Source: an uncultured Oleiphilus sp. (GTDB lineage: Bacteria; Pseudomonadota; Gammaproteobacteria; Pseudomonadales; Oleiphilaceae). From it: a stretch of DNA of 64,000 bases. The notes under the pieces were generated by a model, which saw only the letters and a list, made by a program, of their open reading frames with translations, made no database searches and was not told the DNA's origin. The translations under genes were made by a program, and so were the position numbers. The stretch spans positions 1 to 64,000 of the forward strand of contig CAJWAD010000007.1 in NCBI GenBank assembly GCA_913020245.1, given 5' to 3'. Positions 1 through 64,000 of the stretch are shown in pieces (position 1 is the first letter of the stretch; every line of letters begins with the position of its first letter).

Positions 1-88
1 TGGCGGTGAGAGAGGGATTCGAACCCTCGAACGGTTTCCCGTTACACACTTTCCAGGCGTGCGCCTTAAGCCACTCGGCCACCTCACC
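1..88 (-). tRNA. tRNA-Ser (anticodon GGA)
   Basis: The minus strand folds as a class II tRNA with a long variable arm. The 7-base acceptor stem starts GGTGAGG and pairs with TCTCACC, the T arm contains GGTTCGAATCC, and the anticodon loop CTGGAAA gives GGA, reading UCC/UCU serine codons. The encoded CCA lies at the window edge (bases 1-3), so anything downstream of its 3' end is outside view. Confidence 0.96.
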
Positions 89-323
89 AAACTTTTGCTT
101 TGTAGAGGTGCAATGCAGTCAAAACGAAACTGGTTGTCACTTATAAAGCCGGCGCTAATTTAATAAACAGCTGTCATAAATGCAAGAGAATCCTCGAGTA
201 GTATGCCGAAACGACACTCAGAGCGCTGTCTCGTCAATTACAAAAGATATTTTTTGATGAGTATGCAAAAGTTTTGCAAACCAATGTAAACAAATTAGTG
301 CTGAGAAACATACAAAAAAATTA

Positions 324-1463
324 TCAACGTAACAAACGCCCAGCACTTTGCTGTTTTGCCCATGCGATGTTCGCATTCAAAATTTCATGCTCTTTTTCTA
401 GCATTTTTCGAAGATAAATAAATTTTGACGGAATGTCGCTTGATATGACGTCATAAATTTTGTTGAAGCTCTTCATAGATGTAATAAACCCTTCTGCCCT
501 GTTCCTAATTAGTTTCCCATGTAGCGTCTTATTATTTCGATCCTGATCTGAACGAAAACACGTTTCATAAAACAGCAACATTGCTAAATAGTTTGGCGCC
601 GTCTCACCAAGAAACACCTCCCCAATAGCAATATTGTAATCAATAGATTTATCCGGATTTTCTTTGGATACCAAATTCATTATTGAATTAAGTCGGCGGA
701 ACGTTTGCTTTTGAGCGGTAGTCTGTGCCGTGAAATTTGTGCGCAGGCCAAGGTCTATATTATGCAGACTATTCGGATCGAAATAGCCATAATCAATAGC
801 ATGGAAGTACATATCCTTCTGACCATAATTAATAAAAATTTGATCTCCCGGTTCTAAATCTTGCCCAGCTACTAAGTATGCATTTTCATCATCTACCCTC
901 CTGGCTAGTCCATCCACCTCAGAATGATTAAATAAATCCAAGACTGGGATAAAACCCACATCATCCCATGACCGCTGCTGAGAATTTATTATAACTGTCA
1001 GTAAAACATCCTGATCAATGTTTTTATCAAAAGATTTTATTTCCTCTATATGTTTATTAATCCGAGTTTGAGCGATCTTGATATACTGAAAGAGTATCGG
1101 AGATGCTTGTCTAATTCCTTGTAGTTCACTATCTTTGGCGAAATATACATGAGATTTTTTAATATCTTTTAGAGGATAAAAATTGTCGAAATAAAACCAT
1201 GGTCTTTTTGATTCAGAAATATTTTTTGTACATGTGTAAAAATATCGAATCTCCTTGGTAAAAGACTCGGGATAGTCTAAACCCTCATTCGTCGCCAATA
1301 ACTTGTTTAGAGGAAACCGCACTAATTGTTCTAGCTTCGGTATTTTTTTAGTTGCATACATCCCATAAACACCGTCAACACAGCGCCTCTCAATTCCTTT
1401 ATTTATATTTAATCCCTCAGATAATGCTGTATCTAGGAAAGAATTATAATTTCTCGTACTCAT
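324..1463 (-). CDS. SET-domain protein lysine methyltransferase-like protein (Rubisco LSMT/SETD3 type)
   Basis: This 379-residue protein looks like the eukaryotic split-SET methyltransferase family (Rubisco large-subunit methyltransferase, SETD3), which uses S-adenosylmethionine to methylate lysine or histidine. The N-terminal SET strand region is near residues 26-55 (GVYGMYATKKI). The two diagnostic SET motifs are DLFNHS at 176-181 and GDQIFINYG at 206-214, the latter with the catalytic-type Tyr. A helical C-terminal half (about 235-379) resembles the substrate-binding domain of that family. The gene is clearly AT-richer than its neighbours: two 60-base lines counted by hand (361-420 and 1021-1080) are 32% and 27% G+C, against 48% for a line inside cheR. 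It stands alone between tRNA-Ser and cheR. The substrate is unknown, and transfer is an inference from composition. Confidence 0.8.
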   Translation of the reverse strand: MSTRNYNSFLDTALSEGLNINKGIERRCVDGVYGMYATKKIPKLEQLVRFPLNKLLATNEGLDYPESFTKEIRYFYTCTKNISESKRPWFYFDNFYPLKDIKKSHVYFAKDSELQGIRQASPILFQYIKIAQTRINKHIEEIKSFDKNIDQDVLLTVIINSQQRSWDDVGFIPVLDLFNHSEVDGLARRVDDENAYLVAGQDLEPGDQIFINYGQKDMYFHAIDYGYFDPNSLHNIDLGLRTNFTAQTTAQKQTFRRLNSIMNLVSKENPDKSIDYNIAIGEVFLGETAPNYLAMLLFYETCFRSDQDRNNKTLHGKLIRNRAEGFITSMKSFNKIYDVISSDIPSKFIYLRKMLEKEHEILNANIAWAKQQSAGRLLR

Positions 1464-1852
1464 TAGTATTAACCTATGAAAATAAATATGCTCACATTAC
1501 GATCAACGAAAATTTCTTATGGCATTCGGATTATTGTAAGTAATTAGCTTTTTTGATAGTAAAACAAACTAGGAAATTCATAAATCTCTCGTTACTCAAA
1601 AAATTCTGCAAACAGTCATGTTGCGGTAATACTTAGACTAATGATACCCATAAACAATGGCGCGCCATGCAAGCCTACTAATAAGCAAATGAGGGTTGGT
1701 CTACCACAAATTCTGTACAGCGACTTAGAGAAAATAGCCAAGATTAATAAGCAGTGCAACGCGCTACGACTGCATAATTAAATACAATCACGATCCATAT
1801 CTTATTGTTATTCAAAAAACGTTAACAGATATTTCATATCAGTTTCGAAGTA
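1464..1852. other. Gene-free AT-rich spacer, 389 bases
   Basis: The stretch lies between the 5' end of the SET-domain gene and the 3' end of cheR. It should hold the promoter of the SET-domain gene and the end of the cheVR transcript, but no convincing promoter boxes or T-tailed hairpin could be picked out. The only notable item is a 12-base palindrome, ATGGCGCGCCAT, at 1657-1668. Confidence 0.5.
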
Positions 1853-2695
1853 TTATTTGGCAATATAGATCAGACCATTAGGGTATTGCTTCATCTCAAA
1901 TAAATCACCCGCGGTACCAAGTGATTCCGATGCACCAAGAATTAACACCCCGCCCCTGTTTAGTTGTTTGTGCATCTTTTCTAAGATTTTTTTCTTGTTA
2001 TCGGCAGAAAAATAAATCAAAACATTACGACAAAAAATTAAATCGAGTTTGCCGCCCAAACCAATATAGCTCTCTTGTAAATTTAACGCTCTGAAGGTCA
2101 CACGCCGACGAATCCCCTCTTTTACCTTCCATTGTTCTTTTCCTTTATCGAGAGGATCAAAAAACATATTCAAGCGCTCGGAGCTCATGCCACGGCTTAA
2201 CGCAAGCGAGTCATATTCTGCAATTTTTGCCGCCTGCAATACTGAAGGCGCAATATCCGTCGCCACAATATCAAAACGCGATGCAAGCATACCGGGCTTT
2301 CGTCGAGCGACCTCTTCCAAACAAATAGACAATGAGTAGGGCTCTTGTCCAGTTGAACATGCTGCGGACCAAATTCTAACCGCGCGACCTTTCGCCTTTT
2401 TAACGAGCTCTTCCGCGAGCGTTTCCTGCAAATAATTGTAAGGATGCATGTCGCGAAACCATAAGGTTTCGTTTGTTGTCATAGCATCAATGACTTGCTG
2501 CTTTAAGTCTCGCCCTGAAAAGCCTTTAACTTTCGCCAAAAGCTGATCCATATTCTCCAGACCATTTTCCTGAAACAAAGGTCGTAAGCGACTCGAGACT
2601 AGATATTCTTTGCCGGCACCTAACAGAATCCCGCAAGCATTCTCTAAAAAGTCACAGAAGGCTTGATAGCTCGTCGGCGTTAAACTTTTACTCAT
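1853..2695 (-). CDS. cheR: Chemotaxis protein methyltransferase CheR
   Basis: CheR methylates glutamates on methyl-accepting chemotaxis proteins using S-adenosylmethionine, setting receptor sensitivity during adaptation. The 280-residue protein has the N-terminal helical CheR domain (about 1-75) and a Rossmann methyltransferase domain. Within the latter, WSAACSTGQEPYSL forms the SAM-binding loop (about 109-122), DIAP marks the acidic ribose contact, and IFCRNVLIYF is the family signature near 219-228. Length is normal. It follows cheV by 26 bases, so the two form an operon, divergent from the flagellar flgA gene. The cheV-cheR pair beside flgA-flgM-flgN is also found in Vibrio and Pseudomonas. 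Confidence 0.95.
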   Translation of the reverse strand: MSKSLTPTSYQAFCDFLENACGILLGAGKEYLVSSRLRPLFQENGLENMDQLLAKVKGFSGRDLKQQVIDAMTTNETLWFRDMHPYNYLQETLAEELVKKAKGRAVRIWSAACSTGQEPYSLSICLEEVARRKPGMLASRFDIVATDIAPSVLQAAKIAEYDSLALSRGMSSERLNMFFDPLDKGKEQWKVKEGIRRRVTFRALNLQESYIGLGGKLDLIFCRNVLIYFSADNKKKILEKMHKQLNRGGVLILGASESLGTAGDLFEMKQYPNGLIYIAK

Positions 2696-2721
2696 TAAAT
2701 ATCTCTTAGCGTCGCCTTGAA

Positions 2722-3672
2722 TTATTGCTGACCAATCAATCTGTCGACAACACCCATCACATTATCGGTCAATTCATCTGCATTAAATTTGGCCATAAAA
2801 TCATCGGCACCGACTTTTTGAACCATCGCTTGGTTAAAAACGCCACTCAGCGATGTATGCAGCATAACGTATAGCGAAGCCAGAGCGGGATCAGATTTAC
2901 ATTTAGTCGTAAGCGTGTAACCGTCCATTTCAGGCATTTCAACGTCAGAGATCATTAGCGTGTAGTGATCACTCGCTGAACTTCCATCAGCTGTGATTTC
3001 ACGAAGATGATTATAAGCGGCTAAGCCATCATTCTTTAACTCAATTTCCAGCCCTATAGAGCTAAGACAGTGCTCGATTTGCTTACGAGCAACCACCGAG
3101 TCGTCGACGACTAGAATCCTTATCTTATGCTGTGAATTTTTTGCCGACTGTTCTTCAATATATTCGCTGGCAAGATCATTATTGACAGGGGCTACTTCAG
3201 CCAAGATTTTTTCTACATCAATGATCTCGATGAGTTTACCGTCAATCTCAGTCACCGCAGTCAAGTAGTTATCACGCCCGGAACCCTTCGGTGGTGGATG
3301 AATTTCTTCCCAGTTCAGGTTGACTATACGTTCGACTCCTCCGACCAAAAAGCCCTGCGTATTTCGATTATATTCGGTAATAATAACAAAGCGTTCGGAG
3401 AGCGCCGCATCGTCAGGGGCAACAGACCTCTGCCCGGTCGCGAGACCCATATCTAAAATTGGAATGGTACCACCACGAATGTGTGCCACCCCGCGCACCA
3501 TCGCACTACTTTTTGGCATACTGGTTAGCTTTGGGCACTGTAAGACTTCCTTAACCTTGAAAACATTGATGCCGTAAACTTGGGCACCGCTTAAACGGAA
3601 TAAAAGAAGTTCGAGACGATTTTGACCAACCAATTGGGTTCGTTGATTAACGCTATCTAGAATGCCTGACAT
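2722..3672 (-). CDS. cheV: Chemotaxis coupling protein CheV (CheW-REC)
   Basis: CheV couples receptors to the CheA kinase and can itself be phosphorylated. The 316-residue protein has an N-terminal CheW-like domain (about 18-160) and a C-terminal receiver domain (about 185-312). The receiver shows the acidic pair in LVVDDS (187-192), the phospho-acceptor Asp243 in ISDVEMPEMDG, the Thr switch in LHTS and the Lys in AKF. It is the first gene of the cheV-cheR operon and is divergent from flgA, with 157 bases between them. Domains and spacing are standard for the family. Confidence 0.96.
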   Translation of the reverse strand: MSGILDSVNQRTQLVGQNRLELLLFRLSGAQVYGINVFKVKEVLQCPKLTSMPKSSAMVRGVAHIRGGTIPILDMGLATGQRSVAPDDAALSERFVIITEYNRNTQGFLVGGVERIVNLNWEEIHPPPKGSGRDNYLTAVTEIDGKLIEIIDVEKILAEVAPVNNDLASEYIEEQSAKNSQHKIRILVVDDSVVARKQIEHCLSSIGLEIELKNDGLAAYNHLREITADGSSASDHYTLMISDVEMPEMDGYTLTTKCKSDPALASLYVMLHTSLSGVFNQAMVQKVGADDFMAKFNADELTDNVMGVVDRLIGQQ

Positions 3673-3736
3673 TCTTGACCCTCATTGCGAATAAAAAAGT
3701 TGCATTTACCTTTTAAATAGAACCGCTAACAAATGC

Positions 3737-3751
3737 GGCGCGGTGCTTGCT
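3737..3751 (+). promoter_or_regulatory. Sigma-54 (RpoN)-type promoter for flgA
   Basis: The sequence CGGCGC-N5-TTGCT has GG at 3737-3738 and GC at 3749-3750, exactly ten bases apart as the -24/-12 boxes require. It differs from TGGCAC-N5-TTGCW at two positions. It lies about 80 bases before the flgA start on the correct strand. RpoN control of early flagellar genes is usual in polar-flagellated gammaproteobacteria. The match is seen; its function is inferred. Confidence 0.6.
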
Positions 3752-3829
3752 TAAGAGCTTCACAAGACAGAGTTTCAGCAAGCCCTAACGGTTCAATAAA
3801 AACCTTAGACCAATAGGATAGGATAAAAA

Positions 3830-4543
3830 ATGAAATTTAATAGCTTAGCTTTAGGGTTTATAAGCTTTCTTTTGGTGTTTTCAGCACAACTGCATTCAGC
3901 GCCCCTGCCCTACATGGAAAGGCTAACGGCCGAACTCCAAAATTATTTAGATGTAGAACTAAAAAATATTACGGCAAAGGGTTTCCGCATTACCTATGAA
4001 ATCGGCAGTATTGATCCGCGACTTCAACTTAATACATGCAAGGCAGACGTTAAATTCAAGCCGTCTAGAAGTTTTTTTGAAAGTAAACACAACACTTTAT
4101 TAGTCTCCTGTGTGGGCGCAAAGCCCTGGAAGATTTATGTGCCGATTTCAGTTGAAATATATGGCCCACAGGTCGTCACAAGCCGGCCTTTAGCGCGTGG
4201 CACTCGCCTAAACGCAAGCGATCTGCGCGTAGACGAAGTCATCATTAACCAAAGCCGTTATCCAGCATTTACCAAACTTGACGATATCATCGGTATGAAG
4301 CTGAAGCGCAATGTCAAGGCAGATCGTATTGTTACCCCTTCTATTCTGGTAGCGCCCAGCATTATCAACAAGGGTGACGAGGTGCTTATTGTTGCAAAAA
4401 ATCGCAGCATTAGAATTGAGATGAAAGGCGAGGCGCTGCGAAATGGCGTTCATGGACAACAAATCCCGGTTAAAAACCTAAAATCGAAGCGTATAATTAA
4501 GGCACAAGTACTCTCCCAGGGCATGGTAACAGTGCCTTTGTGA
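3830..4543 (+). CDS. flgA: Flagellar P-ring assembly chaperone FlgA
   Basis: FlgA is a periplasmic chaperone for assembly of the flagellar basal-body P ring. The 237-residue protein begins with a Sec signal peptide (hydrophobic core about 8-19, likely cleavage after LHSA near residue 23). It ends with a SAF-type domain (about 115-237), including the family stretch RPLARGTRLNASDL. The start at 3830 has AGGATAAAAA directly upstream, within a duplicated AGGAT run. flgM follows after 86 bases with its own FliA-type promoter. Confidence 0.93.
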   Translation: MKFNSLALGFISFLLVFSAQLHSAPLPYMERLTAELQNYLDVELKNITAKGFRITYEIGSIDPRLQLNTCKADVKFKPSRSFFESKHNTLLVSCVGAKPWKIYVPISVEIYGPQVVTSRPLARGTRLNASDLRVDEVIINQSRYPAFTKLDDIIGMKLKRNVKADRIVTPSILVAPSIINKGDEVLIVAKNRSIRIEMKGEALRNGVHGQQIPVKNLKSKRIIKAQVLSQGMVTVPL

Positions 4544-4571
4544 TGCTTTTGCATCATTTAACAAAATAGAT

Positions 4572-4598
4572 TAAAGATATGTTAGCCGTGGTCGATAT
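4572..4598 (+). promoter_or_regulatory. FliA (sigma-28)-type promoter for flgM
   Basis: TAAAGATA at 4572-4579, an 11-base spacer and GTCGATAT at 4591-4598 fit the sigma-28 consensus TAAAGTTT-N11-GCCGATAA with exact spacing and most key bases. The site is about 30 bases before the flgM start. FliA-dependent flgM expression is the known feedback arrangement in enteric bacteria and Pseudomonas. Confidence 0.7.
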
Positions 4599-4629
4599 TA
4601 TCAGTAATAGAAATTAAGCGAGATGCATT

Positions 4630-4938
4630 ATGAGCATTGAATTAAACAGCATGAACCCGAATCGCCAAGAAAGCGTGAGGCGTGATGACAAAATTGGCTC
4701 TCAAAATAGCCCACCTGCTGAGTCTTTGGCAACTGACACGGCGGAATCTGAAATTTCGGGGGCTAGTTTAAGCCTCAGTGCAACCGCACAGAGCTTGAAC
4801 CAACTAGAGGCTTCATTAAAGCAAGCTTCTGACGTTGACATAGAGAAAGTGGAAGAGATTCGTTCGCAGCTACAAAATAACGAATATAGAATTGATTCAA
4901 CCAACTTGGCCCAAAAAATGCTGGACCTTGATATCTAA
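4630..4938 (+). CDS. flgM: Anti-sigma-28 factor FlgM
   Basis: FlgM binds FliA (sigma-28) and holds late flagellar genes off until the hook is finished and FlgM is exported. The protein has 102 residues and lacks Cys and Trp. It has a low-complexity, Ser-rich, presumably disordered N-terminal half. Its C-terminal segment (about 75-102) carries the family pattern VDIEKVEEIRSQL followed by YRID and a Leu-rich tail, which is the FliA-binding part. It lies between flgA and flgN, 34 bases before flgN, as in Pseudomonas. A FliA-type promoter precedes it, consistent with autoregulation. Confidence 0.92.
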   Translation: MSIELNSMNPNRQESVRRDDKIGSQNSPPAESLATDTAESEISGASLSLSATAQSLNQLEASLKQASDVDIEKVEEIRSQLQNNEYRIDSTNLAQKMLDLDI

Positions 4939-4971
4939 CGTTTCAATCGTTTAGCTATCGGATTCAGCACT

Positions 4972-5484
4972 ATGCGCACGCAAAACACTCCAAAAAACAG
5001 TTCCACGAACAAACACACGCTTGTTAATGAACTCAAAGCGCTTCTCCGGCAAGACTTGGCAGATTTAGACCTATTAAACACGCGCCTCACTGAAGAGACA
5101 GAAGCGCTCAAGCAGCGTGATGCGGAATCTATAAAATCGCTGGCCTCAGCAAAATCACAACTTGTAAATACCATCGAAATTCGCGCTAAAGCGAAAGCAA
5201 AAATTTTGGGTCACCCTGAAATTGGCGTTCGCCCCGGGCAGGTTTCTGCCGGTGTTGCGCAGCTTCTTGATACGGAACTAACAGAGCTTTGGCAGACATC
5301 CCTTGAAAACCTCGAAAACTGCCAGTCAATCAACAAAGTAAATGGGTTAGTTATCACGCGGTCCTTGCAGCGTACGCAAAAGATTATCAATATCGTCCGC
5401 GGCCAGTCTACTGCGCCAAAACTTTACGGTAACCAAGGGAATGAAGTCGCCTATTCCGGCTCTCAAGGCATCGCCAAAGCCTAA
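4972..5484 (+). CDS. flgN: Flagellar export chaperone FlgN
   Basis: FlgN is the cytoplasmic chaperone that delivers the hook-filament junction proteins FlgK and FlgL to the flagellar export apparatus. This 170-residue protein is almost all helical and charged. It shows the family pattern of an N-terminal helix (LVNELKALLRQDLADLD) and heptad-like repeats with ELTELW in the middle. It follows flgM at 34 bases. Identification rests on both sequence character and position, since FlgN proteins are poorly conserved. Confidence 0.88.
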   Translation: MRTQNTPKNSSTNKHTLVNELKALLRQDLADLDLLNTRLTEETEALKQRDAESIKSLASAKSQLVNTIEIRAKAKAKILGHPEIGVRPGQVSAGVAQLLDTELTELWQTSLENLENCQSINKVNGLVITRSLQRTQKIINIVRGQSTAPKLYGNQGNEVAYSGSQGIAKA

Positions 5485-5566
5485 ACGTCATCACAATGGA
5501 CGCATGTTCGTCATATAAAGCGGAATACCGCTTACGCACGGCAAGACAAACGACTTTTTATAATGT

Positions 5567-5582
5567 TGTGATCGTTTTCATT
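5567..5582 (+). promoter_or_regulatory. Possible CRP-like half-conserved site before yejA
   Basis: TGTGA-TCGTTT-TCATT matches the left CRP half-site fully and the right half (TCACA) at three of five bases. A TATAAT hexamer lies just upstream at 5559-5564, with no good -35 box in register. It sits about 90 bases before the yejA start. Catabolite control of peptide uptake is plausible but unproven. Confidence 0.25.
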
Positions 5583-5672
5583 AAGGCCGACACAATTTTA
5601 ATTTTCTAAGCTAGACCCAATCGTTTTTTGCCTTTAGGATCAGTGTTTACGACGTAAATTAACAGCGAACTT

Positions 5673-7466
5673 ATGTATTCATCTAAATTTTCCGCCGCTC
5701 TGACCCTCTCATTGTCCCTAATTTCTGCATGCTGTTTTGCCAAACCCGAATACGGGGTCGCGATGCATGGCGAATTAAAGTACCCAGCAGACTTCAAGCA
5801 CTTCGATTATGTAAACCCCCAAGCACCGAAAGGGGGTAAATTGAAAAGAGCTGTTAGAAGCAATAATTTTGATAGCTTCAACCCCTTTATTGTAAAAGGC
5901 GTGCCGGCTGCAGGCACTGGGATACTGTATCAATCATTAACAGAGCACGCTTCCGACGAAGCATTTAGTGAATATGGTCTCATTGCCGAAAAAATTGATA
6001 TCGCAGATGATCGATCGACGGTTACCTTCCATATTAATCCAAAAGCAAAATTTAGTGACGGCATAGCCATTACGAGTAAGGATGTTAAATACAGCTTTGA
6101 TATGCTCACGACCAATGATAAATCCGCACCCTTTTACAGCGCTTACTATGCTGATGTTAGAGAAGTCGTTATCGATTCACCGACCCAAATCACCTTTAAT
6201 TTTAAGGATGATAAAAATAAAGAGCTGCCTTTAATTATCGGTCAAATGCCAATTCTCGCAGAACATTATTGGGCAAAAGCCGATTTTGGCAGCGCGACAC
6301 TGGATATCCCGATAGGCAACGGCCCATACAAAATTAAATCGTACGACGCCGGCCGTTCCGTTACTTATGTACGTGATGAAAACTATTGGGCAAAAGATTT
6401 ACCTGTAAACATAGGGCGCCACAACTTCGAGGAAATTACCTATGAATATTACAGTGACAATACGGTGGCACTTGAGGCCTTCAAGGCAGGTGAATACGAC
6501 TATCGCATGGAAACGTCAGCACGCAACTGGGCAAACGCATATGAGGGAAAGCTATTTGACAGCGGCGAGTTGGTAAAAAAAGAAGTTGCACATCAACGAC
6601 CATCCGGGATGCAGGCATTTATTATGAATACACGCCGCGCAATCTTCGCTGACGATAGAGTTCGCCAAGCCATGGCGCTGGCTTTTGATTTCGAGTGGAC
6701 CAATAAAAACTTATTCAACAGCCAATATACGCGCACACAATCGTTCTTTGAGAACTCTGAACTTGCGTCATCAGGCTTGCCATCAGGTGAGGAGCTTAGT
6801 TTACTCAAACCATATAAGACATCACTACCTGAATCCGTGTTTTTAGAATCTTATCGGGCCCCTTCTACAGACAAACCTTCCTCTTTACGAGCAAATCTGC
6901 GTAAAGCGTCGAAATTATTATCGGAAGCAGGCTGGGAAGTAAAAGACAAAAAGCGCTCGCGTAATGGCCAGACGCTCAACTTCGAGTTCCTCATTTTTCA
7001 GAAAGACTTTGAACGCGTGATACAGCCCTACCTAAAAAACTTAAAAAAACTAGGCGTTGATGTAAAAATCACAGTGGTCGATAGCACCCAATATGTTAAC
7101 CGTCTGCGTGAATTCAATTTTGACATGATTGCTTCTGGATTTGGTCAATCAGATTCGCCAGGCAACGAACAACGCGAGTACTGGCATTCCAGCCGAGCAG
7201 ACCAACCCGGTTCGCGTAACTATGCGGGCATCAACTCGCCAGCGATTGATGCCCTCGTAGAGGCGGTAATCACCTCACCAGACAGAGCGGCGCTTATCCA
7301 ACGCACACGAGCTCTAGACCGCGCTTTGTTATCTGGACATTATGTTATCCCTAACTGGTATAATCCTGTCGACCGTATCGCCTTCAGAAACTCGCTCGCT
7401 CACCCTAAAAAGACACCAAAATCGGGCGTACAAATTGACACGTGGTGGGCCGCACCTAAACAATGA
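5673..7466 (+). CDS. yejA: Peptide ABC transporter, periplasmic binding protein YejA
   Basis: This is the solute-binding protein of a Yej-type oligopeptide importer, which in E. coli also takes up microcin C. The 597-residue protein has a Sec signal peptide (about 1-23, ending SACCFA) and the SBP family 5 fold. The mature start [16 protein letters not shown] and the PQAPKGGKL segment are typical of YejA. Length compares with about 604 in E. coli. Its stop overlaps the yejB start by four bases (ATGA), so yejABEF is one transcription unit. Confidence 0.94.
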
Positions 7467-8566
7467 TCAGCTACATATTTAAGCGGTTGTTACTTATGAT
7501 ACCGACCTTGTTCGGGATCATGCTCCTTAACTATGTCATCGTTCAAGCCGCGCCGGGTGGCCCGGTCGAACGAATGATCGCTCAAACGCAGGGCATGGAA
7601 TCAGACCTAGAGGCACGGCTCGGCAGCGGCAATGATATGCAAGCGACGAGCAGCCCAAATGACTCATCTAGCGGTTCTGCCAGTAAATATAGAGGCGCAC
7701 AAGGCCTAGACCCAGAGCTTATTGAGCGCATAGAACGGCTTTATGGCTTCGACAAGCCACCACACGAACGTTTTTATATCATGCTTCAAAACTATCTTCG
7801 GCTTGATTTTGGTGATAGTTTTTTTCGCGATAAAAGCGTGATCGATCTGATCAAAGAAAAAATGCCGGTTTCAATCTCACTGGGACTGTGGTCGACGTTT
7901 ATCATTTACCTTTTGTCTGTTCCTTTAGGTATCCGTAAAGCGGTAAAAGACGGCACGCCGTTCGACATATGGACAAGTAGTATCATCATCGTCGGATACG
8001 CTATCCCGGGCTTTTTATTTGGTGTCCTGCTTATTGTATTGTTCGCAGGCGGCAGCTATTGGGATTTCTTCCCACTTCGTGGCCTTACCTCCTCAGGCTT
8101 TGAGGATATGAGCATAACCGACCAATTTCTGGACTATATGTGGCATCTAGTACTACCTGTAACCGCCCTAGTGATTGGCGGGTTTGCAACGCTAACCATG
8201 CTGACTAAAAATTCATTCTTAGATGAAATAAATAAACAGTACGTAATCACAGCGCGTGCAAAAGGGTTAGAAGAGAGCCAAATCCTTTATGGCCATGTAT
8301 TTCGTAATGCCATGCTTATTGTAATTGCCGGTATGCCAGCCGCCTTGATCGGAATTTTTTTCACCGGTTCAATGCTGATCGAAGTCATTTTCTCATTAGA
8401 TGGCTTAGGCTTGCTTGGTTTTGAAGCCGCCCTGAACCGCGACTACCCAGTAATGTTTGGTACCTTGTTTATATTTACGTTAATCGGTTTATTTTTAAAG
8501 TTAATCAGCGACCTAACCTACGTCTTTATCGACCCACGTATTGATTTTGAGAGCCGAGAAAACTGA
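7463..8566 (+). CDS. yejB: Peptide ABC transporter permease YejB
   Basis: Inner-membrane permease of the Yej importer. The 367-residue protein has an N-terminal membrane helix (about 8-30), a long periplasmic insert rich in Ser and Gly (about 45-80), then the BPD_transp_1 membrane domain. The EAA loop that contacts the ATPase reads near [21 protein letters not shown]. Length matches E. coli YejB (364). Start and stop overlap both neighbours (ATGA with yejA, TGATG with yejE), indicating translational coupling. Confidence 0.95.
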
Positions 8567-9624
8567 TGCGTACTACCACAACGTTAGGAAGTGCATTCAG
8601 TTCAAAAAACTGGTCGCCGTTAAACAAACGCCGGTTAGCTAATTTTAAAGATAATAAGCGTGGCTATTATTCACTTGTTATTTTTAGCATCTTATTTTTT
8701 TTATCACTGTTTGCGGAACTATTTGTCAATGACAAACCGGTTCTCATCTATTACGACTCAGGATTTTATTCCCCTATTACCAAGAGTTATTCGGAGACCG
8801 ATTTCGGCGGTGAGTTTGAAACTGAAGCAGACTATCGTGACGAGTATGTTATTGAATTAATTGAAGCGAAAGGTTGGATGTTATGGCCTTTAGTGCGCTA
8901 CAACTATGATACGCATAATTATAATTTAGACACACCGGCGCCCTCCGCACCGTCAAGTGAAAATTGGTTAGGCACAGACGATCAAGCACGCGATGTCGTG
9001 GCTCGGGTCGTGTATGGTTTTCGAATCTCGGTCTTGTTTGGCTTAGCATTGACGCTTTTTTCGTCGATCGTCGGCGTTGTATTCGGTGCCTTACAAGGTT
9101 TTTACGGCGGAAAAATAGACCTTATCTCTCAACGCTTTATAGAAATTTGGTCCGGGCTACCCGTGCTGTTCTTATTAATTATTATGACCAGTATCATTGA
9201 ACCAAACTTTTGGTGGTTATTAGGTATCATGTTGCTGTTTAGCTGGATGGGATTAGTCGACGTGGTACGTGCAGAATTCTTGCGTGCGAGAAACTTAGAA
9301 TATGTAAGAGCAGCAAGAGCACTTGGGCTAAACAACTGGGGTATCATGTTTAAACATATGCTGCCAAATGCAATGGTCGCTACTTTAACGTTCATGCCTT
9401 TCATTCTGACCGGCTCAATTACGACCCTTACCTCGCTAGACTTTCTAGGCTTCGGCCTACCCCCCGGCTCACCCTCACTCGGTGAGTTAATCGCACAAGG
9501 CAAAGCGAATTTACACGCCCCGTGGCTTGGTATTTCTGCCTTTTTAGTACTCGCCATTATGCTTTCATTACTCGTGTTTATCGGTGAAGCCGTGCGCGAT
9601 GCCTTCGACCCAAGGAAGATGTAA
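8566..9624 (+). CDS. yejE: Peptide ABC transporter permease YejE
   Basis: Second permease of the Yej importer (352 residues, E. coli about 341). It has an N-terminal membrane helix (about 35-53) and a periplasmic stretch to about residue 125 containing the family motif NWLGTDDQARDV. The membrane domain follows, with the EAA loop RAARALGLNNWGIMFKHMLPNA. The start overlaps the yejB stop by one base (TGATG). It ends two bases before the yejF start. Confidence 0.95.
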   Translation: MRTTTTLGSAFSSKNWSPLNKRRLANFKDNKRGYYSLVIFSILFFLSLFAELFVNDKPVLIYYDSGFYSPITKSYSETDFGGEFETEADYRDEYVIELIEAKGWMLWPLVRYNYDTHNYNLDTPAPSAPSSENWLGTDDQARDVVARVVYGFRISVLFGLALTLFSSIVGVVFGALQGFYGGKIDLISQRFIEIWSGLPVLFLLIIMTSIIEPNFWWLLGIMLLFSWMGLVDVVRAEFLRARNLEYVRAARALGLNNWGIMFKHMLPNAMVATLTFMPFILTGSITTLTSLDFLGFGLPPGSPSLGELIAQGKANLHAPWLGISAFLVLAIMLSLLVFIGEAVRDAFDPRKM

Positions 9625-9625
9625 C

Positions 9626-11242
9626 ATGACCGACACGCCGCTTCTACGCGTCGAAAACCTTGCCATCTCTTTTGCTCAAGGCGAGCATGAATTTGCTGCG
9701 GTAAAAGACCTAAGTTATTCGCTACATGCCGGCGAAACACTGGCAATAGTCGGTGAAAGTGGCTCAGGAAAATCAGTCAGTGCGAACGCGATTATGCAAT
9801 TGTTACCCCAAACAACGCGCTATAAGTCAGGTCGAATTTTTTATAAAGGTGAAGAGCTTCTTGGTAAATCTGAAGCATTCATGCGTACGATTCGTGGCAA
9901 TGAAATTAGTATGATATTTCAAGAACCAATGACTTCTCTCAATCCGCTTCATACAATCGAGAAACAAATCGGAGAAGTACTGCGGTTACACAAGAAACGC
10001 AGTCCTAAAGAAATCTATACGCAAACACTTGAACTGCTTGAATTAGTCGCAATACCTGATGCCAAAGCGAGAATGACGGCCTACCCACATGAATTGTCGG
10101 GTGGCCAAAAACAACGCATTATGATTGCGATGGCGCTAGCCAACGAACCCAAAATACTGATTGCTGATGAACCCACTACAGCACTTGATGTAACCGTTCA
10201 AAAGCAGGTTTTGGAACTGATTAAGCAGTTACAAAAAAAGCGAAACATGGCTGTGATATTAATCTCTCATGATTTGTCTATTGTTAGGCAATATGCAGAC
10301 AACTTGCTCGTTATGCGTCAAGGAGAACTACTGGAAACAGGCGTATGTAAGACGATTATGGCTAACCCATCACATCACTATACTCAGTCGTTGATTGATG
10401 CCGAGCCTGCAGGAAGACCGGCGCCTGTTTCCCAAAATGCGCCCACGCTATTAGCCAGTAAGCATTTAAAAGTTTGGTTCACAAAGCAAAAGAATTTTTG
10501 GGGAAAACCGATTAGTTTCATAAAAGCAGTAGATGATATCAGTCTTGACGTTCGTGAGGGCGAGACCCTTGGCATTGTCGGTGAAAGTGGCAGTGGCAAA
10601 ACAACGTATGGCTTGGCCTTGATGCGTCTCATTAACTGTGAAGGCGGCATCACCTTCAAAGGAAAGCGTGTCGATGAACTCAATCAAAAGGCGTTTCGTC
10701 CACTTCGCAAGCAAATCCAAATCGTCTTCCAAGATCCCTATGGCAGTTTAAGCCCGCGTATGTCAGTTTTTCAGATTATTGAAGAGGGATTAATTATTCA
10801 TGGCATGGGTGACCAAGATGAACGCGAACAGGCAATTATTGATGTATTAAAGGAAGTGGAACTTGATCCTGCGACCCGCCATCGCTACCCACACGAGTTT
10901 TCTGGGGGGCAACGTCAACGCATTGCCATCGCAAGAGCACTCGTGCTCAAACCCAAGCTTATTATTTTAGACGAACCAACATCAGCACTTGATAGAACCG
11001 TTCAAATCCAAGTCATCGACCTATTAAGAACACTTCAAAAAAAATACAACCTAAGCTATCTTTTTATTAGTCATGACCTCTCAGTCGTAAGGGCATTGAG
11101 TCACAAGGTTGCGGTAATGAAAGCAGGAAGGGTTGTTGAGTATAGCGATTGTGAGACACTTTTTAAGGCCCCTAAAAAAGCCTACACTCAAACCTTACTC
11201 AATGCGGCTTATTTTTATAGTCAGACCGATGCGATTCAATAA
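9626..11242 (+). CDS. yejF: Peptide ABC transporter ATP-binding protein YejF
   Basis: Fused double ATPase that powers the Yej importer. The start is placed at ATG 9626, preceded by AAGGAAG; an in-frame ATG at 9584 would overlap yejE by 41 bases and add residues of no family character. This gives 538 residues. Both halves have a full nucleotide-binding domain: Walker A GESGSGKS and GESGSGKT, ABC signatures LSGGQKQR and FSGGQRQR, Walker B ILIADEP and LIILDEP, and H-loops. It closes the yejABEF operon. Confidence 0.96.
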   Translation: MTDTPLLRVENLAISFAQGEHEFAAVKDLSYSLHAGETLAIVGESGSGKSVSANAIMQLLPQTTRYKSGRIFYKGEELLGKSEAFMRTIRGNEISMIFQEPMTSLNPLHTIEKQIGEVLRLHKKRSPKEIYTQTLELLELVAIPDAKARMTAYPHELSGGQKQRIMIAMALANEPKILIADEPTTALDVTVQKQVLELIKQLQKKRNMAVILISHDLSIVRQYADNLLVMRQGELLETGVCKTIMANPSHHYTQSLIDAEPAGRPAPVSQNAPTLLASKHLKVWFTKQKNFWGKPISFIKAVDDISLDVREGETLGIVGESGSGKTTYGLALMRLINCEGGITFKGKRVDELNQKAFRPLRKQIQIVFQDPYGSLSPRMSVFQIIEEGLIIHGMGDQDEREQAIIDVLKEVELDPATRHRYPHEFSGGQRQRIAIARALVLKPKLIILDEPTSALDRTVQIQVIDLLRTLQKKYNLSYLFISHDLSVVRALSHKVAVMKAGRVVEYSDCETLFKAPKKAYTQTLLNAAYFYSQTDAIQ

Positions 11243-11297
11243 AACAGAGACAAATTCATGCAACAAAGTTTGATAACGTCGAACAAAGGATAGAAAC

Positions 11298-12086
11298 ATG
11301 GGTCTACTGACTGGAAAAAAAGTGCTCATCGTTGGCGTGGCAAGTAAACTCTCAATTGCAAGCGGCATTGCCGAGGCTTGTTTTCGAGAAGGCGCGGAAA
11401 TCGCGCTGACTTACCAAAATGACAAATTAAAGTCTCGTGTTGAGAGCTTTGGTGAGAAATGGAACGCGAGCCTAATACTACCCTTAGATGTTAGCAGTGA
11501 CACACAAATTGAATCTGTTTTCGATTCAATTAAGGCCGAATGGGGAGCCATTGATATCGTCATACACTCAGTCGGCTATGCCCCAGCGAGTGAATTAGAC
11601 GGTGATTATGTCAATGCCACGACACGCGAAGGCTTTCAGATAGCCCACGATATCAGTGCCTATAGCTTTGTTGCCCTCGCGAAATATGCACGACCACTTA
11701 TGCAGGGTCGCAATGCTTGCCTCCTAACCCTCACCTATCTTGGTGCTCAGCGTACACTACCAAATTACAATGTGATGGGTTTGGCAAAAGCTAGCCTTGA
11801 AGCAAACGTGCGCTATATGGCGAATAGCCTGGGTACAGACGGTATTCGCGTTAATGCGATCTCGGCGGGGCCAATTCGGACGCTTGCCGCATCTGGAATA
11901 AAAAGCTTCCGAAAAATGCTAGCCGAAAACGAGAAACAAACGCCACTACGTCGTAATGTAACGATTGAAGAGGTCGGGAATGCCGCTGCATTTCTCTGCA
12001 GCGACTTGGCAAGTGGGATTAGTGGAGAAATTCTATTTGTTGACGGTGGCTTTAATACGACCGCAATGCGCCCTCTCGAAGACTAA
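11298..12086 (+). CDS. fabI: Enoyl-ACP reductase (NADH) FabI
   Basis: FabI catalyses the last step of each fatty-acid elongation cycle, reducing trans-2-enoyl-ACP with NADH, and is the triclosan target. The 262-residue protein has the FabI nucleotide-binding start ([16 protein letters not shown], with the SIASGIA segment) and the Tyr-x6-Lys catalytic pair in [21 protein letters not shown] is the substrate-binding loop, and the GEILFVDGG end is typical. Length equals that of E. coli FabI. It lies 55 bases after yejF and may share its transcript. Confidence 0.96.
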
Positions 12087-12182
12087 TGCCTATGCTTTGC
12101 ACTGTGTCACTGATTTTTTTGCCGTTTCAAATACAATTTAACGCGCTAACAATTTACGGGCTGCAATGCCTACTGGGTAGAG

Positions 12183-13307
12183 ATGGCTAAATTTGGTATT
12201 AAACTTTTCATTCTGCTAAGTTTCGCGTGGTTAACTGCCTGCACGAACATGGGCGCGGCATCAAAAGCATCAACATCGTTATCTAGTTTTTTGGGCTTCT
12301 CCGAACTACCCGACTGGTACGTAAAGAAAAAATATAGCTATCCCGATTCTTTCTATCGCGAGAATGACTTTGGCTTAAACATCCACTATCGCGAGGCGGG
12401 AGAAGGCCCAACTGTTGTGCTTTTGCATGGCGAGCTCACTTCACTACATGCATGGGAAGCATGGTTCGACATTTTAAAACAAGACTTTCATGTCGTGGCA
12501 ATTGATTTACCTGGTGCAGGCTTAACCGGCACGCCTCGCTGTATTGATGATCCAGAAGATATTTGCGCGAGTAACATCACGCGCGACTATTTAGCCCATA
12601 CCTTCACATACTTACTTGAAGACTTAAGCATCGACAAATTTCATCTGGTCGGGAGCTCATTTGGCGGCTACCTATCCGCACTCTACGCAATAAACAATCC
12701 GAACCGCGTCGAATCCTTAACGCTTATTTCGCCACTTGGTTTACAGCAAGATGTGCCTTTTATGGTGAATTATCTAACCAACGCCAATTTTATTACCGAA
12801 CTCGTTCAACCTGCTTCAGTTATCACAACGGTCATTGATGATAACTTCGCCGATCCTAATAAGGTGACGCCTGAAACCTTGAAACGGACAATTCATCTCG
12901 CACAGACCGATGGCGCTCATGAAGGAAATGTGCGGTTTTTAACGGCTGTAAAAGAGCTAATGCAGCGCGGTAGCACCGCTGATTTTGCATCAATCGAGAC
13001 CAAGACATTGCTCATGTGGGGAGACACCGATAAATGGGGTGACGCCAAACATGGTGACAATTGGAATAAAATGATTAACGAAAGCCAGCTAGTAGAATAT
13101 GATAATATCGGCCATTTGAGTATGATCGAACACGCGGAAGATTCGGTATATGATTTTATTGCCTTTGTGAATGATGAGCCACTACCGACTATTGAAGGAC
13201 TTGGCCGCGACAGTTTCACAATACAAGAAGCGATCGAAGGCTTGGATCAAGAATCACTATTCGGTCCAGAGGCTGGGGAACTAGAAGAAATGGATGATAA
13301 TCCGTAA
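12183..13307 (+). CDS. Alpha/beta-hydrolase lipoprotein
   Basis: This 374-residue protein starts with a lipoprotein signal peptide with lipobox LTAC (lipidated Cys20), so it should be membrane-anchored. The alpha/beta-hydrolase fold follows (about 60-325). The oxyanion motif is LLHGELTS, and the nucleophile elbow GSSFGG at 157-162 makes Ser159 the nucleophile. The acid residue is probably in MWGDTDKWG and the His in NIGHLSMIEH. The acidic tail (about 330-374) is probably disordered. The substrate cannot be told: it could be an esterase, lipase or epoxide-hydrolase-like enzyme. Confidence 0.85.
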   Translation: MAKFGIKLFILLSFAWLTACTNMGAASKASTSLSSFLGFSELPDWYVKKKYSYPDSFYRENDFGLNIHYREAGEGPTVVLLHGELTSLHAWEAWFDILKQDFHVVAIDLPGAGLTGTPRCIDDPEDICASNITRDYLAHTFTYLLEDLSIDKFHLVGSSFGGYLSALYAINNPNRVESLTLISPLGLQQDVPFMVNYLTNANFITELVQPASVITTVIDDNFADPNKVTPETLKRTIHLAQTDGAHEGNVRFLTAVKELMQRGSTADFASIETKTLLMWGDTDKWGDAKHGDNWNKMINESQLVEYDNIGHLSMIEHAEDSVYDFIAFVNDEPLPTIEGLGRDSFTIQEAIEGLDQESLFGPEAGELEEMDDNP

Positions 13308-13359
13308 CAGGTTAGCTCACGCTTCCCTAACCGATTTATTAGAAGTGAAAAAGCCTCCG

Positions 13360-13737
13360 TTAATTTAAAAAGCGCGCCATTAACAGCTTCCAATCAATGA
13401 TATGCGTCTGTTCCGATGCGTAGAATACCACACCAGTTAAGAAATCATCTTTGCATGGTTTGACCCAGCGTACTTCAGCAGTCAGACGATAATTGTCGTG
13501 ATGCTGATCTAAATCTACAATTAATGTATGGATTGCGCCAATACGTAGTTCTTCACAAACGAGTAATTGCGCGCCATTAGCAGAGATGTCGACGACCTCA
13601 CAACGCGCTATCTCTGGCAAATCATTCTCGCCAGGCTCAGCCGAAACCACTTCAATAAACATTTCACCACTTTGATAAACCCGCGCTTCGCCGCGCTTCT
13701 CGTCTAAATCAAAGTATCTTTTCATTTCTTCGCTCAT
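13360..13737 (-). CDS. PilZ-domain protein (c-di-GMP-binding type)
   Basis: The 125-residue protein is essentially one PilZ domain. It has an N-terminal basic KRGEAR segment in the place of the RxxxR motif and the second motif DISANGAQL (D-x-S-x-x-G), followed by a beta-barrel pattern ending in VRWVKP and GVVF. It therefore probably binds cyclic di-GMP, with the caveat that the first motif is not a clean RxxxR. It follows the DUF1631-like gene by nine bases on the same strand, suggesting one signalling unit. It is distinct from the type IV pilus PilZ at 44.9 kb. Confidence 0.85.
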   Translation of the reverse strand: MSEEMKRYFDLDEKRGEARVYQSGEMFIEVVSAEPGENDLPEIARCEVVDISANGAQLLVCEELRIGAIHTLIVDLDQHHDNYRLTAEVRWVKPCKDDFLTGVVFYASEQTHIIDWKLLMARFLN

Positions 13738-13746
13738 CCGTTAACC

Positions 13747-15090
13747 CTAGCTGGATATTCTAATTCTGCTAACTACACGTTCTAAGCTATCTTCGAACTC
13801 AGCACCAAAGCTTAAACACTCAACCTCTTGTCTGGAAACAGCCTCAATAAGCTCTTCCTCTAAAAATTCTATTTTCTGCAAACCATGCTTGTCTACAAAC
13901 ACAAACTTCTTAGCGCTTGCCAATTTAACCGCTAATTTAAATTTATCCTGTTTACTTTTTACGAAAATCCACGCATCAAGTCGTAATTTTGAAACCGTTG
14001 CACATGCATTAGCATTAAGTTCCTCTGCATATGCTTTTTCACGCTGAGCTTTCAATCGCGTCGAGCGATCAGCAATCATTTTGGCTTGTTTCTCTGCCTG
14101 TAAACGCGCTTCTTTTTCTGCGTTTTCATGCTCTCTCTGAAGCAGTGCTGCTTCTTTGATTGCTTTTTCAGACGCCGCCTGACGCGCTACCTGCTGTGTC
14201 TCTAAGATCTTCTCGAAACCACGAATTGTGGCATCTAATACCTGCTGCAGACTGAGTAATTTAGATTGCAAGACAAAAGGAGCGTGATTTAATGCTCGTA
14301 CGTCCGCCTCTTCAGTAAAGGTCATATGCTTGACACCGTAAAACGTGACACACACCAATGCGCTTGGCTGTGCTAACCGTTTTATGGCAAGAAAGCGATT
14401 ACCGGAACTGGTGTCAAAATAACCTCGACTACCCACCGCAAGATTAGAATCCTTTTCTGTCTCGTCGCGTGATTGTGTCTTGAGACGCAATTGTTCTGAA
14501 CTAATCAGCCGCTCGGTGACTTTCGAGAACTTTTCTAGACGCGTTGCACGAGCGTCGCGCCAAAGTTTTCTCACGTGTTGCACATGACTAAGGCTTATCT
14601 TTCGGTAATCACACAGCTCATCAATCAATCTTAACAGCAAGGCATACGGATCAATCGCAGACTGTCGAGGGTCCATGCGCCAAGCAAACATATCGCCCGC
14701 AATTTCTTCTCCAAGCTGCATCAATTCGGCCGCCGCATCGGTATCAGACTTACCGTAAACTGCCGCAAAAAGTAGAGCTCGTAAAACGGATAATGCCTCA
14801 CTTACTTCTTTTTCTAACTGACTTTTTCTTAACCAAGTATCAATTAAACGGTCCAATGAAAACGCTAAATTAATAAACGAAGGTGCAAGCGCTGTCGCAG
14901 GAAACGCGAGTCTAATAGACTTAATAAGCGACTGACGAATTTGCTGGTTAGTATCAAGCAGCGCCACATTAAAAAAGTTTTGTATGCTTTGATCCGCGTC
15001 CGAATTTTGTCGGGTACTGTAGCGGAAATCAGGGAGGCGTATGTCTAATTCGAGGGAGAGAGACTTGAGTCGTTTTAATTGCTCAGACAC
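13747..15090 (-). CDS. DUF1631-like protein with central coiled coil
   Basis: No function is known. The 447-residue protein has an all-helical N-terminal part (about 1-190) and a middle part of mixed character. A strongly charged Ala/Lys/Glu coiled coil follows (about 285-355). The C-terminal domain (about 365-440) contains LRLDAWIFVKSKQDKFKLAV followed by FVFVDKHGLQ, resembling the C-terminal barrel of DUF1631 proteins. Typical DUF1631 proteins are larger (about 700 or more residues), so this is a short form. The pairing with a PilZ gene nine bases downstream hints at a c-di-GMP link. The family call is tentative. Confidence 0.6.
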   Translation of the reverse strand: MSEQLKRLKSLSLELDIRLPDFRYSTRQNSDADQSIQNFFNVALLDTNQQIRQSLIKSIRLAFPATALAPSFINLAFSLDRLIDTWLRKSQLEKEVSEALSVLRALLFAAVYGKSDTDAAAELMQLGEEIAGDMFAWRMDPRQSAIDPYALLLRLIDELCDYRKISLSHVQHVRKLWRDARATRLEKFSKVTERLISSEQLRLKTQSRDETEKDSNLAVGSRGYFDTSSGNRFLAIKRLAQPSALVCVTFYGVKHMTFTEEADVRALNHAPFVLQSKLLSLQQVLDATIRGFEKILETQQVARQAASEKAIKEAALLQREHENAEKEARLQAEKQAKMIADRSTRLKAQREKAYAEELNANACATVSKLRLDAWIFVKSKQDKFKLAVKLASAKKFVFVDKHGLQKIEFLEEELIEAVSRQEVECLSFGAEFEDSLERVVSRIRISS

Positions 15091-15404
15091 GTTATCAGGT
15101 ACTTCCGGAACACTGAAAATTTAATAGTTTCAATTATAGTAACTTTCTAACAAATAACAGTGCCAAATATGTTATTTTTTAGTAGTTCTGTTCGAATTAA
15201 AACGAACGGATCGAGGATAATTTATATTAGAAATAGTCGTTTATGTCGTTATTCACCACTAAGTCACGCAACACTACTCTAGCCGTTGCAATAGCATGAA
15301 CTTTCAAGCAACATACTCCGCTGATTAAAACTACCCGTCTTACTTTCAGGCGACGCCTGTTAACACATAATTAGTGGTAGTAATGCCAAACAAGAAGGTA
15401 GAAG
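15091..15404. other. Divergent regulatory spacer between the DUF1631-like gene and DAHP synthase
   Basis: This 314-base AT-rich spacer separates two divergent genes and must hold both promoters. It contains an inverted repeat GTTCG-AATTAAAA-CGAAC at 15190-15207. No TyrR-like box (TGTAAA-N6-TTTACA) or Trp/Phe leader peptide could be seen, so the regulation of the aromatic pathway gene is not evident. Confidence 0.4.
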
Positions 15405-16469
15405 ATGAGTTCCAAATTAGACAATGTAAACGTTAAAGCTCAAGAGCCCCTTATTACCCCGGGCAAACTGAAAGAAGAGATACCGCTCAGTGAGAGAGCA
15501 ACGCAGGTTGTTGAAGAAGGTCGACAAACCATCAACAACATCCTAGATCGAAAAGATAATCGCGTCTTTTTGGTAATTGGTCCTTGTTCTATTCACGATG
15601 TCGATGCCGCTAAAACGTATGCCCGAAAACTTAAAGAACTTTCAGAGAAAGTAAACGATACGCTATATCTGGTAATGCGTGTTTACTTTGAAAAGCCGCG
15701 CACCACGGTGGGCTGGAAAGGTTTGATCAATGACCCCCACCTAAACGATTCATTTGAGATTGAGGAAGGCTTGCATATCGGCCGTCAACTACTGATTGAT
15801 ATTGCAGAAATTGGTCTACCTACTGCAACTGAAGCGCTGGATCCTATTTCGCCACAATATCTGCAAGACACTATCTCTTGGTCAGCAATCGGTGCACGCA
15901 CCACAGAGTCTCAAACACATCGTGAAATGAGCTCGGGACTATCCGTTGCGATCGGTTTCAAAAATGGAACCGATGGTGGCCTCGGCGTTGCCATAAATGC
16001 ACTAGGTTCGGTCGCGCATCCGCATAGTTTCCTTGGTATTAACCGCTCAGGTCAAGTCTCTGTTGTACGAACAAAAGGCAACCCTTATGCACATGTAGTG
16101 TTACGTGGCGGTGGCGGTAAAACAAACTATGACTCAGTCAATGTAGCGCTTTGCGAACAGGCACTGGATAAAGCTAAGTTAGCAAAAAACATCATGATTG
16201 ATTGCAGTCATGCGAACTCTAATAAAGATCCAGCCTTGCAGACCCTGGTCATGCATGACGTAACTAATCAGATATTAGATGGTAACAAATCAATCGTCGG
16301 CTTGATGATTGAGAGCAACCTAAATTGGGGTAATCAGTCGATTCCCAAAGATCTCTCAGAACTCGAATACGGTGTATCGGTAACTGATGCCTGTATTGAT
16401 TGGGAAGCAACCGAAAAATCAGTGCTCGAGATGGCTGAGAAGCTCAGAGGGAAGTTATCAGATCGCTGA
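15405..16469 (+). CDS. 3-deoxy-7-phosphoheptulonate synthase (class I, AroG/F/H type)
   Basis: DAHP synthase condenses phosphoenolpyruvate and erythrose-4-phosphate, the first step of the shikimate pathway. The 354-residue protein has the class I signatures LVIGPCSIHD (PEP site) and YFEKPRTTVGWKGLINDP. It also has GARTTESQTHRE, GFKNGTDG and MIDCSHANS, which include metal- and substrate-binding residues. Length matches E. coli AroG (350). Which amino acid inhibits it cannot be read with certainty, so no isozyme symbol is assigned. A strong hairpin terminator follows. Confidence 0.95.
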   Translation: MSSKLDNVNVKAQEPLITPGKLKEEIPLSERATQVVEEGRQTINNILDRKDNRVFLVIGPCSIHDVDAAKTYARKLKELSEKVNDTLYLVMRVYFEKPRTTVGWKGLINDPHLNDSFEIEEGLHIGRQLLIDIAEIGLPTATEALDPISPQYLQDTISWSAIGARTTESQTHREMSSGLSVAIGFKNGTDGGLGVAINALGSVAHPHSFLGINRSGQVSVVRTKGNPYAHVVLRGGGGKTNYDSVNVALCEQALDKAKLAKNIMIDCSHANSNKDPALQTLVMHDVTNQILDGNKSIVGLMIESNLNWGNQSIPKDLSELEYGVSVTDACIDWEATEKSVLEMAEKLRGKLSDR

Positions 16470-16486
16470 GCGAGTGCCTTACAGCC

Positions 16487-16514
16487 AAAAAAAGGGCGCT
16501 AACGCCCTTTTTTT
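16487..16514. terminator. Bidirectional intrinsic terminator between DAHP synthase and cysG
   Basis: The stem GGGCG-CTAA-CGCCC is flanked by seven A on the left and at least seven T on the right, so it can end transcripts from both sides. It lies 17 bases after the DAHP synthase stop and 36 bases before the cysG stop, between convergent genes. Confidence 0.9.
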
Positions 16515-16550
16515 ATGTAGTGACAAACCACATTCTCCGAAATAAACCGA

Positions 16551-17957
16551 TTACTGATCCCACGCTAATTTATCTCTAAGTTTCACGACCTCACCCACAA
16601 TAATAATGGTCGGTGCTTTAATCTCTGAGGCTCGACAAACCGCATAAATTGTCTCCAAATTTCCGGTCACCACTTTTTGATCTCGAGTGGTACCCTTTGA
16701 TACGAGCGCAACCGGCATCTCTTTAGACATCCCATGTTCCATCAACGCCTTAGCAATCCGTTCTAAACCCATCAAACCCATATAAAAAACGAGCGTTTGG
16801 TTATTTTGCACAAAATCTTGCCAAGGTAATTCAGCGCTATCCGTTTTCAAATGGCCGGTAATAAATCGAACAGACTGAGAATAGTCGCGGTGCGTAAGCG
16901 GAATACCTGCATATGCCCCGCAACCAGCGGCCGCCGTAATACCCGGGACAACCTGAAATGGGACACCATGTTGCGCTAAGGTTTCGATTTCTTCACCGCC
17001 TCGCCCAAAAATAAATGGATCCCCGCCTTTGAGTCGCAGTACACGCCGACCTTGTTTCGCTAGTTTTGCCAACAACTCGTTTATCGACTCTTGAGGTAAG
17101 GTATGTTTCGAGCGCTCTTTACCTACATTTATCAATTCGGCATCCTGCCTGACGAGTGACAGTATCTGCGGAGAGATAAGACGGTCATAAAGCACGACAT
17201 CCGCCTGACGCATTAAACGCAGCGCTTTAAAGGTTAAAAGGTCAGGATCACCCGGCCCCGCTCCAACCAAGTAGACTTCACCACTAAAAGAAGCCTTACT
17301 ACTCTGCTTATCTAGGGCCTCTAAAAAGACTTTTTGGGCTGCACTTTCATCACCCGTGAACACCAAATCCGCAAAACGTCCCTCAAGTTGAGACTCCCAG
17401 AACCGACGCCGCGCATTGCTATTGTTAATACGCTCAGACACATTAGCTTTTAGCGAAGACGAAATCTGTGCGAGTCGACCATATTTGTGAGGAAGCGTTG
17501 TTTCAATTTTTGAGCGCAATAAACGACTAATGATTGGAAGCTCACCACCGCTCGAAACGGCCGCAATGATTGGCGACCGATCAATAATTGCCGGAAACAA
17601 GAAGTCACTTAAATCCTCACGTGAAAGCACATTGCAAGGCACATTATGATGCTTAGCTAATCGAACCAATTCCATATTGTCAGCATCAGTTTCCGATGCG
17701 GCAACACAGACAAACAACTTTGACCAAATACGCGCCTCTACTGCATTTAAATTTACAGCCTTATCTAACAGCGTCAATTGCCCTGCTTTGAGCGCATGGG
17801 CAAATAATTCATGTTCTAAATCCGTTTCAAAATCCAGCGCGTAGACGGCCATACCGGAACGAAGTAACAACTCACACTTACGCGTTGCTGACACACCGTT
17901 ACCAACCAGCAAAGCAGTTTTCTGCTTTACTTTAAAAAAAAGAGGAAGCAAATCCAC
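16551..17957 (-). CDS. cysG: Siroheme synthase CysG (trifunctional)
   Basis: CysG makes siroheme, the cofactor of sulfite and nitrite reductases, from uroporphyrinogen III by methylation, dehydrogenation and iron insertion. The 468-residue protein has an N-terminal Rossmann domain (about 1-115, LPLFFKVKQKTALLVGNG) and a linker with AVSSGGELP. The methyltransferase domain (from about 225) contains YLVGAGPGDPDLLT, LRLKGGDPFIFGRGGEE and PGITAA. Length is close to E. coli CysG (457). The NAD-binding loop reads GNGVSATRK rather than the common GGG form. It lies 53 bases downstream of serS. Confidence 0.95.
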   Translation of the reverse strand: MDLLPLFFKVKQKTALLVGNGVSATRKCELLLRSGMAVYALDFETDLEHELFAHALKAGQLTLLDKAVNLNAVEARIWSKLFVCVAASETDADNMELVRLAKHHNVPCNVLSREDLSDFLFPAIIDRSPIIAAVSSGGELPIISRLLRSKIETTLPHKYGRLAQISSSLKANVSERINNSNARRRFWESQLEGRFADLVFTGDESAAQKVFLEALDKQSSKASFSGEVYLVGAGPGDPDLLTFKALRLMRQADVVLYDRLISPQILSLVRQDAELINVGKERSKHTLPQESINELLAKLAKQGRRVLRLKGGDPFIFGRGGEEIETLAQHGVPFQVVPGITAAAGCGAYAGIPLTHRDYSQSVRFITGHLKTDSAELPWQDFVQNNQTLVFYMGLMGLERIAKALMEHGMSKEMPVALVSKGTTRDQKVVTGNLETIYAVCRASEIKAPTIIIVGEVVKLRDKLAWDQ

Positions 17958-18010
17958 AAATATTGCCTTACCTTAACCGTTACTAATCAATTATTTAAAC
18001 CAAACTAATA

Positions 18011-19300
<1,290 letters not shown>

Positions 19301-19320
19301 TTAAATATTTACTTTCTAAC

Positions 19321-19692
19321 TTATAAGAATGTTAAGCGAGCTATAAAAATACCCGCACCTAAAGCAAGGATGCACAAAACAACAGAGGCTAAAATATAAG
19401 CCAAAGCTGAGAGTAAATCGCCTCGTTCGATCATTTCCCAACTTTCCAAAGAAAACGCTGAAAACGTCGTAAAAGCACCGAGTGCTCCGATCATAATAAG
19501 CGGCTTAAAATGGGGGTCTAAATGCGCTTTTTCTACAATAAAAATAAAGGCGAGTCCCATTAAAAATGAGCCCAAAACGTTTACCAGAAGCGTGCCGTAA
19601 GGATAGTATTTCATCCCTACCGCTGAAACCACGGCATAACGTGATAAAGCGCCAATTGCGCCGGCAACACCGATTAGCAAAAGCGTTTTCAT
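19321..19692 (-). CDS. crcB: Fluoride exporter CrcB/FluC
   Basis: A small dual-topology fluoride channel that protects the cell against fluoride. The 123-residue protein has four membrane helices. It has the family motifs GALSRY near the N terminus, the conserved Asn in VNVLGSFLMG, and the pore segment GALGAFTTFSAFSLE with the Phe and Thr/Ser residues that line the fluoride path. Its length is the usual single-gene homodimer form. No fluoride riboswitch (crcB motif) could be recognised upstream. Confidence 0.95.
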   Translation of the reverse strand: MKTLLLIGVAGAIGALSRYAVVSAVGMKYYPYGTLLVNVLGSFLMGLAFIFIVEKAHLDPHFKPLIMIGALGAFTTFSAFSLESWEMIERGDLLSALAYILASVVLCILALGAGIFIARLTFL

Positions 19693-19813
19693 GACGGCTC
19701 AGCCTCTTGTAAAACTAAAATTTTAACCACATTAAATAAAGATTGACACCCAATATAATGTAATGCGCCCCCAAAACAAGGCAGCAATAGCAAGACACTG
19801 CCGTCCATCCTGC

Positions 19814-20065
19814 TCATTTACACGGCAAGCATTCATGACAAAAGCACGAGACCGTTCGATCCGTTTTGTTCGGCACAATCGCTTTTACAGAACCTGACAT
19901 ATCACCTTGCCATTGTGCTATCGATTTTTCCCGCAAACACCAACAAGAGAAATTAGGATCGTCTGAACAACTTGAGAGTTCTTCTTGTTTATTCGCCATC
20001 TCGCATAAATTTGGTTTCCGACAAGTAGGACAAATCGACTGGTTTATTTCAGTAATCGCTCCCAT
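19814..20065 (-). CDS. Cysteine-rich CWC family mini-protein
   Basis: The 83-residue protein contains ICPTCRKPNLCEMANKQ, then FSCWCL with the CWC triplet, and CFCHECLPCK near the end. This is the pattern of the proteobacterial cysteine-rich CWC family, probably a small metal (zinc or Fe-S) binder of unknown role. Nine to ten Cys in so short a protein argue strongly for a real gene. It fills part of the 435-base interval between crcB and the asparaginase gene. Confidence 0.75.
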   Translation of the reverse strand: MGAITEINQSICPTCRKPNLCEMANKQEELSSCSDDPNFSCWCLREKSIAQWQGDMSGSVKAIVPNKTDRTVSCFCHECLPCK

Positions 20066-20127
20066 AGAACTAGTTTGATAATTGGTTCATAAATTTGAGC
20101 GCCAATGCTAAGCGCATACGCAGTATT

Positions 20128-20616
20128 TTACTTTGCCACAAACTGCTGCGCCGCCCGATCTTTTACCACTGCGTTCGGCACGAATACTTGAGCACTCATC
20201 GCAATATATACACCCTGCTCAGCGGCCTGAAGCGCACCCACCGCAACACCCACATTAAAAACAGCATCGGTATCTTGAAAACGCGCCGGCTTCATCGCCC
20301 CGGTAATAACGATCGTTTTATCTAATTTAGCCTCTTGAAGCTGACTCGCTGTATGAACCATTGTGTCAGTACCGTGCGTAATCAGCACTTTATCCTCTGT
20401 TAACGCACCGACCGTATCAACGATTTTTGCACGGTCAAGATCAGTCAATTCAAGACTGTCTTTGCGTAACAGCGGGTAAACCGTCAATTCAATTCCCGTT
20501 CCAATACGCGCTATTAACTCAGGAACAACACTCTCGGCTATTTGATATTCACTGAGCGCGTCGAAGTAATCCTTATCTATTGTGCCGCCTGTCGTGACTA
20601 ATGCTATTTTGTTCAT
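20128..20616 (-). CDS. Single-domain asparaginase-like protein
   Basis: The 162-residue protein corresponds only to the N-terminal domain of type I/II L-asparaginases. It retains the first threonine site [10 protein letters not shown] (residues 8-17) and the second site [11 protein letters not shown] (about 79-89), plus the ITGAM strand. The whole C-terminal domain, which completes the active site in full-length enzymes (about 330 residues), is absent. Similar short proteins are known in gammaproteobacteria, so this is probably a natural short family rather than decay. The start overlaps the der stop by four bases (ATGA). Asparagine-hydrolysing activity is uncertain. Confidence 0.85.
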
Positions 20617-22046
20617 CGTTTGCCCTTTGAGCCACGCTTATTATTTTTGGAGCGACGACTTCCATATTCTTTGGCGGCCGCTTTTCTCGTAAGTTTCATT
20701 TTATCTTTGGAAGCTAGGCTATTGGTTGGTTTTGCAAACGGATTCTCACTCGACTTGAATTCAAACCGAATGGGCGTGCCTTTAACTTTTAACACCTTAC
20801 GAAACATATTTTCGAGATAACGTTTATAACTCGCCGGAAGATCATCAGTTTTACTGCCGTGCACAACGATAATAGGCGGGTTTGACCCGCCCTGATGGGC
20901 AAATCGCAACTTGATACGTCTGCCGCGCACCATGGGCGGCTGATGGTCAGCCGTGCAATCCTGCAGAAGCTCTGTCAAACGCTTAGTCGGCCATTTCGCA
21001 AAAGCCGATTTGTAAGATGCATCTATTGATTTGTACATATCACCCACACCACTGCCATGCTTTGCAGAAATGAAATGAATTTGCGCATAATCCAAAAACG
21101 TTAAGCGTCGCTCTAACTCGTTTTTAACTGACTTCTTCTCATCAGGCGTCATACCATCCCACTTATTAACGGCAAGCACTAATGCCCGACCAGCATCCAT
21201 TGCAAAGCCAATTAAGTGAAGATCTTGATCTACAATACCCTCTCGCGCGTCAATAACAATGACGACTACGTTAGCATCTTGAATCGCTTGAAGCGTTTTA
21301 ATGATCGAAAACTTTTCAACGCCTTCCGTAACATTTTTTCGCCGTCGCACTCCGGCCGTATCAATTAGAGTATAAGGTTTATCCCTGCGTTCGTAAGGAA
21401 TGTAAACGCTATCACGCGTGGTACCAGGCATATCATAGACCACTACACGGTCCTCACCGAGCAAACGATTTACGAGGGTCGACTTTCCTACGTTTGGACG
21501 ACCAATAATGCCAATATGGCAACTAGTCGGTTCGTCATCAGTCTTCGCCTCTTGGGGGGGAAAGGCCTCCATTACCTCGTTGATCATCGAACTCACACCA
21601 CGATTATGCGAGGCCGCGGTGAGGAAAATTTCGCCCATACCTAGCCTGAAGAAATCTGCCGTCACCACATCAATATTTAAACCGTCAATCTTGTTGACAA
21701 CTAGGGCACACGGCTTACCAGACTGCCGAATATATTGAGCTATTTCTTCATCGGCAGGCGTCAAACCATCCCGAGCGGAGACAACAAAAAATATCTTGTC
21801 GGCCTCAACAATCGCTTGATATGACTGTTGGGCCATTGCCACATCGATACCTGCTTCGTCACCCGTTAAACCACCCGTATCAATGACAATAAAATCGCGC
21901 TCAACAGCAACGCCTTCTCCGTATTTGCGATCACGGGTCAAACCAGGAAAATCGGCGACGATTGCATCGCGCGACCGTGTTAGACGGTTAAACAAGGTAG
22001 ATTTACCGACGTTAGGACGGCCAACTAGAGCAATAACAGGTAACAT
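20613..22046 (-). CDS. der: Ribosome biogenesis GTPase Der (EngA)
   Basis: Der is an essential double GTPase needed for 50S ribosome assembly. The 477-residue protein has two GTPase domains, each with a full G1 ([14 protein letters not shown] and [14 protein letters not shown]), G3 (DTGG and DTAG) and G4 (NKID and NKWD). A KH-like C-terminal domain (about 365-440) and a Lys/Arg-rich tail follow. Length compares with 490 in E. coli. It follows bamB by 18 bases, the standard bamB-der order. Confidence 0.97.
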
Positions 22047-22064
22047 TAAATTGAGGTGTCCCGA

Positions 22065-23204
22065 TTAATTTTTTAGGGTGTAGGCGACTAGATCGCCTGA
22101 ACGTGTGTACACTATAAGCTTATCATTGGAAACAAGCATTCTACCCATCACACCATCGCTGTCTGGTCTTATGCGTGCAGCGAACTCTCCGGTCTCAATA
22201 TTTAAGAGATGTATGTATCCCTCAAAATCAGCAACGGCAACATAATCACCCCAAATAGTAGGCGCACCGACACGTCGGTTAAGAAGCTGTTCATTCACCC
22301 ATAAAGAGGTCGCATTTCGCTTATTTAGTGAGTGTACTTTGCCATCATCACTGACGGCGACTAAGTGATTGAAGCCGACAGCTGGTCCATGATAACTAGA
22401 AAAAGGCAATGACCAAATTTCACTGCCACTCGATAAATCAAGCGACATCATTTTGCCTTGATACGAAACCGTATATAAACGGTCTCTTTGAATTGCAGCG
22501 TAACCATCCACATCCACCAATCGTTCTAGTTCTGTGCGACCTTGCGGTTGTCCGATTTTTGTCTCCCAAGTGCGCAAGCCTGATGCTAAATCAAGGCTCA
22601 GCAAGGAACCATTCGCAAACGATGCAATGACCTGATCACCCGAAATTTGTGGCGCTGAGGTTCCTCGCAAAGATAGAAGTGGTGCCACGCTCGCATAACG
22701 CCAACGTTGTTCACCACTGTCAACCGATAAACTCGAGACACCGCCATCACTCGTTTGGACAACCACGCGGGCGCCATTACTAGAGACAGGGCTAAGTGAT
22801 TCAGAACTCAACATCGAGCGCCACACCTCTTCGCCAGATTCACGATTCAAGGCAATCAGCTCACCTTGAAAGCTCGCCATATATAGGTGCCGGCCATCAC
22901 CAGACAAGCCGCCACTAACTGGAAACTCTAATTCCGACTCCCATAGCGGCTCGCCGTTGTCGAGCGATAGCGCATAAACAACACCTTCCACATCCACTGT
23001 ATAAATAACATCGTTAAAAATAAATGGCTCGAGCGCAAGGCGAAGGTCTTCATCGCCACTTCCTACTGAAGTGTCCCATAATTCAAGGAAATATGCGCTT
23101 TCTGTAAAGGCTTCCAGCTCAGCAGGTGGATTAACTTCTTCCGAACTACATGCAAAAAGCGCGGTTAGGACCGCGCTTAATAATACAACTCTCGTTAACA
23201 GCAA
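22065..23204 (-). CDS. bamB: Outer membrane assembly lipoprotein BamB
   Basis: BamB is an eight-bladed beta-propeller lipoprotein of the BAM complex, which inserts beta-barrel proteins in the outer membrane. The 379-residue protein has a lipoprotein signal with lipobox LFAC (Cys19). It also has repeated PQQ-like blades (VYALSLDNGEPLWE, LIALNRESGEEVWRS and similar). Length compares with 392 in E. coli. It lies between yfgM and der as in most gammaproteobacteria. Confidence 0.96.
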   Translation of the reverse strand: MLLTRVVLLSAVLTALFACSSEEVNPPAELEAFTESAYFLELWDTSVGSGDEDLRLALEPFIFNDVIYTVDVEGVVYALSLDNGEPLWESELEFPVSGGLSGDGRHLYMASFQGELIALNRESGEEVWRSMLSSESLSPVSSNGARVVVQTSDGGVSSLSVDSGEQRWRYASVAPLLSLRGTSAPQISGDQVIASFANGSLLSLDLASGLRTWETKIGQPQGRTELERLVDVDGYAAIQRDRLYTVSYQGKMMSLDLSSGSEIWSLPFSSYHGPAVGFNHLVAVSDDGKVHSLNKRNATSLWVNEQLLNRRVGAPTIWGDYVAVADFEGYIHLLNIETGEFAARIRPDSDGVMGRMLVSNDKLIVYTRSGDLVAYTLKN

Positions 23205-23234
23205 ATTTAATTATCTCTATTCAAATAATTCAAC

Positions 23235-23879
23235 TTAAAGCGTTGTCACATCAACACCAAGACTCGACAGTTTCACCGCGAGTAAAGGCGCACGTTGCGG
23301 CTCAGCCTTAACCAATCCATATGCTTTTTCATACACCGAACGCGCGGCATCTTTATCACCTTGTCGCAGTTTAATATCACCTGTAATTTCTAAAAATGCC
23401 GCTTCAAACTCGGGTGCCGGGTTCGCTAACAAATTCAATGCATCTTCGTTGTCGCCTGTTTGCGATAAGATGCGCGCTTTTCGTCCCAACGCAATATGCG
23501 TAGTGCGGGTGTCTTCCGTATTTTCCAGCACAAAATCTAACTCTTCCAATGCCTTTGGATAATCCGAATTACCTACCGCCTCTTTAGCTAAGAATAAAGC
23601 CGCGAACAATGCATACTCAGAATCGCCATAATTCTTTTTTAGTTCACCAGCGAGATATTCGGTGTTTGATGCCTTCGATTCGCGCGCGGCGCCCTGCATT
23701 AGTTGTTGATAGAGCGCTGATGCCTCAGCTTTGGTTTGCTCCACATTATTTTGCCATGCTTTCCAGCCAAAAATGATGGCGATTGCTGCAACAACGGCCA
23801 TTAAGAGGGAGTTACCGTTTTCTTTCCACCAATTTTTTATTGCTGCAATTTGTTCTTCTTCTGTTTTGATATCGTCCAC
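23235..23879 (-). CDS. yfgM: Ancillary SecYEG translocon subunit YfgM
   Basis: YfgM is a membrane-anchored TPR protein at the SecYEG translocon, working with PpiD on exported proteins. The 214-residue protein has a cytoplasmic N terminus (TEEEQIAAIKNWWKENG), one membrane helix (about 22-43) and a periplasmic TPR-like domain (about 45-205). The KNWWKENG motif and size are typical. It is located between hisS and bamB, the standard position. Confidence 0.94.
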   Translation of the reverse strand: MDDIKTEEEQIAAIKNWWKENGNSLLMAVVAAIAIIFGWKAWQNNVEQTKAEASALYQQLMQGAARESKASNTEYLAGELKKNYGDSEYALFAALFLAKEAVGNSDYPKALEELDFVLENTEDTRTTHIALGRKARILSQTGDNEDALNLLANPAPEFEAAFLEITGDIKLRQGDKDAARSVYEKAYGLVKAEPQRAPLLAVKLSSLGVDVTTL

Positions 23880-23947
23880 TCGAAACTCCGCTTCGTGTTT
23901 TTGTCTTACTTAAATTTTTTGGCACCGTAAAGTCGGCGCCTAGTGTA

Positions 23948-25219
23948 CTAAAATAAAGCGCTTAGGTGTGCGTTTAACTCATGCATAGGCAATTTTATTT
24001 GTGGCTGGCTATCCAATAGAGGCTTTAACAATGCGCTTTGCTCTGCAATCTCTTCGCTCCCAATAATCACCGCATACGCCGCGCCTGATTTATCAGCTTT
24101 TTTCATCTGCGACTTGAATGATCCGCCACCCATATTTTGCACAACGCGCATATTGGGAATCCCCCTCAATTGCTGCGCAATTTCGAAAGCCAGCATGTCC
24201 GTACCCTCACCGGCAGCCACAATATAAACATCAGCAAAACGCGCCAAATCTTTTGGTAACACCTGCAGCTCTTCAAGCAACAAGACCAAGCGTTCAACAC
24301 CCATTGCAAAGCCAACGCCCGGCGTACCTTTGCCGCCTAACTGTTTAACGAGACCATCATAGCGCCCTCCCGCACAGACTGTACCCTGCGCGCCTAACGC
24401 GCTCGTGACCCATTCGAATACGGTATTCGAGTAATAGTCGAGCCCCCGCACCAAGCGATCGTTGAGCGTGTAAGCGATGCCGGCGGCATCCAAATAGGCT
24501 AATAATTTTTTAAAATGCTGCGTGGTTTCTTGACCAAGAAAATCGGTTAAAGCCGGCGCGTCCTTGAGCAATGCTTGTGTCTGCGTATTTTTACTGTCAA
24601 GGATACGCAAAGGATTTGTGCCCAAGCGACGCAGACTGTCCTCATCTAACTTATCTTTAAATTGAGACAAGTAAGTTACCAACTCCGCTTTGTAAGCTGC
24701 GCGTTCTTGAGGTAAACCCAAGGAGTTAATTTGCAGTTCAAGGTGCTCACTAATACCCAGTTTTTTCCACAAATCGGCCGTCAAAATAATGAGTTCCGCG
24801 TCAATATCTGGACCATTGAAGCCAAAACACTCAACCCCGACTTGATGAAATTGGCGATAACGCCCTTTTTGCGGCCGCTCATGACGAAACATTGGCCCCA
24901 TATACCAAAGCTTCTGCGTCTGGTTAAACAGCAAACCATGCTGTTCCGCTGCTCGCACACAACACGCTGTTCCTTCTGGACGCAACGTTAGACTGTCACC
25001 ATTTCTATCGTCAAAGGTATACATTTCTTTTTCGACAATATCGGTCACTTCACCAATGGAGCGTTTGAATAATTCCGTTTGCTCGACGATCGGCATACGA
25101 ATCTCACGGTAACCATACTGTGACAGCAAGCCTTGCACGGTCGCTTCTAAATATTGCCAACGGTTCGATTGCTCAGGGAGCAAGTCATTCATGCCGCGAA
25201 TTGCTTGTATCTTTGCCAA
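23948..25219 (-). CDS. hisS: Histidyl-tRNA synthetase
   Basis: Class II synthetase charging tRNA-His. The 423-residue protein has the N-terminal RGMNDLLP motif. Motif 2 reads [16 protein letters not shown], and the histidine-binding signatures are LVRGLDYY (HisA) and the AGGRYDGL segment (HisB). GFAMGVERL is motif 3, and an anticodon-binding domain follows (from about 330). Length matches E. coli (424). It is 28 bases from ispG in the ispG-hisS order common to gammaproteobacteria. Confidence 0.97.
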
Positions 25220-25247
25220 AATAATACCTGTTTGTTCGAGTACGAAG

Positions 25248-26363
25248 CTAAGACGATTTCGTAATAATTAATGCGTCTTGCTCTGCTTTAAGTCGCGCCT
25301 TTTCTCGGATGTTTTTTTCCAATTCATCGACAAGCGCATCATTCGTCAACTTAGAAGCCGGCTTACCGTCTTCGTAAAGCAGGTTATTTGGCGATCCCCC
25401 AGTTAAACCCAGATCCGCTTCCTTTGCTTCGCCAGGGCCATTGACGATACACCCAATAATTGCGACATCCATCGGCGTCGAAATATCTTCTAGGCGACTC
25501 TCCAGCTGGTTCATTGTTTTAATGACATCAAAGTTTTGCCGCGAACAGCTCGGGCAAGCAATAAAATTAATCCCTTTACTGCGCAAGCGCAGTGATCGCA
25601 ATATATCGTAACCTACTTTAATCTCTTCAACGGGATCTGCTGCAAGCGAAACACGTATGGTATCGCCGATGCCATCCATCAAAAGCATGCCTAACCCCAC
25701 CGCAGATTTCACGGCGCCGGCGCGGAAACCGCCCGCTTCTGTGATACCCAAGTGCAGAGGTTGCTCAATTTGCTGTGCGATCGCACGGTACGCAGCAACC
25801 GTCATAAAGACATCAGACGCTTTGAGACTCAGTTTAAAATTTTCAAAATTATGACGATCAAGAATATCAACATGCCGCATCGCTGACTCGACCAGCGCAT
25901 CGGGGGTCGGCTCGCCATATTTTTTTTGCAGATCTTTCTCGAGTGAGCCCGCGTTTACGCCAATACGAATCGGAATATTGTTATCTTTCGCACAACTTAT
26001 TACCGCGCGAACGCGCTCTTCTTTACCTATATTACCTGGGTTAATGCGCAAACAGTCGACACCATAACCGGCTACTTTCAAGGCGATTTTATAATCAAAA
26101 TGGATATCTGCAACAAGAGGAATAGTGGTCTTCAATTTTATTTGCTTAAAGGCTTCCGCTGCATCCATACTCGGCACAGATACACGGACAATATCGGCCC
26201 CTGCATCTTGAATAAGCTTAATTTGTGCGCAGGTCGCGTCGACATCACAGGTATCCGTGTTGGTCATACTTTGCACGGCGATCGGCGCATCGCCACCAAC
26301 AGGAACATCCCCTACGAAAATCTGTTTCGACTTGCGTCTCTTAATTGGAGATTCAAATTTCAT
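25248..26363 (-). CDS. ispG: 4-hydroxy-3-methylbut-2-enyl diphosphate synthase IspG
   Basis: IspG (GcpE) catalyses the penultimate step of the MEP isoprenoid pathway using a [4Fe-4S] cluster. The 371-residue protein has the N-terminal TIM barrel and the cluster-binding region [14 protein letters not shown] near residues 266-279. A third Cys lies in [12 protein letters not shown]. Length equals E. coli (372). As an Fe-S enzyme it needs a cluster-assembly system, which is relevant because the isc locus nearby is reduced. It lies 10 bases after rodZ. Confidence 0.97.
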
Positions 26364-26373
26364 AACACTCGTA

Positions 26374-27363
26374 CTACTCTATAGTCAGCTCAGCTCGCCC
26401 ACTTGGGCGCGCATAGACACTTAAATCAAGTAAGGAACCATCTGTGTATACCTCTGCAGCGGCCGAGTTACCCAACACAAGTCGCACAGGGCGCTCACCT
26501 TCATAACTGTAATTGACACCTGCTTGCTTCAAGCCCGCCGTAATTCTTCTGCCGTTGTTTGCATATAGTTCGAACCAACACTCACCTTTAAAGTTGATTT
26601 CTAACCCTAGTGGCTGCGCTTGCAGTTCTGCCGGCTCAGGGACAACAAGGGTATTGTCAGCAAGTTGCGTTTCAGAGGCATTAGTCAATTTTGCATTGGT
26701 ATCTTCCTCAAACAAGGGTTTGTCTGAAAGATCCAAAGCGCCTTCGTCTGAGCTCGACTGAGCTGGCTCATCCTGACCAGTATCGCCACTCAATCGGCGC
26801 TCGGTTTCTGGCAGGCTGTTAACCACTGCCGTTTGAGCGTCTGCTTTCCCCTCGAACGCTTCAGTAACAACGCCTTCGCTTATATCAGGCCCGGGGATCT
26901 CTTCTTTTTGACCGAAACTCGTGTCATCTGTTAACGAAACCACCATTAAGGCACAGAGAATAATCACAACGATAAAAATCCCAGCTTGTTTAAAAAGCTG
27001 TTTTTGATTTTCTTTGCGTTGCGCGTCACTCTCAGCTTTTTCTGAACTAAGTTTCTGCTCAACTAAGTTTTTCAGTTGCTTATCAAGCAACTCGACCATG
27101 CGTGCTTCATGCAGACCAACTAAGCGACAATAGGACCGAAAATAACCTTTTAAGAATACATCGCTGGAAAACTCTTCATAATTTTCACCCTCTATATCCA
27201 TCACAACGCTCGGACGAAGATGCAGCTCATTGGCAACGCCTTCAACCGTTAGCTTTAACTCTTGACGAGCTGCAGCAAGTATTGCACCTGGTTGAGTAAG
27301 CGTCTCTATAGGATTAGATACTTGATCCGCATTTTCATCAGGGATAGTTTCTTGTTCGCTCAT
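26374..27363 (-). CDS. rodZ: Cytoskeletal cell-shape protein RodZ
   Basis: RodZ links the MreB cytoskeleton to the wall-elongation machinery. The 329-residue protein has an N-terminal helix-turn-helix of the HTH_25 type (about 25-95, containing [20 protein letters not shown]) and a basic juxtamembrane segment. One membrane helix follows (about 128-147), then an acidic, Ser-rich linker (about 150-240). The C-terminal DUF4115 beta domain (about 248-325) contains [17 protein letters not shown]. It begins directly after pilF, one base between stop and start. Confidence 0.94.
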
Positions 27364-27364
27364 T

Positions 27365-28150
27365 TCATCCCCTGGCTTTCATTGCTGTGTAGCGCCGATA
27401 CTCATCAGAATCCGGATATAACTCGCCGAGTAATGCACCAATACTCTCAACCTGCTCTGGGTTATTATAATAATTGGCAATACGGATACCTTGCCATAAA
27501 CTTTGCGCCGAGTGCTGCATATCGTTTTCTGCAATCAGACTAATCAAACGGTTATAGTAGGCTTGCGCACCCGCATAATCTCGCTCGCTCAAGAGCAATT
27601 CTGTCGCACCCGAAAGCGCACGACCACTATATCGATTCAGCTGTAAACTTCTTCTATAAGCGTCAAGCGCTGCAGGGTTATTACCAAGTTTTATATTACA
27701 TAAAGCGATATTGGTATAGACCTGTGCACGACTGGAAAAACGTGTGTCGAGCGCCGCCGCTTCAAATTGCTGTAACGCTTCTTTGTAACGATCTGAGGAG
27801 AACAAGAATGCACCGTAATACGTGTATGCACGCGTGTAACTTGAATCTGAATCTAATGCTTGTTTAAAAGATGCCTCAGCGAGTTTAGCCTCACCCTCAT
27901 TCGAATAAATAAGGCCCAGCGCACTGAGCGCTGGCGCGTTGTCAGGGTCAAGTTCTAACGCGCGTGAAAGATGTTTTCTTGCGCGATTATAATCATCGCG
28001 TTTAATATATTCTAAGCCGAGATCTACATAGCGTTGCACCGCAGCAAGAGGATCCGCCTTTCGCGTCAAATTGCTCTGTTCGGTCGTTACGCACGCTTGC
28101 AAAAAAGCCACTGCAACAACAACACTTACTAACTGCCAAAACGATCTCAT
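27365..28150 (-). CDS. pilF: Type IV pilus pilotin lipoprotein PilF/PilW
   Basis: This TPR lipoprotein pilots the PilQ secretin to the outer membrane for type IV pilus assembly. The 261-residue protein has a lipoprotein signal with lipobox LQAC (Cys20). About six TPR units (about 40-230) follow, for example ALSALGLIYSNEGEAKLAE. The position between rlmN and rodZ is the conserved pilF locus of Pseudomonas and relatives. Together with pilZ at 44.9 kb it suggests the cell makes type IV pili. Confidence 0.92.
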   Translation of the reverse strand: MRSFWQLVSVVVAVAFLQACVTTEQSNLTRKADPLAAVQRYVDLGLEYIKRDDYNRARKHLSRALELDPDNAPALSALGLIYSNEGEAKLAEASFKQALDSDSSYTRAYTYYGAFLFSSDRYKEALQQFEAAALDTRFSSRAQVYTNIALCNIKLGNNPAALDAYRRSLQLNRYSGRALSGATELLLSERDYAGAQAYYNRLISLIAENDMQHSAQSLWQGIRIANYYNNPEQVESIGALLGELYPDSDEYRRYTAMKARG

Positions 28151-28162
28151 TATCTATTCTTT

Positions 28163-29290
28163 CTAACCACTCACTTGTTTCAATTTGATATAGCGTTCGC
28201 TTCGTCTCGTCCGGTCTTCTACGCGACCTACTAATTGGCCACACGCTGCATCAATATCGTCACCGCGCGTTGTTCTGACGGTTACTAAGCAGCCCGCTTT
28301 ATTCAACCAATCTTGGAATGTTCTCACTTCAGTGTTGCTTGGTTTTTTATACCCACTGCCAGGGAACGGATTGAAGGGTATCAGGTTGATCTTACAAGGC
28401 AAACCTTTGAGTATTTCGATTAATTCATCTGCGTGCTGTTTGCGATCATTCACCCCGGCGATCAAGGTATATTCAATCGTTGCTTTGCGCTTATCGGATA
28501 ACTGATCGAGATAAGACTTAACAGACTTTAACAACACATCAATTGGGTATTTTTTATTCACTGGCACCAGTTCATTTCTTAGCGCATCATTTGGCGCGTG
28601 CAAAGAGACTGCAATTGAGGCATCTGTATACTGACCCATACGATCAATCGCAGGCACAACGCCGGCGGTGCTGATGGTTAAGCGACGTTTCGAAATACTG
28701 TATGCAAAGTCATCCATCATCAGATTGACTGAGTCCATGACATTATCAAAATTTAAAAGTGGCTCACCCATCCCCATAAATACCACATTCGTCACTGGGC
28801 GATCTTTCGTTCGATCTATATTATCGAATGACGCAATCGCATTCCAAATTTGACCAACAATCTCTTCAGCACTCAAATTACGGTTAAAGCCCTGCTTACC
28901 TGTCGAACAAAAACTACAATCGAGGGCGCAACCAATTTGCGAAGACACGCATAGCGTCCCGCGATTACCCTCTGGGATGAGTACCGTCTCGATACTGCTA
29001 CCACCCGGCATCTTCATAACCCACTTGCGAGTCCCGTCTTTAGAAATATTTTGATAGACGACTTCGGGGGCTTCGATAATGGCAACCGTTTTTAGTTTTT
29101 CTCTCAACGCCTTTGAGATATTGCTCATTTCGTCGAAATCAGAAATCCCAAACTGATGAATCCACTGCATGACCTGCTTTGCCCGAAACGGTTTTTCGCC
29201 CATTTCAGAAAAAAAAGCTTCTACCTTAGCGCGCGGCAATCCCAATAAATTGACTCGCGCGTCACCTTTTGTCTCTACCGGTCTTGTCAT
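28163..29290 (-). CDS. rlmN: Dual-specificity 23S rRNA/tRNA C2-adenine methyltransferase RlmN
   Basis: Radical-SAM enzyme that methylates A2503 of 23S rRNA and A37 of some tRNAs. The start is placed at ATG 29290 with GAGAGTGG just upstream; an in-frame TTG at 29308 would use part of that ribosome-binding site as codons. This gives 375 residues. The radical-SAM triad [11 protein letters not shown] is preceded by [16 protein letters not shown] is conserved, and the C-terminal catalytic Cys is probably in [12 protein letters not shown]. It needs a [4Fe-4S] cluster. pilF follows after 12 bases. Confidence 0.95.
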
Positions 29291-29360
29291 CAAAATTACC
29301 ACTCTCAAATACGAACAAAGCAGGTAACCACAAAGGGTTCCTGCTTCGGTAACTCAAACC

Positions 29361-29384
29361 AGCATAAAATTAAAATTTTATGCT
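29361..29384. repeat. AT-rich perfect inverted repeat between rlmN and ndk
   Basis: AGCATAAAATT and its exact complement AATTTTATGCT are separated by two bases. The site lies 17 bases after the ndk stop and about 70 bases before rlmN, read on the minus strand. It may be an ndk terminator, but no T-run follows on the minus strand, so the role is uncertain. Confidence 0.4.
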
Positions 29385-29400
29385 TCGCTCACACCAGCGC

Positions 29401-29829
29401 TTAACTGCGAGCGCAAAGCTCATCTGCCGCGAAAAAATATGCGATTTCTCGTGCCGCAGAATCAGCAGAATCTGAACCATGCACGGCATTTGCGTCGATA
29501 GAAGATGCAAAATCCGCACGAATTGTTCCCGCGTCAGCTTCTTGTGGATTCGTCGCACCCATTAAATCACGATTTTTTAGGATAGCACCTTCGCCTTCTA
29601 ATACTTGGACACACACAGGGCCCGAGGTCATGAAGGAAACTAAATCTGCGAAAAAAGGACGCTCTTTGTGCTCAGCATAAAAACCTTCAGCCTTCTCTTG
29701 AGAAAGTTGAACCATCTTCGCAGCAATGATTTGCAAACCATTTGACTCAAAACGGTCATATATTTTACCAACTACATTTTTTGCAACTGCATCTGGTTTA
29801 ACAATTGAAAGAGTGCGTTCTACCGCCAT
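29401..29829 (-). CDS. ndk: Nucleoside diphosphate kinase
   Basis: Ndk transfers the terminal phosphate between nucleoside triphosphates and diphosphates through a phospho-histidine and balances NTP pools. The 142-residue protein has the family start [15 protein letters not shown] and the catalytic His in [12 protein letters not shown] (near residue 117), with the usual RADFA stretch just before. Length is standard (143 in E. coli). It lies between iscS and rlmN; in relatives the iscU-fdx genes lie between iscS and ndk. Confidence 0.97.
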
Positions 29830-29897
29830 GATCTTGTCTCCGAATATCTGAATAGTGCGCCTAACTGACGACCGACGCTTGATAATTTTGCCGCGGC

Positions 29898-29903
29898 ATT
29901 ATA
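29898..29903 (-). promoter_or_regulatory. Probable -10 box of the ndk promoter
   Basis: A perfect TATAAT on the minus strand lies about 70 bases before the ndk start, within the 123-base iscS-ndk spacer. No strong -35 hexamer was found at 16-18 bases. It suggests that ndk is transcribed separately from iscRS. Confidence 0.35.
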
Positions 29904-29952
29904 TGCCCGATTAGACTAAATTACACGCAAATCGCTGTAAATTTTCCTGCTT

Positions 29953-31104
29953 TTACAACTTATCTAAAGCCGTGGTCAATCGCGTTAGGGCTTGATCGAC
30001 CTCTCGTTCCGTCGTAAAACGACCAAAAGAAAACCGCAAAGATCCAAGCGCCGCTTCATCGGTGACGCCCATCGCCTTTAAAACATGCGACGGAGCCATG
30101 TTTGCAGACGTACACGCTGAACCTGACGATATAGCCAAATCAGGCATCGCAGCGAGTAGTAACTGCCCGTCTTTATTTAAAAAACTCAAATTTATGATGC
30201 CCGGTACCGAATTTATTAGGTCACCATTCACCTTCACATCGTCACGTAATAGAAGAGGCCGTAGGAATCTCGTTTTCAGTTCCGTTAACTTTTCGTATTC
30301 GTGACGCTGAGACGCTTGTGCGATTGCGAATGCTTCACCTAATGCGACTAACTGATGGCTCGCCAACGTGCCCGGACGCATGCCTCGCTCATGGCCTCCC
30401 CCATGAATAAGCGGTTCCACGGAAAAATCAGATGTCCGACGCACAAACAATGCCCCAACGCCTTTTGGTCCATAAATTTTGTGTGCACAAACCGAGAGTA
30501 AATCTGCCTGAATGGTTCGCGCATCGAGTGGTATTTTTCCAGCGCTTTGTGCCGCATCCACATGAAATAGAGCGCCTTGCCGTTTAACAAGCTCCCCTAG
30601 CTCCATCACCGGATTGATAACGCCCGTTTCATTGTTTACATGCATAATAGAAACGAGCGCAGTGTCTTTTCGTATACTCTGTGACAACAAATCAACCGTC
30701 ACCACACCTGACGTATCAGGCCGAATATAGGATATCTCATAGCCCTCACTCTCGAGGGACTCAAAACAGTCTAAAACAGCTTTGTGCTCGGTAAGTGACG
30801 TCACAATATGGCGACGTTCGCCAAGCTCACCGCCCTGTTTTCTCAATCCTGCAAGCCCTCCTTTAATAGCAAGGTTGTTTGATTCAGTCGCGCCAGAAGT
30901 CCAAACAATTTCTCGTACGTCGGCGTTGATTAAACTGGCGACCTGCTTACGCGCAGACTCTACTGCTGCTTCCGCCTGCCAACCTAACCTGTGCGATCGC
31001 GAAGCTGGGTTGGCAAAACAACTATCCGGACCTAAAAAGCCGAGCATTTTTTCAACAACCCTTGGGTCAACAGGCGTCGTCGCCGCATAGTCAAGATAAA
31101 TCAT
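29953..31104 (-). CDS. iscS: Cysteine desulfurase IscS, lacking the C-terminal tail
   Basis: PLP enzyme that takes sulfur from cysteine for Fe-S clusters, tRNA thiolation and other uses. The 383-residue protein keeps the IscS body: IYLDYAATTPVDPRV start, TEHKAVLD, the PLP lysine in CAHKIYGPKG and the persulfide Cys in SSGSACTSANMAPSHVL. It ends at REVDQALTRLTTALDKL, about where E. coli IscS (404 residues) still has some 24 residues to go. That missing tail is part of the known IscU docking region. It follows iscR by 22 bases; no iscU, iscA, hscBA or fdx follows. See the finding on the reduced isc locus. Confidence 0.95.
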   Translation of the reverse strand: MIYLDYAATTPVDPRVVEKMLGFLGPDSCFANPASRSHRLGWQAEAAVESARKQVASLINADVREIVWTSGATESNNLAIKGGLAGLRKQGGELGERRHIVTSLTEHKAVLDCFESLESEGYEISYIRPDTSGVVTVDLLSQSIRKDTALVSIMHVNNETGVINPVMELGELVKRQGALFHVDAAQSAGKIPLDARTIQADLLSVCAHKIYGPKGVGALFVRRTSDFSVEPLIHGGGHERGMRPGTLASHQLVALGEAFAIAQASQRHEYEKLTELKTRFLRPLLLRDDVKVNGDLINSVPGIINLSFLNKDGQLLLAAMPDLAISSGSACTSANMAPSHVLKAMGVTDEAALGSLRFSFGRFTTEREVDQALTRLTTALDKL

Positions 31105-31126
31105 TAAGCCTTCTTAAAAAATCGGG

Positions 31127-31588
31127 TTAGCTTTCGGAGTAGATTAAACCGACAGTCATGTCTTGACGGTCAGCGGTTTCTCGGACCTCTCGTTTTGCCA
31201 TCAGGTCTTGCAAGGTAATACCATTTAAAAACGAATGTATCTGCGCACTTAAGTCAGACCAAAGATGATGCGTTAGGCACTTTTCACCTTGTTGACAATT
31301 ACCCTGTTCTTGGCATTTGGTTGAGTCTATCGATTCGTCGACCGCATCGACAATTGCGGCAATAGAAACTAGGCGGCCTTGCTCAGCCAAGGTATAACCA
31401 CCGCCCGGGCCCCTTATACTGTCGACAAGCGCGCGTCGCCTGAGCTTTGAGAATAACTGTTCAAGGTAAGAGAGCGAAATGCCTTGACGATCCGAAATAT
31501 CGGCTAATGCGACAGCGCCCTGCTCACAATGTAAAGCAAGGTCCAGCATTGCGGTAACCGCGTATCGTCCTTTAGTTGTTAATCGCAT
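31127..31588 (-). CDS. iscR: Fe-S cluster-sensing regulator IscR
   Basis: Rrf2-family repressor/activator that senses the cellular Fe-S state through a [2Fe-2S] cluster. The 153-residue protein has the winged-helix start [18 protein letters not shown]. Its cluster ligands are intact: three Cys spaced C-x5-C-x5-C ([13 protein letters not shown]), then LTHH, giving the unusual His ligand as in E. coli. A strong type-1 IscR site overlaps its own promoter, so cluster-dependent autoregulation is likely. It begins the short iscR-iscS operon. Confidence 0.97.
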
Positions 31589-31654
31589 GGCTAAATACTA
31601 TTGATAATTCGATGTCGACAGTTGGCAAGCGTGCCATTTACAAAACTACCCGAA

Positions 31655-31683
31655 ATTATCTAGTACCTGAGTATTTTAATCAA
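31655..31683 (-). promoter_or_regulatory. Sigma-70 promoter of iscRS
   Basis: On the minus strand, TTGATT (31678-31683), a 17-base spacer and GATAAT (31655-31660) form a strong promoter about 67-95 bases before the iscR start. The -35 box and most of the spacer lie within the IscR site. Confidence 0.75.
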
Positions 31684-31687
31684 CTAT
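31663..31687 (-). promoter_or_regulatory. Type-1 IscR operator
   Basis: Read on the minus strand, this 25-base element begins ATAGTTGATT and ends CTCAGGTAC. By hand alignment it fits the type-1 consensus ATASYYGACT-RWWWY-AGTCRRSTAT at 22 of 25 positions. It overlaps the -35 box and spacer of the iscR promoter, the classic arrangement for repression by cluster-loaded IscR. Confidence 0.8.
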
Positions 31688-31716
31688 CCGCATTTTGGGT
31701 AACTAAGCCTGTCGTC

Positions 31717-32490
31717 TCAGTTTGCCTCTTTGAAACAGTCTAGGTCTTTGTCATCAAGGCTCGGCACATCCTCTTTTTGATAAGAGGCATCCAACTTTCG
31801 AAGTTCTTTACACATTGAATTCATACGTTCATCAACCAGATGCATATGATCAAGCATACTGCGTATAGAGCGTGCGACCGGATCTGGCATTTCCTCGCTC
31901 AAACCGTAGGCATCGAAACCAAAGCTTTCTTCAATCTTTCTGCGTTTTGATTCGTCCACATCTACTTTTGTTTCAACCGCCTTCAATACGATTTGTCCGG
32001 GAATACCCACCACCGTTGCGCCAGCGGGGACTTCTTTCGTCACCACAGCGTTCGACCCGATTTTCGCGTTTTCTCCGACGTTAAACGGCCCGAGTACTTT
32101 TGCACCCGCGCCAATCACGACGCCATTGCCAAGAGATGGATGCCGCTTGCCCTTATTCCAACTCGTGCCACCCAATGTTACGCCCTGGTAAAGTGTCACG
32201 TCATCGGCTATTACTGCGGTTTCACCAATCACGACACCCATACCATGATCGATAAAAAAACGGCGGCCAATTTTCGCACCGGGATGAATCTCGATACCGG
32301 TTAACCAGCGACTCACCGATGAAATTGTGCGACCCAGCCAAAAAAAACCACCTCGCCAGCATTTGTTTGCCAAACGATGCATCCACAGTGCATGTAAGCC
32401 CGGATAATTCGTTAATACTTCAAATGTATTGCGTGCCGCAGGGTCGCGACGAAAAACACTTTGAATATCTTCTTTAACACCTTCGAACAT
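31717..32490 (-). CDS. cysE: Serine O-acetyltransferase CysE
   Basis: CysE makes O-acetylserine from serine and acetyl-CoA, the committed step of cysteine synthesis. The 257-residue protein has an N-terminal helical domain (about 1-75) and a left-handed beta-helix of hexapeptide repeats (about 75-175), including the catalytic region [13 protein letters not shown] and [17 protein letters not shown] charged C-terminal tail (about 195-257) completes it. It lies six bases after trmJ, so trmJ-cysE are co-transcribed, upstream of iscR. Making cysteine beside IscS, which consumes it, is functionally coherent. Confidence 0.96.
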
Positions 32491-32496
32491 GTGGCT

Positions 32497-33336
32497 TTAT
32501 TTTCCTATTTGATTGAGTGTCGCTTTAAGTATACCGCGCAAAATATTCACTTCCATCTTATCCAAGGCTGCACGTTGATAAAGCCTTCTCAGTCGTGGCA
32601 TCAACATACCGGGTTTTGCTGGATTGAGAAATCCAAGTTTAATTGCAGTCGCTTCAGTATGTTGCAACAGCCCCTCGACTTCTCCCACACTGGCAAGCTC
32701 ACCTTCCCACTCTTCAGCACCCGCACACTCTGTGCCGGACAACAAATCACTCTCTTCTTCTAACAACGCAGCCATACGCAACTCGTAGGCAATTACCTGA
32801 ACAGCCATTGCTAAGTTAAGTGAGGCGTATTCTGGGTTCGCAGGAATATTCACGTGATAATTACAACGCTGGAGTTCTTCGTTGGTCAAACCACTGGCCT
32901 CCTGACCGAACACCAAGGCAACTTTTCGCACAGGCTCTGCGAGCTGCTCTGTCCCGTTAACAACCAACGCTGACTGTGATGCAATCAACGATAATACCTT
33001 TGTCGCGCATTCTCGTGGATTAAACAGCGGCCAAGCCAAACTCCTCGACCGAGCGCTTGCGCCCACCACGAAGTGACAATCATTGATCGCCTCATCCATA
33101 GACCCAAAGACCTCGGCCGAATTCAAAATATTCTCAGCCCCAGAGGATCGGCGGGTTGCCTCATCACTCGGAAAGTTTTTAGGCTCGACGAGACGCAGTT
33201 TGCAAAGACCCATATTTTTCATCGCGCGCGCGACGGCGCCAATATTTCCTGAATGGGATGTTTTTATCAATACAACGGTAACCGAAACAGACAAAGCATT
33301 AATAAAGCTAATCGACATATCCTCAGTAGTTTTCAA
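32497..33336 (-). CDS. trmJ: tRNA (cytidine/uridine-2'-O-)-methyltransferase TrmJ
   Basis: SPOUT-family enzyme that 2'-O-methylates position 32 in the anticodon loop of several tRNAs. The 279-residue protein has the conserved start SVTVVLIKTSHSGNIGAVARAMKNMG. The SPOUT knot motifs ALVFGQEASGLTNEEL and NIPANPEYASLNLAMAVQVIAYE lie near residues 136-185. The helical C-terminal extension (about 200-279) is somewhat longer than in E. coli (246). It is divergent from suhB, the usual arrangement. Confidence 0.95.
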   Translation of the reverse strand: MKTTEDMSISFINALSVSVTVVLIKTSHSGNIGAVARAMKNMGLCKLRLVEPKNFPSDEATRRSSGAENILNSAEVFGSMDEAINDCHFVVGASARSRSLAWPLFNPRECATKVLSLIASQSALVVNGTEQLAEPVRKVALVFGQEASGLTNEELQRCNYHVNIPANPEYASLNLAMAVQVIAYELRMAALLEEESDLLSGTECAGAEEWEGELASVGEVEGLLQHTEATAIKLGFLNPAKPGMLMPRLRRLYQRAALDKMEVNILRGILKATLNQIGK

Positions 33337-33533
33337 AAAACCGTCGTAACAGTTTCATATTCCGACACCAAATTCTCTTACAAAGCCAAGATGAAGGCTA
33401 GACATTTTAATTTTTCCTGAATGCGCCGACCAGAACAGATGCTCTAAAAAAAACGCATCGATAATAAATTCAAGGAGACAAAACCATATCCATCTAACCA
33501 AACTCATCTTTTTAATGATTTAACGTTTATTTT

Positions 33534-33542
33534 TGCTATGAT
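33534..33542 (+). promoter_or_regulatory. Extended -10 promoter element for suhB
   Basis: TGC-TATGAT forms an extended -10 box about 32 bases before the ATG chosen for suhB. No good -35 box was found. The transcript would start about 20-25 bases before the start codon, which also argues against the longer in-frame start at 33538. Confidence 0.45.
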
Positions 33543-33573
33543 GCGCGCGTATGAAACCCTGAGAGAGAAAACT

Positions 33574-34374
33574 ATGCTACCTGTTATGAACATTGTCTTG
33601 AGAGCTGCGCGTCAGGCAAATGAATATATTGTCCTTACCGTTGATAAACACGAGCATAGTGTGGCCGATAATGATGCAAGTCAGCGCTTAGTCACGCACC
33701 TAGAATCAATCATTTTTGGTAATGTTATGGATGCGATTAAAAAAGGTTATCCAGAACACTATATCGCAGAGCCTGGCGAAATCGCACCCAACGATAAGGA
33801 CGACTGCTGGGAAATTGTTGGTTTTGATAAGCCAGCGCATGTCGTACGTAAATTGCCTGGCACAACCTATGCGATTATCCATCGAAGCAAGGACTTAATC
33901 TCCAATGCAATTGTGGTAAATCCGTTCACAGGCGAGGAATTCACGGCAACGCGCGGTCGTGGGGCGACACTCAATGCAAGACGAATGCGCACAAATAGCT
34001 GTAAGGCGTTAACCGAAGCTTATATTGCAACCGATGTACTCAATCTGATTGGTCAACACCCACAAAACCCATATTTCACTGAATTAACAAGCGCGCTTGC
34101 TAAAGATTGCGCAGAACTGCGAATAAATTCCAATAATACACTTAATCTAGCAATGGTTGCGTCAGGCCAAGTGGATGCGGCAATCTTGTGTGAAGCGGAG
34201 CCAGATAAGTTGAAAGCCGCGTTACTAATGTGTCAAGAGTCAGGTGTGTTAACCGGCAAATTGGACGGGGGTATGCTTGGCAAAAATCAAAGTACACTTA
34301 TTGCGGCTAACTCGAAACTTTTTAAGATTCTTGTGCAGCGTTATGGGACCTACGCGCCAAAGCTTGCCGAATAA
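33574..34374 (+). CDS. suhB: SuhB-like inositol-monophosphatase family protein, catalytically degenerate
   Basis: The start is placed at ATG 33574, behind GAGAGAG with six bases of spacing. It gives MLPVMNIVLRAARQANEYI, which aligns with the E. coli SuhB start, and 266 residues (E. coli 267). An in-frame ATG at 33538 overlaps the -10 box. The fold is kept (FTATRGRGATLN, TLNLAMVASGQVDAAI). But the phosphatase metal motif DPLDGTTN is replaced by VGFDKPAH, the IxEESGE segment is shortened to IAEPGE, and WDFAAG reads PDKLKA. Enzyme activity is therefore doubtful. SuhB is also a Nus factor for rRNA antitermination, a role reported not to need catalysis. Divergent from trmJ as usual. Confidence 0.88.
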   Translation: MLPVMNIVLRAARQANEYIVLTVDKHEHSVADNDASQRLVTHLESIIFGNVMDAIKKGYPEHYIAEPGEIAPNDKDDCWEIVGFDKPAHVVRKLPGTTYAIIHRSKDLISNAIVVNPFTGEEFTATRGRGATLNARRMRTNSCKALTEAYIATDVLNLIGQHPQNPYFTELTSALAKDCAELRINSNNTLNLAMVASGQVDAAILCEAEPDKLKAALLMCQESGVLTGKLDGGMLGKNQSTLIAANSKLFKILVQRYGTYAPKLAE

Positions 34375-34401
34375 ACAAGGACTTGGTTTAAAACTAGTCA
34401 T

Positions 34402-34429
34402 AAAAAAAGCAGCTTTCGCTGCTTTTTTT
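34402..34429. terminator. Bidirectional intrinsic terminator between suhB and secF
   Basis: The stem AGCAGC-TTTC-GCTGCT is flanked by A-rich and T-rich tracts (seven A before, seven T after), allowing termination from both convergent genes. It lies 28 bases after the suhB stop and 23 bases before the secF stop. Confidence 0.9.
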
Positions 34430-34451
34430 ATGACCGAAACTCGCGTTTCGC

Positions 34452-35405
34452 TCACTCGGTAGGCGATTGCTGCTCAAGTTTCCGAATATCTTCTTCGCTC
34501 GGGCCCTCATCCATTTCACCCTCTTTTTCCACAGGCGCCATAAGGTCTTCCTTCGTGATACCCATCGTAAGCAGTACATTACTTGCAACGTAAATAGATG
34601 AATAGGTTCCAACCACGACGCCAATCAATAATGCTTTAGCAAAACCGTTGATCATCTCCCCACCGACCAAATACAGTGCGAGCAACACCAAGATAGTTGT
34701 TAATGAGGTGACCAATGTACGAGAGAGAGTCTGCGTTAATGAAATATTAATCACCTCCTCTGCCTCTGCCTTCCGAATTTTACGGAAGTTTTCTCGGATA
34801 CGGTCAGACACGACAATGGTATCGTTCAGTGAGTAACCTATCACAGCAAGCAGGGCCGCGAGCACAGTCAAATCAAAGTCCCACCCCACAATCGAAAAGA
34901 TACCAATGACAATAATCACATCATGGACCAGCGCGGCCACCGCACCCACCGAGAACTTAAGTTGGAACCGTAGCGCAACGTATAACATAACCAAAGCGAG
35001 CGCTAACAAAAGGCCCAATCCGCCCTGCTCTCGCAGCTCCTCGCCGACTTGCGACCCAACAAACTCGGCTCGCTTTAACTCAAGCTCATCACCACTAGCT
35101 TTCAAAGTGTTCAACACTTCTAAGCCAACCTTATCATTGAAGCCTTGAGATAAACGCACAAGCACTGACGTATCTGCGCCAAAATTTTGCACCACAAGTT
35201 TTTCATACCCTGCAGACATTAATTGACCACGAACTTCTTCAATATTAGGCGCTTGCGTATATTCAAGCTCTACTAGGGTGCCGCCCGTAAAATCTAGACC
35301 CAGCTGTAAACCTTTAAACGCCAACGATGCGATACAGCAAACTAACAAGATAATAGAAACCGCCGCCGCAACCCGACGCTTTCCCATAAAATTAATGGTA
35401 TTCAT
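34452..35405 (-). CDS. secF: Protein-export membrane protein SecF
   Basis: SecF works with SecD to drive late steps of protein export using the proton gradient. The 317-residue protein has six membrane helices. The first is followed by the P1-like start LQLGLDFTGGTLVELEY. The family motif is VIGYSLNDTIVVSDRIREN near residues 190-210. A short acidic C-terminal tail ends the protein. Length matches E. coli (323). It follows secD by 17 bases. Confidence 0.97.
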   Translation of the reverse strand: MNTINFMGKRRVAAAVSIILLVCCIASLAFKGLQLGLDFTGGTLVELEYTQAPNIEEVRGQLMSAGYEKLVVQNFGADTSVLVRLSQGFNDKVGLEVLNTLKASGDELELKRAEFVGSQVGEELREQGGLGLLLALALVMLYVALRFQLKFSVGAVAALVHDVIIVIGIFSIVGWDFDLTVLAALLAVIGYSLNDTIVVSDRIRENFRKIRKAEAEEVINISLTQTLSRTLVTSLTTILVLLALYLVGGEMINGFAKALLIGVVVGTYSSIYVASNVLLTMGITKEDLMAPVEKEGEMDEGPSEEDIRKLEQQSPTE

Positions 35406-35422
35406 AGTTATGTGCTCCGCGC

Positions 35423-37279
35423 CTAACCGATGGATAATTTAGAAACTTTTCGCGAACCATAGATAAGGTTCGTTAAAGATCGACTCAAAATAATCGCGGT
35501 AAATAGCGACGTTAAAATACCCAATGACAAGGTAATAGCAAAACCTTTTACTGGCCCCGTACCCACGGCAAATAGAATAACCGCCGCAATTAAAGTGGTA
35601 ATGTTTGCATCGACAATCGCAACAAAGGCGCGCCCATAGCCTGCATTAATGGCCTGTTGTGGCGATAAGCCGTTCTTCAATTCTTCACGAATTCGTTCAA
35701 AAATCAAAACATTCGCATCAACCGCCATGCCAACCGTTAATACGATACCAGCGATCCCCGGCAGAGTCAGTGTCGCGGAAATCATCGACATCAGTGCACA
35801 TAGAAGAATTACGTTAACGGCCAACGCAATATTCGCAATGATGCCAAATACACGATAATAGACGAGCATAAATAACAGCACTAACACGAAGCCGATTTGT
35901 ACAGATAACAAGCCGGCATCAATATTTTGTTGCCCTAAACTTGGACCAACGGTGCGCTCCTCGACGAAATAAATCGGTGCGGCTAACGAGCCGGCGCGCA
36001 ATAAAAGGGCTAGTTCAGCCGCTTCAGTAGATGAATCTAATCCCGTAATTCGAAAAGCGTTACCAAAAGCGCTCTGAATAGTTGCAAGATTGATCACTTG
36101 CCGAACTTCGCGATTCTTACGTTCGATAATCTCTTCGCCGTTTACCTTTCGGCGTTTCGTTTCTGTGCGTTGCTCAATAAATAAAACACCCATACGGCGC
36201 TTAATGGAATGCTTGGTGACATCCAGCATCATCTTACCGCCTGCACCATCGAGGCTAATGTTAACTTGTGCGGCGCCGTTCTCATCAAATCCGGCATTGG
36301 CATTAGACACATTACTGCCCGTAACAATAATATCTTTTTCAAGCAGTACGGTGCGCCCTGGTGCGTTTTTAAACTCAAACTTTTGTGATTTAGAACTCGG
36401 TGCATCAGGTTTCGCTTCTAAACGAAATTCTAAGTTTGCCGTCTTACCAATAATACGTTTCGCCGTTGCAGTGTCCTGTACACCCGGCAACTCAACCACA
36501 ATGCGATCACGTCCCTGTCGCTGAACTAGGGGCTCGGCAACACCTAACTCGTTAACACGATTTCTTAAGGTGATTAAGTTTTGTTGAACTGCATAATCTT
36601 CAATTTCTTTTACGCTTTGTTCCGAAAGGCGAAGTTCGAGGTAAAAATCGCCCTCATCTTCGACTTCGGCGCGGGCAAACTCTTTATAGCTATCGAAAGC
36701 AAGCGACACTGCTTTTTCGCGTTCTTCTTCTTTTTTAAACTTAATTTTAAGGCCATCCAGCCCGAGTCGCTCAAACGCACGATAACGAATTCTTTCGGAC
36801 CGCATTTCGTTTTTCAATTCGCTCTCGTACACTTTTAAACGCTGATCAAGTGCTTTTTCCATATCGACTTGAAGTAAAAAGTGAACGCCGCCACGCAAAT
36901 CAAGCCCTAATTTCATCGGACCAGCCCCAATCGATCTTAGCCAATCGGGGGTGGTTGCGGCCATGTTCAGAGCCGCGATGTAGTCATCACCTAGATTATC
37001 TCGAAGTGTTGATTTAGCCGTCAGCTGCTCTTCATTGGAGCTGAGCCGAACCAAAACGAATTTGTCTTGCAACTCTAAAGACTTAGGTGTGATGCCTACC
37101 GAGTTTAACTGTGATTCTACTTTATCGAGTAGGGCTTGATCGGGAAGAATAGTGCTTTGCGTGCCGGTCACCTGAATTGCGTAATCATCAGGATATAGAT
37201 TCGGCGCGGCATAAAGAAAACCAACCACAAGTGCCACTAAGATTAACACGCTTTTCCATACGGGCGTTTTATTGAGCAT
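35423..37279 (-). CDS. secD: Protein-export membrane protein SecD
   Basis: SecD is the larger partner of SecF in the Sec-associated proton-driven export complex. The 618-residue protein has an N-terminal membrane helix (about 9-27), a large periplasmic P1 domain and five C-terminal helices. The P1 domain begins near LGLDLRGGVHFLLQVD. The transmembrane motif TVGMAVDANVLIFERIREEL contains the conserved Asp needed for proton flow. Length equals E. coli (615). It is in the conserved tgt-yajC-secD-secF order. Confidence 0.97.
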   Translation of the reverse strand: MLNKTPVWKSVLILVALVVGFLYAAPNLYPDDYAIQVTGTQSTILPDQALLDKVESQLNSVGITPKSLELQDKFVLVRLSSNEEQLTAKSTLRDNLGDDYIAALNMAATTPDWLRSIGAGPMKLGLDLRGGVHFLLQVDMEKALDQRLKVYESELKNEMRSERIRYRAFERLGLDGLKIKFKKEEEREKAVSLAFDSYKEFARAEVEDEGDFYLELRLSEQSVKEIEDYAVQQNLITLRNRVNELGVAEPLVQRQGRDRIVVELPGVQDTATAKRIIGKTANLEFRLEAKPDAPSSKSQKFEFKNAPGRTVLLEKDIIVTGSNVSNANAGFDENGAAQVNISLDGAGGKMMLDVTKHSIKRRMGVLFIEQRTETKRRKVNGEEIIERKNREVRQVINLATIQSAFGNAFRITGLDSSTEAAELALLLRAGSLAAPIYFVEERTVGPSLGQQNIDAGLLSVQIGFVLVLLFMLVYYRVFGIIANIALAVNVILLCALMSMISATLTLPGIAGIVLTVGMAVDANVLIFERIREELKNGLSPQQAINAGYGRAFVAIVDANITTLIAAVILFAVGTGPVKGFAITLSLGILTSLFTAIILSRSLTNLIYGSRKVSKLSIG

Positions 37280-37369
37280 GTGAGCTCCTACTTTTAATTA
37301 TAAGTTGTATTGTTTCACATGCATTGAAACTAAGTTGTCTAGAACTATTACTGCACGTCTAACAAATAT

Positions 37370-37408
37370 TGCGTCGCTAAAACTGAAGTCAAACGACGCA
37401 TTCTTCAG
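37370..37408. repeat. Overlapping inverted repeats in the yajC-secD spacer
   Basis: TGCGTCG (37370-37376) pairs with CGACGCA (37394-37400), while CTGAAG (37383-37388) pairs with CTTCAG (37403-37408). The two stems interlock, so they are mutually exclusive or form a pseudoknot. They sit about 90-130 bases before the secD start in a 153-base spacer that carries no gene. A regulatory leader is possible. Confidence 0.35.
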
Positions 37409-37432
37409 CATACTGTTACGAGCTTGAAGTGA

Positions 37433-37813
37433 TTAAATACCTTTCAACGTACCTTTTGGTAACGCTGACGCAATGGCGACTTTCTGTATTTTTAATTCAA
37501 CGCCTTCCGATACTTCAACGACCACGAAGTCTTCGTTTACTTTGGTGACCTTGCCAGCAATGCCGCCATTCGTTAATACTTCATCCCCTTTACTTAAGCT
37601 GCCTACCAAGTTTTTGTGTTCTTTGGCACGCTTCGATTGTGGACGCCACATTAAAAAGTAAAAAATTAATATAAAGCCACCAAAAAACACCAGTTGCATC
37701 ACCGCACTTGGCCCTTCAGGCTGCACTGCCCCTTCTGCTAGAGCGATGTTACTGCATAGCATAACAACCAACGCCGTGAGTGTTGCACGTAGTGATTTCA
37801 TCATCAATTTCAA
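37433..37813 (-). CDS. yajC: Preprotein translocase accessory protein YajC
   Basis: YajC is a small inner-membrane protein associated with SecDF. The start is placed at TTG 37813, seven bases behind GAGGA, giving 126 residues; ATG codons at 37804 and 37801 are alternatives, and starts further upstream have no support. The sequence has an N-terminal hydrophobic segment (about 12-25, ending in SNIALAEG). A membrane helix (about 42-60) ends in the signature FYFLMWRPQSKR, and a soluble domain with GDEVLTNGGIAGKV follows. It lies between tgt and secD. Confidence 0.93.
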   Translation of the reverse strand: MKLMMKSLRATLTALVVMLCSNIALAEGAVQPEGPSAVMQLVFFGGFILIFYFLMWRPQSKRAKEHKNLVGSLSKGDEVLTNGGIAGKVTKVNEDFVVVEVSEGVELKIQKVAIASALPKGTLKGI

Positions 37814-37903
37814 AACAATATCCTCAAAAATACTCTTATTTATTAAACATTTAATTTGTTTATATAGAATCAACATTAATATTAATGTTGATGAGTGGCC
37901 GAT

Positions 37904-39055
<1,152 letters not shown>

Positions 39056-39107
39056 CTAAAAAGTGCTCACGTGAACGATAAAAGTTAAGAATAAAGCGTA
39101 AACATCA

Positions 39108-40148
39108 TCAGGCTCGCGCGGCAGGGTCTGCATGCAAAAACATGGCATCTCCATAACTAAAGAAGCGATACTCTTCTTTAATTGCTTCTTGATAAGCACG
39201 CTTGATATTTTCTTGCCCACAAAATGCTGAGACCAGCATTAATAATGTACTTTGCGGTAGATGAAAATTCGTGATCAATGCATCAACGGTTTTGAAGTAA
39301 TAACCCGGATATATGAAGATGTTAGTATCACCAGAGAAGGCTTCTAATCTGCCTGGCTCACTGGCCGCTTCTAAGCTCCGCATACTTGTCGTACCGACCG
39401 CGATTATCCGTCCGCCACGGGCTTTTGTCGCCTCAATGATGGCCACCGTCTCAGGGGGGACATCAATCCATTCGCTATGCATAACATGCTCTTCAACGGT
39501 ATCGACTTTTACCGGCTGAAACGTGCCAGCCCCAACATGCAGCGTCACGTAAGCATGCTCTACACCCTTTTCAGCCAACGCAGCAAGCATGGCTTCATCA
39601 AAATGCAGACCAGCGGTCGGTGCAGCCGCCGCACCCAGATTTTTTGCATACACGGTTTGATAACGCTCATCGTCTAAGGCTTCGTCTTCGCGATCAATAT
39701 ACGGTGGCAGGGGCATGTGTCCGTGCGCCTGCAAAAGACTAAACACTTCGGTATGCTCTCCAGTTCTCAGTTCAAAGAGCGCGCCTTGGCGTCCAATCAC
39801 CTCGAGCTTGTCGCCAGAATCAACGATAATGGTGGTGCCCGGTTTGGGCGAGCGTGATGCGCGCAAATGCGCGAGAAAGTTTCGGTCATCAAGTTTTCTT
39901 TCAAATAATATCTCGACCTTACCGCCAGACTCCTTTGCGCCAAACAATCGAGCTGGTATGACCCGCGTGTTGTTAAACACTAACAAGTCACCCGGTGACA
40001 CAATGTCTAACACATCCGTAAAGCCTCTATGACGGATATCACCGCTCCCTCCCACCATCTCCAGCAAACGACTCGCCGTACGTTGTGTCTTCGGGTATTT
40101 CGCTATCAGTTTATTTGGCAGCTCAAAGTCAAATTCAGATACGTTCAT
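39108..40148 (-). CDS. queA: S-adenosylmethionine:tRNA ribosyltransferase-isomerase QueA
   Basis: QueA builds epoxyqueuosine by moving the ribosyl part of SAM onto preQ1 in tRNA, the step after Tgt. The 346-residue protein has the family start [14 protein letters not shown]. It also has [14 protein letters not shown], the [14 protein letters not shown] signature, [10 protein letters not shown] and [17 protein letters not shown]. Length is near E. coli (356). It lies between aroC (two bases away) and tgt, forming aroC-queA-tgt on the minus strand. Confidence 0.97.
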
Positions 40149-40150
40149 GA

Positions 40151-41272
40151 CTAACTCGCGGAAGACTCCGAGGAATCAGTGGTGGCAGGAATAACCGGCG
40201 TTGCGCATTGAACCTCTGCATTTTGCGCACGATGGCGCATAAGATGGTCAAGCAATACAATCGCTAACATTGCCTCAGCAATGGGCGTTGCCCGAATGCC
40301 TACGCACGGGTCATGCCGGCCATGTGTGACCACATCTATTGCATTACCTGCCGTATCAATACTTTTACCCGGCAAACGGATGCTCGAGGTCGGTTTAAGT
40401 GCAATATGTGCAATGATATCTTGCCCTGTCGATATACCACCTAAGACGCCTCCTGCATTATTGCTTAAAAAGCCTTCTGGGGTCATTTCATCCCGATGTT
40501 CGGTTCCCTTCTGCTCGACACTGGCAAAGCCAGCGCCAATTTCTATACCTTTAACCGCATTAATGCTCATTAACGCGTGAGCGATCTCAGCATCTAACCG
40601 ATCAAAAATAGGCTCGCCGAGCCCCGGTGAAACGCCTGAAGCGACAATAGAAATTTTCGCTCCAATTGAGTTCCCTTCTTTGTTTAATTTCTGCATATAG
40701 GCTTCCATTAATGGAATTTTATCTGCATCGGGACAAAAAAATGGATTTTCTTCGACGATGTTCATGTCGACATTTTCAATTTTGATAGGGCCAAGTTGCG
40801 ATAAGTAACCCCGAACTTCGACGCCAAATAAAGACTTAAGATATTTTTTTGCGACCGCACCAGCGGCCACGCGCATGGCGGTTTCTCGCGCAGACGAGCG
40901 ACCACCCCCGCGATAATCGCGAAATCCGAATTTTTGATTGTAAACATAATCCGCATGCGCTGGACGGAAGGTATCGACAATATTTGAATAGTCTTTAGAG
41001 CGCTGATCAGTATTCTCAATTAACAAGCCAATCGATGTACCAGTCGTTTTACCCTCAAAAACACCCGATAAAATCTTCACCTCATCCGCCTCTTTACGCT
41101 GCGTTGTATAGCGGGAGGTACCGGGTTTTCGCCGATCTAAATCATGCTGTAAATCCGCTTCACATAACTCAATTCCCGGTGGGCAACCGTCAATAATGCA
41201 GCCAAGCGCCTTACCATGACTCTCGCCAAATGTGGTGATCGTAAACAATTTACCAAAACTATTACCGGACAT
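40151..41272 (-). CDS. aroC: Chorismate synthase AroC
   Basis: AroC converts EPSP to chorismate with reduced FMN, the last step of the shikimate pathway that starts with the DAHP synthase at 15.4 kb. The 373-residue protein has all three family signatures: [19 protein letters not shown] near the N terminus, [21 protein letters not shown] (split around 117-137) and [17 protein letters not shown] near 327-343. Length compares with 361 in E. coli. It lies 23 bases after prmB, the usual prmB-aroC pair. Confidence 0.97.
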
Positions 41273-41295
41273 GTCTTAATCCTACCTCGCACTCG

Positions 41296-42192
41296 TTACC
41301 AAGCGGTATTTTTTAATTGTTCCGCCGTCATAGCAAATACACCATGACCGCCAAATTCAAATTCTAACCAAACAAAAGCAACATTGGGGTATGCTGCTTC
41401 GAGGTTTTCCCAACTATTACCCACCTCAACAACTAGGATACCATCCTCTGTCAGATACTTTTCTGCCTCACGAAGTATTCGGCGCGTTACCTCTAAACCA
41501 TCTTTACCGGACGCCAAACCGATCATCGGCTCACAATGGAATTCTTGCGGCATCGTATCAATATCTCGCTGATCCACATAGGGTGGATTAGACACAATCA
41601 AATCATAACGGCCGAGGTGCGTATCATCTAAATCATCAAACACATTTGACTCAAAGGCACTTACTCTCTCAGCCAAACCATGACGCTCGATATTAATGGC
41701 TGCAACGGCCAAGGCATCGGCGGACAAGTCTATGAGGCTCACTTGCGATGCCTCAAACGCATTAGCACAGGCAATACCGATACATCCACTACCGGTGCAC
41801 AGGTCCATAACCGCATCGGGTTCTCGTGATAACCACGGTAAAAACCCATTGGCAATTAGTTCGGAAATCGGTGATCTTGGCACTAGTACTCGCTCATCTA
41901 CATAGAAGGGCAAGCCACAAAACCAAGCCTGTTGCGTTAGATACGCGAGTGGTATTCGACTATCTACCCGTTTGCAAAGTGTGTTCGAAACCAAATGGCA
42001 CTCGTCTGGCGTGAGTTTGGCATCCCACATTGAGACATCAAAATCCCAAGGAAGGTGTAAACTTTGAAGAACTAGCGCAACCGACTCGTCCCAGGCGTTG
42101 TCGGTTCCATGTCCGAAAAAAACCTCAGCTTGGTTCATGCGTGAAAATGCGAACCGTATGAAATCTTTGATGGTAGACAGACTATCCGACAA
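41296..42192 (-). CDS. prmB: 50S ribosomal protein L3 glutamine methyltransferase PrmB
   Basis: PrmB methylates a glutamine side chain of ribosomal protein L3. The 298-residue protein has the helical N-terminal substrate domain and a Rossmann methyltransferase domain. The SAM loop is VMDLCTGSGCIGIACA and the signature DLIVSNPPYVDQRD carries the NPPY motif typical of Gln/Asn/N6-adenine methyltransferases. It is linked to aroC rather than prfA, which favours PrmB over its paralogue PrmC. Confidence 0.95.
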   Translation of the reverse strand: MSDSLSTIKDFIRFAFSRMNQAEVFFGHGTDNAWDESVALVLQSLHLPWDFDVSMWDAKLTPDECHLVSNTLCKRVDSRIPLAYLTQQAWFCGLPFYVDERVLVPRSPISELIANGFLPWLSREPDAVMDLCTGSGCIGIACANAFEASQVSLIDLSADALAVAAINIERHGLAERVSAFESNVFDDLDDTHLGRYDLIVSNPPYVDQRDIDTMPQEFHCEPMIGLASGKDGLEVTRRILREAEKYLTEDGILVVEVGNSWENLEAAYPNVAFVWLEFEFGGHGVFAMTAEQLKNTAW

Positions 42193-42270
42193 ACTTTTTT
42201 CCTTAACCGACTATAAAAAAAACGCGTAATTATATAGAGATTAAGCTAGGAGTGCGAAACCTACTTCGAG

Positions 42271-43146
42271 TTAACGCAAAAAAGCCTCGAACCAAGCCGG
42301 CCCAGAAATCACCGCGGGGCGATGTCCAAGGCTACCCAGTTTTATAACGGTTACCTTTTCTTTAGGAATCTCTCCCTGCCCCTCTAGCCAGGCCAAAAGC
42401 TGCGACTCGTGCGCCTTTGCCTCGGTCAAACTCTTCGCTTGTGATGCATCCTCGTAATACGCAAGCACATACAGCTGTTTGGCATCGTCTCGGTTCAACT
42501 CGTCAGCTAACGCTTGAATACCTTGCGTAAACTTAGATTCTAATGCGAACACAAGTGAACTGAATGCAGGGCTCCGACGCATCGCCGAGGGGACGAAACT
42601 GACATATGCAAGCGCTTTTCGCCGACCGTTTAACACCGAATACACACTCAACCACCCTGATTGCCCTGTATTGGCACTAGTCTTGTCAATAAAGCCGGCA
42701 AAATAGGCTTGGTTGCTGTCTCTGCCTGATAAACTTGGGACACCCCATACTTTATTTGCCCAATCATTACTTGCACCGCATGCTCGTGAAGCACAAGCGT
42801 ATGAAAGAGATCCGTTCAATTCTAGCCGACTTTGCAGGCTCTCTGTAAACAGTTCCAACTCATTAGTATCCGAAAATTGATACAAAGCAGATTGACGAGG
42901 CGCCTCAATTTTCTCTTGTTTTTTTATCACTAGGCGATTACTTATACGCTTGGGCGTGCTCAACACAATCTGCTGCGAGCTTGAAGGCGCATCTTGTAAT
43001 TCGACTAAATTACCGGGTTGCTCAGACAACGATGCATCCAAAAATGGAATGGCTGATTCCCCGACCGCATAACTAGATCCAACTACCGCCATAAAAACTA
43101 AGCTAAAGGTACTTATTTTATTGTGCAATCTATGCAACAAAAACAT
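42271..43146 (-). CDS. DUF4892-like exported protein
   Basis: The 291-residue protein has an N-terminal signal-like segment (hydrophobic about 13-27, possible cleavage near SSYA). The central motif YACASRACGASNDWANKVWGV fits the DUF4892 family pattern of a Cys-x-x-Arg-x-Cys-Gly-x-Ser-x-x-Trp-Ala-Asn core (about 116-135). NQAYFAGF follows. The function of this gammaproteobacterial family is unknown. The start overlaps the end of the adjacent hydrolase gene by 17 bases, so they are probably translated together. Confidence 0.75.
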   Translation of the reverse strand: MFLLHRLHNKISTFSLVFMAVVGSSYAVGESAIPFLDASLSEQPGNLVELQDAPSSSQQIVLSTPKRISNRLVIKKQEKIEAPRQSALYQFSDTNELELFTESLQSRLELNGSLSYACASRACGASNDWANKVWGVPSLSGRDSNQAYFAGFIDKTSANTGQSGWLSVYSVLNGRRKALAYVSFVPSAMRRSPAFSSLVFALESKFTQGIQALADELNRDDAKQLYVLAYYEDASQAKSLTEAKAHESQLLAWLEGQGEIPKEKVTVIKLGSLGHRPAVISGPAWFEAFLR

Positions 43147-44008
43147 CTAAAATCTCCGCAGTTTTTTGAACATCGCCTTCCATATGAAAATGATGCCCAC
43201 CATCAACAATGTGCTTTTCCAAATTCGGAATATAGGATAAACGCTTTTTGATCGCCTCGAATTCACGAAAGTAACCGCTTTCGCCGACTATTAATGACAC
43301 CGGGCACTCAATACCGGCAAAAATAGCGCGTACTTGGTCTTCTGAAAAACGTAACAAGGACGGCTCAAGGAGTCGGGAATCAGATGACCAGATAAACCCA
43401 CCCTCTACCGGCACCAAACCTCTCGAAACCAGCGTTTTAGCTGCCTCAAAATGAACGCGACCGATACCTGCCATCCGCGCTTTCGCGGCCATTTCTTCGC
43501 TTGGGTAAACGTTTAGCTTTGCATTGCGCAGCAAGGCCGCCTTCGAGACAGCTTTACGCAACTGTGGCAGTACTTGCTCAATTTGATCCGTTAACGGCCC
43601 CAAGCTGTCAAGTAGTACCAACTTCTCGACCCGCATCGGAACCGATGCAGCGACTAAGCAGGCAATAATTCCCCCAAGGGAATGCCCCACCAAGGTAAAT
43701 CTTTCATTGTTCGGTAGGCTATCAACCAACGCTAATACGTCCAATACGTTATCAACAAGATTGTATATACTCGATTTTGAGCGGTGCTCACTTTTTCCAT
43801 GTCCCGGTAAATCCATTGCGAAAAAACGATAATTTAACTCTGTCTTTTGGTTTAATTTTGCCGCCAGAGGAATAAATGATGCCGCGTTATCTAACCAACC
43901 ATGCAGTGCAATCACTAAAGGCTTGTCATCACTTACGTCATTTTTGAGACCGGCAATGGCTAAGCGCCCTGTTTGTTGTTTAAATTCCGTTAACTGCATA
44001 TTACTCAC
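43130..44008 (-). CDS. Alpha/beta-hydrolase
   Basis: The 292-residue cytoplasmic hydrolase has the oxyanion motif ALHGWLDNAASF (about 34-45), the nucleophile elbow GHSLGG (about 108-113) and a late Asp/His pair, with the His in VDGGHHFHME. No signal peptide is present. LHGWLDNA is typical of a gammaproteobacterial esterase-like group often found beside DUF4892 genes. The substrate is unknown. It overlaps tatD by four bases and the DUF4892-like gene by 17. Confidence 0.88.
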   Translation of the reverse strand: MSNMQLTEFKQQTGRLAIAGLKNDVSDDKPLVIALHGWLDNAASFIPLAAKLNQKTELNYRFFAMDLPGHGKSEHRSKSSIYNLVDNVLDVLALVDSLPNNERFTLVGHSLGGIIACLVAASVPMRVEKLVLLDSLGPLTDQIEQVLPQLRKAVSKAALLRNAKLNVYPSEEMAAKARMAGIGRVHFEAAKTLVSRGLVPVEGGFIWSSDSRLLEPSLLRFSEDQVRAIFAGIECPVSLIVGESGYFREFEAIKKRLSYIPNLEKHIVDGGHHFHMEGDVQKTAEILDVFVA

Positions 44009-44781
44009 GCCTCAACCTTAAACAGCGTATTAAAGTTGTTAGCCGTCAAGTCAGCCACTTCCTCTAAAGAAATGCCCCGCAAATCGGCTATAAATTTAGC
44101 CACTTCGGGCACATATTTCGGTTCGTTTGGCTTTCCGCGGAAAGGTACCGGGGCTAAATAAGGTGAATCTGTTTCAATTAACATGCGCTCCATAGGAATG
44201 GCGCGCGCGACTTCTTGCAAGGCTTTGGCATTTTTAAATGTGACAATACCCGAGAAAGAAATGTAAAAGCCCATTTCAATCGCTCTTTGAGCCATATCTA
44301 AGTCTTCAGTAAAGCAATGCAAAACGCCCGCTATCTTCGGGTCACAGTGCGCCGAGATTAGCGCTAGCGTATCTTCCTTTGCATCGCGTGTGTGCACGAT
44401 TATCGGCTTGCCGCACACAGCACTTGCCTTCATATGCGTAATGAACCGTGCCTGCTGGATTTCTCTAGATTCTTCACCGTAATAATAATCTAACCCAGTT
44501 TCACCAATCGCAATTACATCACGGTTATCCGCAAGTGCCAGAAGACGCTCTACACTCGGTTCTTCGCCTTCATGACTGGTGGGGTGCACACCAACCGACG
44601 CAAAGATATCATTATGCTGCTCAGCGATAGAAAGGACATCATCAATATGCTCTAAATCGATCGCGACACATAACATGCGCGACACACCATTTTCTCGCGC
44701 CGTGTCTAGGGCTTCACTTAACCCATTTGGATATTTTTCTAAATTAAGACGATCAAGATGGCAGTGCGAATCAATATACAT
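44005..44781 (-). CDS. tatD: TatD-family metal-dependent deoxyribonuclease
   Basis: A TIM-barrel metallohydrolase of the TatD/YcfH family, implicated in DNA repair and 3'-5' nuclease activity. The start is placed at ATG 44781 because the family begins with MYIDSHCHLD; an ATG at 44793 is possible, and starts further up have no family match. This gives 258 residues. Metal ligands are visible in DSHCHLD, GETGLDYYYG, VHTRDA, HCFTED and ETDSPYLAP. The order holB-pilZ-tatD is standard in Pseudomonas-like genomes. Confidence 0.95.
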   Translation of the reverse strand: MYIDSHCHLDRLNLEKYPNGLSEALDTARENGVSRMLCVAIDLEHIDDVLSIAEQHNDIFASVGVHPTSHEGEEPSVERLLALADNRDVIAIGETGLDYYYGEESREIQQARFITHMKASAVCGKPIIVHTRDAKEDTLALISAHCDPKIAGVLHCFTEDLDMAQRAIEMGFYISFSGIVTFKNAKALQEVARAIPMERMLIETDSPYLAPVPFRGKPNEPKYVPEVAKFIADLRGISLEEVADLTANNFNTLFKVEA

Positions 44782-44916
44782 ACTTACTAACATAGCTCTC
44801 GGGACAATTGAAACCGAAGTGTACTGATTCTTATGAGGCAAAGCACGTTCAAGATAAGAGAAAACACAATATGAACCTGAAGCGTTTAAAAACGGCAAAC
44901 AATGTAGTACGCGGAG

Positions 44917-45267
44917 CTACATGCTATGCGTTGGGCGATCCGAGGAGAGGGAGCCTGCAAGATAAGTCTCGATTTTGTTTTTAGCCGTTTCATCCTCTTC
45001 CGAAAACTGCACACCAATGCCGGCCGCGCGATTGCCTTGTGCCCCTTTTGGCGTTACCCAAATCACTTTGCCGGCCACCGGCAGTTTTTCAGGTTCATCC
45101 ATCAAATTTAACAATAAAAAGACTTCATCGCCCAAGTGATAGTTTTTTGCCGTGGGGATAAATAAACCGCCATGTTTGATAAACGGCATATAAGCCGCGT
45201 ACAAAACCGCCTTATCTTTAATGGTAAGTGTTAAAATGCCACTTCGGGCGCCGAATCCAGTCGACAT
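44917..45267 (-). CDS. pilZ: Type IV pilus assembly protein PilZ
   Basis: The founding-type PilZ protein, needed for type IV pilus formation through FimX and PilB. The 116-residue protein shows the start GARSGILTLTIKDKAVLYAAYMPFIKHGGLFIPT and the ending typical of this group. It lacks the RxxxR and D/NxSxxG c-di-GMP motifs, as true PilZ does. The location between holB and tatD confirms the identity. It contrasts with the motif-bearing PilZ protein at 13.4 kb. Confidence 0.94.
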   Translation of the reverse strand: MSTGFGARSGILTLTIKDKAVLYAAYMPFIKHGGLFIPTAKNYHLGDEVFLLLNLMDEPEKLPVAGKVIWVTPKGAQGNRAAGIGVQFSEEDETAKNKIETYLAGSLSSDRPTHSM

Positions 45268-45346
45268 ATTTGCTGAAATTTCCTTAATATATGAGCGTTA
45301 TGTTGATTATAGGGGAGATCTCGAAAATTACCGAGAAAGAAACCCC

Positions 45347-46366
45347 TCAGCGGCGCTTCACCATAAGTTGAAGCCACTCGCTTAATAACGATTCCCAAAG
45401 TAATTGCTTGTTGGGGTTTGAAGTCCCCTTTAGCAAGCGCAATTCTTTGATACATCTATCGCGTAAATCAAACAATGAATGTAACCCGGCATTGTTTACT
45501 ATGTATGAAAACATATTTCTCGACGTATCGAGATATATGTCTTTTTCATTGCCAGAATAACTCGAACGCACCGCTTGTTCTAGCCAGTGAATCATCCACG
45601 ACAGGCGATACTGAATCCATTCATCGCTCCAATGTAAAGCGGCCTCGGTGCTTGGCTGCGTTCGTTTAAGGACCTGCGCAAGCTCAGCTAGCATCGATTT
45701 TTGTTCATCAATTAAGTTCTGATCTAGATATTCGAGCGCAGTAAACGGGGCGCCTTGGGAAAGCTGCAAAGATAACGCTAACTCATCAGCTGGTAAATTT
45801 TTAGCCGCTGGCATTTGCTGCAACCAGTTGATCGCCTGATCCTGTGTTGGGCCTGACAGGTCAACGCGCTGACAACGTGATCGTATAGTTGGTAGAAGCC
45901 CACCCAGGCTGTCTGTCATTAAGATCAACAAGGTGCCTAAACTAGGCTCTTCTAAGGTTTTCAGTAAAGCGTTTGATGCATTTATATTCATTGCATCCGC
46001 TGGCGAAATAACCACGACTTTTCTCGCCCCGAGAAATGCGGACTTAGCTGCAAACGCCGCAGAGGCTCGGATTGCGTCAATTTTAATTTGCGTACTTTTG
46101 TCTTCCGGTTGTAAGTAACGTAGATCAGCATGCAAGCCACCCTCTACCAAACGACACGCTTTACACTCACCACATGCCGCATCTTCAACAGGTGCGAGGC
46201 ATAACGCCAATCTCACAACTCTATCGACGAATTGATGCTTACCAATCCCTCTTGCGCCGCATACAAGCATGGCATGAGGCAAGGTACCACCGCGCATTTG
46301 CTCAGCAAATTGCTGTATAGGTTTATCCAGCCATGTGCACGGAACTTTTCGTTCTTCTAGCGTCAT
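45347..46366 (-). CDS. holB: DNA polymerase III delta' subunit HolB
   Basis: HolB is part of the clamp loader of the replicative polymerase. The 339-residue protein has an AAA+ domain with a P-loop-like VCGARGIGKHQFVDRV and a zinc-binding CGECKAC cluster (about 60-67, with an upstream Cys). It also has the sensor segment IRSRCQRVDL carrying the SRC motif, and helical C-terminal domains. pilZ follows after 79 bases. The tmk and mltG genes often found upstream are not here; a transglutaminase gene is there instead. Confidence 0.94.
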   Translation of the reverse strand: MTLEERKVPCTWLDKPIQQFAEQMRGGTLPHAMLVCGARGIGKHQFVDRVVRLALCLAPVEDAACGECKACRLVEGGLHADLRYLQPEDKSTQIKIDAIRASAAFAAKSAFLGARKVVVISPADAMNINASNALLKTLEEPSLGTLLILMTDSLGGLLPTIRSRCQRVDLSGPTQDQAINWLQQMPAAKNLPADELALSLQLSQGAPFTALEYLDQNLIDEQKSMLAELAQVLKRTQPSTEAALHWSDEWIQYRLSWMIHWLEQAVRSSYSGNEKDIYLDTSRNMFSYIVNNAGLHSLFDLRDRCIKELRLLKGTSNPNKQLLWESLLSEWLQLMVKRR

Positions 46367-46420
46367 TTATTTCCTTAAACAGCCAATGTTTATTGCTAAA
46401 CCGCGGTCAAGCACAACTAG

Positions 46421-48436
46421 CTATACATGATATAAAGCAAGCTCTAATTTTCGCGTCAGCATCGCTAAGAGCCGAACAAATAGCGAATGATTATTAGCAG
46501 ACATGCGTTGCAAATAGGCATTCGGTGTTTCTCCAAGTTCACGCGGGTGACCAAGCATGGCCATAAAATCAACATAAAGCATATACGTTTTCGCGGTCGC
46601 ATTCGGTAAGCGGCCATAACGTTGCCAAACCAAATACATCACCACCATGGCACCAAACAGCAAAGTAGATACACCAACCACTTTAAACCCGTTCATAATG
46701 TTAGCACTACCCAGCCAACGCTTCATCAAACTTTGCTGCTGAGACTGTCCGTAGCCCACAACCAAGAGTTGCCACTGGTAATTTATCTCATCCATGCGCA
46801 TTTTTAACCATGAAAACGCTTGCGAATATGACGACAATGCCGCCAACGCATTTCTGGCTGCAAACTCGATGGGTATGGCTCGCTCAAGTCCAAACCTGAC
46901 GCGCTCGGGCGCAATCAAGGCGGTTGGGTCTAACCTTACCCAGCCGCTGCCGTCAATATTGGCTTCAACCCAGGCGTGTGCATCGTATTGACGAATCAAC
47001 CAGTAATTATTAGTCGCATTATATTCACCGCCAGCATAACCCAAAACAACTCGCGCAGGTACGCCACCTAAGCGCAACATATAGGCCATACTGCCAGCAA
47101 AATGCTCACAAAAACCGCGTTGTGATGAAAATAAAAAGTCATCAGCAAAATCGTCACCGAGTAATGGAGGTTCTAGGGTGTAGGCAAAACCACCCGTTGC
47201 AAAATACTTTAACAAACTCGCCACAAAATCTTGCTCGCTTGCGCTATCGACTCGCATTTGATCAATCAATGCACGCGTTTTCGGATTACCTTTTTGTGGA
47301 TACTGTCGATCAAAGCGCCCATTCGATTTATTTCGCACCATAGTCTTTCCAAGTACCGCAGTGGGCAACTTCTGACCGATAACTTCCGCATCACTAACCT
47401 CGTTTTTTTGAGCATAAAGCCGACTAGTTTCATTTAGTGTCATTCGGTACAAAGTGGGTTGCACGACTTCAGCGCGCATTTCAAACAAACCCATATCTTT
47501 ATTAACAAGATTACTTGAATATGCAGATGAACCATCTAATGCAAAGGCCCATGTTGCCGCCTGTGGCGCTAATAAAATGTCATAGTGCGCGGTATCGGTG
47601 ATTCTTAAATTTGGTTTTTCAAAAGTCGCAGGCGATGAAAACTGATTGCTTTGCTTACGCTCTTCGCGACGCGCATCGGGGTTCTTTGTCCAGCGGGTGC
47701 CATCAAATTGGTCCAACACGATAGCGCGCCAGTACAGTGTCTGTTTTGATGGTTGCCGCATGTTTTTGAAGCTGGCACGGAACACACGCTCATCGGACTG
47801 ACTAAGCTTTGCAATATCCCCTGGTGAAAGGGTCTCACTCATTCCCGTACTGGCATTGGATGTTTTGATTGGAATCGACCAAAGCGGCGCTAAACGCGGA
47901 AAAAACAGAAACAGAACAACCACAAATGGAAGTGAGAGTGCTGCCAACTTTAATAAGCTGGCCCACTGCGACCGAAAGCTGTTTAACGTTGTCCCATTCA
48001 CCTGCCCTAACATAATAAACACGACCGCAACACAACACAGCTGAAGCATCATATGAAGCAAGCCTTGCTCGAACAGCATCGATACACCAGACAGATATAG
48101 GCTTGTGTAGGCAAATACCAAAAAGTCTTTCTTGTGATGTAATTCGGTCGCTTTCATTGAGAAAACTAAAAATAACAAAACTGAGGCGGTTTCAACCGTA
48201 TACTGCCCCTGAAAAGAAAACCAAAAGCCCAACAAAGCGCTAATCAGAAGTGATGTACGATAAACCTTATGCGTAGAGACCTCCGGTAAATTTTTTCGTA
48301 CCGCCGTGAAGAGAGAAAAAGCTATCACAAACACTAGCACCCAAACCCAACGCGGTAAGATGCTATTCAGCGATATAGCTTGCAGTAAAAGCACGCTAAA
48401 CACCGCCCCGGCTTTGTGCGAAAGGAATGCGTTCAA
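46421..48436 (-). CDS. tgpA: Transglutaminase-like membrane protein TgpA (DUF3488)
   Basis: The 671-residue protein has about five or six N-terminal membrane helices (about 10-190) and a periplasmic transglutaminase domain with the triad region GFCEHFAGSMAYMLRLGGVPARVV (split at about 440-463). The His is in YDAHAWVEA and the Asp in RLDPTA. A further membrane helix lies near 580-600, before a cytoplasmic tail. P. aeruginosa TgpA is essential for growth, but its substrate is not firmly known. It forms an operon with the DUF58 gene four bases upstream. Confidence 0.92.
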   Translation of the reverse strand: MNAFLSHKAGAVFSVLLLQAISLNSILPRWVWVLVFVIAFSLFTAVRKNLPEVSTHKVYRTSLLISALLGFWFSFQGQYTVETASVLLFLVFSMKATELHHKKDFLVFAYTSLYLSGVSMLFEQGLLHMMLQLCCVAVVFIMLGQVNGTTLNSFRSQWASLLKLAALSLPFVVVLFLFFPRLAPLWSIPIKTSNASTGMSETLSPGDIAKLSQSDERVFRASFKNMRQPSKQTLYWRAIVLDQFDGTRWTKNPDARREERKQSNQFSSPATFEKPNLRITDTAHYDILLAPQAATWAFALDGSSAYSSNLVNKDMGLFEMRAEVVQPTLYRMTLNETSRLYAQKNEVSDAEVIGQKLPTAVLGKTMVRNKSNGRFDRQYPQKGNPKTRALIDQMRVDSASEQDFVASLLKYFATGGFAYTLEPPLLGDDFADDFLFSSQRGFCEHFAGSMAYMLRLGGVPARVVLGYAGGEYNATNNYWLIRQYDAHAWVEANIDGSGWVRLDPTALIAPERVRFGLERAIPIEFAARNALAALSSYSQAFSWLKMRMDEINYQWQLLVVGYGQSQQQSLMKRWLGSANIMNGFKVVGVSTLLFGAMVVMYLVWQRYGRLPNATAKTYMLYVDFMAMLGHPRELGETPNAYLQRMSANNHSLFVRLLAMLTRKLELALYHV

Positions 48437-48440
48437 AAGG

Positions 48441-49451
48441 TTAAAACTCCGCCAATGCTTTCAAGCATTTTGAGTGATGTGCGAGCGTATTGTCCGGCCC
48501 CAAGATCTGACCGCCTATACGAAGTTCTATCATTTGGTCTCTATGACAGGCTTGCAGCAACTCATGACAAATATGACTTAACGCCAACTCTTTGCCCACG
48601 TGTTTATAAGCGTCCCAATCCAGCAAATAAGGCTTCGTTTCATGAGTTGACTCGCTGCGAACAACCAATTCATCACTGGCGGCATACTTTGACCAAACAA
48701 CTCGATTGATGCGATCACCCGGTGCATAAACCGCTAAATCATCTAGCTCTTCACCTTTATTCACGCCGACCGAGGTATCTAAGCTTTGCGCCATAAAAGT
48801 AGAAAAATCTGGTTTGATAGGTCTCGGGTAGACGATAACTTGTGTTGAGAATCGAAGCCATGTCCATGCTTTTAATAAACCAAACGGAAAATAAGATTGA
48901 ATTTTTATCGCAGGCACCTCATAAACCCCGCGTGAAAACCGACGTCCAGTCATGGTGACACAGTATTCATCCTGAGTTGCATCATTCACTCCTTCCATTT
49001 CTTGTTGATTAGTTGACGAACAGCTGGCTATTTCAATCGGAAAAGGGGTGATGTCGTCACGCCAAAACGCAACCAACCCACTACTTAGTCGAGATTGTAA
49101 TTGAATAAAGATATTCATAGACAAGGGTTCACCCGCTTCAAAGGCGAGCTCTGCAGGCGCTGTAATTCTCAAACCTTGGAGATTCAAAAAGCTTTGCCAA
49201 ATAGACAGGAAAAAAAGTGCACCAAGACTAAAAAGTAGTAAATATATCAAACTACTTTGATAATTAATCGCAGTAACCAGCATCACTAAAAGCATGAACA
49301 AAAAACTTAAGCCTTGTGCATCGGGAAAAATATAAATAGTCCTCTGGCTTAAGGTATGACTTAAGCTCGGCTCTGAACGCAAGCTCAAGAACGCACGCAG
49401 TTTTTTTCGTAATTTACCAATCATCATAATGTGCTCAAAGAGCTGCCTCAA
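48441..49451 (-). CDS. DUF58-domain membrane protein
   Basis: The 336-residue protein has two N-terminal membrane helices (about 44-85) and a C-terminal DUF58 region. Its signature is GEELDDLAVYAPGDRINRVVWSKYA near 235-260. DUF58 proteins are usually encoded between a MoxR AAA+ ATPase and a TgpA-type transglutaminase, and are thought to be MoxR partners. Here the transglutaminase gene follows, but no moxR lies upstream: the neighbouring gene is on the opposite strand and unrelated. Confidence 0.88.
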   Translation of the reverse strand: MRQLFEHIMMIGKLRKKLRAFLSLRSEPSLSHTLSQRTIYIFPDAQGLSFLFMLLVMLVTAINYQSSLIYLLLFSLGALFFLSIWQSFLNLQGLRITAPAELAFEAGEPLSMNIFIQLQSRLSSGLVAFWRDDITPFPIEIASCSSTNQQEMEGVNDATQDEYCVTMTGRRFSRGVYEVPAIKIQSYFPFGLLKAWTWLRFSTQVIVYPRPIKPDFSTFMAQSLDTSVGVNKGEELDDLAVYAPGDRINRVVWSKYAASDELVVRSESTHETKPYLLDWDAYKHVGKELALSHICHELLQACHRDQMIELRIGGQILGPDNTLAHHSKCLKALAEF

Positions 49452-49645
49452 ATCGATTGACTATCAGTATAGTATCGCCTGAGTTTTAACGGTTGTTTTA
49501 GTGAAACATCGCCTGCCTCCTTACTCTACGGTCGTAATAAATTTTAGCGTTACGTTTGTTCACATGAATATCGCCGCGCAAACTTGCAAAACACCGGTTT
49601 CGGATGAATAATCTAAGCTGGAGAAACCATCAAGAGATTCATCAT

Positions 49646-50284
49646 ATGAGCATGACCGACCTTCGCATTGCTTGTAAACACCTCCAACCCTGGTTAGTAG
49701 GTTCAGCAATTTATGCTTTAAGCTTACCAACACTGGCTGAGGTCAAGTCCTTAAGTAGCTCGGAACTTACCGAAACCTACATTGAAGACTCAACCATTAT
49801 CATTACACCTGAACGAAACGCCCCGAAAACAGAGCAGAGCACGGCGACAAACATTACGATTGAACCGGTTGATACAGAAGGTGAAGACATTGACTCACTA
49901 AAAATCAATCAAAACCAGCTCGATGGCTTAGATACGGCGTTTGAATTATCAGATGAGCTGATGCGTAACACGAACGTTGCATTGGCTTTGGAGCCACCAC
50001 AAGATGTCGATATTGAAACCTATCAAGAATCGATTACCCTGCCGGTCGCTGACATCCTACAAGACGAGCGTTATCGCGTCCCTGAAGGTGACTTTGAGTT
50101 TGACTACGTCGGCAGTGACCTCGGCTTGAGCCGTGACGGCCAAGAACTCACGTTTTCAATCGGTAATTTGCCAGGCATAGACCAAATCAATTTACCCTAT
50201 GCGGTAGATGATGGCCCACTCCAAATCACACCCAGAGAGGGAGGCGGGTTCGATCTAACCATCGCAATACCGCAACAAGACTAG
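49646..50284 (+). CDS. Unknown exported acidic protein
   Basis: Not recognised. The start is placed at ATG 49646, eight bases behind AAGAGA; ATG 49604 lacks a good site and would put charged residues before the signal. The 212-residue protein has a probable signal peptide (about 1-32, LVGSAIYALSLPTLA then EV). It is markedly acidic, Asp/Glu/Thr/Gln rich and free of Cys after residue 8. A C-terminal section of alternating strands (about 140-212) contains YVGSDLGLSRDGQELTFSIG. It is divergent from the DUF58-tgpA operon and has its own terminator. Confidence 0.7.
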   Translation: MSMTDLRIACKHLQPWLVGSAIYALSLPTLAEVKSLSSSELTETYIEDSTIIITPERNAPKTEQSTATNITIEPVDTEGEDIDSLKINQNQLDGLDTAFELSDELMRNTNVALALEPPQDVDIETYQESITLPVADILQDERYRVPEGDFEFDYVGSDLGLSRDGQELTFSIGNLPGIDQINLPYAVDDGPLQITPREGGGFDLTIAIPQQD

Positions 50285-50299
50285 TTTTGAAGCGATTTC

Positions 50300-50329
50300 A
50301 AAAAGCCCAGCACTGACTGGGCTTTTTTA
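50300..50329 (+). terminator. Intrinsic terminator after the unknown exported protein
   Basis: The stem AAGCCCAG-CACTGA-CTGGGCTT is followed by a run of T. It lies 16 bases after the stop codon of the gene ending at 50284. A-tracts on the left make it usable in both directions. Confidence 0.88.
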
Positions 50330-50420
50330 TGCTTAGACCCTACGTTCAAACTAAGCGCGGTTAACACAAAATACTTAATACTTACATAGCACCGGTGACG
50401 CGTAACTATTCTCTAGAAAC

Positions 50421-50450
50421 AAAAAAGGCCTAGCCGAAGCTAAGCCTTTT
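50421..50450 (-). terminator. Terminator of the gltX-tRNA transcript
   Basis: Read on the minus strand, GGCTTAGC-TTCG-GCTAGGCC forms a stem with one mismatch, a stable UUCG-type loop and a following run of six T. It lies 11 bases after the 3' end of tRNA-Glu and ends the tRNA transcript. Confidence 0.85.
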
Positions 50451-50460
50451 CGCGCCAAAT

Positions 50461-50536
50461 TGGCGTCCCCTAGGGGAGTCGAACCCCTGTTACCGCCGTG
50501 AAAGGGCGGTGTCCTAGGCCTCTAGACGAAGGGGAC
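50461..50536 (-). tRNA. tRNA-Glu (anticodon TTC)
   Basis: The minus strand reads GTCCCCTTCGTCTAGAGGCC at the 5' end. The anticodon loop CTTTCAC gives TTC, followed by the T arm GGTTCGACTCC and an encoded CCA. It is 76 bases long with CCA, 14 bases downstream of tRNA-Ala and next to the gene for its own synthetase, gltX. Confidence 0.96.
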
Positions 50537-50550
50537 AGAAACCTGTGTTT

Positions 50551-50626
50551 TGGTGGAGCCAGACGGGATCGAACCGTCGACCTCAACGCTGCCAGCGTTG
50601 CGCTCTCCCAGCTGAGCTATGGCCCC
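50551..50626 (-). tRNA. tRNA-Ala (anticodon GGC)
   Basis: The minus strand reads GGGGCCATAGCTCAGCTGGG at the 5' end. The anticodon loop CTGGCAG gives GGC, followed by GGTTCGATCCC and an encoded CCA. It is 76 bases long, lies 92 bases downstream of gltX and precedes tRNA-Glu, as in Pseudomonas. Confidence 0.96.
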
Positions 50627-50718
50627 TCTTGAAGCCACGCTGTGGCAACGGGAGGGTATATTAATGATCCCCCCTTACCGAGTCAACACGTTTTTCAATC
50701 TTTTTTAAGGTGTTGTTT

Positions 50719-52215
50719 TTAATCAATTTCCTTTAACAAAACTCGGTACTCTTTATCAACTCTTTTCGCTTCTTTTTTGGAAAATCCACCCAAAACACTT
50801 AAGGCATGACGCAGGCGTGCGCGAGTCATATCCGGCCCCAGCATGGCCATCGAATCCATCACCGACCAAGAGTTAGGTGTGCCAGCGACGGCCACAAAAA
50901 GCGGCTGCATAAAGTCGCCCATTTTAATATCCATCGCTCCGCATAGTGCTTTTACATCGGCAAAGATAGCCTCTTTTGACCAATAACGCTGCGCCTCCAG
51001 CCTCCAAAGCACAAACTGCAAAACACGGAGAACCTGAGCACGATCAAGCTTTTTATGCTCAAAATCATTTTCTTGAAGATCAAGCATTCCCGAGAACATA
51101 AAATTGGCCAGTGGCGCAATATCAGCAAAGGTATCCACCCTGCCCTGAATATGCTCAATCATCGGTGCAACATTTGTTTCATTGAACGCCCACTTTTGGA
51201 CACGCCGCATAAACTCTTCCTGAGATAAATTCTCGCGAATCCATAAGCCATTCAACCAGCTCAACTTCTGCACATCAAAAATGGGACCACCGAGCGATAC
51301 GCGTTTAATGTCGAAGCTGGCAATCATTTCATCTAAACTAAATTTTTCTTGCTCACCTGGCAGGGAATACCCCATCCGACCTAGGTAGTTCGTCAGCGCC
51401 TCAGGCAGATATCCGGCCCGTTCATAATAGGTAATACTGGTCGGGTTTTTACGTTTACTCAACTTGCTTTTATCTGGATTGCGCAACAACGGCATATGAC
51501 AAAGCACAGGCATTTCCCAGCCAAAATACGCATAAAGTAGCTGATGCTTCGGCGCAGAGTTAATCCACTCCTCACCACGAATCACATGTGTAATCTGCAT
51601 TTGATGATCATCAACGACATTTGCTAGGTGATAAGTCGGCATCCCGTCGCTTTTGAGTAATATCTGGCAATCCACTTGCGCCCAATCGATCTCAATGGTG
51701 CCGCGTAACATGTCCTGAATAACACAGACACCCTCATCCGGCACTTTCATGCGAATAACATAGGGCTCACCTGCCGCTAAACGGGCGGTTACTTCGTCTT
51801 GAGGCCGCTCTAAATCTCCTTTTATTCCGGGGTTTAAACCGGCGGCTTTGCGTTCTTCGCGAATGACATTCAACTCTTCGGGAGTACGAAAACAGTAAAA
51901 AGCATGACCGCTGTCAACCAACTGTTCAGCGAATGCTCTGTAACCCGCTTTTCGTTCGCTCTGACGGTAAGGACCAAATTCACCCCCGACGTCAGGACCT
52001 TCATCCCAATCTAAACCAAGCCAACGCATTGCACTCAAAATTTGTGTTTCAGATTCAGGCGTCGAGCGCACCTGATCGGTATCCTCGATACGCAGAATAA
52101 ACTTACCATTGTGCTGCTTTGCAAAACACATATTGAAAAGCGCAATGTAAGCGGTGCCTACGTGCGGGTCACCGGTTGGCGAGGGGGCAATACGTGTACG
52201 TACGGTTTGGGTCAT
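50719..52215 (-). CDS. gltX: Glutamyl-tRNA synthetase
   Basis: Class I synthetase charging tRNA-Glu. The start is placed at ATG 52215, giving [20 protein letters not shown] as in Pseudomonas; an in-frame TTG at 52227 adds only four residues. The 498-residue protein has the HIGH-type motif [11 protein letters not shown] and the KMSKS-type motif KLSKRKNP near residue 250. A C-terminal anticodon-binding helical domain follows. It is followed by tRNA-Ala and tRNA-Glu on the same strand. Confidence 0.97.
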
Positions 52216-52275
52216 ACCATGTTCCAATAGTAAAAAATAAATGTCATTTACGGCTCTTACTCAACGCTTTATATA

Positions 52276-52920
52276 CTAGCCGTATCCACCCACAAAGGGA
52301 TTCGTTTTAATTTCATGCCCAATCGTCGACATTGGGCCATGCCCAGGGATAAATTCAACGTCATCACCTAAGGGCCAAAGCTTGCCGCGAATCGAGCGAC
52401 AAAGCGTTTCATAATCGCCTTTTGGAAAGTCAGTGCGACCAATTGATCCTTGGAATAGCACATCCCCAACCACCGCTAATTTACTGGGGCGGTGGAAAAA
52501 AACAAGGTGGCCAGGCGTATGCCCGGGACAATGTAATACCTCGAGTAGTTGGTTACCAATAGTAACTGTATCCCCTTGCTCCAACCACCTGGTTGGCGAA
52601 AAGCTTTTAGCCGGCGGAAACCCGAACATCTGTCCTTGCGCCGGTAACATTTGAATCCAAAAGTCGTCTTCTTTATGAGGTCCTTCAATGGGTAAACTAT
52701 GCTGCTCACTTAACTCAGCGACCGCACCGGCATGATCAATATGCGCATGCGTCAAAATAATCTTACTGAGCGTCAGATCAGCCTCCGCTAAGAAAGCCAT
52801 AATTTTCGGCACATCACCACCCGGATCGACTACCGCCGCCGCGTTTGTTTCAGCGCACCAGAGCACACTACAATTTTGCTCGAAGGGCGTCACGGTCACA
52901 ATTTTATATTTCAGAGCCAT
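52276..52920 (-). CDS. MBL-fold metallohydrolase (glyoxalase II-like, YcbL type)
   Basis: The 214-residue protein has the metallo-beta-lactamase fold with the metal motif THAHIDHAGA (HxHxDH, about 57-66). The second-site His is in CPGHTPGHLVFF, the Asp in VVGDVLFQGSIGRTD and the last His in FIPGHGPMSTIG. It is the short form of the glyoxalase II family, lacking the C-terminal glutathione-binding domain, like E. coli YcbL. The substrate is a thioester of unknown kind. It ends 61 bases before the gltX start on the same strand. Confidence 0.92.
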   Translation of the reverse strand: MALKYKIVTVTPFEQNCSVLWCAETNAAAVVDPGGDVPKIMAFLAEADLTLSKIILTHAHIDHAGAVAELSEQHSLPIEGPHKEDDFWIQMLPAQGQMFGFPPAKSFSPTRWLEQGDTVTIGNQLLEVLHCPGHTPGHLVFFHRPSKLAVVGDVLFQGSIGRTDFPKGDYETLCRSIRGKLWPLGDDVEFIPGHGPMSTIGHEIKTNPFVGGYG

Positions 52921-53039
52921 AAGTAACCCCTTCTCAACCAGATTTAGCTCGGTATTATCGCTAAAGAACTGTTAAGATCAACCGATCTTTTAGTAAGCCG
53001 TGAACGATCCCTTTTTGACCCCCTCAATTTAAAAACCAC

Positions 53040-53372
53040 ATGCTGCATTCTTTGATAAGAGATAAACATAAACCCATTGCCGTTTTAGCCATGATCGCAG
53101 CAATCGCTGCTTGCTCGTTTGTCGAATTAAAGCCGGGTGCTGAAAACGTTATCATTTTCAAAGGAAACGAACGCTGCGAAGCGATCGGCCAAACAGAGGT
53201 AAACGTTATCGTCACCGCGATCGGTATTGATCGCGACACGGCGACCATTGCAGAAGAGCTGCAGACGCTTGCCCGTAATAATGCGTTGCAGCTACAAGCT
53301 AATGCCATTTGGCCAATCACACAGGTCACAGATGGAGAGCAAACCTACAGAATCATGCGTTGTCTCTTTTAA
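53040..53372 (+). CDS. DUF4156-type small lipoprotein
   Basis: The 110-residue protein has a lipoprotein signal with lipobox IAAC (Cys25). The DUF4156 pattern follows: a pair of strands (VELKPGAENVIIF), the conserved Cys in ERCEAIGQTEVNV and a Cys near the C terminus (IMRC), probably disulfide bonded. DUF4156 lipoproteins are common in gammaproteobacteria and have no known function. It is flanked by genes on the opposite strand. Confidence 0.75.
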   Translation: MLHSLIRDKHKPIAVLAMIAAIAACSFVELKPGAENVIIFKGNERCEAIGQTEVNVIVTAIGIDRDTATIAEELQTLARNNALQLQANAIWPITQVTDGEQTYRIMRCLF

Positions 53373-53419
53373 GCGTTCCGCTCGCGCAGAGCCGAATAAA
53401 CGAACACATCAGGCGCCCA

Positions 53420-54670
53420 TCAAACCGATAACCATCGGTCCATCTCGAGCGCAGCCGCTACATGCACTAAATTCTTGGAAAGCGGCCGAGGTAACAACTC
53501 CTCAGCCCTTGCCAATCGTCTCATCAAGGTGTTTCTGTGTGAATACAATACCTCCGCCGCCTTGTTCGCATTACATCCACATTCTATATAAGTACCGAGG
53601 GATGTTTTTAAATCGACAGACGCCTCTCGCAAGTTACCCAAAGTATTTGAAATAAAGCGATTGGTTCCCTCTGGATCGCGCGATAACAGTTGCACCAAAC
53701 GAATACTCTCGTAACCGACAACGCTTGCATTTGATCTCAATCGCCCCAAAACCCGCTGCGTTGAGAGCGCGTCCATATGTGATTTTCGAAAACCTTCAAC
53801 CCCACGTCCTGCGTTAGCGTAGGTAATTCTTACCCCATCCAATTTTTGTAGATAACGCTTTAAAACGCCCTCATCAATCGGCGCTGACTGTGTCGTCCAT
53901 ACCCAAATAATGTCGCCACTCATAATGACACTGAGCGCATTATTTTTGCCACATACCTCAATGAAAAAAGCGGCAGCGCTCTCTAATGCAGTCAAAGCCG
54001 TGCTATTGCCAGATTCGCACCAAACAATTGCAGCACAATGCACAACATCCATTGGATAACGTAACTGCCTAACGGAGCGCTCTAATTGGCGCGGATTACT
54101 GTCCACAATTTTCAATACCAACTCACGCTTTCGAGACGCATCACGCGAAGGGTTTTGCTCACTGTGCTCCTTGAGCATTTCTTGCAGCAGTTGGCGGTTA
54201 TCATCAACAAAAGTAGAAATGGATTTAAATGATACATCCAATAAAAGCCTTAGCTCTTCGGGGTTATCAGAAATACCAAACGCGACCTCCATCCAATATT
54301 CCCAGGCGATATTTTGCGCTGCACGGTCAAGCGTCAGCATAAGTTCAGGAATCCCAAGCTCTTGCAGTGAAATCGCATTGAGTAAAATATTTTCGGAGAC
54401 AAAAGGATCAACTCTGCGCGATGGGTTCTCAATGGTGGAATTTAACCAATGAATTAAGCTGGACCTTATCGCTCTGCGTGTTGCCGCCATCAATACAGGG
54501 TCATCTTGCTCTGAGGTATCACCAATACCGACCATTCCAGCATGCTCCATCCGAGCAATCACTTCCTCTTTTGAGATTAGTACCAAAGCCTCCTCCGCTC
54601 CCAGCCTCAACAACTCATATATTCGGTCTGAGGACACTGATTTTTTGGTCTCGTTTTCTAGATATTCCAT
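53420..54670 (-). CDS. PucR-type helix-turn-helix transcriptional regulator
   Basis: The 416-residue protein has an N-terminal helical sensor region (about 1-170) and a middle GGDEF-like region typical of CdaR/PucR regulators (about 175-290). The C-terminal PucR helix-turn-helix (about 345-405) has the motif LGTYIECGCNANKAAEVLYS followed by HRNTLMRRL. It is divergent from the Baeyer-Villiger monooxygenase gene, with 142 bases between the two starts, so it probably controls that cluster. The ligand is unknown. Confidence 0.88.
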   Translation of the reverse strand: MEYLENETKKSVSSDRIYELLRLGAEEALVLISKEEVIARMEHAGMVGIGDTSEQDDPVLMAATRRAIRSSLIHWLNSTIENPSRRVDPFVSENILLNAISLQELGIPELMLTLDRAAQNIAWEYWMEVAFGISDNPEELRLLLDVSFKSISTFVDDNRQLLQEMLKEHSEQNPSRDASRKRELVLKIVDSNPRQLERSVRQLRYPMDVVHCAAIVWCESGNSTALTALESAAAFFIEVCGKNNALSVIMSGDIIWVWTTQSAPIDEGVLKRYLQKLDGVRITYANAGRGVEGFRKSHMDALSTQRVLGRLRSNASVVGYESIRLVQLLSRDPEGTNRFISNTLGNLREASVDLKTSLGTYIECGCNANKAAEVLYSHRNTLMRRLARAEELLPRPLSKNLVHVAAALEMDRWLSV

Positions 54671-54812
54671 CTCGATCCCTTAAAGAAATGCCGGGTAAAT
54701 ATGTGCAAACTGCACAATATTATTATTAATTATGTTCAGTTTTAACATAGCTGAGAGCATATTCAAGGCATAGAATGCAAAAGTCGAAAAATAATCTGGG
54801 CACTAAAATAAG
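54671..54812. promoter_or_regulatory. Divergent regulatory region between the PucR-type gene and the monooxygenase gene
   Basis: This 142-base AT-rich spacer must carry both promoters and probably the operator of the regulator. The segment ATATTATTATTAATTATGTT near 54717-54736 is the most promoter-like part. No clear dyad was identified. Confidence 0.4.
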
Positions 54813-56360
54813 ATGACTTCAAGAATGTGGGACCATGCAGAGCATGTTGATACCTTAATAATGGGCGCCGGACTTTCTGGTATAGGGCTTGCGTATTACA
54901 TGAAGCGAGATTGTCCAGAGAAAACATTCGCCATCCTTGAAGCGCGAGAGCGATCTGGTGGGACCTGGGACCTTTTTCGTTATCCTGGCATTCGCTCAGA
55001 CTCTGACTTATTTACTTTTGGCTACGAATTCAAACCCTGGGAAGATAAAAAATCGATTGCGGATGGCCAAAGCATACTTTCTTACATTAGAGAAACAGCA
55101 GCAGAACATAACATTGACCAGCACATTCGCTACCAGCAAAAAGTGGTTCGCGCTAACTGGTGCTCTGAAAAATCAATTTGGGAAGTGACGATTCAAGATA
55201 CCACTCGCGAGGGCAGTCTCCCCACCTATTTAACATGCCGTTGGTTATTTAGTGCTGCCGGCTATTACAACTATGAAAAGGGTTACACACCAGACCTTCC
55301 AAATCTGAAGGCGTTTGCCGGTCAAGTTATTCACCCACAACATTGGCCGGAAAACATTGATTACAAAGATAAGAAAGTCGTCATCATTGGCAGTGGTGCA
55401 ACCGCGGTAACGCTTTTACCTGCCATGGCGAATGAAACGTCGCACATTACCATGCTACAACGCACACCTTCATATATCATGAGCATGCCGCAGCAAGATG
55501 TGATTGCGAATCTGCTTCGCAAACTTTTACCCAGCAAACTCGCCTACCGTCTAACAAGAAAAAAGAACATTAAAATAGCGCGTGCCGTTTGGCGTTTTTG
55601 TAAAAAATTTCCGACGCTCGCGCGCAAGATCATTCGCAGCAGCAACAAACGCGCATTGCCAAAGAATTTTCCAATCGATACGCATTTTAATCCACCCTAT
55701 AACCCCTGGGATCAGCGACTATGCGCCGTGCCCGATGGCGACTTGTTCAAAGCAATTGACCAAGGCAAGGGCTCCGTCGTAACCGATCATATTGAGTCAT
55801 TTGTACCTAATGGCATCGCGCTCAAGTCCGGTAACACACTAGAAGCAGACATCGTCATCACGGCAACAGGGCTTGATGTGCAGCTTTTTGGCGGTATTGA
55901 GCTGCGTATCGATGATCAACCGATTGACCTGTCTAAAACCGTCGCATTCAAGGGCATGATGCTCAGCGGCATTCCCAATTTTGCCTTTGCTATTGGCTAC
56001 ACAAATTCCTCTTGGACCCTTAAAGTCGGTCTGCTTTGCGAACATTTCTGTCGCTTACTGAATTTTATGGACCAATCTGACCATACTTCATGCCGCGCCG
56101 AACTACCCGCACCTAACATGCCGACCAGACCATTACTCGACTTTGGCGCAGGCTATGTCAAACGCGTCATTGACCAATTACCCCGACAAGGATTCGATGC
56201 GCCTTGGTATATGTCGATGGATTACAACGTCGATCTAAAGAACCTTAGGGAGGGCCCAATCACGGATAGCAATCTCGTATTTGATAAGCAACAAATACAG
56301 CCAAAACCTGAGATAGAAAATAGTGCGCCGTCAATGACCCCTATGCGCAAGGCATCATAG
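54813..56360 (+). CDS. Flavin-dependent Baeyer-Villiger-type monooxygenase (EthA/AlmA-like)
   Basis: The enzyme should use FAD, NADPH and oxygen to insert oxygen into a ketone, or to oxidise a long-chain or sulfur substrate. The 515-residue protein has the FAD motif GAGLSG (18-23), then [22 protein letters not shown]. The full Baeyer-Villiger fingerprint F-x-G-x3-H-x3-W is at 168-178, and the NADPH motif GSGATA at 193-198. The sequence strongly recalls mycobacterial EthA and the long-chain alkane enzyme AlmA. It leads a three-gene cluster with an SDR and a ferritin-like hydrolase. The substrate is not known. Confidence 0.93.
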
Positions 56361-56418
56361 AAACGAGGCACCAGCGCTAACCGTGCATAACTAAAAAATT
56401 AATGAGCGAAGAAAAAGC

Positions 56419-57249
56419 ATGAAAAGTTTTGATAATAAAATTGTCGTCATCACGGGTGCAGGGTCTGGTATGGGCCGGGCTTATGCCATTGAATTTGCGC
56501 GACTCGGCGCCAAACTTGCGATTACCGATTTTGATGCCCAAGGGCTCGCCGGTACGCAGGCATTTCTTGATCATCTGCCGCACAAAGGTATGTACAGCGA
56601 AACACTAGACATAAGCGACAAAGCAGCGGTCTATGGCTTCGCAAACGCGGTAAAAACAGAATTAGGCGGTGCTCATGTGCTCATTAATAACGCAGGCATC
56701 GGTGGTGGTGGCATGCCAGTTTGGCAGATGTCACCCGAACAAATCACACAAACCATGAATGTGAATTTTTTCGGCGTTGTACACGGTACACAAGCGTTTC
56801 TGCCGCAGTTAATCGAAAATAATGAAGGGGCGATTGTAAACGTATCGAGCGTTTTTGGCCTCATCGGCACCCCCAACGCTTCCGATTATTGCGCCTCCAA
56901 ATTTGCGGTACGCGGCTACTCGGAATCACTCATGGTCGAGTTAGAAAGTTCGCCTATTAGCGTACATCTTGTGCATCCCGGTGGCGTAAAAACAAATATC
57001 GCAAAAGAGACAGAAGGCGGTGCAGAATTTGAGAAAAAATACCTTAAAACCCCGCCTGAGTACATTGCAAGACTGGTGATAGAGGGCATCAAACAAGGCC
57101 AACAGCGTATTGTTTGCGGTCACCAATCAAAATCTATCTCGCTCTTATCGTGGTTACTTCCATTAAAGTGGCGAAATAAATATCTCTATCGGGAGATGAA
57201 AGATTTATTAAATCAAGATCATTATGAAGCGCTGAATCGCTCTGCATAA
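56419..57249 (+). CDS. Short-chain dehydrogenase/reductase
   Basis: The 276-residue classical SDR has the cofactor motif TGAGSGMG (12-19), NNAG (90-93), Ser144 and the catalytic Tyr157-x3-Lys161. An Asp at the end of the second strand (TDFDA) suggests NAD(H) preference. The C-terminal extension is hydrophobic and basic. It lies 58 bases after the monooxygenase gene and may interconvert alcohol and ketone for it. Confidence 0.93.
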   Translation: MKSFDNKIVVITGAGSGMGRAYAIEFARLGAKLAITDFDAQGLAGTQAFLDHLPHKGMYSETLDISDKAAVYGFANAVKTELGGAHVLINNAGIGGGGMPVWQMSPEQITQTMNVNFFGVVHGTQAFLPQLIENNEGAIVNVSSVFGLIGTPNASDYCASKFAVRGYSESLMVELESSPISVHLVHPGGVKTNIAKETEGGAEFEKKYLKTPPEYIARLVIEGIKQGQQRIVCGHQSKSISLLSWLLPLKWRNKYLYREMKDLLNQDHYEALNRSA

Positions 57250-57296
57250 CCTTCCTATTTAAAGACTATTTATCACGGTAAGTTGAGGCACTAGGC

Positions 57297-58178
57297 ATGT
57301 TAGAACAAAAACAATATCAACCTGAAATGGATGTCAGAGAAAAACTAGACTTTGGATTAGATGAAACCATTGCCAAATATTGGGTTGATGGTTGCCCGTT
57401 CCGAACGCGTATTATGGACGCGATGCAAATTTCGTTTCCGGAGGGCGAGCGCTATTTCATTATGTCCGTTCGTCCATTTAAGCAAGACATTACAGATGCC
57501 AAGCAATTGGCAGACGTTAAAGCATTCATGCGACAAGAAGCGCAACACGGTATCGCACATAACCAATATAATGAACTCCTGAAAAAACAAGGCATGCCCG
57601 TTGATGAGATCGTTGATCAACACAAAGACATTATCCAAAATAAATATCTGAAGAAATTCTCAAAAGAATTCAATATTGCGCTCACCGCAGGATTTGAACA
57701 TTACACCGCGCTGATGGCCGAGGCATTTTTTAGCCGAAAAGAAGTGGTAGCAGGCTTCGACCCGCGTATGAAAAACTTACTAGCCTGGCACGCTGTCGAA
57801 GAAATGGAACATCGCTCGGTCGCTTTTGATGTGATGCAAAATGTCGCTAATGTCGGCTACGCAATGCGCGTTTGGGCAATGATGTACGGTACATTTCAAA
57901 CGCTTAAGTTTATGTTTTCGAACGCTAACACCATGCTTAAAGCCGATGGCTTTTCCCGTTGGGAGCGCTTAAAACTTTTCACCAAAAACCTGGGGTGGAT
58001 GTATGGTCGTAAAGGTGTTTTTTCTTCTTTTACAAAACCCCTTCTCGCTTATTTCAAGCCAAGCTTTCATCCGGAACATATTCCAGTGGTACACAACTAC
58101 CCAGCGTGGGTTAATGTGTTCAATGAAACGGGGGATGCAGCCGCAGCGGGCAAAGCTTTCGTGGCAGCGGCACACTAG
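57297..58178 (+). CDS. Ferritin-like metal-dependent hydrolase (PF10118 type)
   Basis: The 293-residue protein fits the predicted metal-dependent hydrolase family. Carboxylate and His pairs suit a ferritin-like dimetal centre: Glu51, Glu81 and His84 in QEAQHGIAHN, Glu134-His135 in GFEHYTAL, and Glu168/Glu169 with Glu171-His172 in WHAVEEMEHRSVAFD. The function is not established; oxidase/oxygenase-type chemistry is as possible as hydrolysis. It lies 47 bases after the SDR gene, the usual companion of AlmA/EthA-like monooxygenases. Confidence 0.88.
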   Translation: MLEQKQYQPEMDVREKLDFGLDETIAKYWVDGCPFRTRIMDAMQISFPEGERYFIMSVRPFKQDITDAKQLADVKAFMRQEAQHGIAHNQYNELLKKQGMPVDEIVDQHKDIIQNKYLKKFSKEFNIALTAGFEHYTALMAEAFFSRKEVVAGFDPRMKNLLAWHAVEEMEHRSVAFDVMQNVANVGYAMRVWAMMYGTFQTLKFMFSNANTMLKADGFSRWERLKLFTKNLGWMYGRKGVFSSFTKPLLAYFKPSFHPEHIPVVHNYPAWVNVFNETGDAAAAGKAFVAAAH

Positions 58179-58198
58179 CGTTATGCCTAATAAGGTAA

Positions 58199-58220
58199 CC
58201 GCCCCACAGCAGTGAGGCGG
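58199..58220 (+). terminator. Possible terminator after the monooxygenase cluster
   Basis: CCGCC-CAC pairs with GTG-GGCGG around an AGCA loop, with one C-A mismatch, 20 bases after the stop of the ferritin-like gene. It is followed by GTTTAG, a weak T-tract, so termination is possible rather than certain. Confidence 0.45.
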
Positions 58221-58292
58221 GTTTAGCCGCGACGCCAACAACCATATAAAGGATGTTTATTTAAATAGATGCTCACTGTAAGAAAATAGCCT

Positions 58293-58523
58293 ATGAAAAA
58301 GTCGCCACCGGCCAAGCCGTCTCTCATTAAGCTCACATCAGGCCACTATTACTTTTGGTGTCAATGCGGCCAGAGCAGCCGCAGTCCGTTATGTGATGGA
58401 TCTCATGACGGCGCATTGATCCGCCCGCTGGTTTTTAAGGTAGGTGAGACGGCGGTGCATACGCTGTGTGGCTGTACCCGCACTCAAACACCCCCTTTCT
58501 GCGACGGCAGCCATGGCCGCTAA
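58293..58523 (+). CDS. Double CDGSH iron-sulfur domain protein
   Basis: The 76-residue protein consists of two CDGSH-type [2Fe-2S] motifs. Each has the C-x-C-x8-C-x3-H ligand set: Cys23, Cys25, Cys34, His38 and Cys59, Cys61, Cys70, His74. It matches the small bacterial tandem CDGSH (mitoNEET-like, class III/MiNT-type) group. These redox- and pH-sensitive clusters may serve electron transfer or cluster delivery. It lies 114 bases after the hydrolase gene and may be a separate transcript. Confidence 0.92.
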   Translation: MKKSPPAKPSLIKLTSGHYYFWCQCGQSSRSPLCDGSHDGALIRPLVFKVGETAVHTLCGCTRTQTPPFCDGSHGR

Positions 58524-58581
58524 TAATTTGCTCGGTGTCTGTTGTTAACGAGAAAGCTCGGTTTAATACCCTAAGTAATCT

Positions 58582-58893
58582 CTACTTTATGCGACCAAGG
58601 CAGGCATCTTTCAGCATAATCCAATCGCTTAAAAAGCTGTATAGCGGATATTTAAAGGTGGCCGGCTTGTTTCCTTCGAAAAAAAAGTGGCCCACCCATG
58701 CAGGACCATACCCAACAAGTGGCAAAACAAAAAGCAGACTATAGTTTTGCGTTATCAATGAGATCGCTAATAAAGTCAGCACCGCAGTGCTACCAATATA
58801 GTGCAGCTTTCGACAAATACTGTTGCTATGTTCGGATAAATAGAACGGATAGAATTCTGCAAGTGAGTTGAATTCTTTTACCACTTCGGACAT
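58582..58893 (-). CDS. Mpo1-like (DUF962) membrane protein
   Basis: The 103-residue protein matches the DUF962/Mpo1 family. In yeast this family is an iron-dependent dioxygenase that shortens 2-hydroxy fatty acids by alpha-oxidation. The motifs FYLSEHSNSICRKLHYIG (His22, His31) and AWVGHFFFEGNKPATFKYPLYS (His69, Glu73) are typical, and two membrane helices lie between and after them (about 35-62). A fatty-acid role would fit the nearby monooxygenase module, although it is on the opposite strand. Confidence 0.9.
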   Translation of the reverse strand: MSEVVKEFNSLAEFYPFYLSEHSNSICRKLHYIGSTAVLTLLAISLITQNYSLLFVLPLVGYGPAWVGHFFFEGNKPATFKYPLYSFLSDWIMLKDACLGRIK

Positions 58894-59070
58894 TTTGATC
58901 TCCTTAACTTGTACTTATTTTTATGTTGCAAACATCAGCATGGAATCACTAAAATTTTTCTATTTCGCCATGTCTAACATAGCTTATCACGCTTAATTTA
59001 CGCGACAGAGCGCTGAGAGGTTCACCCCAATTCAACGTTATCCTAGACTAACAACAGCGCACCGAAAACT

Positions 59071-59082
59071 CTATTTAAATAG
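59071..59082. repeat. 12-base palindrome CTATTTAAATAG
   Basis: A perfect AT-rich palindrome in the gene-free stretch. The related TTTAAATAGC recurs near 59365. It could be a protein-binding site, though AT-rich palindromes of this length also arise by chance. Confidence 0.3.
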
Positions 59083-59233
59083 CGTAAAGGACTATAAAAG
59101 AGCCCAGACCAATGCGACGCTAATTTACGCATTCATTCGCCATCTAATTAACGGTTTAATTCACCATTCAAGGCATTACTCAATTTCCCGTAAAGATCCT
59201 AGCCGTCACTCGCGCATTAGTCGCCCATCATTA

Positions 59234-59249
59234 TTACCGTTAACGGTAA
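59234..59249. promoter_or_regulatory. 16-base perfect palindrome, candidate operator
   Basis: TTACCGTTAACGGTAA is fully self-complementary. It lies about 225 bases before the BAM/LemA start. Its size and symmetry suit a dimeric repressor, but no regulator can be named. Confidence 0.45.
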
Positions 59250-59461
59250 ATAGTACCGATCCTAATAGCCACAGAATAATTAGCTGGGACGCTATAACTC
59301 ACGCCTATTATTCTAATAAGCTTGTTAACCGCGCCTCGTAAGCCATTTCATACAATCGCTTAGTTTAAATAGCACAGGCTAACAACAGCAGATGCTTTAA
59401 ATTTATTTTTTTGGTTAACAAATTCCAGAACTCACGATACGCTTAAGAATGTTATCTATTT

Positions 59462-59469
59462 AAGGAGAG
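59462..59469 (+). promoter_or_regulatory. Ribosome-binding site deciding a TTG start
   Basis: AAGGAGAG lies five bases before the TTG at 59475. No in-frame ATG with comparable support is nearby, so the BAM/LemA gene probably starts with TTG. Confidence 0.75.
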
Positions 59470-59474
59470 ACGCA

Positions 59475-61715
59475 TTGCTTCGGTCAATATTGGCTGCATT
59501 ATGCGCTTTAGTGGCTTTTGTCATAGCAAACAGCTTAAGCTTGAAAGGTTATGAAACTATTCAAAGTTTCAAACAGTTAGAACGAATCGTTCCCACAAAA
59601 GTGATTGGCGCAGTTGATGGTGAAACACAACTAAATGGCACCGTCAGGGCCGCTAATGCGGGCGCAATATTGACCAGTCCATTTACTAAAAATGAAAGTC
59701 TGTATTATCGTTATTTAGAAGAGATCGAACGCAAAGACTCGGATGGTAATTCAAGTTGGGATACGGTCCGTGACGAATCGCGCGCGGTCGCGTTTATATT
59801 AGATGATGGCAGCGGTATCGCTAATATCGCTGCCAATCAGGGCATCGGCGCAATTACCTGGTCAATACCGAATTCATACCAAATAAGAGAAGGCTCAAGG
59901 CGTTACTCAGAGTGGCTTATTCGCCCCGGAGATCACATCACGGTTGTCGGGTTTGCAACGGTGATCCGCCGCCTCGATGGCGACCAAACTACCCGCGTAG
60001 ATTTTACCAGCCAAGGCCAATATACGCCGTTAATATCGAAAGCAGGCGAAGACGCCTATCGCAGCGAGCTCGGACTGACAGCAACCCTCTATATTTGGGG
60101 CGGGCTATCGCTCATTATCGTGAGTATGTTCGCGCTAATTTTTCTACTAAAAATTCATCGTATTATCACGTTTTTGTCAATCACTACGTCTATGACCTTT
60201 GTCTATTTAATGGCCCTCGGTTTAACGGGCATGTCGACTAATGTCATCTCCGGTGCTGAATTCGTGCGCTTGCAGCAACATAAAACAGACCTTGCGATAC
60301 AGGAAATTAGCCGCGAAGGAGGCGATGAAACATCGCTTCGCGAAATGGAATTGAACAGCAATTTAGCGCTGGTCGAAACCATTTTTACGCAGCAGATTTC
60401 GCACTTCCCTGAAAATCTCTATATGGCGCTATTTGTGCCAACCCTGCCCTCAGGGGAGTACACACTGGGTACCGATCAACAGCTGCAATTAGCCGCGCGT
60501 ATCGAAGCCTTTAGACCGACCAAACTCTCGACACAATGGGCCTATCTATACGCTCTCGCCCCGCTCGGCCTCTTTGCACTATGCGGTTACTTTGGCTTTC
60601 GATTCGCCAAAATTAAACGCTTAATCGAAAACATCCCTACCTCAAAAACGAAAGGTGTCACGTATGGGCTTGCGGAGATCAAGGGCCGTATACAACCGAT
60701 TGACGACGTTACCCTCAATGCCCCGCTAACCGGCACCGCTTGCGTATGGTATCGCTACTTAGTGAAGGAAAAACAACGCACAGGTAAAAGCTCGAATTGG
60801 GTCACTATTTCTGATGATACGAACCATATATATTTCATGTGCGAAGACCGTGAGGGCCAACTTAAAATTGATCCAAGCAAAGCCGAGGTCATCACGAGGC
60901 ACAAACGCACCAAACGAAGCGGCAACATGCGCTATACACAATGGATGGTAAAAAGTACGGATTCACTCTATGCCATTGGCAGTGCAAAAATAGATACACA
61001 ACACCCAGACAAACTGATGCTCGCGAAGGATAAACGCGATGGATTGCTCATTATCAGCAATCGTAAAGAACAAGAAATCATGCTGTATAAATCTCAAAAA
61101 GCGATGTTTGCTTTGATGCTGGCGATGTCAGCAATGTTTTTTACTTTCATTTTTATGAATGGATTAGCTGGCGACTTTTCACCTACGGATTACATCGCTG
61201 CCTCGTTAACTGGCCCGCTTTTTCTGTTTTTATTTGTGGCCATAATGCATTACAACGATATCATTTTTTTAAGACAACGCGCCGAGAGAAACTGGGCCAA
61301 CATTCAGGTCTCGTTAAAAAAGCGACAGACCCTGTTTCCGCGCCTCGAAAAAACACTAAAAGCATACATAACGTATGAGCATCGCGTCCTGCAAGCGCTC
61401 AGCAAGTTAAGAGCCGCGAATACAAAAGATCTGAGTAAGGTTAAATCTGCGGAACGTTATTTGCGGGCGGAGGCGACGGTTGCGACGCATGTAAAAGCGA
61501 CCGTCGAAAATTATCCCAAGCTTAAAGCCGACAAATTAACGAGCGATTATATGCACAGGCTTGAAGCCCTCGAGACCGAAGTGGCGCTTATTAGACAAGG
61601 GTTTAACGATGCAGTGACACAGTATAATGAACGGATTCAAAGCTTCCCGGACTTACTACTCGCTAAGCTATTTAAATTTAAAAAAATGAAGAGGCTAAGT
61701 TTTACGCATAAATGA
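59475..61715 (+). CDS. Membrane protein with two BAM/GIDE-like domains fused to LemA
   Basis: The 746-residue protein starts at TTG behind AAGGAGAG. It has an N-terminal membrane helix (about 5-22) and a first BAM/GIDE (MULAN-like) domain (about 40-170, with SLYYRYLEE and YSEWLIRPGDHITVVG). Two helices follow (about 203-250), then an extracytoplasmic loop, a helix (about 355-377) and a second BAM-like domain (about 395-510, with CVWYRYLVKEK and YTQWMV). Two more helices lie near 540-592. The C-terminal LemA domain (about 600-735) carries ERNWANIQVSLKKRQTLFPR, ENYPKLKA and YNERIQSFP. Plain LemA proteins are under 200 residues. Its role is unknown; the pqi genes follow after 73 bases. Confidence 0.82.
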   Translation: MLRSILAALCALVAFVIANSLSLKGYETIQSFKQLERIVPTKVIGAVDGETQLNGTVRAANAGAILTSPFTKNESLYYRYLEEIERKDSDGNSSWDTVRDESRAVAFILDDGSGIANIAANQGIGAITWSIPNSYQIREGSRRYSEWLIRPGDHITVVGFATVIRRLDGDQTTRVDFTSQGQYTPLISKAGEDAYRSELGLTATLYIWGGLSLIIVSMFALIFLLKIHRIITFLSITTSMTFVYLMALGLTGMSTNVISGAEFVRLQQHKTDLAIQEISREGGDETSLREMELNSNLALVETIFTQQISHFPENLYMALFVPTLPSGEYTLGTDQQLQLAARIEAFRPTKLSTQWAYLYALAPLGLFALCGYFGFRFAKIKRLIENIPTSKTKGVTYGLAEIKGRIQPIDDVTLNAPLTGTACVWYRYLVKEKQRTGKSSNWVTISDDTNHIYFMCEDREGQLKIDPSKAEVITRHKRTKRSGNMRYTQWMVKSTDSLYAIGSAKIDTQHPDKLMLAKDKRDGLLIISNRKEQEIMLYKSQKAMFALMLAMSAMFFTFIFMNGLAGDFSPTDYIAASLTGPLFLFLFVAIMHYNDIIFLRQRAERNWANIQVSLKKRQTLFPRLEKTLKAYITYEHRVLQALSKLRAANTKDLSKVKSAERYLRAEATVATHVKATVENYPKLKADKLTSDYMHRLEALETEVALIRQGFNDAVTQYNERIQSFPDLLLAKLFKFKKMKRLSFTHK

Positions 61716-61788
61716 CGTTAGTAGCGCTTGCGGTGACAAACACTTCACGTTACTTTGAACTGGCGTAGGGAGTTTCAATAAAAATTTT

Positions 61789-62478
61789 ATGACTGAGCAG
61801 CAGAGAACCATCAAAAGCCACACGACTATTGCTTGCTATAATTGCGATTTACTTGTTCGCCTTCCCGAAACTATTACGCCTAATCATCGCGTATGCTGCC
61901 CACGTTGCCACCATAATATTACGTCCGGCGAATATCGCTCTGATCAGTATCTAGCGGCGTTGAGTCTAACTGCACTCATTGTCTTTATCGTTGCGAACAG
62001 CTTCGATTTCTTAATATTTACAGCACAAGGACAAGACTTAAAAATTTCCTTGGCCGCGGCATCCATTGAGCTCTGGGTGCGCGAATTTTTTGTGCTGGGC
62101 GGCTTAGTGATGACGTTTATTATTTTGTTACCCGCGCTTTATTTGAGTGGACTGTTCTTGTTACTTGTGCCGAGCCGCTGGTTCAACAAACCCTCACGAC
62201 GCAAGTTTTTCGGACGGCTTATGTCGGCGCTCCTGCCCTGGGCGATGGCCGATGTTTTCTTGGTTGGGGTGTTGGTGGCGCTAATTAAAATCGTCTCAAT
62301 TGCCGAGATTTCTTTTGGCCTCGGTTTTTGGTCCTACGTTTTGTTTACTGGGATTTTTTTGCACCTAACAATTATCATGGACCGCATACGCTTATGGCGT
62401 CTCGTTGATCGGCAACCCACAGCAAGTGCAACGCAAACCGCATTGACACACCCTCAAACGAGTCAGCAAAGTGCCTGA
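61789..62478 (+). CDS. pqiA: PqiA/LetA-like protein, first half-gene
   Basis: PqiA-family proteins are inner-membrane partners of MCE proteins in lipid transport between the membranes. The 229-residue protein has an N-terminal zinc ribbon (Cys16, Cys19, Cys37, Cys40) and four membrane helices. It has the family segments ANSFDFLIF and WAMADVFLVGVLVALIKI. Full PqiA/LetA proteins of about 420 residues hold two such units; here each is a separate gene. It overlaps the next gene by eight bases. Confidence 0.9.
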   Translation: MTEQQRTIKSHTTIACYNCDLLVRLPETITPNHRVCCPRCHHNITSGEYRSDQYLAALSLTALIVFIVANSFDFLIFTAQGQDLKISLAAASIELWVREFFVLGGLVMTFIILLPALYLSGLFLLLVPSRWFNKPSRRKFFGRLMSALLPWAMADVFLVGVLVALIKIVSIAEISFGLGFWSYVLFTGIFLHLTIIMDRIRLWRLVDRQPTASATQTALTHPQTSQQSA

Positions 62479-63103
62479 AGTGCGAACTCAATATTCATCC
62501 GGATCAGCGGCGGCCAATGGATTGGTGGCGTGTAGAACATGCCAAACCCTGCTTGATGCATCAAATACTCGCTGCACCCATTGTGGCGCACGATTGCAGG
62601 TTAGGCACAATTATAGTATCCAACATACCTTGGCCCTACTTTTTGCCGCGATGATTTTCTATATTCCCGCCAATATTTACCCCATTTTAGAGACCCAGTT
62701 TTTAGGGTCTGTCAGCGCAAGCACAATTATGGGTGGCGTTTGGGTATTTATTTTGGATGGCTCCTATTTTGTCGCTTTCGTCATTTTTTTTGCTAGCATC
62801 CTTATACCCTTAGCCAAAATGATGGCAATTCTCTGGCTTTGCTACCGTGTGCGCTACACTGAAAATATTAAGCAGCATGAGCTAACACGGCTTTATCACA
62901 TCACCGAGTGGATCGGCAAATGGTCGATGATCGACGTATTTGTTGTCGCGATATTAGTAGCATTGGTGCAACTAAAAGGGTTGATCTCTTTTGAGCCGGG
63001 TATTGCGGCAAACTCGTTCGCAACGGTCGTCATTTTAACGATGCTCTCAGCATTAAGTTTCGATTCAAGACTAATATGGGACAAAGGCAAATTTAATGAG
63101 TAA
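62471..63103 (+). CDS. pqiA: PqiA/LetA-like protein, second half-gene
   Basis: The second PqiA unit, 210 residues, begins at GTG 62471 within the end of the first. It again has a zinc ribbon (CRTCQTLLDASNTRCTHC) and four membrane helices. It carries the stronger family signatures PANIYPILETQFLG, GSYFVAFVIFFASILIPLAK and WSMIDVFVVAILVALVQL. The frame change between the units is a true stop plus overlapping start with its own N terminus, not an obvious frameshift. It overlaps the pqiB start by eight bases. Confidence 0.92.
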   Translation: MPEVRTQYSSGSAAANGLVACRTCQTLLDASNTRCTHCGARLQVRHNYSIQHTLALLFAAMIFYIPANIYPILETQFLGSVSASTIMGGVWVFILDGSYFVAFVIFFASILIPLAKMMAILWLCYRVRYTENIKQHELTRLYHITEWIGKWSMIDVFVVAILVALVQLKGLISFEPGIAANSFATVVILTMLSALSFDSRLIWDKGKFNE

Positions 63104-64000
63104 GGAAGTTAACGAAGCACTTGACTATTTGCCACCAGAAGCTGAGCAAGAAATCCAGAAAGGTATTTCCAAAATTTGGTTGCTGCCACTCATTGCGCTG
63201 CTTATCGGTCTGGGCATGCTCTATAAGCATTGGCAAGGGCAAGGTATTCCTGCACAAATCGTCTTAATTACGGCGGAGGGCATTGAGGCTGGGAAAACAA
63301 AGATAAAGAGTCGAAATGTTGAAATTGGTAGCGTCACCGAGGTCTCGTTTAGCGAAGACCGACAACATATTGTTGTCGATATTTTAGTTGATAAGAGTAT
63401 GCGTGATTTCCTCCGCGAGGATAGTCAGTTCTGGGTGGTTAGACCCCGTGTGAACAAAGACGGCATCAGTGGTATTGGTACGCTATTTTCTGGCGCCTAC
63501 ATCGAAGTAAGCCCGGGTGTCTCGAGCGTTTATGAAAACCGCTTTGATGGCCTCGAAGTGCCGCCGAAAACGCCACCGAACGCTGAGGGCTTGTTTGTCC
63601 GTTTAATCTCCGATGGCGGCACCCCCTTAGATGCCGGTGACCCAGTTGTATACAAAGGCCTAAACGTTGGGCAGGTTGAATTCTCAAAGTTTGATGCAAA
63701 CGCCCGCACCGTCAACTATTTAATATTCGTACGCGCACCCTTTCATGACTTAATTACAACCAATACGGTCTTCTGGAAGGCCAGTGGCATTTCTGTTTCC
63801 GCCACGGCACAGGGTTTCAGTGTCGATGTCGCCTCCTTCGATACGTTAATCTCCGGCGGGATTGAATTTGGGGTTCCGGAAGAAGAGGCATTTGGGAGCC
63901 AAGTTGAATCTAACTACGAGTTCGTTTTGTATAACACGCAACGCGATACCGAAGAGCGACGCATATACGATTTTATAGAGTACGTCGTGTTAGTAGAGGA
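63096..64000 (+). CDS. pqiB: PqiB/LetB-type MCE-domain protein, 3' end cut by the window
   Basis: The reading frame opens at ATG 63096, overlapping the previous stop by eight bases, and is still open at base 64000 (about 301 residues visible). An acidic cytoplasmic N terminus (SKEVNEALDYLPPEAEQEI) precedes one membrane helix (about 27-44). The first MCE domain (about 50-130) has the typical GIEAGKTKIKSRNVEIGSV and GISGIGTLFSGAYIEV. A second begins near residue 165 (GTPLDAGDPVVYKGLNVGQV). It should form a periplasmic tunnel for lipids with the PqiA pair. Confidence 0.94.
   Translation, partial: MSKEVNEALDYLPPEAEQEIQKGISKIWLLPLIALLIGLGMLYKHWQGQGIPAQIVLITAEGIEAGKTKIKSRNVEIGSVTEVSFSEDRQHIVVDILVDKSMRDFLREDSQFWVVRPRVNKDGISGIGTLFSGAYIEVSPGVSSVYENRFDGLEVPPKTPPNAEGLFVRLISDGGTPLDAGDPVVYKGLNVGQVEFSKFDANARTVNYLIFVRAPFHDLITTNTVFWKASGISVSATAQGFSVDVASFDTLISGGIEFGVPEEEAFGSQVESNYEFVLYNTQRDTEERRIYDFIEYVVLVE

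Follow-up and report, generated by a model that had tools for sequence, protein, structure and literature searches.

The stretch of DNA analysed here (the window, 64,000 nucleotides) carries a suhB gene with trmJ transcribed divergently upstream of it and secF on its other side. SuhB is a well-known moonlighting protein, being both a phosphatase and a Nus factor, with no evident need for its phosphatase. The features of the locus are as follows.

32497..33336, minus strand: trmJ, divergent neighbour upstream of suhB and synteny anchor
33574..34374, plus strand: suhB orthologue, catalytically degenerate, 266 aa
33673..33708, plus strand: remnant DASQRLVTHLES of the KGxxDxVTxxD motif, with K34, D38 and D44 replaced (from the alignment)
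33766..33783, plus strand: shortened Glu motif, TEESGEL to AEPGEI, with metal ligand E67 lost
33808..33846, plus strand: former DPLDGTTN metal/phosphate motif, now W-EIVGFDKPAHVV (from the alignment to E. coli SuhB)
34195..34227, plus strand: former WDxAAG motif, now PDKLKAA, with metal ligand D212 replaced by Lys
34324..34335, plus strand: residues 251-254 (K..V) at the position of the E. coli K251/L254 contact with NusA AR2, the Lys being kept
34402..34429, strandless: probable bidirectional terminator in the suhB/secF gap, a short GC stem with flanking A/T tracts, aaaaaagcagctttcgctgcttttttt

The translation of the suhB ORF starts MLPVMNIVLRAARQ, and a second in-frame ATG is present at 33538. 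The earlier note had placed a full-length suhB at its standard position, divergent from trmJ, and both the length of the ORF and the location of trmJ agreed with this. The source MAG is 85.5% complete, and the same degenerate suhB was found in complete relatives. The hairpin between suhB and secF was read directly from the sequence, and was not called by a terminator consensus scan. Elsewhere in the window, iscR (31127-31588) and iscS (29953-31104) are immediately followed by ndk (29401-29829) and rlmN, in a span of 29401-31588. The genes iscU, iscA, hscB, hscA and fdx were absent beside iscR and iscS, and iscU was not found in the incomplete MAG that carries the window.

Orthology of the window SuhB

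The curated SuhB model NF008027 matched residues 1 to 255 of the window SuhB with a score of 117 bits, and its cut-off of 332 bits was not reached. This cut-off is an unfair criterion here, because most catalytic SuhBs of the order also fall below it, and only 11 of the 294 genomes of the order reached it. The profile PF00459 was matched at 46 bits, above its gathering score of 27, through the second half of the profile only. Among solved structures, the closest sequence matches were to E. coli SuhB and to entries that carry the name Nus factor SuhB. Identity of the window SuhB to the E. coli protein was ∼28-30%, with a range of 24-31% across the family.

Of 175 SuhB loci, both degenerate and canonical, 171 have trmJ divergently upstream, and so does every degenerate locus of the order that was examined. 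In a tree that included paralogues, the degenerate, canonical and E. coli SuhBs formed one clade (SH-aLRT 97) and the intact inositol monophosphatase (IMPase) paralogues a separate one (97), while the main degenerate group was a clade of 38 rows (99). The window gene is a true SuhB orthologue.

The genome carrying the window (G000) holds three other genes of the IMPase fold with intact motifs, namely C33 (SuhB-like), C4 (CysQ) and C54 (CysQ-like). The earlier note had allowed for another, catalytically intact SuhB with the Nus role, and none was found: the C33 paralogue belongs to the separate clade, lies at a different locus and carries Glu where SuhB has K251. Intact paralogues in general have full catalytic motifs, whereas their residue 251 is mostly E, S, D, A or P, and an intact paralogue as the real SuhB was ruled out by the tree, the locus and this residue. 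One intact-type paralogue, L247 of genome G138, showed a single change, D84 to Ala (WIIAPIDGT). Among genomes of the degenerate families (f15 excluded), 70 of 78 had at least two SuhB-type matches, as against 80 of 192 among the rest, in a hand tally that ignores the kinship of the genomes. This suggests that the active site was more easily lost where a spare phosphatase was present; a spare paralogue was not required for the loss, because degenerate genomes with just one match also occur.

The former catalytic site and its distribution

We aligned the window SuhB to E. coli SuhB as the reference for motif comparison. The E. coli segment WVIDPLDGTTNFI is replaced by WEIVGFDKPAHVV, and within the former DPLDGTTN motif W81 is retained while D84, G88, T89 and N91 are gone. 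Similarly, KGSNDFVTNVD of E. coli has become DASQRLVTHLE, and RPWDFAAG has become EPDKLKAA. Among the ligands E67, D84, D87, T89 and D212, D87 is the sole survivor, and none of the motifs expected of an active inositol monophosphatase (EE, DPxDGT and WDxAAG) was found. The motif losses described in the earlier note (VGFDKPAH, a shortened Glu motif and PDKLKA) were all seen in this alignment, which strongly supports the view that the window SuhB is a pseudo-phosphatase, with the phosphate motif and both of two metal sites lost.

The AlphaFold model of the protein had a pLDDT of 91.4 and a pTM of 0.89, and the modelled fold is intact. A Foldseek search with this model placed P. aeruginosa SuhB at the top (TM 0.84); the next hits were structures of E. 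coli SuhB by itself, bound to NusA AR2 and within the rrnTAC.

Degeneration of SuhB was common to the whole family, taken as GTDB Oleiphilaceae on the basis of its named neighbours (uncultured Oleiphilaceae, Marinobacter and Hahella): all 37 genomes, from 16 genera, encode a degenerate form. Among the named loci, 72 of 80 were degenerate (Marinobacter, Hahella and Oleiphilaceae MAGs), and the 8 canonical ones came from Pseudomonas, Stutzerimonas and Zooshikella. Ligand counts were bimodal, with 5/5 in full-length canonical SuhBs and 0-3/5 in degenerate SuhBs. The presence of the degenerate form in 37/37 family genomes, along with this bimodality, confirmed that the shared degeneration is far beyond chance.

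When the whole order was scanned with the curated model, several other families showed no strong match, and on reading of the genes degenerate SuhBs were seen in f6, f7, f26, f37, f38, f39, f15, part of f45 and one f40 genus. SuhB degeneration is present in at least six families of the order besides Oleiphilaceae. In a class-wide scan most families retained a strong SuhB match. Outside the order, degenerate SuhBs were found at trmJ or secF in three families (L276, L278 and L281 of genomes G342, G435 and G328), whose genome sizes are 1.1-1.8 Mb; these are probably further independent losses.

A species tree built on NusA and TrmJ united f1, f6, f7, f26, f38 and f39 as a clade (96). Constraining f37 to join the big degenerate clade was not rejected (p-AU 0.66), and f37 as a separate loss is unsupported. 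Because f45 and f40 contain both forms, the idea that the order lost the site just once was rejected. The fewest-changes count of losses was 4 on the unconstrained tree, and with f37 joined to the big clade we infer at least three independent losses inside the order. The earlier note had proposed an alignment of relatives' orthologues as a check. The loss is fixed in several families and has more than one origin, an extent that the earlier note had underestimated.

The f38 SuhBs L142, L143 and L144 are partly degenerate, with 39-42% identity to E. coli SuhB and D87 kept, and may be an intermediate stage of loss. In genome G139 (f40 g93), SuhB (L200) is degenerate and NusA is 38% identical to that of E. 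coli, compared to ∼60% in others; SuhB and NusA of this genome seem to have changed together.

Retained residues and Nus partners

To compare retention across the protein, we took positions with a conservation of 90% or more among canonical SuhBs and computed family-weighted medians. The canonical residue was retained with a median of 0.13 at active-site positions, compared to 0.63 at other invariant positions (p = 9e-6). Nearly all degenerate SuhBs have lost metal ligand E67 and also T89, which binds phosphate. In contrast, position 251 is Lys or Arg in 63/64 degenerate SuhBs, 30/31 canonical SuhBs and only 2/17 intact paralogues. Position 254, the other AR2 contact tested in E. coli, is preserved only by conservative changes, being Val in the window SuhB and L, V or I in most. 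P3, R13, R139, R141, K248 and K251 are retained in SuhBs and not in the paralogues, and H113 and G232 are likewise SuhB-specific and mostly retained in degenerate SuhBs. We predict that some of P3, R13, H113, R139, R141, G232 and K248 form Nus contacts.

Among the proposed partners of SuhB, NusA with AR2 was found in all 57 genomes read, including that of the window. NusA AR2 also binds the RNAP alpha-CTD, and because of this the conservation of AR2 alone is no proof of SuhB binding. We sought boxA by reading 16S leaders, an exact 12-mer search being too strict, and found a boxA-like YTCTTTAA 160-198 nt before 16S in 9/9 operons read from the degenerate-SuhB genomes G021, G041, G072 and G073. 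A boxA-like sequence also precedes 16S in the canonical-SuhB genome G070.

In E. coli, SuhB binds NusA AR2 and the leader RNA of rrn; it allows NusB/E and S4 to be recruited and delays Rho-dependent termination (PMC6614801, PMC4807359). The K251A/L254A substitution changed the Kd for AR2 from 94 nM to 141 uM, a more than 1000-fold weaker binding (PMC6614801), and phosphatase activity is reported to be dispensable for the suhB phenotype (PMC6614801; PMC4807359).

Interpretation and comparison with known systems

We consider it probable (about 0.8) that the window SuhB is a non-catalytic pseudo-phosphatase and a dedicated Nus factor, the Nus role being what we infer from sequence and model. Like its E. 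coli counterpart in the rrn antitermination complex, degenerate SuhB would dock on NusA AR2, help NusB/NusE and S4 join the complex, and chaperone nascent rRNA, with phosphatase chemistry not being needed. With catalysis dispensable, active-site positions would be free to drift separately in each lineage while interaction surfaces stay conserved. Details may differ, however: R184 is gone from every degenerate SuhB and is Ile in the window SuhB, and work by Wang et al. in 2007 reportedly found that E. coli SuhB R184I had lost both RNAP binding and complementation of a suhB deletion, so that the E. coli mode may not carry over unchanged. The natural separation of the two roles envisaged in the earlier note is supported by the loss of the active site alongside retention of K251 and the SuhB-specific N-terminal helix residues, by an intact NusA AR2, and by boxA in the leaders that could be read. 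This suggests that the Nus role alone has been repeatedly retained in a large, mostly marine bacterial group. That the active site was lost repeatedly and long ago, with the rest of the protein under strong selection, argues that this role alone explains retention of the gene here.

An alternative that we regard as unlikely is that each lineage has separately turned the old pocket into a new surface for interaction or regulation within the antitermination complex, the loss of catalysis being part of a remodelling of that complex and not mere drift.

It is improbable that SuhB has left the Nus complex for another role, as a ligand sensor or through a new surface, with antitermination proceeding without SuhB or with an IMPase paralogue. 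R184 and E205 are gone from the degenerate SuhBs of every family. The loss of R184, the high divergence from E. coli SuhB and the intact IMPase paralogue in the same genome would fit a departure from the complex. However, K251 and other SuhB-specific residues are retained in degenerate SuhBs and lacking in the paralogues, which fall in a separate clade at other loci, and the retention of K251 recurs in independent losses.

Persistence of the fold and the pocket scaffold in the model of the window SuhB, and the partial ligand sets that remain (D87 in the window, and both E67 and D87 in the f38 SuhBs of G250 and G073), could point to a protein that is still an enzyme, with catalytic residues that have migrated or a rebuilt site for a different substrate. 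The residues at the positions of E67, D84, D87, T89 and D212 are P-V-D-P-K in the window, P-S-H-P-E in a sister genus, R-E-H-Y-D in f37 and R-D-Q-Q-E in f26, and differ again in Marinobacter. Continued catalysis is made very improbable by this absence of a replacement constellation common to the lineages, and by the near-universal loss of E67 and T89. The metal and phosphate ligands have been lost in a different way in each family, in line with the pseudo-phosphatase status proposed in the earlier note.

The median dN/dS of degenerate suhB was 0.035 (range 0.013-0.092; 21 pairs, nearly all Marinobacter), and that of the neighbouring trmJ was 0.030 (7 pairs); degenerate suhB is under strong purifying selection. 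The low NF008027 score might suggest that the gene is a pseudogene in decay or an artefact of assembly or sequencing. Both are ruled out by this dN/dS and by clade-wide conservation: the ORF is full length in every relative, finished genomes among them, synteny is conserved, and separate isolates have substitutions in common.

If the window SuhB is a dedicated Nus factor, as we favour, comparison of degenerate and canonical forms acts as a filter that splits catalytic from Nus-specific residues (P3, R13, R139, R141, K248 and K251). Annotation of degenerate suhB genes as inositol monophosphatase would mislead across a large marine group. No description of a SuhB or bacterial IMPase pseudoenzyme was found in the literature searched, which took in few subscription journals, and nothing relevant was found on SuhB in Marinobacter or Halomonas.

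Degenerate SuhB is a new, widespread and convergent variant of a known protein. E. coli SuhB (PDB 6IB7/6IB8, 6TQN/6TQO) is orthologous to the window SuhB and has the same fold, and the two share the N-terminal helix MxPxxNIALRAAR and K251, the contact residue for NusA AR2. However, the E. coli Nus factor has an active inositol monophosphatase site, and the window SuhB lacks the metal and phosphate ligands and R184. P. aeruginosa SuhB (PDB 8WIP, and 8WDQ in complex with D-myo-inositol-1-phosphate), the top structural match to the window model, comes from the same order; other Pseudomonas SuhBs read have a gene neighbourhood like that of the window suhB, yet are fully catalytic in sequence. The intact paralogues (C33 of G000, and L244-L259) share the IMPase fold with the window SuhB, but have complete catalytic motifs, belong to a separate clade at other loci and lack the SuhB N-terminal signature. 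Pseudoenzymes in general have lost the catalytic site and kept a binding or scaffolding role (PMC5106787, PMC10211241).
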